From a virus, in IMG/VR virus record IMGVR_UViG_3300047564_003912, positions 1-31,887 of that record: 31,887 nucleotides of DNA; one strand, 5' to 3'. Positions 1 through 31,887 of this stretch are shown in pieces. The notes beneath the pieces were generated by a model. The model was not told the origin of the DNA, made no database searches, and saw only the letters and a program-made list of their open reading frames with translations. Positions within the stretch are counted from its first letter, which is position 1; each line of letters opens with the position of its first letter. Made by a program: the position numbers and the translations under genes.

Positions 1-1394
1 GTACCCGACGGCTTAATACAAGTAATGTTCTTGGGACGCGGAAGTCCAAGTTCATCAGCCATACCAACAGCAGCTGCAGTTGCAGTACGCTTTAGGTACT
101 CGTAATCATAGCCAGTCATATCAGGACGCTTAGCAATACCAGTTAAACCAACTCCGCATAAGCGCAAGAAATAGTTATTTAAATGCCAGCTTTCTTGTAG
201 GATACCGTCCTGCAAATTAACGCAAGTTTGGCGATAGTTTGCACGAGCTGCCAATCGAATGGCTTCGTGTAGTCCTGCTGTGTCGCCTTTAAACTTAGCA
301 ATGTCTGTTTCGGTTAGGTTACAGAAGCTCTTATTACCAAGCAAGATTTCAACACAAGGATTAGCGCCTTTAAACCACGGAGCGCGACGTCGTGCTTCCA
401 CTGCGTTAATAAAACCTGGCTCCGAACCACCTGCTTCCAACATCAACTCAAAAATCTTTTCCAAGTCTTTGTACTCAGGCTTTTCGTTGAATACCAAGCT
501 GTTGTTAGACTGTTGACGATGCGAATTGTTATACAACCACCAGTCTTTTTTGGCTACTGCGAATTCTTCCCACTCTGGTTGTCCGTAGTCAAAAAGTGCA
601 ATTTCAGCACTGCGACGGCTACTAAGAATAGTACCCAGGTGATTAATAATATCCAGAATATCCATCCTAGTAAGAAGACTATCGGCACGGCCATTAAGAA
701 TATTGGCAATAGCACTATAAGCAACGCTAATAGCTTCATCGCCCGAACTAATCCAGCCATAGCCTTTTAACCTTTCACCAGCAGGTCGTAACTGTGAGAA
801 ATCAAGTACAAGAGTATCAGCAGGGTACTTACCCGCAAGCAGCTTACCCACAGACTTTGCCCAAGCTTCTGCACTATCTCCAACTTGGATTGACCAAGTT
901 TTAGTTTCAGGATCCCAGGATTCCACATTGTGTTCATTACCGCCCTTTTCAGTACGAGTTGAACGAATTATTTTGATATTTTTAATAGGCTTGCTGAAGC
1001 CGTTGAGGGTGCCTACAACTGGCTTAAAGCCTACGCCGCAACCTTGTAGCAACAACCACAAACAGTCTACTACGTCGTATACAGTTTCTACTTCTGTAAA
1101 GCTGCAATTAAACTGTGATGCTTCGCGATTTTGCGCTACTTGAGTGCCACCTAACCATAGGGTACGACCACTCATTGACACTTTACGATCTAGCATTAGC
1201 TGCTCTAAGTCGTAGAGTTCTGCGTACTCTTTGTCGTTTAGTTCACGACCTGCTGCGCGTTCCCACAACCACTGTTGGTGGTCGATAACGCGAGCCACTG
1301 TTTCTTGCCAAGTTTCAAATTGTTTTCCGTCGTCTGAAACTGGTCTGTTATATGTACGACGTGTGATTACTTGTGCTCGTGTACTTGCTGTCAT
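1..1394 (-). CDS. nrdJ: Class II (adenosylcobalamin-dependent) ribonucleotide reductase, monomeric RTPR type; C-terminus off the window
   Basis: Reduces ribonucleotides to deoxyribonucleotides for phage DNA synthesis, using a B12-derived radical. About 464 N-terminal residues are visible; the gene runs off the left edge just after an IKPSGT motif, the conserved phosphate-binding P-S-G-T. NPCVE gives Asn345, Cys347 (thiyl radical) and Glu349. Cys97 (in FNCSF) and Cys358 are the expected redox pair; Cys347-to-Cys358 spacing matches Cys408-to-Cys419 of Lactobacillus RTPR. The family is about 740 residues long, so roughly 270 are missing. ATG at 1394 lies 10 nt after the dut stop, so it is probably co-transcribed with the 5' exonuclease and dut. 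Class assignment is firm; monomeric versus dimeric subtype is judged from the N-terminal pattern. Confidence 0.9.
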   Translation of the reverse strand, partial: MTASTRAQVITRRTYNRPVSDDGKQFETWQETVARVIDHQQWLWERAAGRELNDKEYAELYDLEQLMLDRKVSMSGRTLWLGGTQVAQNREASQFNCSFTEVETVYDVVDCLWLLLQGCGVGFKPVVGTLNGFSKPIKNIKIIRSTRTEKGGNEHNVESWDPETKTWSIQVGDSAEAWAKSVGKLLAGKYPADTLVLDFSQLRPAGERLKGYGWISSGDEAISVAYSAIANILNGRADSLLTRMDILDIINHLGTILSSRRSAEIALFDYGQPEWEEFAVAKKDWWLYNNSHRQQSNNSLVFNEKPEYKDLEKIFELMLEAGGSEPGFINAVEARRRAPWFKGANPCVEILLGNKSFCNLTETDIAKFKGDTAGLHEAIRLAARANYRQTCVNLQDGILQESWHLNNYFLRLCGVGLTGIAKRPDMTGYDYEYLKRTATAAAVGMADELGLPRPKNITCIKPSG

Positions 1395-1403
1395 TATATT
1401 CCT

Positions 1404-1901
1404 TTATGTGCCAGTACTGCCGAACCCGCCAGTACCTCGATGTGTGTCGTTCCAAGTGTCTACAAAACTGCAAAGCTCTACACGCTGCACTACTAGTTGA
1501 GCAATGCGGTCATTACACTGAATTTTGTAAGGGTCTTCGCCAATATTTTTTAACAACACTTTTATATTTCCGCGATATTCTGCGTCAATGACGCCTACGC
1601 TGTGAGGGATTTGAATACCCTTTTTTCCTTGACTGCTGCGGTTGTATACTAACCCAACAAAGCCGTGTGGAATTTTGACTGCTATACCTGTATCAATTAA
1701 TTTTTGATCGCCAGGATAGATTTCAATTTCTTGGTTTAATTCTTCAGGCATCCACGCAAAAAGGTCAGCACCGGCATCGTAGTGATGTTGACGTTGCGGT
1801 AGTTTAGCACCTTTACTAACCAAACATTGAATTGTTGGATAGGAGCTGGTTGTAAAAATTCCTGAGTTAGCACCGATTGTAATAGTATTATTCATTGACA
1901 T
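1404..1901 (-). CDS. dut: dUTPase (trimeric dUTP diphosphatase)
   Basis: Hydrolyses dUTP to dUMP and PPi, keeping uracil out of phage DNA and supplying dTMP precursor. All five trimeric dUTPase motifs are present in order over 165 residues: DAGADLFAW (42-50), NRSSQG (87-92), GVIDAEYRG (103-111, catalytic Asp and Tyr), NDRIAQLVV (130-138) and the Gly-rich RGTGGFGSTGT tail (155-165). Its start overlaps the end of the flap exonuclease gene by 14 nt and its stop lies 9 nt before the nrdJ start, a compact nucleotide-metabolism and repair operon. T5 also places dut next to its exonuclease D15. Confidence 0.95.
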   Translation of the reverse strand: MSMNNTITIGANSGIFTTSSYPTIQCLVSKGAKLPQRQHHYDAGADLFAWMPEELNQEIEIYPGDQKLIDTGIAVKIPHGFVGLVYNRSSQGKKGIQIPHSVGVIDAEYRGNIKVLLKNIGEDPYKIQCNDRIAQLVVQRVELCSFVDTWNDTHRGTGGFGSTGT

Positions 1902-2736
1902 AGGTTTCTAGTATGTTGTTTACTTTTTCACAATTTTCTGTACCCAGCGCTTCTTGGCAGTGAGTAACTAAGTCCATTAGCTGATAGTTTAGCAACAGCT
2001 GCTCTTTTGATTCGTTTAGGGCTGCTACGTATTTGTACTTGCTTTGAATAGGAAGATTTGCAATAATGTCGTAAGTACTACCCCACTCTTGCACAAGCTG
2101 TTCCGCCCGCTTAGGGCCAATGCCAGGCACACCAGGAACATTATCACCAGTATCGCCCATTAAGCACTTTACACTAATATAGTCTTCTGGCTTAAAGTTG
2201 TAGTGTGTATTCCAGTTTTCCCAGGTTGTTTCTTTGCGAGTAACATAACTAAATCTGCTTACATTAGGCTGAATTAGCAAGTCCCAGTCTTTATCACTAC
2301 TGACCAACCAAATCTGATCTGTGCTTAACTTTTGCTTGTTTGCTACAATATAGGCGGCAATGTCATCAGCCTCAACACCGGGAAACCGCAACACTGGATA
2401 GTCTGTGGTTTGTTGAATGTAATCTAGTGTTTTAGTAAAGTCTTCAAAGAACAGCTCAAACGCAGCTTTTTCAGCTTCAGTTTGTTCTGCAAACTTATCT
2501 TTACGATTTTGTTTGTATTCAGGATAAAGTTGCTTACGATATTGACTCGAGCCTTGATCACCAGCAATAATTACTTTGCTGGCTTTATAACTCTTTTTAA
2601 GGCTTTGCACTGTGCGTAAGTAGTCTTCTGCAAAATCTGTTGCGCCGCTATGTTTATAGCGAAAGGCTAAGTTAAGTGAGTCTACTACTAGCAGTGTGTT
2701 TTCTGTTTGTTGCATTATTTTAAAAGTTTTTGACAT
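1888..2736 (-). CDS. 5'-3' flap exonuclease (T5 D15-like, FEN family)
   Basis: Structure-specific nuclease that removes 5' flaps and primers in replication and recombination. In 282 residues it has the FEN acidic centre: Asp at VVDSLN near residue 18, GVEADDIAAY near 120-129, SSDKDWDLL near 146-154, and the helix-hairpin-helix GDTGDNVPGVPGIGPKRAE near 195-213. A near-consensus promoter (2747-2775) sits so close that its transcript would begin within a few nt of the ATG at 2736; a second in-frame ATG at 2715 (MQQTEN) is an alternative start. It follows the Holliday-junction-type nuclease and overlaps dut by 14 nt. Confidence 0.93.
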   Translation of the reverse strand: MSKTFKIMQQTENTLLVVDSLNLAFRYKHSGATDFAEDYLRTVQSLKKSYKASKVIIAGDQGSSQYRKQLYPEYKQNRKDKFAEQTEAEKAAFELFFEDFTKTLDYIQQTTDYPVLRFPGVEADDIAAYIVANKQKLSTDQIWLVSSDKDWDLLIQPNVSRFSYVTRKETTWENWNTHYNFKPEDYISVKCLMGDTGDNVPGVPGIGPKRAEQLVQEWGSTYDIIANLPIQSKYKYVAALNESKEQLLLNYQLMDLVTHCQEALGTENCEKVNNILETYVNE

Positions 2737-2746
2737 TTATTTTTAT

Positions 2747-2775
2747 ATTATATCACTAGTAGTTATAAAAATCAA
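2747..2775 (-). promoter_or_regulatory. sigma70-like promoter for the exonuclease-dut-nrdJ operon
   Basis: On the minus strand, TTGATT (2770-2775) is separated by exactly 17 bp from TATAAT (2747-2752). The -35 box overlaps the stop of the upstream nuclease gene. Only 10 nt separate the -10 box from the ATG at 2736, so the mRNA would be nearly leaderless for that start. Confidence 0.75.
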
Positions 2776-3224
2776 GACACAAATTGTGTATTTTCGTGCT
2801 GAAGCCAGTCTTCAAGAAGTGCAACAAAAAACTCGTGTCCGTCACAGCTTATGCACATAAACCTATAGGTTTGTGTTGGCAAATCTTCAAAAGCAACAAA
2901 TAGTTTGCTGCGATCAAATTTGAATATTAATAATGGATGTTTATTTACTTGACAGCCCTGGCGATGGGCTTGCTTCCACCAGTCTATTAACTGAGGATTC
3001 TTACCAGTTAAGATTTCACTAGTAAGGTGATCTTCTGCGTAGCCTTTTACTTCCACTGCAAAATGATTAGTTTTTTGAGGCACATACAAGTCGCCTTTTA
3101 ACTGATGTTTAGGGTCAAGGGCACCACTACCGGGTACCCTTTCCCACTGCAAGCCTGTATGTTTACGCAACATATCTCTTGCTACAGTTTCTGTACGCGC
3201 ACCTTTAGCACGTGAATCAACCAT
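2772..3224 (-). CDS. Holliday-junction-resolvase-like nuclease (Hjc-type PD-(D/E)XK)
   Basis: Likely cuts branched recombination or replication intermediates. The 150-residue protein opens with RAKGARTETVARDML, resembling the Hjc N-terminus with its catalytic Glu, followed by RVPGSGA, the Asp in KGDLYVP and the E-x-K in VEVKGY near residue 59, together the Hjc/PD-(D/E)XK signature. The length suits a small resolvase. It overlaps the preceding 91-residue gene by 8 nt and sits between SbcC and the 5' exonuclease, a recombination-repair setting. Another member of the same nuclease fold is possible; the exact substrate cannot be read from sequence. Confidence 0.8.
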   Translation of the reverse strand: MVDSRAKGARTETVARDMLRKHTGLQWERVPGSGALDPKHQLKGDLYVPQKTNHFAVEVKGYAEDHLTSEILTGKNPQLIDWWKQAHRQGCQVNKHPLLIFKFDRSKLFVAFEDLPTQTYRFMCISCDGHEFFVALLEDWLQHENTQFVS

Positions 3225-3492
3225 TACTACTTTGCTTTGTAGAAGCCTTTAGTGCCTTAATTTTTTCTTTTACAGAAATTTTGGCTGGCTCTGGTGTTGC
3301 GGCAGGTTTAATTTCAGCAAACTTTTCAATTATTTCGCTTTCATCCACACTATAGACTACACTTCCCGACTCGATTTCGAGTGTTTCTAGTTCTTGTCTA
3401 GTAATCAGTTGATGCAAGAATACTTGTCTGCGTTCACCATCCCTAATAATGCTAATTTTTGCATTATTTTTTAGCTGTTCTATTTTGACCAT
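3217..3492 (-). CDS. Hypothetical protein in the recombination operon
   Basis: A 91-residue protein that I do not recognise. The N-terminal 60 residues look like a small mixed alpha/beta domain; the rest is Lys/Ala/Pro-rich and probably flexible (residues 62-91). GAGG lies upstream of the ATG, which begins 2 nt after the SbcC stop, and the end overlaps the resolvase-like gene by 8 nt. Tight coupling to SbcC and the resolvase hints at an accessory role in recombination, but nothing in the sequence proves it. Confidence 0.75.
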   Translation of the reverse strand: MVKIEQLKNNAKISIIRDGERRQVFLHQLITRQELETLEIESGSVVYSVDESEIIEKFAEIKPAATPEPAKISVKEKIKALKASTKQSSNG

Positions 3493-3493
3493 A

Positions 3494-5290
3494 TTACGCC
3501 TCTATTTTACTAATGTTGTTGCGTTTTACAACATGCACCTTTTCTAGTAGAGGATGTGTAAAGCCGTGACTTACTAAGAAAGTATTTAGGTATTCTTCTC
3601 GTAGGAGAACTTCTACTAACTTTTCTTTTCCGTCTACGTCAAGCGCTTCAACCGTTTCGTCTAGTATCAGTAAGTTAATTCTGCTACTGCTTAGGGTCTG
3701 CATTAGTTTTCTAATTGCTAACAATGTAGCAACGTTTACTCGTGCACGCTCACCACCACTTAGTGCTAATATTTCAATGTCTTTTCCATTGTCGGTAATG
3801 ACCACATTGAGTTTGTCACTGGCATTGATTTTGAATCCAATTTGGAATCTGCCATCGCTTAGATCTACTAAATATTTATTAGTAATTTCTTCTAAGTCTT
3901 TTACTAAGCACTCTATTTTATAAGCAACTAAACCAGTTGTGCTAAACGTTTTAGTAAGTACATTTATAATACTCATATGTTCGCTTAGTGCATGAAGCTC
4001 AGAACTGTACTTCTCCAGCTCTTCATTCATTTCTACTAACTGTTTGCTTAACAACTCAATTCGTGCGTTATGTGCGCTTGCTTGAGTATTGTGCTTTTCG
4101 GCCTTTGCAATTTCTTGTCTAGCCTTTTGAATACTAGTTTCTAAATCTTTTAGTTTGTTTTGCAGCTCTTCTTTGTCTAGCAAAGTATCTGAGATTGTTG
4201 TATCGATTAGTTGATGATACTTTTCCCAGGATTCTTGTGCTTTTTGTGCAGTGTCTACATCTTGGATAGCTTGCTTAAGCCGCTCCACTTTTTGCTTTAG
4301 TTCTACTTGTCTACCTTGTGCAACATCAGCTTCAATACTTTTTTGCGTTACTAGTTCTTGAACCTTTTGTTCGTCAATAGCACTAAGACAAGTTGGGCAT
4401 GTGCCATGCAAAGCCTTCATTTTCTTAATAAACTGTTCAGCGTCTTGCTGCGTTTTACTAAGTTTAGCAAGCTCGGCTTGCATAGGCTCAAGAGTCTCTG
4501 TAGGCTTTACTGGAATTGGTAACAGTTTAATGTTTTTAAGCAACTGCTTGTAAGTATTGTTCTGACTAATCTTTTTATTGATTTGTTCAATATCTTGAAT
4601 ACTTTGCTGCAAGTTACTAGACTCGGCAAGTTTGTTAGCGTCTAGTTCAGGTAGCGTTACCAGCTCCTGCGGTGTTAAATCAGTAGTTTTATACTTATCT
4701 AGCCACTGATTAACAGTACTAACTTTGCTTTGTACTGAAGAAATTTCTTTAGCCAGTTCTTGAGCAACTTCTTTGAATACTTCTGCTGCTTTTGTATACT
4801 TGCCAAGATTTAAGATTTCGATTAAAAACTTTTTTCTAGCAGTATCAGCAGCAGTTAAAAACTCTAAGCTGCCTGCATGCGACTGGTACACAATTTGTGA
4901 AAAGCTTTTGTGATCAAAACCTAAAATGTCTTCGATTATTTTGTAAGTACTAGTTGCAGTGTGTGCACTAATGTCTTGGTTGTTTTTATACAACTTAACA
5001 GTTTGCGTGTTACCACGAGTAGTTTTAATTGTATAGTCAACGCCGTCTTTATCAAAATCTAGTTCGATGCTGTACTGCTTGTCTTTTACGTATCGGTTTA
5101 AGATGTCTGCTTTTTTGATGCCTTTGCTGTTTTTATTAAACAGCACTTCTTCTAAGATAAGTGCAATTGAACTTTTGCCGTGACCGTTTTTACCCAGCAA
5201 CTGAGTAAGCGGAGCATTTACAAAATTTATTTTGTTGTCCTGGCCATAACTAAAAGCATTATTCCATCTTAATTCTTTTATCGTTATCAT
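3494..5290 (-). CDS. SbcC/Rad50-like exonuclease ATPase subunit (T4 gp46 / T5 D13 type)
   Basis: ATPase arm of an SbcCD (Mre11-Rad50-like) nuclease that processes DNA ends. Over 598 residues: Walker A GKNGHGKSS at 33-41; long coiled coil to a zinc hook CPTC (Cys298 and Cys301); a second coiled coil; the ABC signature LSGGERARVN near residue 500; and Walker B plus D-loop LLILDETVEALD near 545. It is shorter than bacterial SbcC (about 1000) but normal for phage gp46. Its start overlaps the end of the glutaredoxin gene by 32 nt; the partner SbcD lies just upstream of that gene. Confidence 0.95.
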   Translation of the reverse strand: MITIKELRWNNAFSYGQDNKINFVNAPLTQLLGKNGHGKSSIALILEEVLFNKNSKGIKKADILNRYVKDKQYSIELDFDKDGVDYTIKTTRGNTQTVKLYKNNQDISAHTATSTYKIIEDILGFDHKSFSQIVYQSHAGSLEFLTAADTARKKFLIEILNLGKYTKAAEVFKEVAQELAKEISSVQSKVSTVNQWLDKYKTTDLTPQELVTLPELDANKLAESSNLQQSIQDIEQINKKISQNNTYKQLLKNIKLLPIPVKPTETLEPMQAELAKLSKTQQDAEQFIKKMKALHGTCPTCLSAIDEQKVQELVTQKSIEADVAQGRQVELKQKVERLKQAIQDVDTAQKAQESWEKYHQLIDTTISDTLLDKEELQNKLKDLETSIQKARQEIAKAEKHNTQASAHNARIELLSKQLVEMNEELEKYSSELHALSEHMSIINVLTKTFSTTGLVAYKIECLVKDLEEITNKYLVDLSDGRFQIGFKINASDKLNVVITDNGKDIEILALSGGERARVNVATLLAIRKLMQTLSSSRINLLILDETVEALDVDGKEKLVEVLLREEYLNTFLVSHGFTHPLLEKVHVVKRNNISKIEA

Positions 5291-5540
5291 TAAGCAGTCT
5301 CTTTAGTTCTTGTAGTCCGCCAATGTGTGTTCCGTTTAGCATAATCTGTGGAACACTGCGGGCTGTGGGTACAACGTCAATTAAATCTTTTTTACTATAC
5401 TGTTCGCCTACACCAATCATTTTTACTTCATAGGCAATTTGGTTAAGTTCTAACAAGCGCTTTGCTTCTTCACAAGCAGGGCAGTTTCTTTGAGACCATA
5501 CTTGTGCCGTTTGCCCACTATACTTCGATTTTGTCAACAT
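5259..5540 (-). CDS. Glutaredoxin
   Basis: Small thiol-disulfide oxidoreductase of 93 residues. It has a CPAC dithiol active site (Cys20-Cys23), the cis-proline motif in SVPQIMLNG (near 67-75) and a GG-x-x-EL glutathione-site motif (HIGGLQEL). A likely job is re-reducing a reductase such as the downstream ribonucleotide reductase; that is inference, since class II enzymes are often reduced by thioredoxin-type partners. It is wedged between SbcD and SbcC, overlapping SbcD's end by 23 nt and SbcC's start by 32 nt, so the three must be translationally coupled. Confidence 0.92.
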   Translation of the reverse strand: MLTKSKYSGQTAQVWSQRNCPACEEAKRLLELNQIAYEVKMIGVGEQYSKKDLIDVVPTARSVPQIMLNGTHIGGLQELKRLLNDNDKRIKME

Positions 5541-6477
5541 GATTTTGCAATTCCTTTAGTGCTTGCTCAATAGTTGATTCGGGTAGTTGCAGAATAAAAC
5601 GTAAATACTCTGCTACTTCCTGACTTAAAGTCATTTCTTGATCTAAGATAAGCTGCACGTCTGTTTCACGTTTTAGCACTTTACGATCAATTAATTCCGA
5701 ATCTTCTAGTTCGCCAAGTTCGTGCATGTCGCCTTCAACTTGATATATTGTGTGATCAAAGTCAGTTGGCGGTTTAGGGTCATTTACACCCACTGTTAGT
5801 CTAATCAGTTGCGGCATGTTTAATTTATGCCACTGGTGTGTAAGCGTTTCCGTATCTAAAATAATAACGCCGGTGTCAACTCGCGATCTGTGAAAACTAG
5901 TAGTTACTGGACTACCAGGATACAAAATATTTCGTTGACAGTTTTCGTAGCTATGCAAATCACCGGCTAAAACAACTTGCCAGTTGTTGAATAATTCTAA
6001 GTCTAGTTCTGGCTTAACGTGTGGAGGAATTTCTCCACGAACGTGCGTGCATAAAATATTGCCACCGCTTTGCCAAGGATGCAGACCTTTTTCAAAATCT
6101 TTGAGTTTATTATACGGCACAAACTCAACGCCGTAATCACTGTAGTAGTCATCAATAACTATTACTTTATTATTCAGCTTATTAGTAACCATGGCTAAAT
6201 TAGTTAAGAATGTAGTATCTTTCTTAACAGCTTCATGATTACCGCTGTATATAATTGTTGGAATCTTGCAGTGCTGCACTAAATCAAAGTAGCACTCTAG
6301 TTCTTCCATACTAGGCAGCTTGTCAAATACGTCACCACCTATAACAAATACATCGCACTGCTGTTGTATTTGCTCAAATTCTGACCATAAAAGATCATAT
6401 CTATTTTTAGCCCACTCAATTGGGACGTTCTTTTGACCTAGCTTAATGTGTACGTCTGCTGTGAATAGTAATTTCAT
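5518..6477 (-). CDS. SbcD/Mre11-like nuclease subunit (T4 gp47 / T5 D12 type)
   Basis: Metallophosphoesterase nuclease subunit that pairs with the SbcC-like ATPase. In 319 residues the five-block Mn2+ site is visible in order: FTADVHI (Asp8, His10), IGGDVFDK (near 46-53), YSGNHE (near 77-82), CTHVRGE (near 146-152) and AGDLHSY (near 171-177). The C-terminal third is the expected capping region. It begins just downstream of the terminator that follows the SSB gene, so it probably depends on readthrough or an unrecognised promoter; no clear Shine-Dalgarno is seen before ATG 6477. Confidence 0.94.
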   Translation of the reverse strand: MKLLFTADVHIKLGQKNVPIEWAKNRYDLLWSEFEQIQQQCDVFVIGGDVFDKLPSMEELECYFDLVQHCKIPTIIYSGNHEAVKKDTTFLTNLAMVTNKLNNKVIVIDDYYSDYGVEFVPYNKLKDFEKGLHPWQSGGNILCTHVRGEIPPHVKPELDLELFNNWQVVLAGDLHSYENCQRNILYPGSPVTTSFHRSRVDTGVIILDTETLTHQWHKLNMPQLIRLTVGVNDPKPPTDFDHTIYQVEGDMHELGELEDSELIDRKVLKRETDVQLILDQEMTLSQEVAEYLRFILQLPESTIEQALKELQNHVDKIEV

Positions 6478-6492
6478 TTTATTTTACAGACA

Positions 6493-6528
6493 AAAAAGCC
6501 CGCTAACTTTATATTTAGCGGGCTTTTT
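6493..6528 (-). terminator. Rho-independent terminator after the SSB gene
   Basis: A 14-bp perfect stem (6493-6506 with 6515-6528) around an 8-nt loop, with a GC core GCCCGC and a run of six T on the minus strand. It lies between the SSB stop (6537) and the SbcD start (6477). The A-run on the other side would let it work on both strands. It probably lowers SbcD expression relative to SSB. Confidence 0.9.
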
Positions 6529-6536
6529 GTTTTGGA

Positions 6537-7172
6537 TTAGCCTAGATCCTTGACTGCTTCTTGCTCTGCCTCATCGCCCTCTTCTTCGCTATTAGAGGTG
6601 ATTTTGGTCAACAGTGCCAGAACTTCATCGGCATTGGGGCGTGGAAACTTTTCGTCAATGTTTTGAGCCTTATCAGCCAGTGCACGCTCCTCGTCGGTGA
6701 GTGCTCGGGGCTTGCAACGCAAAACTTGCAGCGTGTACTCGACGTTAAAGGCCAGCGGGCCAGTCTTAGTACGCTTAAATACCACATCCCAACCAGTATC
6801 GTAGTCGGTAGGATCACCCAAATCTTCCGCTGCTGTTACAATTTGCTCGAACAGCTTCTTTTTAAGATTAAGAGCCTTAACTTTGCCGTCCTTAGGGTCG
6901 ATACAGTTTACACTGTAGCTCCAGCTGCACTTAAGGTCTGGGAAGAAATCGGGAACGTGATCTTTTTCAAGATTGTCAAACTTTTCTTTTTCGCGGCTAA
7001 AAGCCAGGCATTCAACAGGAATATCTTTGTTATTGGTGCCCTTGAGCCAGTAAATATAGCGAGGCAAAACTCCGCCAATTAAACGAACAACGTTTTCACC
7101 GTCTTTGTATTCATACGCTTCGACTTTGTTAGAGATTGCTTTGCCTTTTGTTTGTTTGAAGCTTAGTGCCAT
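6537..7172 (-). CDS. Single-stranded DNA-binding protein (phage SSB, gp32-like layout)
   Basis: Likely coats ssDNA at the phage fork. The 211-residue protein has a basic N-terminus (residues 1-17), an OB-fold-like core rich in aromatic and basic residues (NVVRLIGGVLPRYIYWLKG at 28-46, then WSYSVNCIDPKDGKVKAL) and a very acidic C-terminal tail (SNSEEEGDEAEQEAV) of the kind SSBs use to recruit partners. Strong own promoter upstream of the preceding gene and strong terminator downstream indicate high expression. Family assignment rests on layout and context, not on a catalytic motif. Confidence 0.82.
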   Translation of the reverse strand: MALSFKQTKGKAISNKVEAYEYKDGENVVRLIGGVLPRYIYWLKGTNNKDIPVECLAFSREKEKFDNLEKDHVPDFFPDLKCSWSYSVNCIDPKDGKVKALNLKKKLFEQIVTAAEDLGDPTDYDTGWDVVFKRTKTGPLAFNVEYTLQVLRCKPRALTDEERALADKAQNIDEKFPRPNADEVLALLTKITSNSEEEGDEAEQEAVKDLG

Positions 7173-7173
7173 T

Positions 7174-7560
7174 TTATGTTAATTCCTCGTATTTGAAATA
7201 AATTTTGTTGTCTTTGATAGTTAGTAGCGGATTATGCCTAATTAAATTAATGTCAATGTCCAAGAAGTATGATAGATCTAAGTGCCTGTGACCATAAAGC
7301 TGGTACAATAAGTAATCTCTACGACCAGCTAGTTTTATATACTGGGCCTTATATATCACATCTGTGGACTTGTCATTAAATAGCGGTTCAGGGTTTAGTA
7401 AAAAACTATTGCCTTTTAAGTTGCTTAGCGGTTTTATTTCTTGCCTAGCATTTTTGGGCTTTGTTTTATTTATAAAGTGTAACCTTAAAGTCTCTACAAG
7501 TCTTTTACTGTCTTTTTTTGATTCGATTTCTAATCGTGCAAGATTAAAGAAAGTTGCCAT
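7174..7560 (-). CDS. Hypothetical protein, first gene of the SSB transcript
   Basis: A 128-residue basic protein, not recognised. The C-terminal half (YKAQYIKLAGRRDYLLYQ, then a run of NPLLTIKDNKIYF) is distantly reminiscent of phage baseplate or LysM-like pieces, but this is weak. It is followed by the SSB gene 1 nt after its stop and preceded by a sigma70-like promoter, so it is co-expressed with SSB. GAGG sits immediately before the ATG. Confidence 0.75.
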   Translation of the reverse strand: MATFFNLARLEIESKKDSKRLVETLRLHFINKTKPKNARQEIKPLSNLKGNSFLLNPEPLFNDKSTDVIYKAQYIKLAGRRDYLLYQLYGHRHLDLSYFLDIDINLIRHNPLLTIKDNKIYFKYEELT

Positions 7561-7580
7561 ACCTCGAAACTTTATGATAT

Positions 7581-7609
7581 ATTATAACACAACGGCGTTG
7601 TAGTTACAA
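7581..7609 (-). promoter_or_regulatory. sigma70-like promoter upstream of the SSB operon
   Basis: TTGTAA (7604-7609) and TATAAT (7581-7586) on the minus strand with a 17-bp spacer, in the 60-bp gap between the UvsW-like helicase and the 128-residue gene. The predicted start leaves a leader of about 15 nt. Confidence 0.75.
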
Positions 7610-7620
7610 GTTGAATTTTT

Positions 7621-8916
7621 TTAAACTGTTATAACTTGCCAGCCTTTACGCATATACAAGCCTAGCCTATCAGTATTCTGCTTTTTGTCTGCCCAACCAG
7701 CAAACTGAATATCTACTACAATTGGGTCTTGCTTGCCTTCGTGCGGTCTCATAATTCTGCCTACTATTTGTTCTAGTAAGCTATCATTACTCATTGGTAC
7801 CGCTAAAATAACACAACTTAAGATGTTGATTGAGATTCCTTCTGCAAAGATTTGCCTGCTTCCAGCAATGCACATCTTTTCTTTGTTAAGGATTTGCTCT
7901 TTGGCACGCTGTCTACTTTCGTAGTCTGTTTCGCCAGTAACCAACACACACGTTTCTCCAACATACTCTTTTACCTTTTCAAGAAATTCAACTCGGTCTG
8001 CTACTACTAGTACACTGTGACCTTCGTCAATGTGCATAAGAGCAGTGGCAGCAATAAACTTTCTGTAGTTATCGTTTTGGGTTAAGTCGTTTATCTTCTC
8101 AACCCAAGTCGCGCCTGGCTTTAATACAAGTCCTGACTTCACTAAGTGAACAGTTGGATTAATTGTATTAGATTGTGGCGGCTTGTACACCTTATGACCA
8201 AAATAGTCTTGGAAAAGAATGTGCTTGCCGTCTTTTCTGTGTAAGGTACCACTAAGGGCAATTCTATATCTAGCATGAAAAGCATCTACTGTTCCTGCAA
8301 ACGTAGTTGCGGGACAATGATGCGCTTCGTCTAATATTATGGTACCAAACTCTTTTTGTAAAACATCTAAGTTTTTAACTATTGTTTGTATATTGCCTAC
8401 TACAATAGCGTGATCTTCTATGTCAAACTGACCGCTGCCTATGATGCCTGGCTGCATACCAAATAGCGCTTCTACTTCTTCTGACCACTGATCTCGCAGC
8501 GCAGTAGTATGCGTTATTACTAGTGTTTTTTGTCCAAACTTTCTGGCTAAGTGTAGCGCAGTAAATGTTTTGCCCCAACCCACCAAGGCATTAATAAAGC
8601 AAGTGTCGTTTGCTTCGTCAAATACTGCTTTTTGCTCTTCTCGCAGTTCGTATTTGGGTGTAGGAAACGGCACTGGATTAAGCACTCGTTTGTCTACTAT
8701 TTCGTAGCCTTCTGGTATTAGGTCAAATCTACCTTGCGGTACGCTAATAATGCCCTTTACCAATGTTTTGTAGTTTCTAATAGTTTCTATACTTACAAAC
8801 TTTTTACTGCCAGTATCCTTGTGGATTTTGTAAGTTAAAGTTTTCATTATATGTTTTGTATGATCTTTGCCAGGATCATCCATATATATTCTATTAGATA
8901 TAATTGCTTTAGGCAT
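7621..8916 (-). CDS. SF2 DNA helicase (UvsW / T5 D10-like)
   Basis: ATP-dependent helicase thought to remodel recombination and stalled-fork structures. Of 431 residues, Walker A is LVGWGKTFTA (Gly113-Thr117), the DEAH box is ILDEAHHC (196-199), motif III is ALSGTLHRKDG, and motif VI is QIVGRIMRPHEG near the C-terminus. The first 90 residues resemble the N-terminal DNA-binding region of UvsW-type proteins. GGAG precedes the ATG at good spacing. It is the last gene before a new promoter. Confidence 0.93.
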   Translation of the reverse strand: MPKAIISNRIYMDDPGKDHTKHIMKTLTYKIHKDTGSKKFVSIETIRNYKTLVKGIISVPQGRFDLIPEGYEIVDKRVLNPVPFPTPKYELREEQKAVFDEANDTCFINALVGWGKTFTALHLARKFGQKTLVITHTTALRDQWSEEVEALFGMQPGIIGSGQFDIEDHAIVVGNIQTIVKNLDVLQKEFGTIILDEAHHCPATTFAGTVDAFHARYRIALSGTLHRKDGKHILFQDYFGHKVYKPPQSNTINPTVHLVKSGLVLKPGATWVEKINDLTQNDNYRKFIAATALMHIDEGHSVLVVADRVEFLEKVKEYVGETCVLVTGETDYESRQRAKEQILNKEKMCIAGSRQIFAEGISINILSCVILAVPMSNDSLLEQIVGRIMRPHEGKQDPIVVDIQFAGWADKKQNTDRLGLYMRKGWQVITV

Positions 8917-9486
8917 TTATACTAGTCTCCAGGTATCTTTTATTGGATGTTCGTAGAAACCATACAATACGTATCCATTATTAATTTTTAACAAGCCTGC
9001 CCACTGTTGTAGCTCTGTAGGACGCTGCATAGATTTAAAACGCTGTGACAGACCTTCAATTTCCAACACACACCCTAGTGCCTGTGCAGGTAACACTTGG
9101 CTAATCCTTTTTGTGACCAGCTTGGCGCGTGTAGTTTTTCTGTGCTGAAATACCTGCCCCGTGCTGTCAATAAACCAAGTAGTTGCTTTTGCAAGTTTTA
9201 TCAAATCAGCTAAAAAGTAGATTGCTGTTTTGATCGGGAAAAGGGAAGCCCGCCCTTTTAGGGCGAGCCTCCGCAGTCCTAGGGTCGGCTTATTGACATT
9301 TTTATCGTCTACTAGTCTATAGTTTGACGACATTTCTGCTGAGTCTTTGTCAGCGTATTCAGCTGTATAGAATACTAGTCCGTCTTTAGTGGTTGGACGT
9401 TTTTCACCCAGTCTAAATACGGGCCAGTTTATTGTCTGTAATTGTATAGGTATCGACGAATTTTCCAAAGCTGTAGTCTTCCCCAA
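8917..9486 (-). CDS. Hypothetical protein between polymerase and UvsW helicase; start uncertain
   Basis: An open frame of up to 189 residues from a TTG at 9486, overlapping the polymerase C-terminus by 74 nt. The first in-frame ATG is at 9333 and would give 138 residues, but residues 22-40 (PVFRLGEKRPTTKDGLVFY) look protein-like, so the longer form is kept. It ends exactly one base before the helicase ATG. An internal GC-rich stretch (about 9238-9295) encodes LRRLALKGRASLF with rare codons unlike the surroundings and may be an in-frame insertion. Function unknown. Confidence 0.65.
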   Translation of the reverse strand: MGKTTALENSSIPIQLQTINWPVFRLGEKRPTTKDGLVFYTAEYADKDSAEMSSNYRLVDDKNVNKPTLGLRRLALKGRASLFPIKTAIYFLADLIKLAKATTWFIDSTGQVFQHRKTTRAKLVTKRISQVLPAQALGCVLEIEGLSQRFKSMQRPTELQQWAGLLKINNGYVLYGFYEHPIKDTWRLV

Positions 9487-11695
9487 TATCTTGATCTACC
9501 CCAATCGGAGAGCCTGGAATATTACAGCCCCAATCTTGTTGTGTGTTCTTTTTCAACACTTCGCAATATTTTTCTACGTGCTCTTCTTTTACAAGGGCCA
9601 CGATTGAGTCGTGGACAAGCATAAAGATTTTAGCGTCAAGTCCGAGTTGTTCAATTTCTTTTTGAGTTCCGATTGCGCCGAGCAAATTAATATCGCTTGC
9701 AAGTGATTGGATTTCGCTGTTGATTCCGCTTCGTACTTCGTGAGCGGCAATTCCTTTGTCGCTACTAAATACATTTGGCAGTCTACGCTTTCTGCCAAAG
9801 AAGCTGTAGGTATATCCATTTTGTTCAATAAAAGCTTTTCGTGTATCTAGCCACTGCTTTAGTTTATTAAATCTACTAAAGTATTGTTTAATATCGCTTT
9901 GTGCTTGCTCTACTGGGTATGGTTCGCCAGTAGCTTTGGTAACAGTCTGGGAAACTTTATTAGCCCCCGACCCATACAAAATACCAAATGAAATTGCTTT
10001 AGCGCTTTGACGCATACTAGCATACAGCTTTTTTACGTCATCTACGTCACAAGGCAGACTAAACACCATTTTTGCAATTGTACTGTGAAAGTCTCCGCCG
10101 CTGCTAAAAACTTTTTGCAAGTTTTTATCGCTACTCAGCACAGCAGCGTAATACATTTCAGCAGTAGTCAAGTCTTGCGAAACAATCTTGTAGCCCTCTG
10201 GAGCCTTGATACAACCTTTAATAATAGGGTCATCCCTAGGTATCTGCTGAGCATTAAACTTACCGCTACTAGACAAGCGACCGCTAGTGGTAAAAGTAAG
10301 ATTAAAATTGGTACGAATTCTATTATCTCGATCAAGCTCCGGCAGAATTTTCTGAATGTAGGTATTCTGAATCTTGCCAAGTTGCCTCACTTTCAAAATA
10401 GCCTTTGGTAGTGGGTGTTCTTCTGATAGCTGTTCCAAAACTTCAGCATCAGTAGAAATAGCACCCGTTGCAGTTTTCTTTCCAGTTGGCTCTAGTCCCA
10501 AATAGTCAAAAAGCACAACACGTAACTGCATAACCGAATTAGGGTTAAAGATCTTACCAGTATCTTGCTCAAAACGTTTTACTTCGTCAAAAGCATAGAT
10601 AGCTTCTTTAGCTCGCTGAATTTCTTCATCAAGGTACTTATTAGCAGCTTCCATTCGCTCACGGCTAATAGGAATGCCTACTTCTTCCATATCCATTAGG
10701 AATAGGGTACCAGGAATCAAGATTTCTTCGTATACCTTACGCAGCTTAAGATTGTTTTGAATGATGGGCCAAAACTTCTGATAAAGGTCGTATGTAACGG
10801 CTGTATCAATAGCAGCATACTTGCTAATAATGTCGAACGGAATAAGGTCATAACTAAAGTCATCCTGTAAGACACCGTGCTTTGCACAGTATTCTTTTTT
10901 GTACTCGTCAAGTTCCGAGTCATAATCCCCGTAGTCTGTATACTTGAGAGCAAGTTGTTTTAGACCATGAGAATCTGCTTCGTCTAGTACATAGTGCATA
11001 ACCATTGTGTCGTGTACACGTTGACGATCAAAGTCAAGCCCAAGATGATACTTAATCATCTTGTAGTCAAACTTCATGTTATGAAACACAATACTAAACG
11101 TAGCAATAATTTGCTTAATTAGTTCAATGCACTCTTCGTCTAAACAGTCGGTAAGAATGTACCTGCCGTGTTTAGATTTATAACTCATAGACAAACCAAG
11201 CACGTAACCATCACGAGGATAAAGCGCAGTAGTTTCTGTGTCTAGTGTTACAACACCTTGGGCATTTTCAAACACTTCTTTAAAGAACTGCTTTGCTTCT
11301 TCTGTACTATCAATACCTTTGTAATCGCCAACAGTGCTAGGCTTTACTTGACCTTCAATGTACTTGTGAATCTTATCCACTGCACGCTGAAAATCAGGCT
11401 TGCCTTCTGGCTTAAATGCCAGCATAGCAGGATTACTAATAGGAATGAATTTATCATTAACTAGCTGACCTGCATAGTTAGTTACTGAGGTAACTTTTGC
11501 GTACTCTTTTGCTGCTTCTGCACCCACTAGAATAACGTAGTCGTACTCTTCAAGATCAACTTGCAAGTCTACGTCTTTTTTAAGCAGTTTTTGGATTGGC
11601 TTGCTGCTCATGTGGTAGTGATCAAATTCAAACTGAAAATAATCACTGTATCGGGTGCGGTTTGGGGCTTTGTCAATAATTGCAATTTTTGTCAT
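9413..11695 (-). CDS. DNA polymerase, family A, with 3'-5' exonuclease
   Basis: Replicative polymerase of the phage. In 760 residues the proofreading domain has DTET (Asp152, Glu154), HNMKFD (Asn206, Asp210) and YAAIDTA (Asp297). The polymerase domain has TSGRLSSSG near 470, motif A QDLTTAEMY with Asp508 (an unusual form of DYSQIELR), motif B RQSAKAISFGILYG (Arg562, Lys566, Phe570, Tyr574), and motif C VHDS (His695, Asp696; Ser replaces the usual Glu). There is no 5' nuclease domain; a separate gene at 1888 supplies it. Phe at 570 predicts strong discrimination against dideoxynucleotides. It follows the primase gene. Confidence 0.97.
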   Translation of the reverse strand: MTKIAIIDKAPNRTRYSDYFQFEFDHYHMSSKPIQKLLKKDVDLQVDLEEYDYVILVGAEAAKEYAKVTSVTNYAGQLVNDKFIPISNPAMLAFKPEGKPDFQRAVDKIHKYIEGQVKPSTVGDYKGIDSTEEAKQFFKEVFENAQGVVTLDTETTALYPRDGYVLGLSMSYKSKHGRYILTDCLDEECIELIKQIIATFSIVFHNMKFDYKMIKYHLGLDFDRQRVHDTMVMHYVLDEADSHGLKQLALKYTDYGDYDSELDEYKKEYCAKHGVLQDDFSYDLIPFDIISKYAAIDTAVTYDLYQKFWPIIQNNLKLRKVYEEILIPGTLFLMDMEEVGIPISRERMEAANKYLDEEIQRAKEAIYAFDEVKRFEQDTGKIFNPNSVMQLRVVLFDYLGLEPTGKKTATGAISTDAEVLEQLSEEHPLPKAILKVRQLGKIQNTYIQKILPELDRDNRIRTNFNLTFTTSGRLSSSGKFNAQQIPRDDPIIKGCIKAPEGYKIVSQDLTTAEMYYAAVLSSDKNLQKVFSSGGDFHSTIAKMVFSLPCDVDDVKKLYASMRQSAKAISFGILYGSGANKVSQTVTKATGEPYPVEQAQSDIKQYFSRFNKLKQWLDTRKAFIEQNGYTYSFFGRKRRLPNVFSSDKGIAAHEVRSGINSEIQSLASDINLLGAIGTQKEIEQLGLDAKIFMLVHDSIVALVKEEHVEKYCEVLKKNTQQDWGCNIPGSPIGVDQDIGEDYSFGKFVDTYTITDNKLARI

Positions 11696-11720
11696 AATAC
11701 TTTCTTATAGCGTATTTGGG

Positions 11721-12572
11721 CTACTTTGTGATATATTCTATTAAACTACGAACATCTTCTTGATCTAGTTCGCCTGGGTCAACGTCGTCTGGAAGATTTA
11801 TTATTTCCGTAATGAAGCCTTCAGCTTCAACAAGAGGCTTGAGTAGTTCGGCGGCCTTGCGCCCCGCTTCATCACCATCCAGTAGTAAGTATACGTGCGT
11901 AATGCCTTGAGCTTTAAACGGAAGTAACTTTTGCTTCGTTTCGTTTTGTAAGGTATTCGTGCCGAACGCGCAGATAACATTTTTTAAACCTTTTTCATAA
12001 AGATTTAGCATATCAAATATGCCTTCAACAATTACCATACTGGTGTACCTGTCTTTGAAATGACTAGGCAATACTGGCATTTTAACGCCACTAGGATAAT
12101 TAACGTATCGCGGATTGCCTTGCGACAGGGTATGGCGGGCTACAAATACCACTGTTTTGTCTGTAATGTCTTTTACAGGAAAGACTATTCGATCTTGAAG
12201 CTTTTCGACTTGATTTGTGTAAAAAGCCCCAAACTCTTTTAGAGTTTGAGGACTTATACCGCGAAAAGTTTTTGTGTACGGAGTGTATCCCGTAGGCAGC
12301 TCTAGCCCAGTGTTACTTTTTAACTGAAATAACTTATCTTTTAGTGCTGCGATTTTTATCGGCACTGGGTTTGTAAAAACACCGAAAAACTTAAAGATAT
12401 TGGTTTTAAAACCACAACTAAAGCAGTGTGCTACTCCACTTACTTTATCTACTCTAAAGCTTGGGTTGGTGTCTTCGTGGTCTGGATTTAAACACTTTAT
12501 AAGATAGTCCCTACCAGAAACCTGGTATGCTAGTCCTTGTTTTTGTAGTAGCTCTAAAACTGGATCTGACAT
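11721..12572 (-). CDS. DNA primase, DnaG-type
   Basis: Makes RNA primers for the lagging strand. At 283 residues it is a short phage version: an N-terminal zinc ribbon (Cys27, His32, Cys50, Cys53), then a Toprim domain with the catalytic Glu in VIVEGIFD (Glu183) and the acidic pair in LLDGDEAG (Asp232, Asp234). The C-terminal helicase-binding domain of cellular DnaG is missing or much reduced. It starts 4 nt after the helicase stop with GGA at good spacing, and the polymerase gene follows 25 nt later. Confidence 0.94.
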   Translation of the reverse strand: MSDPVLELLQKQGLAYQVSGRDYLIKCLNPDHEDTNPSFRVDKVSGVAHCFSCGFKTNIFKFFGVFTNPVPIKIAALKDKLFQLKSNTGLELPTGYTPYTKTFRGISPQTLKEFGAFYTNQVEKLQDRIVFPVKDITDKTVVFVARHTLSQGNPRYVNYPSGVKMPVLPSHFKDRYTSMVIVEGIFDMLNLYEKGLKNVICAFGTNTLQNETKQKLLPFKAQGITHVYLLLDGDEAGRKAAELLKPLVEAEGFITEIINLPDDVDPGELDQEDVRSLIEYITK

Positions 12573-12576
12573 AATT

Positions 12577-13965
12577 TTAATTCCAAGGTAAATCTGATGC
12601 GGTCTCGTCTTGTTTTAAATCTGGCTGCTCTTTTTTCTTGCCTGTTCGCTTAACTGCTTCTTTTGCTGTTGGCTTATCAATAGATTGTGGACTGATTCGC
12701 AGTGTGTCCCAATCTATAGGACACGTAAAGGCCATCTCTTTTCCGCCACGAATCTTTGTGGTTTCAAAGGAGATAGCCTGCTGATCTTTGTCATGTGCTT
12801 CCATTACTAGTGCAATATCCGCGGCATCTAGGATACCTTTTGCAAATCGGGCTTCGCCGTCTTTGTCGATTTGATACGGAGAGACTAGTGCAATTTCGTA
12901 CTTTCTGGCTAAATTCTTTAACTTTTTGGACACTTCAATCTGAGGTTTCCAATCGTATTGATCTGCGCCTTCTAGTACAATTTGATTCAAGTAGTCAACA
13001 ACGACTACTTTTAGTTTATTGCCAAATTTTGACTTAGCCTTACCAATATGCAAGTCGATGCTGCTTAGGGTAAGATCTCTGTCGTCAACAATAATCATTT
13101 GATTATCTGGCTTTAGTGTGTGATTTCTAACTAATTGTTCTTCAAACTTGAATCTGTTTCTATGACGTAGAAATTCCATAACGGTCTCGTCTGCATCTTG
13201 AAACATACCTGCTCGTGCTTTTACTACGCGCAGAACTTCTTCGTCTGTTAATTTGTTTTGTTTTAAGTTTTGTAAGTTAACATTAGCCAATATTGCCAAG
13301 TTTCGCTGCATAGTTTCCATTGCTGTCATTTCAATAGAAAAGTAAATGCAGCTATTACCAGACTCATATTGATTGATAAAAATATTACTACTACTAATAG
13401 ATTTACCGGAGCCCCGTTTACCCCCAATGAGAATGAGTTCCTGACGAGCAACCCCACCAAGAACAGCATCAAAAGTATTATTAAGGCCAAGGTAAACACG
13501 TTCTTTCTCTACATCGTCTGGATGTTGGAAAAGCATCATATCTGCCATAGTGAAAACTTTTTCACTAGTATGAGTCTTTTCTTCAATAGTAAGTGCAATA
13601 TTTGCTAAGTTATCTTTGATTTCGTTTGAATCGTAAAGCGGTAATTTATCTACAAATTTATCTAGTAGTTTTACTGTTTCGTTTTGTGTATATTGATCTA
13701 TTAATGCATCAAGTGCAATTTCTGCCGAAACGTCAGGAACCTCAGTTAAACGGAGAGTTGCTAACGTTTTTGACGCTGGCCCCTCCCTCAAGGTTAGTTC
13801 TAGATCGTCAAACGATGGTACAGCGCCATACTTTTCATAGTGTTTGTTAATGGCACTGTATAGGGAGGAATACGCAGCGTCCAAAAATACTAACTTGAGC
13901 TTCGCCCAGATTTCTAGATTTCGCTCTGTTAATAATTTGTTTAAGACTACTGCTGATGTGTCCAA
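12577..13965 (-). CDS. Replicative DNA helicase, DnaB-like
   Basis: Hexameric 5'-3' fork helicase. In 462 residues there is an N-terminal helical domain (to about 140), a RecA fold with Walker A GGKRGSGKS (181-189), Walker B-like VVVVDYLNQI near 338 and the usual ETTKIRGGK motif near 420. The C-terminal 35 residues are Lys-rich. The start codon is TTG at 13965, with TAGGA placed 6-7 nt upstream and no better ATG nearby. The order helicase-primase-polymerase matches T5. Confidence 0.94.
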   Translation of the reverse strand: MDTSAVVLNKLLTERNLEIWAKLKLVFLDAAYSSLYSAINKHYEKYGAVPSFDDLELTLREGPASKTLATLRLTEVPDVSAEIALDALIDQYTQNETVKLLDKFVDKLPLYDSNEIKDNLANIALTIEEKTHTSEKVFTMADMMLFQHPDDVEKERVYLGLNNTFDAVLGGVARQELILIGGKRGSGKSISSSNIFINQYESGNSCIYFSIEMTAMETMQRNLAILANVNLQNLKQNKLTDEEVLRVVKARAGMFQDADETVMEFLRHRNRFKFEEQLVRNHTLKPDNQMIIVDDRDLTLSSIDLHIGKAKSKFGNKLKVVVVDYLNQIVLEGADQYDWKPQIEVSKKLKNLARKYEIALVSPYQIDKDGEARFAKGILDAADIALVMEAHDKDQQAISFETTKIRGGKEMAFTCPIDWDTLRISPQSIDKPTAKEAVKRTGKKKEQPDLKQDETASDLPWN

Positions 13966-13968
13966 GAG

Positions 13969-14268
13969 TTATCCTACTTTCGATTCATTATCAATAATGA
14001 CTTGGTCAATAATCTCTGTAACTTTGTACAAAACATTATCACGCAACTTTTTAATGTCTTGTTGGTATGCGGAATCCTTATCAAACAACAAACTAAGTTG
14101 TTCATGTGTAATAAGTTGCTGCAGGCCAAAATAAATGTGGTCATACGCCATTGTGGACTCTGGCATCACTTCAACGTGTGCAGCTTTTCCATAATTGTGT
14201 ACAGCCTGTTTGACAACTTCTTCTACTGTAAAAGAGTCGTTGTCATGGTATGTAATACTAACTTTCAT
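13969..14268 (-). CDS. Hypothetical protein upstream of the helicase
   Basis: A 99-residue, slightly acidic, mostly helical protein, not recognised. ATG 14268 is preceded by AGGG; the stop is 3 nt before the helicase TTG. It is the first gene after the D5-like gene's terminator, so it is expressed with the replisome genes. Its position might suit a helicase accessory protein, but no loader motif is visible. Confidence 0.75.
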   Translation of the reverse strand: MKVSITYHDNDSFTVEEVVKQAVHNYGKAAHVEVMPESTMAYDHIYFGLQQLITHEQLSLLFDKDSAYQQDIKKLRDNVLYKVTEIIDQVIIDNESKVG

Positions 14269-14292
14269 ACATCGACCCTACAAAGTAAAAAA

Positions 14293-14321
14293 GGTCGGGA
14301 GCTTTTTGAGGACTCCCGACC
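14293..14321 (-). terminator. Rho-independent terminator after the D5-like gene
   Basis: A 9-bp perfect GC-rich stem (14293-14301 with 14313-14321), 11-nt loop and six T on the minus strand (14287-14292). It lies 22 nt past the stop of the 250-residue gene and would limit transcription into the helicase operon. Confidence 0.92.
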
Positions 14322-14342
14322 TGTAGATATAAAACTACTAAA

Positions 14343-15095
14343 TTAGGCGGCAGCTTTGGCTTCTGCCTTAGCCTTCTTAGCAGCGCCGTCGTAATCGGCA
14401 ACTTTGATGCCGCGACGGGTTAGCAGAGTGCGAAGACCACGCTCAGTCTTGTCAACTGCAGCAGCAATTTCTGCAACAGTCATAGAGTGGATCTGGTCAC
14501 CGAGGGCGGAAACAGGATCAACTTGCTCTTTTGCGTGACTGGTACGCTGAGCAGGAATCTTAGCGATTTGACCTTTACGGGTCAGGCTAAGAGCCTTGCC
14601 GCGAACACTGGCGACAGTCTTGTTAAGTGCCGTAGCAATATCTTCGATATAGCTACCGGATTCTGCCATAGAAATAAACTTGGCTTCTTCTGCGTCGCTA
14701 TAGGTGCGAGCAACTTCGACCTTCTCGGCGGGCTTAACACTGCCGGTCAGTTCAAGAGCAAGCAGCTTGCCTTGAATTTGTTTGGCGGTGAATTTGCCAC
14801 CAGCAAACTGCTCAGCAATTTGCTTGTAGGTGAGTTTGCCGTTACTCTTGATAACGAACTCAGCTAGTGCAGCACCTTCGTCTTCGGTAAAGGCACTGGT
14901 TTTCTCTTTAGCCATGCTAGCAACGTCGATTTCGAGTTGACGCAGTTTACTAGCAACGCTACGAACAGTGAAGTCTGCTCCAAGGGTTTCGGCAGCTTGT
15001 TCAACAGTTGCTGCGCTAACAGGACGCTGGCTGCCAACGGCATTCAGCAGGGTTTTAACGGCGGATTCAGACCACTTTTTGGCTTTTTCAGTCAT
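14343..15095 (-). CDS. D5-like DNA-binding protein with repeated SANT/HTH-like modules
   Basis: Likely an abundant DNA-binding regulator. The 250 residues hold about four short helical modules beginning near residues 6, 66, 129 and 193 (for example SESAVKTLL, TEDEGAALAEF, SDAEEAKFISM), each ending in a recognition-helix-like segment (VRSVASKLRQL, AKQIQGKLLAL, VASVRGKALSL, ERGLRTLL), plus a Lys/Ala tail. T5 D5 is a DNA-binding protein of about this size located between ligase and replication genes. GC-rich, favoured codons and a strong terminator suggest very high expression. It overlaps the ligase C-part gene by 8 nt. Confidence 0.75.
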   Translation of the reverse strand: MTEKAKKWSESAVKTLLNAVGSQRPVSAATVEQAAETLGADFTVRSVASKLRQLEIDVASMAKEKTSAFTEDEGAALAEFVIKSNGKLTYKQIAEQFAGGKFTAKQIQGKLLALELTGSVKPAEKVEVARTYSDAEEAKFISMAESGSYIEDIATALNKTVASVRGKALSLTRKGQIAKIPAQRTSHAKEQVDPVSALGDQIHSMTVAEIAAAVDKTERGLRTLLTRRGIKVADYDGAAKKAKAEAKAAA

Positions 15096-15849
15096 TTTTA
15101 ATTTCTTTCAAGAAAGTATGTAAGTTTGTGATGATTGTAATACCGAGAGATTCGGCTTTTTTGCGTTTTAAGCTACCTTTGTCTTCTTCGTCAACCAAGT
15201 AGTTAGTATTTTTAGTTACTGACTCAACTGGCAAAAAGCCAGCCAATTCAAGTTCCTTATATGCTTCTGCTTTAGTTTTATAAGAATTAAGTTTACCAGT
15301 AATGCACACTGTTTGTTGATTTGCAGCGCGCACTGTGGGTTTCTGAGAACGGAACGAGAAAGGCAAGAACTCTCTCATCTCTTGGAAATCAGTCTCTAGC
15401 CAAGTAAGAAGATTTTGTGTTGATTTATCTCCCAACCCGGCTTGCTTGCAAGTCTCAAAACTGATCTCGTCTACAGATGCTACTACTTCACACAATTTTT
15501 TACTTGCTGTTTGCCCAACTAGTGGGATAGAAAATGAACTGATAACTGTGGCCAAATCAGCCTGTTTACTCTTTTCAATTTCATCCAGCAGCTTAATAGC
15601 CACCTTTTCACTACCTAGTACATCGGCAACTTCACTGTGGTCAAGATAGTACAATTCTGTAATATCAGCTAGACCAAGTTTTTCAATTGTGCGAGAACCC
15701 ATACCCTTAATACCTAGGGTTTTGCAGAAATGCTCTACTTTTTTACTGAGCTGTGCACTGCAAGCTGTATTACGGCAAAAGAGCTGATCGTTGACTAGCT
15801 CAAGAGGGTAATTGCAGCAGGGACATTCAGTTGGTATTTGGATTCTCAT
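15088..15849 (-). CDS. NAD+-dependent DNA ligase, C-terminal subunit (zinc finger, HhH, BRCT)
   Basis: C-terminal half of a LigA-type ligase encoded as its own 253-residue protein. It opens with a Cys4-type zinc finger (Cys9, Cys12, Cys25 and Cys30 are candidates), followed by helix-hairpin-helix repeats (LGIKGMGSRTIEKLG near 48-62 and the region to 160) and a C-terminal BRCT domain (about 172-253). There is no adenylation motif here; the neighbouring gene at 15937 supplies it. It has its own strong promoter and is separated from the other half by 87 bp including a hairpin. T5 likewise splits its ligase. Confidence 0.92.
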   Translation of the reverse strand: MRIQIPTECPCCNYPLELVNDQLFCRNTACSAQLSKKVEHFCKTLGIKGMGSRTIEKLGLADITELYYLDHSEVADVLGSEKVAIKLLDEIEKSKQADLATVISSFSIPLVGQTASKKLCEVVASVDEISFETCKQAGLGDKSTQNLLTWLETDFQEMREFLPFSFRSQKPTVRAANQQTVCITGKLNSYKTKAEAYKELELAGFLPVESVTKNTNYLVDEEDKGSLKRKKAESLGITIITNLHTFLKEIKND

Positions 15850-15874
15850 AGTTGCTTTAACAATTTAAGTACTT

Positions 15875-15903
15875 ATTATACCCGATTAACTGCCGGTTGA
15901 CAA
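15875..15903 (-). promoter_or_regulatory. sigma70-like promoter for the ligase C-part and D5-like gene
   Basis: TTGTCA (15898-15903) and TATAAT (15875-15880) on the minus strand with a 17-bp spacer, matching 11 of 12 consensus bases. The predicted leader is about 20 nt. It drives the 253-residue ligase part and the overlapping D5-like gene. Confidence 0.82.
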
Positions 15904-15906
15904 GTT

Positions 15907-15938
15907 AAAATTTTGGCTGCCCTTGGCAGTAAAATTTT
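15907..15938 (-). terminator. Possible terminator between the two ligase genes
   Basis: AAAATTTT at 15907-15914 and 15931-15938 flank CTGCC/GGCAG (15917-15921 with 15925-15929), forming a long stem-loop that ends in a T-rich arm just past the stop of the N-terminal ligase gene. The T-run is short, so efficiency is uncertain. Confidence 0.55.
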
Positions 15939-16890
15939 AGGCATCAACTTTGTGCAGGATACACGGAATAATTTCACCTGCTCTGGCTACGGCAACTGTG
16001 TCGCCAATCTGTAGCCCGAGCATTTCGATAAAACCTGGATTATTAAGTGTTGCTCGGCTAACTTGTGCGTCGCCGATCATAACAGGTTCAAGGATAGCCA
16101 CTGGCGTGACTTTACCACTTTTACCTACTTGCCACTCAACCCCAAGCAATTTCGTTTCAACGTGTTCTGCTCGCTCTTTTAGTGCATAGGCACCTTTGGG
16201 ATGTTTTGAAGTATATCCCAGTTCTTGGAACAAAGCATTATCGTTTACACGAAATACTACGCCATCACACGGATAGATTTTATCCAAGTCAGGCTCGTTG
16301 ATAACACTAAAGCCAAATTGCTTTAGCGTTTTCAAATCTTGTGTATAGCATTCACTAATACACGGCTGAGCACCATAAGCGAAGAAGCTTAGTGCTCGTG
16401 TTTTGAACTCATCTACACTTTTTAGGTTAAGCGAACCTGCTGCGTAGTTACGAGCATTTTCAATGTGTTTTGGAGCCACAATCTCACCAGTAATTTGGAC
16501 TACGCCTTTGTGGTTGATTTCGAGTGGCACCAAGTTGCGATGATTGCGGATTTTGTCTGTGATAATTTGACCTTCAACACCATCACCGCGGGTAAGTGCC
16601 TGCACAAGCACGCCTTCAACGTACAACAGACTAATAGCCGCGCCGTCTAGTTTAGCACTGCAACTAACGTTTTTAATGCCTTCCAGCGGACGCTTGCCTT
16701 CGCCTTCGTAGTACTTTTGCAGTGAATACATTTGGTATAGGTGTTTAGCCGTATCACCCACTGCTTGTGCACCTACTTGGCTGTAGCCGCAAGTATCGGC
16801 CAGCCTATCAAACTGCTCGTCACTAATGATTGGGCTGCCTGCGTAATATGCGCGACTAGCCCTGTTAAGAAATTGTTCAAGTTCTGTCAT
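15937..16890 (-). CDS. ligA: NAD+-dependent DNA ligase, N-terminal subunit (adenylation and OB domains)
   Basis: Catalytic half of a LigA-type ligase, about 317 residues from ATG 16890. It has domain Ia (TELEQFLNRASRAYY..SDEQFD), the nucleotidyl-transfer Lys in SAKLDGAA (Lys80), TRGDGVEG (near 103-110), ITGEIVAP, CDGVVFRV, a KHPKGAYALK motif and an OB fold with GKVTPVAILEPV and RAGEIIP. The frame extends to a GTG at 16920, but a near-consensus promoter (16900-16928) lies inside that extension, so ATG 16890 is preferred; it would be almost leaderless. Zinc finger, HhH and BRCT domains are in the next gene. Confidence 0.92.
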   Translation of the reverse strand: MTELEQFLNRASRAYYAGSPIISDEQFDRLADTCGYSQVGAQAVGDTAKHLYQMYSLQKYYEGEGKRPLEGIKNVSCSAKLDGAAISLLYVEGVLVQALTRGDGVEGQIITDKIRNHRNLVPLEINHKGVVQITGEIVAPKHIENARNYAAGSLNLKSVDEFKTRALSFFAYGAQPCISECYTQDLKTLKQFGFSVINEPDLDKIYPCDGVVFRVNDNALFQELGYTSKHPKGAYALKERAEHVETKLLGVEWQVGKSGKVTPVAILEPVMIGDAQVSRATLNNPGFIEMLGLQIGDTVAVARAGEIIPCILHKVDA

Positions 16891-16899
16891 AGTGATTAT

Positions 16900-16928
16900 A
16901 TTATAGCAGTTTAGGGTCACGATTTCAA
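16900..16928 (-). promoter_or_regulatory. sigma70-like promoter at the ligase N-part start
   Basis: TTGAAA (16923-16928) and TATAAT (16900-16905) on the minus strand with a 17-bp spacer, 11 of 12 consensus bases. A second overlapping TATAAT is at 16895-16900. Only 9 nt separate the -10 box from ATG 16890. The -35 box lies inside the end of the PC4-like gene. Confidence 0.78.
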
Positions 16929-17207
16929 CTCAGAAATTTTGTTGCAATAATGCTGAATAATTTCTTCAGCTTCGCCTTTTGATACTATATCAAATAATCC
17001 GTCTAGGAGTGCGTAGATATTTTCCATGCTAGCTTCCATGCTGACACCTTCTTTGCTAGGCACGAATTCGCCTTCGTAGCTTTGAAAGTATTTGCGAATA
17101 TTAATATAGTACTTATCACGAAACTCGCTAATGGTAAGCTTTAGCTGATAAAACTTTTCTTCGTTGTGATAAATGGTTTTTTCGTAGTGTAGAGTGCTGT
17201 CGGTCAT
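16917..17207 (-). CDS. PC4-like ssDNA-binding protein
   Basis: A 96-residue protein resembling the transcription coactivator PC4 fold: YQLKLTISEFRDKYYINIRKYF (two beta strands with the IR-x-Y/F core) followed by EGEFVPSKEGVSME, equivalent to the PC4 G-x-x-x-P-x-x-x-G turn, and a C-terminal helix (ENIYALLDGLFDIV). PC4-fold proteins bind ssDNA as dimers; T5 encodes such a homologue tied to recombination-dependent replication. It overlaps the upstream 65-residue gene by 4 nt and precedes the ligase gene. Fold assigned by eye from pattern. Confidence 0.78.
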   Translation of the reverse strand: MTDSTLHYEKTIYHNEEKFYQLKLTISEFRDKYYINIRKYFQSYEGEFVPSKEGVSMEASMENIYALLDGLFDIVSKGEAEEIIQHYCNKISELKS

Positions 17208-17401
17208 GGTAGCTCGTCAATATCCGTTTCCATTATTTCAATGGCTTGTTCTACGGCGTTGCTCAGCTCTTGCCATGACTGCAGTGTGTGCATAGAGTCT
17301 GTTAGTTTAATATTGTACATCCCATCACCATGTGCAATTATTTCAAATAACTGCCTATCGTCTTCTTGACCACTAATAGTATCAATATACAGTTTAATCA
17401 T
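17204..17401 (-). CDS. Hypothetical small acidic protein
   Basis: A 65-residue acidic protein, unrecognised, with a two-strand, one-helix look (YNIKL then SWQELSNAVEQAIEIME). It overlaps both neighbours by 4 nt (ATGA), indicating translational coupling with the 206-residue gene before it and the PC4-like gene after it. GGGAG precedes the ATG at good spacing. Confidence 0.75.
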   Translation of the reverse strand: MIKLYIDTISGQEDDRQLFEIIAHGDGMYNIKLTDSMHTLQSWQELSNAVEQAIEIMETDIDELP

Positions 17402-18018
17402 ACAGGCACTCCCAATTCACGAAGATGTTCCAAACTAGCCAGCTCATAGTGTGGCTGCCAACAATGTTGTTGCCACTTTTCGCTTAGCAACCACATTCTA
17501 TAAATATACCCATGTTTAGGGTCAAGACGCTCCGATTCAATCTTTGCTAGGCTATCGTATCTAGCACTGTAGACAACTTCACCCAACTTGAATCTGTCGC
17601 GCAGTGCGCCTTCAGGCAGCAGCTCTGGTTTAAAGTAGCTGTGGCCAGGAACGCGAATAGGCACACTGTAATCTTCCAGCACTTGCTTAATCAAGCCAGT
17701 GCTGCGATAGATACTTTTGCTAATAGCGTCGATTGGCTCGCCTTGTAAGTATTCACTAATAATATACTGAATCTCGTCTTTAGTAACGGGCTTGCCACGC
17801 TTTTCAGCACGAAACTTGCGATCACGTTCACGCTTGTCTTTGTACTGCTGAATAATGGCAGCCAAACGTGTAGTGTTGTATGCCATGCCAAGAATCTGGC
17901 AAGCATCTTTTTTAGTAATAGGCTTTGTACCTTCTTCAGGCTCCAGCAACCTAATGACTCGGGCAATATTGCTGTCTGTCATTAGTTCTTCTTCTAGTTC
18001 ACTACGTTTTCGTGCCAT
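17398..18018 (-). CDS. Hypothetical protein with two HTH-like segments
   Basis: A 206-residue protein. Residues 34-58 (TKKDACQILGMAYNTTRLAAII) and 78-116 (VTKDEIQYIISEYLQGEPIDAISKSI then STGLIKQVLEDY) look like helix-turn-helix modules; the C-terminal 70 residues are Trp/Tyr/His-rich. A DNA-binding or transcription role is plausible, not shown. GGAG is well placed before the ATG. It follows the terminator of the D5-like small paralogue and starts the run leading to the PC4-like gene. Confidence 0.72.
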   Translation of the reverse strand: MARKRSELEEELMTDSNIARVIRLLEPEEGTKPITKKDACQILGMAYNTTRLAAIIQQYKDKRERDRKFRAEKRGKPVTKDEIQYIISEYLQGEPIDAISKSIYRSTGLIKQVLEDYSVPIRVPGHSYFKPELLPEGALRDRFKLGEVVYSARYDSLAKIESERLDPKHGYIYRMWLLSEKWQQHCWQPHYELASLEHLRELGVPV

Positions 18019-18036
18019 TTAATTCTCCAAATAATA

Positions 18037-18057
18037 AAGGCGGCATAAAGCCGCCTT
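18037..18057 (-). terminator. Terminator after the 124-residue DNA-binding gene
   Basis: An 8-bp perfect stem AAGGCGGC/GCCGCCTT (18037-18044 with 18050-18057), 5-nt loop, with TTTATTATTT following on the minus strand. It sits between the stop at 18061 and the next ATG at 18018. Confidence 0.82.
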
Positions 18058-18060
18058 AAA

Positions 18061-18435
18061 TTAAGCCTTGATGACGCTAAGCAGATACACAGCAGCTTTG
18101 CCGGTAAGTTTGCTAAGAATGTCGTCGTCGATAGGTGCGCCTTTGGCTTCGATAGCTGCTTTGAGATCAGCGATTGCGGACTCTTTAGAGACTCGCTTGC
18201 TGCCTTCGCCAGTGCTGGTTTTGGTCTTAGAACCGCCAGAGCTAGTGCCAGGGTCTTTCTTAACGTACACACCTGCTTGAACAAGCACCATGCGAACGCC
18301 GTTAGGAGACATTTCGATTTCTTCGGCAATGTCTTTGATAATTTCAGTACTGGTTTCAGGGGTAGGGCCTGCACCTTCGTACATTTCGATAACTTTTGCT
18401 TTGAGTTCGTCAGTCCATTGAGTAGTAGTAGCCAT
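18061..18435 (-). CDS. Small DNA-binding protein related to the D5-like protein
   Basis: A 124-residue protein. Its N-terminal 60 residues (QWTDELKAKVIEMY, then EIIKDIAEEIEMSPNGVRMVL) form one SANT/HTH-like module with the spacing of those in the 250-residue D5-like protein. A Ser/Gly/Thr/Lys linker (66-85) leads to a C-terminal helical domain (91-124). Codon choice is GC-rich and unlike the AT-rich small neighbours, as for the D5-like gene. A strong AAGGA site and its own terminator suggest an abundant nucleoid- or transcription-associated product. Confidence 0.72.
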   Translation of the reverse strand: MATTTQWTDELKAKVIEMYEGAGPTPETSTEIIKDIAEEIEMSPNGVRMVLVQAGVYVKKDPGTSSGGSKTKTSTGEGSKRVSKESAIADLKAAIEAKGAPIDDDILSKLTGKAAVYLLSVIKA

Positions 18436-18442
18436 GATTTCC

Positions 18443-18697
18443 TTAGTGAGTGTTTTTGGTTTGTTTAATATTACCTGTTTTTACGAGATCGTATTCGATA
18501 AGCTTATCGTATGCAGCCTGAAACGATAGGGCTAGCATATATAGTCTATCAGTAGGAACCAAACTGTCAGGTAAGTCAGCAGGTTCTACTTCATTGTCAA
18601 CGCAAATTTCTTCGATTTTGGATCGAATTTGTATACTTAGTTTTGCGGTTTCTGCTAGCGCAGCACTATCCCAAGCTCTAAACTTGGACTTAGACAT
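18443..18697 (-). CDS. Hypothetical protein
   Basis: An 84-residue mostly helical protein, not recognised. It overlaps the preceding 90-residue gene by 8 nt and shares its promoter. It precedes the small DNA-binding gene by 7 nt, so the three form one operon. Confidence 0.72.
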   Translation of the reverse strand: MSKSKFRAWDSAALAETAKLSIQIRSKIEEICVDNEVEPADLPDSLVPTDRLYMLALSFQAAYDKLIEYDLVKTGNIKQTKNTH

Positions 18698-18962
18698 ATT
18701 CTACGCTTAGTTGCTCCATTTGTTCTGGAATGAATCGGCGATAGTTATGCTTAAGATCAAACTGCTCAAGAAGTGCAATAGTTTCTTCGTGTTGAGCCGC
18801 TTTCATTTTGCTGTATTCGCTGCAAAAATGTGCAAACTCGTCTTCAGGCATTTGCGAAACGTCAATACCTTCAACAAACTTGCTGGGCTGAATCAGTTCG
18901 ATAACAGCGCGACTAGACACAGAGCCGTCTTGCTTTTTGTAATTAAATTCAATAAGTTTCAT
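18690..18962 (-). CDS. Hypothetical protein, first gene of the operon
   Basis: A 90-residue protein with beta-rich start (MKLIEFNYKKQDG) and a conserved-looking end (DLKHNYRRFIPEQMEQ), a pattern I associate with unassigned phage proteins. It lies directly downstream of a strong promoter (18989-19017). Function unknown. Confidence 0.75.
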   Translation of the reverse strand: MKLIEFNYKKQDGSVSSRAVIELIQPSKFVEGIDVSQMPEDEFAHFCSEYSKMKAAQHEETIALLEQFDLKHNYRRFIPEQMEQLSVEYV

Positions 18963-18988
18963 TGTGCAGTTCCGTGAGTTAAAAATAT

Positions 18989-19017
18989 ATTATAGCCTAT
19001 ATAACAGACTAATTCAA
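18989..19017 (-). promoter_or_regulatory. sigma70-like promoter for the 18061-18962 operon
   Basis: TTGAAT (19012-19017) and TATAAT (18989-18994) on the minus strand with a 17-bp spacer. The predicted leader is about 20 nt and carries a weak purine-rich site before ATG 18962. Confidence 0.8.
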
Positions 19018-19028
19018 TAAAGAAATTT

Positions 19029-19289
19029 TTATTCTGTTCCACTAATGCTCTTTAGCAAACCGCGCCTAAAACTGACTGCACTGTTAGGAAACAACAGCGG
19101 AAAAATCAGCACAGGAGCAATAATAGCAGAAACCATAATGTAGATAACTGAACTAAGAATTGGGTATCTTGTAAACTCGTTGTCCACTCCCTTACTTTTA
19201 ACAAAGTTTAGAATAGGCCAAAAGAAAAGGTACCAACAAGCCAAAGAAGTGGATAGTGCAAAGATAATATAGTACTCAATCAACCCCAT
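19029..19289 (-). CDS. Small membrane protein
   Basis: An 86-residue protein with two clear hydrophobic segments (about residues 3-28 and 43-68), a charged loop between (KSKGVDNEF) and a basic tail (RRGLLK). Probably an inner-membrane protein with two helices. It overlaps the preceding gene by 10 nt. A lysis or membrane-remodelling role is possible but unsupported; this is not a typical holin setting. Confidence 0.72.
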   Translation of the reverse strand: MGLIEYYIIFALSTSLACWYLFFWPILNFVKSKGVDNEFTRYPILSSVIYIMVSAIIAPVLIFPLLFPNSAVSFRRGLLKSISGTE

Positions 19290-19672
19290 ACTAGCGCGCC
19301 TCGTTTATCATGCGCCCTAGCACCCAATGTGAAACTTACTTTGTTGGTTTGTGGTTTGTGCTGACGATTGCCGTGCATGGCAATGGCTGCTTGTTGTACT
19401 TTGTCGTTGCTGCTAAACAAATCGTGTGATGCTTTGCCAGTAAACAACTTGAACAGTTTAGCAATTTGAATGTTGGTTTTAGACCAACTGCCGGTAACTC
19501 CAGGAGTTTTACGGCGATAACGCACATCTTTTAGTGCTAGCTCAATTTGCTTGTTATTGGGTTGCTCTTTAAGCAGTTTTTGAAGTTTTCGCTCCCTGTT
19601 ACTTTTCCAACGATTGCTAGACTTGTACAGGGCCGAATAATTTTGTTTTGATTTACTGGCTGATTTTGCCAC
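19280..19672 (-). CDS. Hypothetical basic protein
   Basis: A 130-residue strongly basic protein (many Lys/Arg, especially 1-60). The start is GTG at 19672, with a textbook AAGGAG 6 nt upstream. The basic character suggests nucleic-acid contact, but no fold is recognised. It lies 10 nt after the preceding gene and overlaps the membrane-protein gene by 10 nt. Confidence 0.75.
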   Translation of the reverse strand: MAKSASKSKQNYSALYKSSNRWKSNRERKLQKLLKEQPNNKQIELALKDVRYRRKTPGVTGSWSKTNIQIAKLFKLFTGKASHDLFSSNDKVQQAAIAMHGNRQHKPQTNKVSFTLGARAHDKRGALVWG

Positions 19673-19682
19673 AAACTACTCC

Positions 19683-20030
19683 TTAAAACAGGGATTTAAC
19701 TTCGTACTCGAAATAGTCGTTGCCGTCAACAATGCTTACAGCATCAGACTCTGCAGCGGTCTGCACATTGATGCCGTCTTGAATCTGCATATAATTGTTA
19801 TAGCACTTATTCAAGGCTTCAATAAGCTGCGGAACGGATTCGATGTATACGGGAATACTACGATTGCAGCCATCAAAGATAGTAACTTCTTCGATGCCGC
19901 CAGGATTGGTACCCCACTCTACACCTTGATGAAACCAGCGTGTAATGCCGTCGTCAAGAACCTCAAACGAACCTTCGTCGCCAAAGTCTTCAATATCAAT
20001 ATGGTCTACTTCACCAAAATAAATTTTCAT
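19683..20030 (-). CDS. Hypothetical acidic protein
   Basis: A 115-residue acidic protein (MKIYFGEVDHIDIEDFGDEG at the start). The open frame extends upstream to 20117, but the promoter at 20070-20098 lies in that extension and AAGGAA precedes ATG 20030, so the shorter form is chosen. No family recognised; the acidic beta-rich beginning could be a DNA-mimic or immunity-type surface, which is speculation. Confidence 0.78.
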   Translation of the reverse strand: MKIYFGEVDHIDIEDFGDEGSFEVLDDGITRWFHQGVEWGTNPGGIEEVTIFDGCNRSIPVYIESVPQLIEALNKCYNNYMQIQDGINVQTAAESDAVSIVDGNDYFEYEVKSLF

Positions 20031-20069
20031 TGTGTATGTTCCTTGTTTACACTGGTTGCGGAAAAGATA

Positions 20070-20098
20070 ATTATAATACAAATAACCAAGCAGTTCAA
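20070..20098 (-). promoter_or_regulatory. sigma70-like promoter for the acidic-protein operon
   Basis: TTGAAC (20093-20098) and TATAAT (20070-20075) on the minus strand with a 17-bp spacer, immediately downstream of the terminator that ends the rubrerythrin/tRNA transcript. Confidence 0.82.
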
Positions 20099-20114
20099 TA
20101 AAATATTTTTGCAA

Positions 20115-20140
20115 CAAAAAACCCAGCCTAAAGCTGGGTT
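20115..20140 (-). terminator. Terminator after the CAU tRNA gene
   Basis: An 8-bp stem (20120-20127 with 20133-20140), 5-nt loop and a run of T on the minus strand (20115-20120), 8 nt past the CCA end of the tRNA. Confidence 0.9.
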
Positions 20141-20147
20141 TGGTGTT

Positions 20148-20213
<66 letters not shown>

Positions 20214-20223
<10 letters not shown>

Positions 20224-20360
20224 GGCAACTGTTGCATTATTTCTAGTCGCTGCTCGTCGGTTAGTTTGTGCCAAACCTGTATTTCGTGTACAGTGCGTTT
20301 ACAACCTATGCACTGCAGTTTAGGGTCTAGCTTACAAATTTTTATGCACGGAGTAATCAT
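20214..20360 (-). CDS. DUF1289-family small Cys protein
   Basis: 48 residues from ATG 20360. The pattern S/TPCIKICKLD..CIGCKRT..EI..W..LTDEQR is the DUF1289 signature, with four Cys (TPC, KIC and CIGC) likely binding metal. The function of the family is not established. The ATG lies only 4 nt after the CCA of the upstream tRNA-Val, with no Shine-Dalgarno, and the stop is inside the 5' end of the downstream tRNA (10-nt overlap). A longer frame to 20399 would lie inside tRNA-Val and is rejected. Confidence 0.78.
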
Positions 20361-20364
20361 TGTA

Positions 20365-20440
20365 TGGTACCCAGTAGTGGGATTGAACCACTGACCCACG
20401 CCTTGTAAGGGCGTTGCTCTACCGCTGAGCTAACTGGGTA
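20365..20440 (-). tRNA. tRNA-Val (UAC)
   Basis: Canonical cloverleaf with encoded CCA; acceptor TACCCAG/CTGGGTA, D-arm GCTC/GAGC, anticodon stem ACGCC/GGCGT with loop CTTACAA, T-loop TTCAATC. Confidence 0.95.
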
Positions 20441-20446
20441 TATTCA

Positions 20447-20587
20447 TTACTCAAAGTCAAAAGCTTCGTAGTCTTGTTTGCCTACGCCGCACTCTGGACA
20501 CTCAAAATCGTCTGGTAGTGTATCCCAAGCGCCTTCTGTTTCTTCGTCGTGGATATGTCCACAAACAATACAAACGTACTCTTTCAT
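20447..20587 (-). CDS. Rubredoxin
   Basis: A 46-residue protein: CIVCGHIHD near the start and CPECGVGKQDYEAF near the end, the two C-x-x-C-G knuckles of a one-iron rubredoxin, with the aromatic residues around them. Rubredoxins pass single electrons in the cytoplasm, often to rubrerythrin-type peroxidases. The ATG overlaps the stop of the rubrerythrin-like gene (ATGA, 4 nt), so the pair is translationally coupled. At 46 residues it is shorter than most (about 52), the loop between the knuckles being trimmed. Confidence 0.92.
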   Translation of the reverse strand: MKEYVCIVCGHIHDEETEGAWDTLPDDFECPECGVGKQDYEAFDFE

Positions 20588-21039
20588 TTTAAGGTCTCCA
20601 GTTTCTGTTCGTAGGCTTTAGCGTGCTTTTGCTCAACTTTCTTTAGTGCAGCAAATCTACGCTCTGCTAATTTTAGCAGCTCTTCAAACTCTTTAGCGTG
20701 TTGCTTGGACTCCATGATTTGAAGCTTGGCTTCTAGCATTGCTGTTTCATTTCCTTCTTGCAAAGCCTCTTCTTCAAACTTAGGATACATTTCTGTGTAT
20801 TCATAAGTCTCGCCAGCAATGGCTCGCTCTAAGCATTCTTTGGTGGAAATTTCGCCAAGCAACAGTTCTAGGTGTCCCCAAGCGTGTTTTACTTCTTGTT
20901 CTGCAGTATGCTCAAAGTGGTCTGCAATGTCGTGGTAGCCTTCGCTGCGAGCAATCATGGCAAAGTATTTGTATTTTACGTGCGCCATGCTTTCACCAGC
21001 AAGTGCGCCTTCTAAGTTTTTTAATGTTTTGGATAGCAT
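20584..21039 (-). CDS. Rubrerythrin-like diiron protein (lacks the rubredoxin domain)
   Basis: A 151-residue four-helix-bundle protein: GESMAHVKYKYFA (first Glu ligand), FEHTAEQEVKHAW (E-x-x-H), AIAGETYEYTEMYP (two Glu ligands), then MESKQHAKEF. Rubrerythrins reduce hydrogen peroxide; in most the electron-donating rubredoxin domain is fused at the C-terminus, but here it is a separate adjacent gene. In the last motif Glu and His are spaced one residue wider than the usual E-x-x-H, so one iron ligand may differ. AGGAA precedes the ATG. Likely role: oxidative-stress defence of the infected cell. Confidence 0.88.
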   Translation of the reverse strand: MLSKTLKNLEGALAGESMAHVKYKYFAMIARSEGYHDIADHFEHTAEQEVKHAWGHLELLLGEISTKECLERAIAGETYEYTEMYPKFEEEALQEGNETAMLEAKLQIMESKQHAKEFEELLKLAERRFAALKKVEQKHAKAYEQKLETLK

Positions 21040-21054
21040 TTGTGTGTTCCTGTG

Positions 21055-21128
21055 TGGAGCGTAGTGTGAGAATCGAACTCACGACTGAAGGTTGGAAGCC
21101 TACTGTTTTGCCATTAAACTAACCACGC
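21055..21128 (-). tRNA. tRNA-Gly (UCC)
   Basis: Cloverleaf with encoded CCA; acceptor GCGTGGT/ACTACGC, anticodon loop CTTCCAA, T-loop TTCGATT. The anticodon stem has one T-T mismatch. Confidence 0.92.
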
Positions 21129-21131
21129 TTA

Positions 21132-21227
21132 TTATGTTAAATCTACTAACTCAATATCTAAAAAGCCGTGTTCGTCAATATACCAGTGTATAAATCGAGT
21201 CGGCGGGAAAATCATGATAAACTGCAT
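21132..21227 (-). CDS. Possible 31-residue peptide
   Basis: A short frame (MQFIMIFPPTRFIHWYIDEH at its start) between the tmRNA and tRNA-Gly. No clear Shine-Dalgarno precedes it, and a small TGCGC/GCGCA hairpin lies just upstream. It reads like plausible protein, but size alone leaves it doubtful. Confidence 0.3.
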   Translation of the reverse strand: MQFIMIFPPTRFIHWYIDEHGFLDIELVDLT

Positions 21228-21264
21228 AATTTTTGCGCTTTGGCGCAGTTTAAGTTTTACTACT

Positions 21265-21640
21265 ATAATTAAGCACGCAAGGTTTTGTATGCTTAATTAT
21301 GCACACTTATTCTGTTACGAGGAAAGTGTGCGAAAACCCTAGGCTGTTATTTAGGCAGCCAATGCAAATGTATTATCGTTTGCGTTTACTTTTTGTGCTG
21401 TTTCGGCCGGGTAGTCCCAACCCTACGGCTGTCGCATTGCCGAGTTGTCTGCTTTAATACTTGTCACCTTGTCGAAACCTGGGCTGGCCCATCAGAAACA
21501 TACTTCGTCCTGCAGTTCAGTCTTTTTACAAGTAGAGGCACGGGCTGCAAATATGTTTCTGGTGGACCAGGTGGGAATCGAACCCACGTCCAAGCTGCCT
21601 TTCTCGAGGCTTCATACAACCATATTATCTAGTAGTTCTT
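21265..21640 (-). ncRNA. ssrA: Circularly permuted (two-piece) tmRNA
   Basis: Rescues stalled ribosomes by trans-translation. In minus-strand order: an acceptor piece (about 21640-21560) with T-arm GTGGG-TTCGATT-CCCAC (21571-21587) and 3' CTGGTCC-A-CCA (21570-21560); an intervening segment (21491-21559) whose ends pair (CAGAAACATA at 21493-21502 with 21552-21561); then a coding piece starting GGGCCAG (21490-21484), which pairs with CTGGTCC to rebuild the acceptor stem, followed by the hallmark GGTTTCGAC. The tag frame 21383-21351 reads ANDNTFALAA-stop, with the stop in a GGCTG/CAGCC hairpin. Two hairpins (8 and 11 bp) follow to 21265. Outer ends are approximate. Confidence 0.93.
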
Positions 21641-21761
21641 TGCAAGCTTTAATCCACATAACCACAGTCATGTTGTTTGGGTCGTGATTATGTTCGTACA
21701 TATCCAAAACCCATCTACACATTTCAGGAGTTTTAGCGTGGTGTGCACACAGCAAGTTCAT
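21612..21761 (-). CDS. Possible 49-residue protein between pstS and the tmRNA
   Basis: A short frame starting 1 nt after the pstS stop and ending inside the acceptor piece of the tmRNA. It reads MNLLCAHHAKTPEMCRWVLD at the start, rich in His, Cys and Met, which could be metal-related. No separate Shine-Dalgarno is obvious; translation could be coupled to pstS. Confidence 0.5.
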   Translation of the reverse strand: MNLLCAHHAKTPEMCRWVLDMYEHNHDPNNMTVVMWIKACKELLDNMVV

Positions 21762-21762
21762 T

Positions 21763-22776
21763 TTAGTGTTTAATTTCTTGCCAAACTCGTTGACGAATTT
21801 GATTGGTTAGCGCGTCTGGTAGTGGTACATAGTCTAGTTCAATGGCTAGTGTTTTACCATTTTTAAACGCCCAGTCAAAAAACTTGATTACTTCACGACT
21901 TTGCGCTTTGTTTTCAGGTTCTTTGTACATTACAATAAAACTAGCTGTGGTAACAGGCCAAGTGTCCTTGCCAGGCTGATTAACAATGCTCAAACCCATG
22001 CCAGGTACGCTAAACCAGTCTGCGCCCGCAGCAGCAGCTGCAAAAGTTTTGTCATCTGGGTCAACAAACACGCCTGCTTTGTTTTGCAGTTTCATGTAGT
22101 TCATGTTGTTTTTCTTTACATAGGCATACTCAACGTAGCCAATGCTGCCTTTTACACGATTTACATTAGCTGCTACGCCTTCGTTACCTTTGCCACCCAC
22201 ACTAGTGGAGGCAGGCCACTTTACAGCAGCGCCGCGGCCTACTCGTTTTTCCCATTCAGGACTGATTGCGGTTAAGTAATCAGTCCAGTTAAATGTAGTG
22301 CCAGAACCATCAGCGCGGTGTACTACAGTAATGTCTAAGTTAGGAAGTGGCTTACCTGGATTAAGTGTCTGCAGTTTAGGGTCATTCCACTTTTTAATGT
22401 CGCCTAAAAATACTTCTGCTAGTACTTGACCAGTAATTCGTAATTCACCTGGCTTAAAATTATCCAAATTAATTACAGGCACTGTTCCGCCAATAACTGC
22501 TGGAAATTGCACTTGATTTAGTTTAGTTAGATCTTCGCCTTTAACTGGTGCATCTGTAGCACCAAACGCAACAGTTTTGTTGTTAATTTGACGAATGCCG
22601 CCACTACTACCAATACTTTGGTAGTTCAATCCTACACCAGTTTCTTTTTTATAGGCTTCTGCCCACTTAGCATAAATTGGGTACGGAAACGTAGCGCCCG
22701 CACCAGTAATATCAGCAGCTTGTGTAGTAACTGCAAGGGCTGCAAAAATAGTAACAAATAAATTTTTAATTTTCAT
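21763..22776 (-). CDS. pstS: PstS-type periplasmic phosphate-binding protein
   Basis: A full-length 337-residue phosphate-binding protein of the high-affinity Pst transporter. Signal peptide at 1-20 (MKIKNLFVTIFAALAVTTQA, cleavage before ADITGAG). Phosphate-binding motifs are intact: GAGATFPYPIY (25-36), SIGSSGGIRQI (near 56-66), FGATDAPV (near 72-79) and HRADGSGTTFNW (near 153-164). No truncation is seen. As an auxiliary gene it would raise phosphate capture by the infected cell through the host PstCAB. It overlaps a small secreted-protein gene by 11 nt. The sequence looks bacterial (betaproteobacterial) in style, suggesting acquisition from a host. Confidence 0.97.
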   Translation of the reverse strand: MKIKNLFVTIFAALAVTTQAADITGAGATFPYPIYAKWAEAYKKETGVGLNYQSIGSSGGIRQINNKTVAFGATDAPVKGEDLTKLNQVQFPAVIGGTVPVINLDNFKPGELRITGQVLAEVFLGDIKKWNDPKLQTLNPGKPLPNLDITVVHRADGSGTTFNWTDYLTAISPEWEKRVGRGAAVKWPASTSVGGKGNEGVAANVNRVKGSIGYVEYAYVKKNNMNYMKLQNKAGVFVDPDDKTFAAAAAGADWFSVPGMGLSIVNQPGKDTWPVTTASFIVMYKEPENKAQSREVIKFFDWAFKNGKTLAIELDYVPLPDALTNQIRQRVWQEIKH

Positions 22777-23080
22777 GCTTTAGTTGTTTTCTGTTATGTG
22801 CTTCCGGTAGTATTTGGTTCTTTTCACCAGCTTCCAGAACACACGCCACTTTATCATTAAATAGTACAATAGACCAGCTGCCTGTTCTTGGATTAGATAC
22901 TACAACGGTGCTGTCTTCTTTTGACACACCAACCCAAATTGGTCTTTCACCATGATCTTTTAGTAAAGCGTGAAATACCACAGCAGTTTTATCACATACT
23001 ACTCGCTTGTTTAGTTCTACTGGTTCCGCTAAAAGCAGAGTAGGCATTAATAACAAGCTGGCTAAAATACCTTGTTTCAT
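22766..23080 (-). CDS. Small secreted protein coupled to pstS
   Basis: A 104-residue protein with a signal peptide (MKQGILASLLLMPTLLLA, cleaved before EPVEL) and two Cys in the mature part (VVCDKT and VACVLE) that could form a disulfide. Its core VVFHALLKDHGERPIWVG resembles an unassigned family I associate with aquatic-phage proteins. AGGGAA lies 5-6 nt before ATG 23080. Its 3' end overlaps the pstS start by 11 nt, so both periplasmic proteins should be made together; a joint role in phosphate scavenging is inference. Confidence 0.82.
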   Translation of the reverse strand: MKQGILASLLLMPTLLLAEPVELNKRVVCDKTAVVFHALLKDHGERPIWVGVSKEDSTVVVSNPRTGSWSIVLFNDKVACVLEAGEKNQILPEAHNRKQLKHEN

Positions 23081-23097
23081 AGTATTCCCTATACGGG

Positions 23098-23172
23098 TGG
23101 TGCCGGATGTCGGATTCGAACTGACGACCTACCGCTTACAAGGCGGTTGCTCTACCACTGAGCTAATCCGGC
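23098..23172 (-). tRNA. tRNA-Thr (UGU)
   Basis: Canonical cloverleaf with encoded CCA; acceptor GCCGGAT/ATCCGGC, D-arm GCTC/GAGC, anticodon loop CTTGTAA in stem ACCGC/GCGGT, T-loop TTCGAAT. Confidence 0.95.
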
Positions 23173-23178
23173 TGAAAT

Positions 23179-23232
23179 TTACCGCTTGTAAGGCGGCTTT
23201 GGAGTAGGCTTTTTCTTAGGCTTCATTGACAT
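23179..23232 (-). CDS. Possible 17-residue Lys/Pro-rich peptide
   Basis: A tiny frame reading MSMKPKKKPTPKPPYKR. It is included because AGGAG lies exactly 6 nt before the ATG, a strong ribosome-binding site with no other gene to serve. It ends 6 nt before tRNA-Thr. Its role is unknown; the highly basic PK-repeat could bind nucleic acid or membranes. Confidence 0.55.
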   Translation of the reverse strand: MSMKPKKKPTPKPPYKR

Positions 23233-23249
23233 ACTAGTCTCCTGTAAGG

Positions 23250-23474
23250 TTAAATTTGCCCGTTTTTAATGCACTGCTCAAATGTGTTGAACAATTTATT
23301 AAACTTTACCTCGTAAATAGTTTTTAAACCAAGCAAGTAGTTTAGAACTTCGTCTTGGTCTAGTCCACACTCACCAACGGCTTCGTAAAGCTTATCAATG
23401 TCTTCGGTTACATTCCAGCACTTCATAATTTCTTGTTCAAGATCGAATCGGCTAATACTTTCTAGTGTTTTCAT
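23250..23474 (-). CDS. Hypothetical small protein
   Basis: A 74-residue acidic helical protein (SRFDLEQEIMKCWNVTEDI near the start), of a type often seen unnamed in phage genomes. The start is 2 nt after the stop of the YkuK-like gene, so it is in the same transcript. Confidence 0.75.
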   Translation of the reverse strand: MKTLESISRFDLEQEIMKCWNVTEDIDKLYEAVGECGLDQDEVLNYLLGLKTIYEVKFNKLFNTFEQCIKNGQI

Positions 23475-23476
23475 GG

Positions 23477-23947
23477 TTAGTTACTTAATACAAATTTTAA
23501 TCGGTCTGCTGCGTAAGTTGCTGCAAATGCGCTGGGTTTTACTTGTGGGTCGATATTGCAAGTGCCTTTAATATAACCAATTGCTTGATTAATTACTTGA
23601 TTACTTGCAAAGGTTTCTTTTGGATTTAGATCTAAGTGTACTTCAACGTGTCTGTCTTGTAGTACATCGGCCAAATCTGTAAAAAGATTTGCTACTTTGT
23701 ACACTTCATTCATTAGTCTAAGCGCTGGCTTATTTTTCTTTTGATCGTAGTCTAGTTCTCGGTGAACGTCGCCAAAAATCTTGCAGCCGTGTTTGCCGTC
23801 TATGTGCACAACAACTGCTAGTGTATAGTCTACATACCACTTTTTTCCAACAAGTATGCGCTCACTATCTGCACCCAAGTAGACCTTAGTTTGTGGACTT
23901 TGGGCACTAATAAACTTTTTTACTTCTGTTAAATTAAATTTACGCAT
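23477..23947 (-). CDS. YkuK-family RNase H-like protein (DUF458)
   Basis: A 156-residue protein with an RNase H-like outline: first strand VYLGADSERI with an Asp in the catalytic position, GKKWYVDYTLAVVVHI, then VEVHLDLNP with the second acidic position, and a C-terminal ADRL. This is the pattern of the YkuK/DUF458 family, whose function is not firmly known, though a nuclease role is suggested by the fold. The gene follows tRNA-Gln in reverse order (it is transcribed away from it) and precedes the 74-residue gene. Confidence 0.75.
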   Translation of the reverse strand: MRKFNLTEVKKFISAQSPQTKVYLGADSERILVGKKWYVDYTLAVVVHIDGKHGCKIFGDVHRELDYDQKKNKPALRLMNEVYKVANLFTDLADVLQDRHVEVHLDLNPKETFASNQVINQAIGYIKGTCNIDPQVKPSAFAATYAADRLKFVLSN

Positions 23948-23955
23948 AATTTATA

Positions 23956-24031
23956 TGGCAGGGGTTGATGGACTCGAACCACCGAATGTCGGAATCAAAA
24001 TCCGATGCCTTACCAGCTTGGCGAAACCCCT
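23956..24031 (-). tRNA. tRNA-Gln (UUG)
   Basis: Cloverleaf with encoded CCA; acceptor AGGGGTT/AACCCCT, anticodon loop TTTTGAT in stem TCGGA/TCCGA, T-loop TTCGAGT. The 5' 22 nt overlap the end of the upstream small coding gene. Confidence 0.94.
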
Positions 24032-24201
24032 ATTACATAGTTTTCAGCAGCGTCTTCAGCATACTGCAGTGTATTATTAGGAAACTCCTGAATTTTATAT
24101 AGTTTATCACTATTCCAGTACTCTACAACTGGAACATCGTTGATAATATACACTTTTGCATTTAATTCTCTGGTTTCACTAAAGTATTCGCTGATAAGCA
24201 T
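24010..24201 (-). CDS. Hypothetical small protein overlapping tRNA-Gln
   Basis: 63 residues from ATG 24201 (MLISEYFSETRELNAKVYII), preceded by AGAGGA at good spacing. The longer frame to 24243 would lie in tRNA-Asn and is rejected. Its last codons (YVIGVSPSW-stop) run 22 nt into tRNA-Gln, so tRNA processing would cut the reading frame before its stop. Function unknown. Confidence 0.7.
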   Translation of the reverse strand: MLISEYFSETRELNAKVYIINDVPVVEYWNSDKLYKIQEFPNNTLQYAEDAAENYVIGVSPSW

Positions 24202-24216
24202 AGTTTTCCTCTTTTG

Positions 24217-24291
24217 TGGCTCCAGAGGGTGGGATCGAACCACCGACCAATTGATTAACAGTCAACTGCACTGCCGCTGTGCTACTCTGGA
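24217..24291 (-). tRNA. tRNA-Asn (GUU)
   Basis: Cloverleaf with encoded CCA; acceptor TCCAGAG/CTCTGGA, anticodon loop CTGTTAA in stem GTTGA/TCAAT, T-loop TTCGATC. Confidence 0.95.
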
Positions 24292-24306
24292 AAAAAGCAC
24301 TTTAGT

Positions 24307-24328
24307 CTAGCCATCTTTCGATGGCTAG
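24307..24328 (-). terminator. Hairpin after the 70-residue gene, terminator-like
   Basis: A 9-bp perfect stem CTAGCCATC/GATGGCTAG with a GAAA tetraloop on the minus strand (24307-24315 with 24320-24328). A run of six T follows only about 12 nt later, just before tRNA-Asn, so it may act as a terminator or a processing or stability hairpin. Confidence 0.55.
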
Positions 24329-24340
24329 AGTGAAATACTA

Positions 24341-24553
24341 TTATTCTATTTCTACTGTTTTGTAACTTTTTGCTACTTCTTCAATATGTTGCTTGAACTC
24401 ATCGCGAATTTGAATAAAGCTACTATATCCCATTGCGCCGCCATTTACTAACCCAAGCGCTGCTGCGCTAAGGTCATCTACTAAACGTTTACTTGTTTCT
24501 GTATCTTGTTCAAATTGCTTTGTGTCTATCATTCTCATGCGAAGCTTATACAT
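24341..24553 (-). CDS. Hypothetical protein downstream of the collagen-like gene
   Basis: 70 residues from ATG 24553 (MYKLRMRMIDTKQFEQD), which lies 2 nt after the collagen-like gene's stop; AGG precedes it. The frame also runs upstream to 24586, inside the collagen-like gene, and that extension is not used. Mostly helical, with a small Ala/Gly-rich middle; not recognised. Confidence 0.68.
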   Translation of the reverse strand: MYKLRMRMIDTKQFEQDTETSKRLVDDLSAAALGLVNGGAMGYSSFIQIRDEFKQHIEEVAKSYKTVEIE

Positions 24554-24555
24554 CT

Positions 24556-25083
24556 TTATACCTGTGATTGTCCTGTTATATGCCAACTGTCGTTAAATAT
24601 TAACGTTACTGATTCATAAGGAGCTTGTAATACTAGTTCGTCGCCCCCATCTATTTTTTCGCCGTTAGGCGTAATGATGAATATTTTGTTATTGCCCAAT
24701 TTTTGTTGGGCTTTAATTATTAGGACTTTTCCTATTGGTGGATTTGGCGGTAAGGTTACTTCTATTTTGTCGGCGTTTACTACTCCAATATAACAGTCAT
24801 CGTCTAAAATCTGATAGTCTTTAGTTATAATTTTTGTAGCTATCGTGCAGTTGCAGCTTGATTCAGGGCCAGGTGGACCTGGTGGACCTGGTGGACCAGG
24901 TAATCCGTCTAGTCCAGGTAAACCTGGTGAACCCGGTGGGCCTGATGGGCCTTGTTCTCCTTGTGGGCCTGGTACGCTTGATTGTGTTTGGATTACAACA
25001 TCATTGTCCGTACTAGCCTGTGGTAAAAATATTGGTGGAAAACAATATCCAGGTGGAAAAAATACTTGGTTTGGATATAACAT
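24556..25083 (-). CDS. Collagen-like protein, probable virion or fibre component
   Basis: A 175-residue protein: N-terminal Pro/Phe-rich segment ([15 protein letters not shown]), then about twelve Gly-X-Y triplets with many PPG/GPP repeats (about residues 38-73), a Cys pair (CNC) that could cross-link a trimer, and a C-terminal beta domain (about 80-175). Collagen-like triplets in phages are typical of trimeric tail or capsid appendages. AAGGGG precedes the ATG. It sits between a Gly-rich gene and small genes, away from any visible structural cluster, so the virion role is inference. Confidence 0.82.
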
Positions 25084-25105
25084 TGATAACCCCTTATCTT
25101 GAATA

Positions 25106-25134
25106 AAGCCACCAAGCTTGTGGCTTGGTGGCTT
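25106..25134 (-). terminator. Terminator after the Gly-rich gene
   Basis: A 12-bp stem (25106-25117 with 25123-25134), 5-nt loop, GC-rich core, followed by TTTATTC on the minus strand. It lies 16 nt past the stop at 25150 and before the collagen-like gene. Confidence 0.82.
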
Positions 25135-25149
25135 AACACGTACTAGAGA

Positions 25150-25908
25150 TTATCTAATGTTTGTATTTGTGTTTGTTGGATTAGCGGTTAGTGTACCGCT
25201 GCCAACATTGATTGCTTCGTTGTTACTACGAATCTGTTGCGCTAAGCCCCAGATTGCGTTGTATAGATGGCCCCACTGCTGTTGCTGTTGGGCTTGTTGT
25301 TGCATCTGATTGATGTTGTTGGTTGTTGTAACTTCAACACCGCGAGCAACTGCACCGGTATCTAATTTACTTTGTAAGGCAATAACAGCTGCATTTGCGT
25401 CTGAAAGCTGACGGTTTAGGGTCGCTTCATATTGTGCTGTAATTAGTGCACGAGTTTTATCTCCGTCAGTATTAATGTCTTTGGCAAGCTCATAACGATT
25501 TTCCATTACTTGCTGCTGTACGCCATTTAACTGTTGTGCTAATATCATTGTACCAGCATTTACAGCTTCTTTAACGCCGTCAACGCGACTGGCTAAGGAA
25601 GCTGTTGTATTATTAAATTGCGATGTGATGCCAATGGTTTGATTTGCTTGGCTTGCTTCCATAGCTGCTGTAGAAACAGCAACATCTTTAGCAACACCAC
25701 CAATAGCAGCCATTAAGTCCATATTGGCTTGACTTTGTTCAGGGGGGCTGCGTAGGGCTGCTCCGCCTGCTCCGTCTCCTCCGAAAAGATTTCCGTTGTT
25801 GCGAAGCAAGCTTCCTAATATAAGTCCGCCAATTAAACCGCCACCGCCTCCGAAAAGGCCATCGCCGCCCATTGCCATCATACCTGTTGGTGTAATTTGT
25901 TCTGCCAT
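25150..25908 (-). CDS. Gly-rich / coiled-coil protein, possible structural protein
   Basis: A 252-residue low-complexity protein. Residues 9-50 are Gly/Met/Leu-rich (FGGGGGLIGGLILGSLL), able to form a hydrophobic or membrane-inserting segment; 60-190 are long Ala/Gln/Asn-rich helices likely to be coiled coil; 200-252 hold NNINQ and a poly-Gln stretch. It has a strong AAGGAG site 6 nt before ATG 25908 and its own terminator, implying high expression. Best guess is a virion-associated protein; no named family. Confidence 0.75.
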   Translation of the reverse strand: MAEQITPTGMMAMGGDGLFGGGGGLIGGLILGSLLRNNGNLFGGDGAGGAALRSPPEQSQANMDLMAAIGGVAKDVAVSTAAMEASQANQTIGITSQFNNTTASLASRVDGVKEAVNAGTMILAQQLNGVQQQVMENRYELAKDINTDGDKTRALITAQYEATLNRQLSDANAAVIALQSKLDTGAVARGVEVTTTNNINQMQQQAQQQQQWGHLYNAIWGLAQQIRSNNEAINVGSGTLTANPTNTNTNIR

Positions 25909-25949
25909 AATTTTCTCCTTGTTGTTATAATTATATGGAGTTAAAATAA

Positions 25950-25978
25950 GGCAAAGAGCACTGGCTATGCTCTTTGCC
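25950..25978 (-). terminator. Terminator after the 82-residue gene
   Basis: An 11-bp perfect stem (25950-25960 with 25968-25978), 7-nt loop, followed by TTATTTT on the minus strand, 12 nt past the stop at 25990. A TATAAT-like box at 25930-25935 lies just beyond, without a matching -35. Confidence 0.85.
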
Positions 25979-25989
25979 AGTGCTAGCTA

Positions 25990-26238
25990 CTAGTACTTAG
26001 TAGCTTCGTTATGATACGATTCTAAGTTATCGAGTTCTTTAACCATTTTAGGAACTATACTTTCGTAATGATTCATGGTAAGCCTTACGCCGCCATCTGC
26101 CATTTCGCTAATACGCTCAAGCATAAAATGCAGATCTTCATCACTAGTAGTTTCTTCCCGAATGAACTCAAATAACCTAAGTAAAAGTGGAACGCTTAAT
26201 CTACAACATTCCAGTTCTTGTTCAAATTTTTCTTTCAT
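25990..26238 (-). CDS. Hypothetical helical protein
   Basis: An 82-residue acidic helical protein (FEQELECCRLSVPLLLRLFE near the start). No domain recognised. It lies between tRNA-Asp and a terminator. A 9-bp hairpin (26274-26298) is found upstream, between it and the tRNA. Confidence 0.72.
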   Translation of the reverse strand: MKEKFEQELECCRLSVPLLLRLFEFIREETTSDEDLHFMLERISEMADGGVRLTMNHYESIVPKMVKELDNLESYHNEATKY

Positions 26239-26273
26239 AGGCTCACTTTCTTATTCTTATTATTTAGCCATAG

Positions 26274-26298
26274 TAAAGCACAACATGGATGTGCTTTA
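26274..26298 (-). other. Hairpin downstream of tRNA-Asp
   Basis: A 9-bp stem TAAAGCACA/TGTGCTTTA (26274-26282 with 26290-26298) with a 7-nt loop, starting 3 nt after the tRNA CCA. It lacks a T-run, so it is more likely a processing or stability element than an efficient terminator. Confidence 0.5.
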
Positions 26299-26301
26299 GT
26301 A

Positions 26302-26376
26302 TGGCGGCTTTGAGGGGTAACGATCCCCTTCTCTATGCGTGACAGGCATATGTGCGTCCGTGAACACTTCAAAGCC
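26302..26376 (-). tRNA. tRNA-Asp (GUC)
   Basis: Cloverleaf with encoded CCA; acceptor GGCTTTG/CAAAGCC, anticodon loop CTGTCAC in stem TATGC/GCATA, T-arm GGGG-ATCGTTA-CCCC with a non-standard T-loop. G1 is shared with the last base of the upstream gene's stop codon. Confidence 0.9.
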
Positions 26377-26561
26377 TAGATATATTCACCGCCTGTTTGT
26401 GCAAGTATATATCTAATTACTTCATTTTTTCTGTTGGTGTGCATCAAATCGTCTGGTATTTCCATATCAAACGTTTTGTTAGGACTAGACCACCAAGCTT
26501 CTACCAACTCTTGGCTGCCTAGTAAAGCCAATAGAATTTCATTTAGCGATTGTTGCGTCAT
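26376..26561 (-). CDS. Hypothetical small protein wedged between two tRNAs
   Basis: 61 residues from ATG 26561 (MTQQSLNEILLALLGSQELV). The ATG lies 3 nt after the CCA of tRNA-Leu (UAA); there is no ribosome-binding site outside the tRNA. The stop TAG overlaps the first base of tRNA-Asp. The frame extension to 26600 lies in the tRNA and is rejected. The protein looks real by composition (helix, then EAWWSSPNKTFDM) but is unrecognised. Confidence 0.68.
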   Translation of the reverse strand: MTQQSLNEILLALLGSQELVEAWWSSPNKTFDMEIPDDLMHTNRKNEVIRYILAQTGGEYI

Positions 26562-26564
26562 ATT

Positions 26565-26648
26565 TGGTACCCCCGGCCAGAGTCGAACTGGCACGCCCAT
26601 AAGCGGGAGATTTTAAGTCTCCTGTGTCTACCATTCCACCACGGGGGC
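26565..26648 (-). tRNA. tRNA-Leu (UAA)
   Basis: Type II cloverleaf with long variable arm and encoded CCA; acceptor GCCCCCG/CGGGGGT (G-T at the first pair), anticodon loop CTTAAAA in stem GGAGA/TCTCC, T-loop TTCGACT. Confidence 0.94.
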
Positions 26649-26653
26649 AAAAA

Positions 26654-26869
26654 TTAAATTTTAAATGTTCCCGCGTTGCATTGAATATAAATGCCGCTAG
26701 ACATTTCTTCAAGTGCTTGTTTATCACGAATGCTGCAGTAGGGGCCATTATAGATTTTGAAATCTTTACCTGCTTCCCAATCTTTGATTGCTTGTTCTTT
26801 AGTATAGTATTTGCGGTCATAAGCAGCTACTAGAAACAATGGGCCCGAAACTTGCTGAAGTGCGTTCAT
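26654..26869 (-). CDS. Hypothetical protein
   Basis: 71 residues from ATG 26869 (MNALQQVSGPLFLVAAYDRK), with GGAAAG upstream. The frame extends to 26935, but the promoter at 26892-26920 lies in that extension, so the shorter start is right. The body has YYTKEQAIKDWEAGKDF and two Cys, a compact alpha/beta look; function unknown. It ends 6 nt before tRNA-Leu. Confidence 0.78.
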   Translation of the reverse strand: MNALQQVSGPLFLVAAYDRKYYTKEQAIKDWEAGKDFKIYNGPYCSIRDKQALEEMSSGIYIQCNAGTFKI

Positions 26870-26891
26870 GATACTTTCCGAATAAAAATAA

Positions 26892-26920
26892 ATTATAGCA
26901 AAAACACTTAAACAAATCAA
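26892..26920 (-). promoter_or_regulatory. sigma70-like promoter for the 71-residue gene and downstream tRNAs
   Basis: TTGATT (26915-26920) and TATAAT (26892-26897) on the minus strand with a 17-bp spacer. The predicted leader is about 17 nt and contains GGAAAG. The transcript would run on through tRNA-Leu, the 61-residue gene and tRNA-Asp. Confidence 0.8.
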
Positions 26921-26931
26921 GCCAAAATTAA

Positions 26932-27192
26932 TCAAAGTGATAAGTCACGAGGTACTTGTTTTCTGTGTACTTCGGCTTGCCAAGCTTTATAGCAGTGGTA
27001 CTTGTCTCCAAATAACCTGAAAATTCCGTCAATAAGTGGCTTTAGTACTCTTCCAAATAGTTTACGTTTATGCCAAGATCTATATGCTCTGCTTGACAAA
27101 GTTTCGTCTGCGTATCCACCTAGAACAACATTAATCGTCTGATCTACTGATATTAGTAGTTGGAACAGATAGTGTTTTATTTTTTGCTTCAT
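26932..27192 (-). CDS. Hypothetical protein of a widespread phage family
   Basis: An 86-residue protein. LLISVDQTINVVLGGYADETLSSRAYR, followed by a basic stretch, LFGDKYHCYKAWQAEVHRKQVP, matches from memory an unnamed protein common in phages and prophages; no function is known to me. AGGAG precedes the ATG. It overlaps the upstream gene by 62 nt in another frame. Confidence 0.78.
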   Translation of the reverse strand: MKQKIKHYLFQLLISVDQTINVVLGGYADETLSSRAYRSWHKRKLFGRVLKPLIDGIFRLFGDKYHCYKAWQAEVHRKQVPRDLSL

Positions 27193-27385
27193 TTTCCGAC
27201 TCCTCTATATACTCGGCGTGCACTTCTCTAACACTATCAAAAGCTTCTAGTACACAATCTTCTGTACTAAGAATATCTTGATAATCACTTATATCTCTTC
27301 CAAAGATAGCGTCCCAACGCGAATCCCATTCTTGCTGACTAATGCTCATTGGGCGGCGTGAACTTCCTTTTCCACCATCGCTCAT
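27131..27385 (-). CDS. Hypothetical protein
   Basis: 84 residues from ATG 27385 (MSDGGKGSSRRPMSISQQEW), with AAGGAA upstream right after a terminator. The upstream extension to 27421 lies in the terminator stem and is rejected. N-terminus basic, the rest acidic; a frequent unnamed phage type. Overlaps the next gene by 62 nt. Confidence 0.75.
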   Translation of the reverse strand: MSDGGKGSSRRPMSISQQEWDSRWDAIFGRDISDYQDILSTEDCVLEAFDSVREVHAEYIEESENEAKNKTLSVPTTNISRSDD

Positions 27386-27404
27386 ATACAATTCCTTAAA
27401 AAAT

Positions 27405-27431
27405 TTATTACTAAACCACATTTAGTAATAA
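27405..27431 (-). terminator. Terminator between the 79-residue and 84-residue genes
   Basis: An 11-bp perfect but AT-rich stem (27405-27415 with 27421-27431), 5-nt loop, followed by ATTTTTT on the minus strand. The next gene's ribosome-binding site starts immediately after the T-run. About 70 nt between it and the 79-residue gene's stop (27432-27502) hold nothing I recognise. Confidence 0.75.
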
Positions 27432-27502
27432 AGTTTCTAAAAAGTGCCCGCACTCTCTCGCTTTGATAGGCTGGCTACTATCCCTGGCGGCGGTGTTTGG
27501 TT

Positions 27503-27742
27503 TTATTTTTGCGGTAAGTTTCCAGTAAGAACAAAGATTTCTAGCTCTTTTGCTAGTTTCATAACGTCTGTCATAGTATACATTTCCGGTATGAAGTCTT
27601 TGTGGTCAGCAAGTGTTTTTGAACCTGATTTAACAGCAGACTCAAAAGCAATCTCACCAAACTTTCTGGTAATTTTATAGTGATCGTCTAAATACTCTTG
27701 AGCAGTTTCTAGTAGTTCTGCCCTAAGTTCTGTAAGTTCCAT
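27503..27742 (-). CDS. Hypothetical protein, paralogue of the 27926-28153 protein
   Basis: A 79-residue helical protein. LRAELLETAQEYLDDHYKIT then FGEIAFESAVKSG, FIPEMYTMTDVMKLAKELE aligns along its length with the protein at 27926-28153 (ELRAELLETAQEYL with EIRAQMLEMAQEYL; IPEMYTMTDVMKLAKEL with MPKMYGFDEVINKAKEL). Resembles unnamed small proteins of T4-like phages. GGG precedes the ATG. Confidence 0.78.
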   Translation of the reverse strand: MELTELRAELLETAQEYLDDHYKITRKFGEIAFESAVKSGSKTLADHKDFIPEMYTMTDVMKLAKELEIFVLTGNLPQK

Positions 27743-27780
27743 TGTATCCCTTTATTGTTATTGTTAGTGGGATTACAAAG

Positions 27781-27951
27781 TTAACAATCCCAATAGCCCT
27801 TAGTTCTTTGGGTTGACCACATACGCTCTAAATACTCTACTTCTTGGTGAGTTTGCGGATTGTGGTCTTTGATAAAATCTTCTAGGCTATAAGGCTTTAG
27901 AATACTTTGTAAGTTTTTCCAGATTTCACTTAACATCTTTGACGAATCCAT
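27781..27951 (-). CDS. Hypothetical small protein between the paralogues
   Basis: 56 residues from ATG 27951, preceded by AAGGA at good spacing (alternative ATG at 27936 gives 51). The core ILKPYSLEDFIKDHNPQTH, VEYLERMW looks like a family of short unnamed phage proteins with an SLE-D/E-F-I..NPQ motif. It overlaps the end of the upstream paralogue by 26 nt. Confidence 0.68.
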   Translation of the reverse strand: MDSSKMLSEIWKNLQSILKPYSLEDFIKDHNPQTHQEVEYLERMWSTQRTKGYWDC

Positions 27952-28153
27952 AAAGTTCCTTTGCTTTGTTGATAACTTCGTCGAAGCCGTACATTTTAGG
28001 CATATACTGTTGGTAGTCTGCCTGTACTTTTTCGCCGTTTTTAACCAACTCTTCAAAAGAGCGTTTTGCAAATTCGGTGTTAAGTTCAAACTGTTTTTGA
28101 AGGTACTCTTGTGCCATTTCTAGCATCTGAGCACGAATTTCGAACGGTGTCAT
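27926..28153 (-). CDS. Hypothetical protein, paralogue of the 27503-27742 protein
   Basis: A 75-residue helical protein (EIRAQMLEMAQEYLQKQFEL near the start) that aligns with the 27503 gene product. AAAGGA is well placed before ATG 28153. The 91-nt leader between it and the upstream gene is predicted to fold (see 28154-28244). Confidence 0.78.
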   Translation of the reverse strand: MTPFEIRAQMLEMAQEYLQKQFELNTEFAKRSFEELVKNGEKVQADYQQYMPKMYGFDEVINKAKELYGFVKDVK

Positions 28154-28244
28154 AATTTTCCTTTGTGTGATGTGTGGTGAGAGAAATATTTAAGCAGCCT
28201 TAACCTCTCTACTGCTGCCCCCGTTGATCGATTACAGATCGGGG
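28154..28244 (-). promoter_or_regulatory. Folded leader upstream of the 75-residue gene
   Basis: On the minus strand, CCCCG/CGGGG with an inner ATC/GAT helix forms one hairpin; GCAGC/GCTGC forms a second, whose loop GAGAG could pair with CTCTC downstream to make an H-type pseudoknot just before the AAAGGA site. No known riboswitch family recognised. Confidence 0.4.
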
Positions 28245-28442
28245 CTACTTAATTTGTTTTTTACAGTTACAGTCTGTGCACTTGCAGTTTTTACTCTCAT
28301 AACCCATAATAGCCTTTTTAGGCTTATTTTGTTGTGCGTGTATAGCGCGTTCAGCCGCTTCGCAAGCGGCTAAGGTATCGAACTGGCAACGACCACGTTC
28401 GCCGTATTTATACTTTCCGTTATTGCACTTAAAGCAAGGCAT
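28245..28442 (-). CDS. Small Cys-rich protein
   Basis: A 65-residue protein with eight Cys. The N-terminal MPCFKCNNGKYKYGERGRCQF followed by TLAACEAAERA recalls short phage proteins of the form PCxxCxNGKxxxG..C; the C-terminal CKCTDCNCKK looks like a metal-binding cluster. Start is 6 nt after the aldolase-like gene's stop. Function unknown; zinc binding is likely. Confidence 0.75.
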   Translation of the reverse strand: MPCFKCNNGKYKYGERGRCQFDTLAACEAAERAIHAQQNKPKKAIMGYESKNCKCTDCNCKKQIK

Positions 28443-28448
28443 AATATA

Positions 28449-29060
28449 CTACTTTATTGCGCGGCTAGCCAACACTATTTTGCAAATGTGTTCTAGTCGC
28501 TCTATGTGTTCAAAAGCACGCCAAGGGCTAGTATCGACCGCAACAACGCCGTGACGATCAATACCAACAATGTGGTTTGCAACAGTTCCGTCTTCCAACA
28601 GTCCTAACGCAGGAATAGTAGCGTCTGCTAGGGCTTGGCTAATTGGCGGTACGTTAGGAACGTTTTGACCTACCTTTGTGTATCTGCCAAGCTCAGGAAA
28701 TTCTTTTACTAGCTGGTCTAGTTCAATGCCCGCGTACATTGCTGCTACTGTATAAGTAGGGTGCATATGCAACACAACTCTAACGTCTGTATTAATGGTT
28801 TTTTGCAAGCCATAGTGTAGTGGCAGTTCACCACTAGGCCGTAAGGCTAGGCTAATGTCTGTGTAAGGAAGTGCTCGGTATTCATACGCAACATCCCACT
28901 TAATAAACATTTCTGGTTGCAAGGTTTGTTTGCGTATTCCGCTTGGTGTTATGTACATATGATCGCGATCTTGCCAACGAATGCTGGCGTTTCCATCGCG
29001 TGCTGTAATCCAATTTCGTCGATACGCTTCTTCGAATAGTTCCGATACTGTTTCTAACAT
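28449..29060 (-). CDS. Class II aldolase/adducin-family enzyme
   Basis: A 203-residue zinc enzyme of the family that includes fuculose-phosphate aldolase, ribulose-phosphate 4-epimerase and MtnB. GNASIRW (23-29) and TPSG (38-41) bind phosphate; RPSGELPLHYG has the acid Glu78; HMHP gives zinc ligands His98 and His100; DRHGVV gives His170. The residues needed for catalysis are all present. Substrate cannot be told from sequence; a sugar-phosphate or methylthioribulose-phosphate role is possible. It starts 2 nt after the HVA1-like gene. An apparent auxiliary metabolic gene. Confidence 0.88.
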   Translation of the reverse strand: MLETVSELFEEAYRRNWITARDGNASIRWQDRDHMYITPSGIRKQTLQPEMFIKWDVAYEYRALPYTDISLALRPSGELPLHYGLQKTINTDVRVVLHMHPTYTVAAMYAGIELDQLVKEFPELGRYTKVGQNVPNVPPISQALADATIPALGLLEDGTVANHIVGIDRHGVVAVDTSPWRAFEHIERLEHICKIVLASRAIK

Positions 29061-29061
29061 A

Positions 29062-29379
29062 TTAGTCCAGTGCCGGGATTTTGCGTAGCGTACTTACCTT
29101 GTGCCCAACAATAGTGTCCGTAGGTTTGTACTTGCCGTCACTGTCTGGTCTGTATACACGAATAAGCGCTCCAGGGTCGTCGGGCGTACCAGTAATAGTA
29201 AAACTACTGTTAGGTACTTGTTCCTCGCCGTTGGTGATTACTTTGGTAACTTTTCCACGGGCAGTGCCTCCACTACTGTTCCAGCTTACGCTGTCGCCTC
29301 GCATAACTCTTTTGGCTTTGCGGATAATATTATCCAGTGACTGTATATACTGATTCAGTAATTCTGTGTATGCTGCCAT
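29062..29379 (-). CDS. HVA1/TUDOR-like (DUF2945) protein
   Basis: A 105-residue protein: N-terminal helix (1-27), then GDSVSWNSSGGTARGKVTKV (29-48) and a tail KVSTLRKI, the outline of the small beta-barrel DUF2945/HVA1 family. An insert (PNSSFTITGTPDDPGALIRVY) replaces the usual short loop. Function is not established in the family; the barrel is Tudor-like. AAGGAG lies before the ATG, 18 nt below the tRNA-Ser CCA end. Confidence 0.75.
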   Translation of the reverse strand: MAAYTELLNQYIQSLDNIIRKAKRVMRGDSVSWNSSGGTARGKVTKVITNGEEQVPNSSFTITGTPDDPGALIRVYRPDSDGKYKPTDTIVGHKVSTLRKIPALD

Positions 29380-29396
29380 GTTTGGCTCCTTGTTAG

Positions 29397-29491
29397 TGGC
29401 GGAGTGTATTGGATTCGAACCAATGATCAGAGTTTTTGCCCCGATGCTTTCTTAGCAGGAAAGTGCCTTCGACCAACTCGGCCAACACTCC
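29397..29491 (-). tRNA. tRNA-Ser (GCU)
   Basis: Type II cloverleaf with long variable arm and encoded CCA; acceptor GGAGTGT/ACACTCC, anticodon loop CTGCTAA in stem CTTTC/GAAAG, T-loop TTCGAAT. Confidence 0.95.
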
Positions 29492-29492
29492 G

Positions 29493-29589
29493 TGGTACCC
29501 CTGGAGGGACTCGAACCCCCAACGCCGGCTTATCTAGCCGGTGCTTGGCGAGATATAAGCTCGCTTCTTTACCATTAAGCTACAGGGGC
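29493..29589 (-). tRNA. Long-variable-arm tRNA with apparent UAU anticodon
   Basis: 97 nt with encoded CCA; acceptor GCCCCTG/CAGGGGT, D-loop with GG, anticodon stem GCGAG/CTCGC around loop CTTATAT (anticodon UAU), T-arm GGGGG-TTCGAGT-CCCTC. Between anticodon and T arms lies a 27-nt region with a strong CCGGC/GCCGG hairpin, a class II (Leu/Ser/Tyr-like) variable arm. The identity is therefore uncertain: an Ile anticodon in a body shape normal for Ser, Leu or Tyr. It starts 1 nt after tRNA-Ser's 5' end. Confidence 0.8.
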
Positions 29590-29724
29590 TTAATCGTATA
29601 CTCGTACATAAAGCGGGCCTAGGCGAAATGCGCGATAGCACTTGCCGCCGTTAAAGTAGAACTCGTTGAACTGAAATAGCTGGCCCCGAAACCAGCTTAG
29701 TTTATAAAATTCAATGCGTTTCAT
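29590..29724 (-). CDS. Hypothetical 44-residue basic protein
   Basis: A short protein (MKRIEFYKLSWFRGQLFQFN at the start; ends YVRVYD) with many aromatic and basic residues. AAGGGG sits 6 nt before the ATG, directly beyond the closing helix of the structured RNA at 29735-29912, which may control access to it. The stop abuts the first base of the UAU tRNA. Unrecognised. Confidence 0.62.
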   Translation of the reverse strand: MKRIEFYKLSWFRGQLFQFNEFYFNGGKCYRAFRLGPLYVRVYD

Positions 29725-29734
29725 ATACTGCCCC

Positions 29735-29912
29735 TTTAGTGTGTGCACGGCTTACTGCCGGGCCGCTAAGCTCCTGCCCTAAGTTTACCCAGTTCGCGAC
29801 GCTGGCCTATGTTTAGGGTCAGCACTTATTCTTTAATCTTCCTAGGTATTAAAGCTATCGGTGCTGCAAGGTACTCTGCTGTTCGCCGAGCACTCACGGT
29901 GCACACACTAAA
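29735..29912 (-). ncRNA. Candidate structured RNA, about 178 nt, family not recognised
   Basis: Closed by a perfect 14-bp helix (29735-29748 with 29899-29912). Inside, on the minus strand: CAGCAC/GTGCTG enclosing a CTTTAAT/ATTAAAG hairpin; CCCTAA/TTAGGG enclosing CCAG/CTGG; and GCTTA/TAAGC around a GC-rich loop. This gives a multi-branched fold with no open frame. It lies just upstream of the 44-residue gene's AAGGGG, so it could be a free ncRNA or a riboswitch-like leader. Confidence 0.65.
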
Positions 29913-29938
29913 ATGGACCACCTTGTCGGTGGTTCCAT
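29913..29938 (-). terminator. Terminator-like hairpin after tRNA-Pro
   Basis: A 10-bp stem with one bulge, minus strand ATGGAACCACC-GACAA-GGTGGTCCAT, followed by TTTT that leads directly into the structured RNA. It may stop the tRNA-Pro transcript or be part of the RNA fold. Confidence 0.5.
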
Positions 29939-29985
29939 ATCTATAATCTATCTTTATGTGCTAACGTATAACAATTTGGTCTAAG

Positions 29986-30061
29986 TGGTCTCCGTGGAGA
30001 GATTCGAACTCCCACCACTGCACCCCAAATGCAGGACGCTGCCTGGTTACGCCACACGGAG
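29986..30061 (-). tRNA. tRNA-Pro (UGG)
   Basis: Cloverleaf with encoded CCA; acceptor CTCCGTG/CACGGAG (C1-G72, usual for Pro), anticodon loop TTTGGGG in stem CTGCA/TGCAG, T-loop TTCGAAT. Confidence 0.94.
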
Positions 30062-30079
30062 CAATTAACATTATAAGTA

Positions 30080-30178
30080 CTGGTTACGTATCCAGCAGGG
30101 TAGTGCTAACCCTCGCGCTGCCCCACTACGCTTTAGCTGGGGTTTTCGAGCCGGTTGCAATCCGGTCACGCTGCTATT
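30080..30178. other. Structured intergenic segment between uvsE and tRNA-Pro
   Basis: No gene; a row of hairpins: CTGG/CCAG (30080-30095), GGGT/ACCC (30098-30112), CCCCA/TGGGG (30121-30142) and CCGG-TTGCAAT-CCGG (30151-30165), with AGCA/TGCT (30094-30097 with 30172-30175) able to close the last three. A TATAAT-like box (30070-30075, minus strand) lies just before tRNA-Pro with a poor -35. Resembles a degenerate tRNA or an unassigned RNA. Confidence 0.45.
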
Positions 30179-31204
30179 TCAGCTGCCTACTGGAGCCGCT
30201 TTTGCAGAACTAAACTTCACTAGTTTTTCACTAGCCAAGTTCTTTTGTTTTGACTCGCACATAATATCAGCAACTTCCAAGAAGCTAACAGCCCACTCAT
30301 TTACTGCGTTATTCCAGTAGTAATCGCTATGCGCTCGTAGTTTTGCACTGGTAAACCCCATGTGTTTAAGTTCTTGCAAGTTAGGCTTGCTGTTGGGGTC
30401 GTGGTCAACCAAGCAGTCTTCACGACTGATGCTATAGTGAATGGTAGGACGAACTCCTCGCCACGAGTCAACCACTTGTTTAACCCGTTGATCGTTTGGT
30501 TCAATGTACTCTCCAGTATTAATCCAGTGATGATGAATGTCGAGCACTAGGGCACAGTCTTTAGCCAATTCTAGACTAGCATCAAGACCCCAGGTATACT
30601 CTGCATTTTCAATCGTAATAGTATTGCGAGCTTCAGTACTCAACTTTTTCAGCGCGGCACGAATTCCAGCCGGCCCTCGCTTACCGCCGATATGCACATT
30701 GCACTTAAAGTCTTGAAACTGGCGGCCAAACCCCATGTAACGGATGAGGTCGCAATGATACTCAAACTCAGCCACGCTGTTGTCAACAATTCCATCATTC
30801 TCACTCGCTAAAACGCAAAATTGACCTGGGTGAAACGACAGTTTAATGTCGTGTTCACGAGCCAAGTCGCCAACTTCACCATAGTGTTTTTCCATGAACC
30901 GCATTACATCGGGTTCGAAATACCACCATAACCAGTTTTCGTGTGTGTACGCAGGGCAAAGGTCACTGCTAATGCGAAACATACGCTGACCTGCTGGCTG
31001 TTTCGCTAGCCAGAGTAGTTGCTGTTTAAGTGCGTTGACGTTATGCTCTTGCACCATCCACAGTTTTTCTACTGCTTTGTCGCGTGTTTGATTATTAAGC
31101 CACGTTAGTGTGGTTGTTTTTGTGTTTAGTTTAGGTTCTGCAACATCATGCTCTCGCTGAATCTTGCAGGCAAAACCAATTCGTTTTATATTTTGGTTGA
31201 ACAT
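30179..31204 (-). CDS. uvsE: UV-damage endonuclease (UvsE/UVDE family)
   Basis: A 341-residue TIM-barrel endonuclease that nicks 5' of UV photoproducts, starting alternative excision repair. Family motifs: IGFACKIQ (11-18), LRxxS-equivalent RMFRISSDLCP (near 74-84), LSFHPGQFCVLAS (near 125-137), VHIGGKRG (near 171-178), TIENAEYTW (near 195-203), VLDIHHHWIN (near 220-229) and KLRAHSDYYW (near 290-299). Metal-binding His, Glu and Asp residues are present. Its start overlaps the stop of the 77-residue gene by one base. Suits a phage of sunlit water; T5 is not known for this enzyme. Confidence 0.95.
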   Translation of the reverse strand: MFNQNIKRIGFACKIQREHDVAEPKLNTKTTTLTWLNNQTRDKAVEKLWMVQEHNVNALKQQLLWLAKQPAGQRMFRISSDLCPAYTHENWLWWYFEPDVMRFMEKHYGEVGDLAREHDIKLSFHPGQFCVLASENDGIVDNSVAEFEYHCDLIRYMGFGRQFQDFKCNVHIGGKRGPAGIRAALKKLSTEARNTITIENAEYTWGLDASLELAKDCALVLDIHHHWINTGEYIEPNDQRVKQVVDSWRGVRPTIHYSISREDCLVDHDPNSKPNLQELKHMGFTSAKLRAHSDYYWNNAVNEWAVSFLEVADIMCESKQKNLASEKLVKFSSAKAAPVGS

Positions 31205-31437
31205 TATTTAATAATTAGTGCAGTGATTTTCTCACAGTTTTTGCAATCGTCTTCCATGTACTCGTGCATGATTTCGTGCGGGCCGTAGTACCACTCCTGA
31301 TTAACATCAAGCACGACAATACTAGTGTGCAAGTTGTTAGGCCCGTTGTACACCCCGCCTTCGTAGCCGTGCAGCATTACTGGCAAGTCGCCGTCAAACT
31401 GCTCAAGTTGTTTAATAAGTCTTTTTACTGTAATCAT
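31204..31437 (-). CDS. Hypothetical protein upstream of uvsE
   Basis: A 77-residue acidic protein: VKRLIKQLEQFDGDLPVMLH then GYEGG, a pattern seen in short unnamed phage and bacterial proteins (LxxFDxDxxVxxxGYEGG). Its stop and uvsE's ATG share a base, so the two are coupled. A strong hairpin (31448-31485) lies just upstream. Function unknown. Confidence 0.78.
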   Translation of the reverse strand: MITVKRLIKQLEQFDGDLPVMLHGYEGGVYNGPNNLHTSIVVLDVNQEWYYGPHEIMHEYMEDDCKNCEKITALIIK

Positions 31438-31447
31438 AGTTGTTAGT

Positions 31448-31485
31448 GTCCCGATGCTTTTACAAGCAGGAGCAATGCTCGGGAC
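31448..31485 (-). promoter_or_regulatory. Leader hairpin upstream of the uvsE operon
   Basis: GTCCCGA/TCGGGAC (31448-31454 with 31479-31485) encloses a second helix TGCTT/AAGCA. It ends about 10 nt before ATG 31437 and covers the region where a ribosome-binding site would lie; no other site is seen. Could be an attenuator or translation control element. Confidence 0.5.
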
Positions 31486-31528
31486 TACACAAAGACAGGA
31501 TTTAAAAAGTGCCTGTACACTATACCAA

Positions 31529-31614
31529 ATTAAAACACACTTAGTTTGGATTCGAACCTTGTCCTAGTGTTGTCCATCTGCACTTCCCACAGTACTGACC
31601 AAGCATGTTTTAAT
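31529..31614 (-). ncRNA. tRNA-sized element with T-loop motif, not a canonical tRNA
   Basis: 86 nt closed by a 9-bp helix ATTAAAACA/TGTTTTAAT (31529-31537 with 31606-31614), containing GGTTCGAATCC, a perfect T-loop, but no acceptable T-stem beyond two pairs, no 5-7-5 anticodon arm and no CCA. It directly follows tRNA-Leu. A decayed tRNA or an unassigned tRNA-like RNA. Confidence 0.4.
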
Positions 31615-31615
31615 G

Positions 31616-31700
31616 TGGTGCCCCAAGCGAGACTTGAACTCGCACGCCGTTAAGCACTGGCTTCTAAGACCAGCGTGTCTACCGATTCCACCATCGGGGC
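31616..31700 (-). tRNA. tRNA-Leu (UAG)
   Basis: Type II cloverleaf with long variable arm and encoded CCA; acceptor GCCCCGA/TTGGGGC, anticodon loop CTTAGAA in stem CTGGT/GCCAG, T-loop TTCAAGT. Confidence 0.95.
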
Positions 31701-31705
31701 AGTTA

Positions 31706-31887
31706 TTACATTTGTTGTTTGTAAAGTTTAATTGCGTCTGCGCTTAGTGAAGCGTATTCACGAAACTTGTCACGGCCAACTTCATCGTAGAACTTATTAG
31801 CCATTTCTTCTTGTGCAAGTAATTGCTCAATAGTAATCAAACTGCATTTTATGTATCGCGACATAAAAGCAGCAACTAAAAACTCTT
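31706..31887 (-). CDS. Hypothetical protein, N-terminus off the window
   Basis: An open frame entering from the right edge and ending at 31706 with YKQQM-stop. An internal ATG at 31864 would give 52 residues but has no ribosome-binding site, and the frame stays open upstream (EFLVAAF before it), so the gene probably begins outside. Helical, charged (QLLAQEEMANKFYDEVGRDK); not recognised. It ends 5 nt before tRNA-Leu's 5' end. Confidence 0.6.
   Translation of the reverse strand, partial: EFLVAAFMSRYIKCSLITIEQLLAQEEMANKFYDEVGRDKFREYASLSADAIKLYKQQM

Follow-up and report, generated by a model that had tools for sequence, protein, structure and literature searches.

The window analyzed in this study, i.e., the whole stretch of 31,887 bases of the IMG/VR record IMGVR_UViG_3300047564_003912, encodes a complete circularly permuted tmRNA (ssrA) gene on its minus strand (21260–21652), as determined by both ARAGORN and the Rfam models. 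This gene very probably represents a functional-looking, beta-type permuted ssrA resident in T5-like phages of probably freshwater Burkholderiales. ARAGORN called the permuted form with the tag ANDNTFALAA, and the Rfam model of permuted tmRNAs, tmRNA_permuted (RF04321), matched over its full length (21621–21351, minus strand; 116.5 bits, E-value 2.3e-22, cut-off 47 bits). Furthermore, the beta_tmRNA model (RF01850) matched between 21699 and 21294 on the same strand with 95.3 bits compared to its gathering score of 84 bits, which places the gene among the beta-type tmRNAs. Alpha and cyano tmRNA models were not reported at 21260–21652, where the Rfam search kept only the best match of the clan. 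The fold of the whole gene featured a z value of −4.3, and the permuted tmRNA signal is far beyond chance. The initial annotation had proposed that this phage DNA carries a two-piece tmRNA in permuted form, and this proposal was borne out by ARAGORN in permuted mode, by both Rfam models, and by covariation within the acceptor stem and the spacer helix. The piece borders that it gave (21490 and 21560) are identical to those placed by ARAGORN at the start of the 5′ and the end of the 3′ tRNA domain, respectively; the strand, which it had left out, is the minus strand.

Within this one gene, the 3′ tRNA-like half lies upstream of the 5′ half, as indicated by RF04321 and ARAGORN. Read along the minus strand, the gene comprises GGTTGT, the T-arm, CTGGTCC-A-CCA, a spacer of 69 bases, GGGCCAG, GGTTTCGAC, ACAACT, and a CGGC/GCCG hairpin, followed by the tag frame, the stop hairpin, and two more hairpins. 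GGTTGT (21616–21621) and its partner ACAACT (21443–21448) form the long inter-piece helix, as deduced from the RF04321 structure line and the fold. The 3′ tRNA-like domain (21560–21598), being the first piece in gene order, consists of the T-arm GTGGG-TTCGATT-CCCAC, the acceptor 3′ strand CTGGTCC, A73, and an encoded CCA ending at 21560. It is followed by the intervening sequence (21491–21559) located between CCA and G1, in which GAAACATA and TATGTTTC form a helix that, in the predicted precursor, is stacked onto the acceptor stem. The 5′ tRNA-like domain (21464–21490; ARAGORN and RF04321) starts with the acceptor 5′ strand GGGCCAG at 21490 and proceeds with GGTTTCGAC, and the CGGC/GCCG hairpin (21426–21442; RF04321 alignment) is situated between this domain and the tag.

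The tag reading frame (21351–21383), positioned by the ARAGORN resume consensus, reads GCA AAC GAT AAT ACA TTT GCA TTG GCT GCC TAA, and its stop codon is embedded in the hairpin GGCTG-CCTAAATAA-CAGCC (21342–21360; fold and sequence). Further downstream, the hairpin GCACACTT/AAGTGTGC, whose stem varies on both sides between relatives, encloses the conserved loop TCCTCGTAACAGAAT (21301–21331; comparison of relatives and beta_tmRNA model); these two-sided changes were seen in the downstream hairpin around the loop CCTCGTAACAGAAT. A terminal hairpin, TAATTAAGCA/TGCTTAATTA, was deduced from the fold close to the 3′ terminus of the coding piece (21266–21299). The tag frame, stop-codon hairpin, and downstream helices described in the initial annotation are, accordingly, all present. 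Promoters and terminators predicted near the tmRNA gene showed no excess over shuffled sequences.

Once their order is swapped, as had been proposed, the acceptor strands CTGGTCC and GGGCCAG pair at seven out of seven positions; these pairs include G3:U70, and CCA is encoded directly in the gene. G3:U70 is the alanine identity pair. Across the two halves, the acceptor stem is intact in all 21 distinct T5-like sequences and in all 86 other viral sequences; at several positions, both paired bases have changed among these viral relatives. Moreover, a helix formed by the two ends of the spacer continues the acceptor stem, so that A73 lies opposite U-1, C75 opposite G-3, and A76 opposite U-4. Scored over seven pairs per sequence, this helix yielded 140 out of 147 standard pairs in the T5-like phages (shuffle mean 95, maximum 114) and 578 out of 602 in the 86 other viral sequences (shuffle mean 397), values reached in 0 of 1000 shuffles each; since the scored sequences are mutually related, these counts are not probabilities. 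Sliding the partner strand by one to two bases, a control that keeps this relatedness, lowered the pairing from 0.95 to 0.31–0.62. The spacer region of the window itself featured a fold z value of −4.2. Thus, the precursor fold, and not the mature RNA alone, is conserved. As shown by the compensatory changes within both the acceptor and the spacer helix, selection acts on the whole precursor, the spacer helix included.

The window represents a fragment (approximately 32 kb) of a T5-like phage. Its DNA polymerase and helicase are nearest to those of T5-like Vibrio phages, and it also encodes a split NAD-dependent ligase, SbcC/SbcD, a primase, and a DnaB-like helicase; in addition, ARAGORN identified 12 tRNA genes distributed over 12 kb of the window. 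The comparison set comprised 80 viral loci encoding a related ligase; ARAGORN detected the permuted tmRNA in 32 of them, most of which share the gene order tRNA-Thr, tmRNA, tRNA-Gly with the window. The Rfam model exceeded its cut-off in 18 out of 29 selected records, including some that were negative by ARAGORN in the fetched stretch. The tmRNA is dispensable, because many relatives carry no detectable copy. For 25 phages, tmRNA distances correlated with ligase distances (Mantel r 0.68), and none of 2000 permutations gave a value as high. Three T5-like relatives (L159, L161, and L170) carry the T-loop GGCAGTG instead of TTCGANT and GGATCGA instead of GGTTTCGA in the 5′ domain. The tmRNA gene of the window is flanked by genes for PstS (21763–22776) and rubrerythrin (20584–21039), two metabolic genes of a bacterial type within this T5-like phage.

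Among the bacterial proteins listed, the closest to the phage PstS were those of Comamonadaceae and Limnohabitans (approximately 77% identity), which suggests freshwater Burkholderiales as hosts, although this single metabolic gene may reflect a past host. In 13 Comamonadaceae-type genomes representing likely hosts, the beta-type permuted tmRNA did not exceed the cut-off in any case, whereas the standard form did so in 11, the other two being metagenome assemblies in which an assembly gap is possible. Hence, the gene forms likely differ, the phage tmRNA being permuted and that of the likely Comamonadaceae hosts being standard. A strong permuted match (>120 bits) was found in 13 out of 300 genomes of the same order, and three of these 13 also carry a full standard tmRNA gene. 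Standard and permuted matches occurred together in G196 (L313), G217 (L312), and G291 (L315) of the Burkholderiales sample, for which mixed bins are possible; in L315, only 5 nt separate CCA from GGGG, which resembles a tandem-copy junction.

That the contig is a bacterial fragment miscalled as viral might be suggested by its bacterial-type genes for PstS, a class II aldolase, and rubrerythrin. However, a T5-type replication module with the split ligase, 12 tRNA genes across 12 kb, and many syntenic viral contigs speak against it; this explanation has virtually no probability left and was rejected on the T5-type gene content. Since phages acquire host genes and the window carries PstS and rubrerythrin, the tmRNA could also have been captured recently from the present host, representing passenger DNA devoid of a phage role. 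Against this stand the standard form prevailing in the likely hosts, none of which carried the permuted beta form over the cut-off, and the identity of the window tmRNA, which reaches up to 83% to phage copies but at most 73% to the bacterial copies compared. Moreover, the position of the gene is conserved, the gene co-diverges with the ligase across the lineage, and its acceptor and spacer helices show compensatory changes. A recent capture was therefore regarded as very improbable and was rejected, the hosts having the standard form and the nearest sequences being phage copies. The simplest reading of the sequence comparisons is a long residence in the phage lineage.

For a tmRNA resident in these phages, we infer the following events, from transcription, processing, and charging to the use of SmpB, as well as their timing and benefit. 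In a single transcript of the minus strand, the spacer hairpin would fold into an extension of the acceptor stem. Host RNase P would cut at G1 (21490), and 3′ processing would take place after CCA (21560), by which the 69-nt spacer would be excised; the two products, i.e., the acceptor and the coding piece, would stay joined by base pairs. The paired pieces would be charged by the AlaRS of the host via G3:U70 and delivered to stalled ribosomes by host SmpB. The use of the host protein is presumed because no smpB gene was found in 16 related phage records of 69–128 kb, while the bacterial controls were detected; as the window is a 32-kb fragment, the absence of SmpB refers to these related records and not to this phage itself. 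Ribosomes would then resume at GCA, add ANDNTFALAA, and stop, and the tag would mark the product for proteolysis. An ALAA ending is expected of tags for degradation by proteases, and ANDNTFALAA ends in ALAA like normal degradation tags. Like the adjoining phage tRNAs, the tmRNA may sustain ribosome rescue while host transcripts and the host genome are being degraded, and its location among the clustered phage tRNA genes is consistent with it helping to maintain translation in the infected cell.

The initial annotation had considered that the phage tmRNA could take over ribosome rescue or retag proteins during infection, both being putative roles. Instead of supporting rescue, the phage tmRNA might compete with or poison host trans-translation, or retag proteins, and its tag does differ from ANDERFALAA of the likely hosts. 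However, the tag frame, the resume sequence, and the stop hairpin are intact, most T5-like tags end in ALAA, and plain rescue followed by degradation offers a simpler explanation, so that interference of this kind is considered unlikely.

Two-piece phage tmRNAs as such are already known. The view of the initial annotation that permuted phage tmRNAs are little described proved too strong, since 53 phage tmRNAs suggested by ARAGORN to be two-piece were reported in 2022, of which 50 belong to marine or aquatic phages (PMC9004378), and our pattern scan of IMG/VR yielded at least 120 matching stretches. The Methylophilales phage Melnitz (PMC9004378) resembles the window in that a permuted ssrA is carried by a lytic phage; however, Melnitz, a myophage, has a gene of the alpha type together with a glutamine riboswitch, whereas the window carries a beta-type gene in a T5-like phage, and no riboswitch was detected in it at the Rfam gathering threshold. 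An Rfam model for the permuted form exists (PMC11915505), and the tmRNA gene of the window shares with RF01850/RF04321 the homologous tRNA-like domain, the inter-piece helix, the tag, the stop hairpin, and the 3′ loop. It differs in its fully encoded CCA, where the beta consensus of Rfam, like several of the bacterial copies, features CCACC followed by another base, and in its spacer of 69 nt compared to 25–43 nt in bacterial permuted copies, the odd L315 aside.

Stenotrophomonas phages of the genus Menderavirus (e.g., Marzo, with an annotated tmRNA) also carry a tmRNA in a phage tRNA cluster and share 82% identity with the window over 65 bases. However, they belong to another phage group with T4-like genes, and the likeness at the DNA level is confined to the T-arm region. 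A DNA similarity search against 50,697 phage records returned matches to Stenotrophomonas, Xanthomonas, and Synechococcus phages only, i.e., at this sensitivity, no isolated T5-like phage with this tmRNA; likewise, no report of a T5-like phage with a permuted tmRNA was found among the open-licence papers examined. In Synechococcus phage BUCT-ZZ01 (L359, 1398–1592; ON615601.1), a stretch resembling the T-arm region of the tmRNA lies under the annotated hypothetical protein UTS52133.1.

Unusual tags were observed in other viral permuted tmRNAs. Four IMG/VR contigs (L018, L061, L071, and L084) encode tags of 29–31 amino acids ending in KAESFAV or KAEAFAV and not in LAA, with some synonymous differences between the loci, and these may not be ordinary degradation tags. 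Another family (L009, L029, L032, L120, L064, L035, and L111) features tags of 28–31 amino acids of the type ANADTFDFSAMSFTGN...ALAA, whose amino-acid sequence is mostly conserved.

What is new in this study is the T5-like carrier and the mismatch in gene form with the likely hosts, by which the phage-borne two-piece tmRNA is extended to the T5-like lineage. It is tempting to speculate that permuted tmRNAs form an old pool that perpetuates itself among aquatic phages, independent of the gene form of the host, that T5-like phages bring a two-piece tmRNA into one-piece Burkholderiales hosts, and that such phages may have served as the vector by which the permuted form reached those few Burkholderiales now carrying it; we regard this scenario as rather unlikely. 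The mismatch raises the questions of whether the phage copy replaces the host tmRNA during infection and whether the permuted form has been spread by phages.
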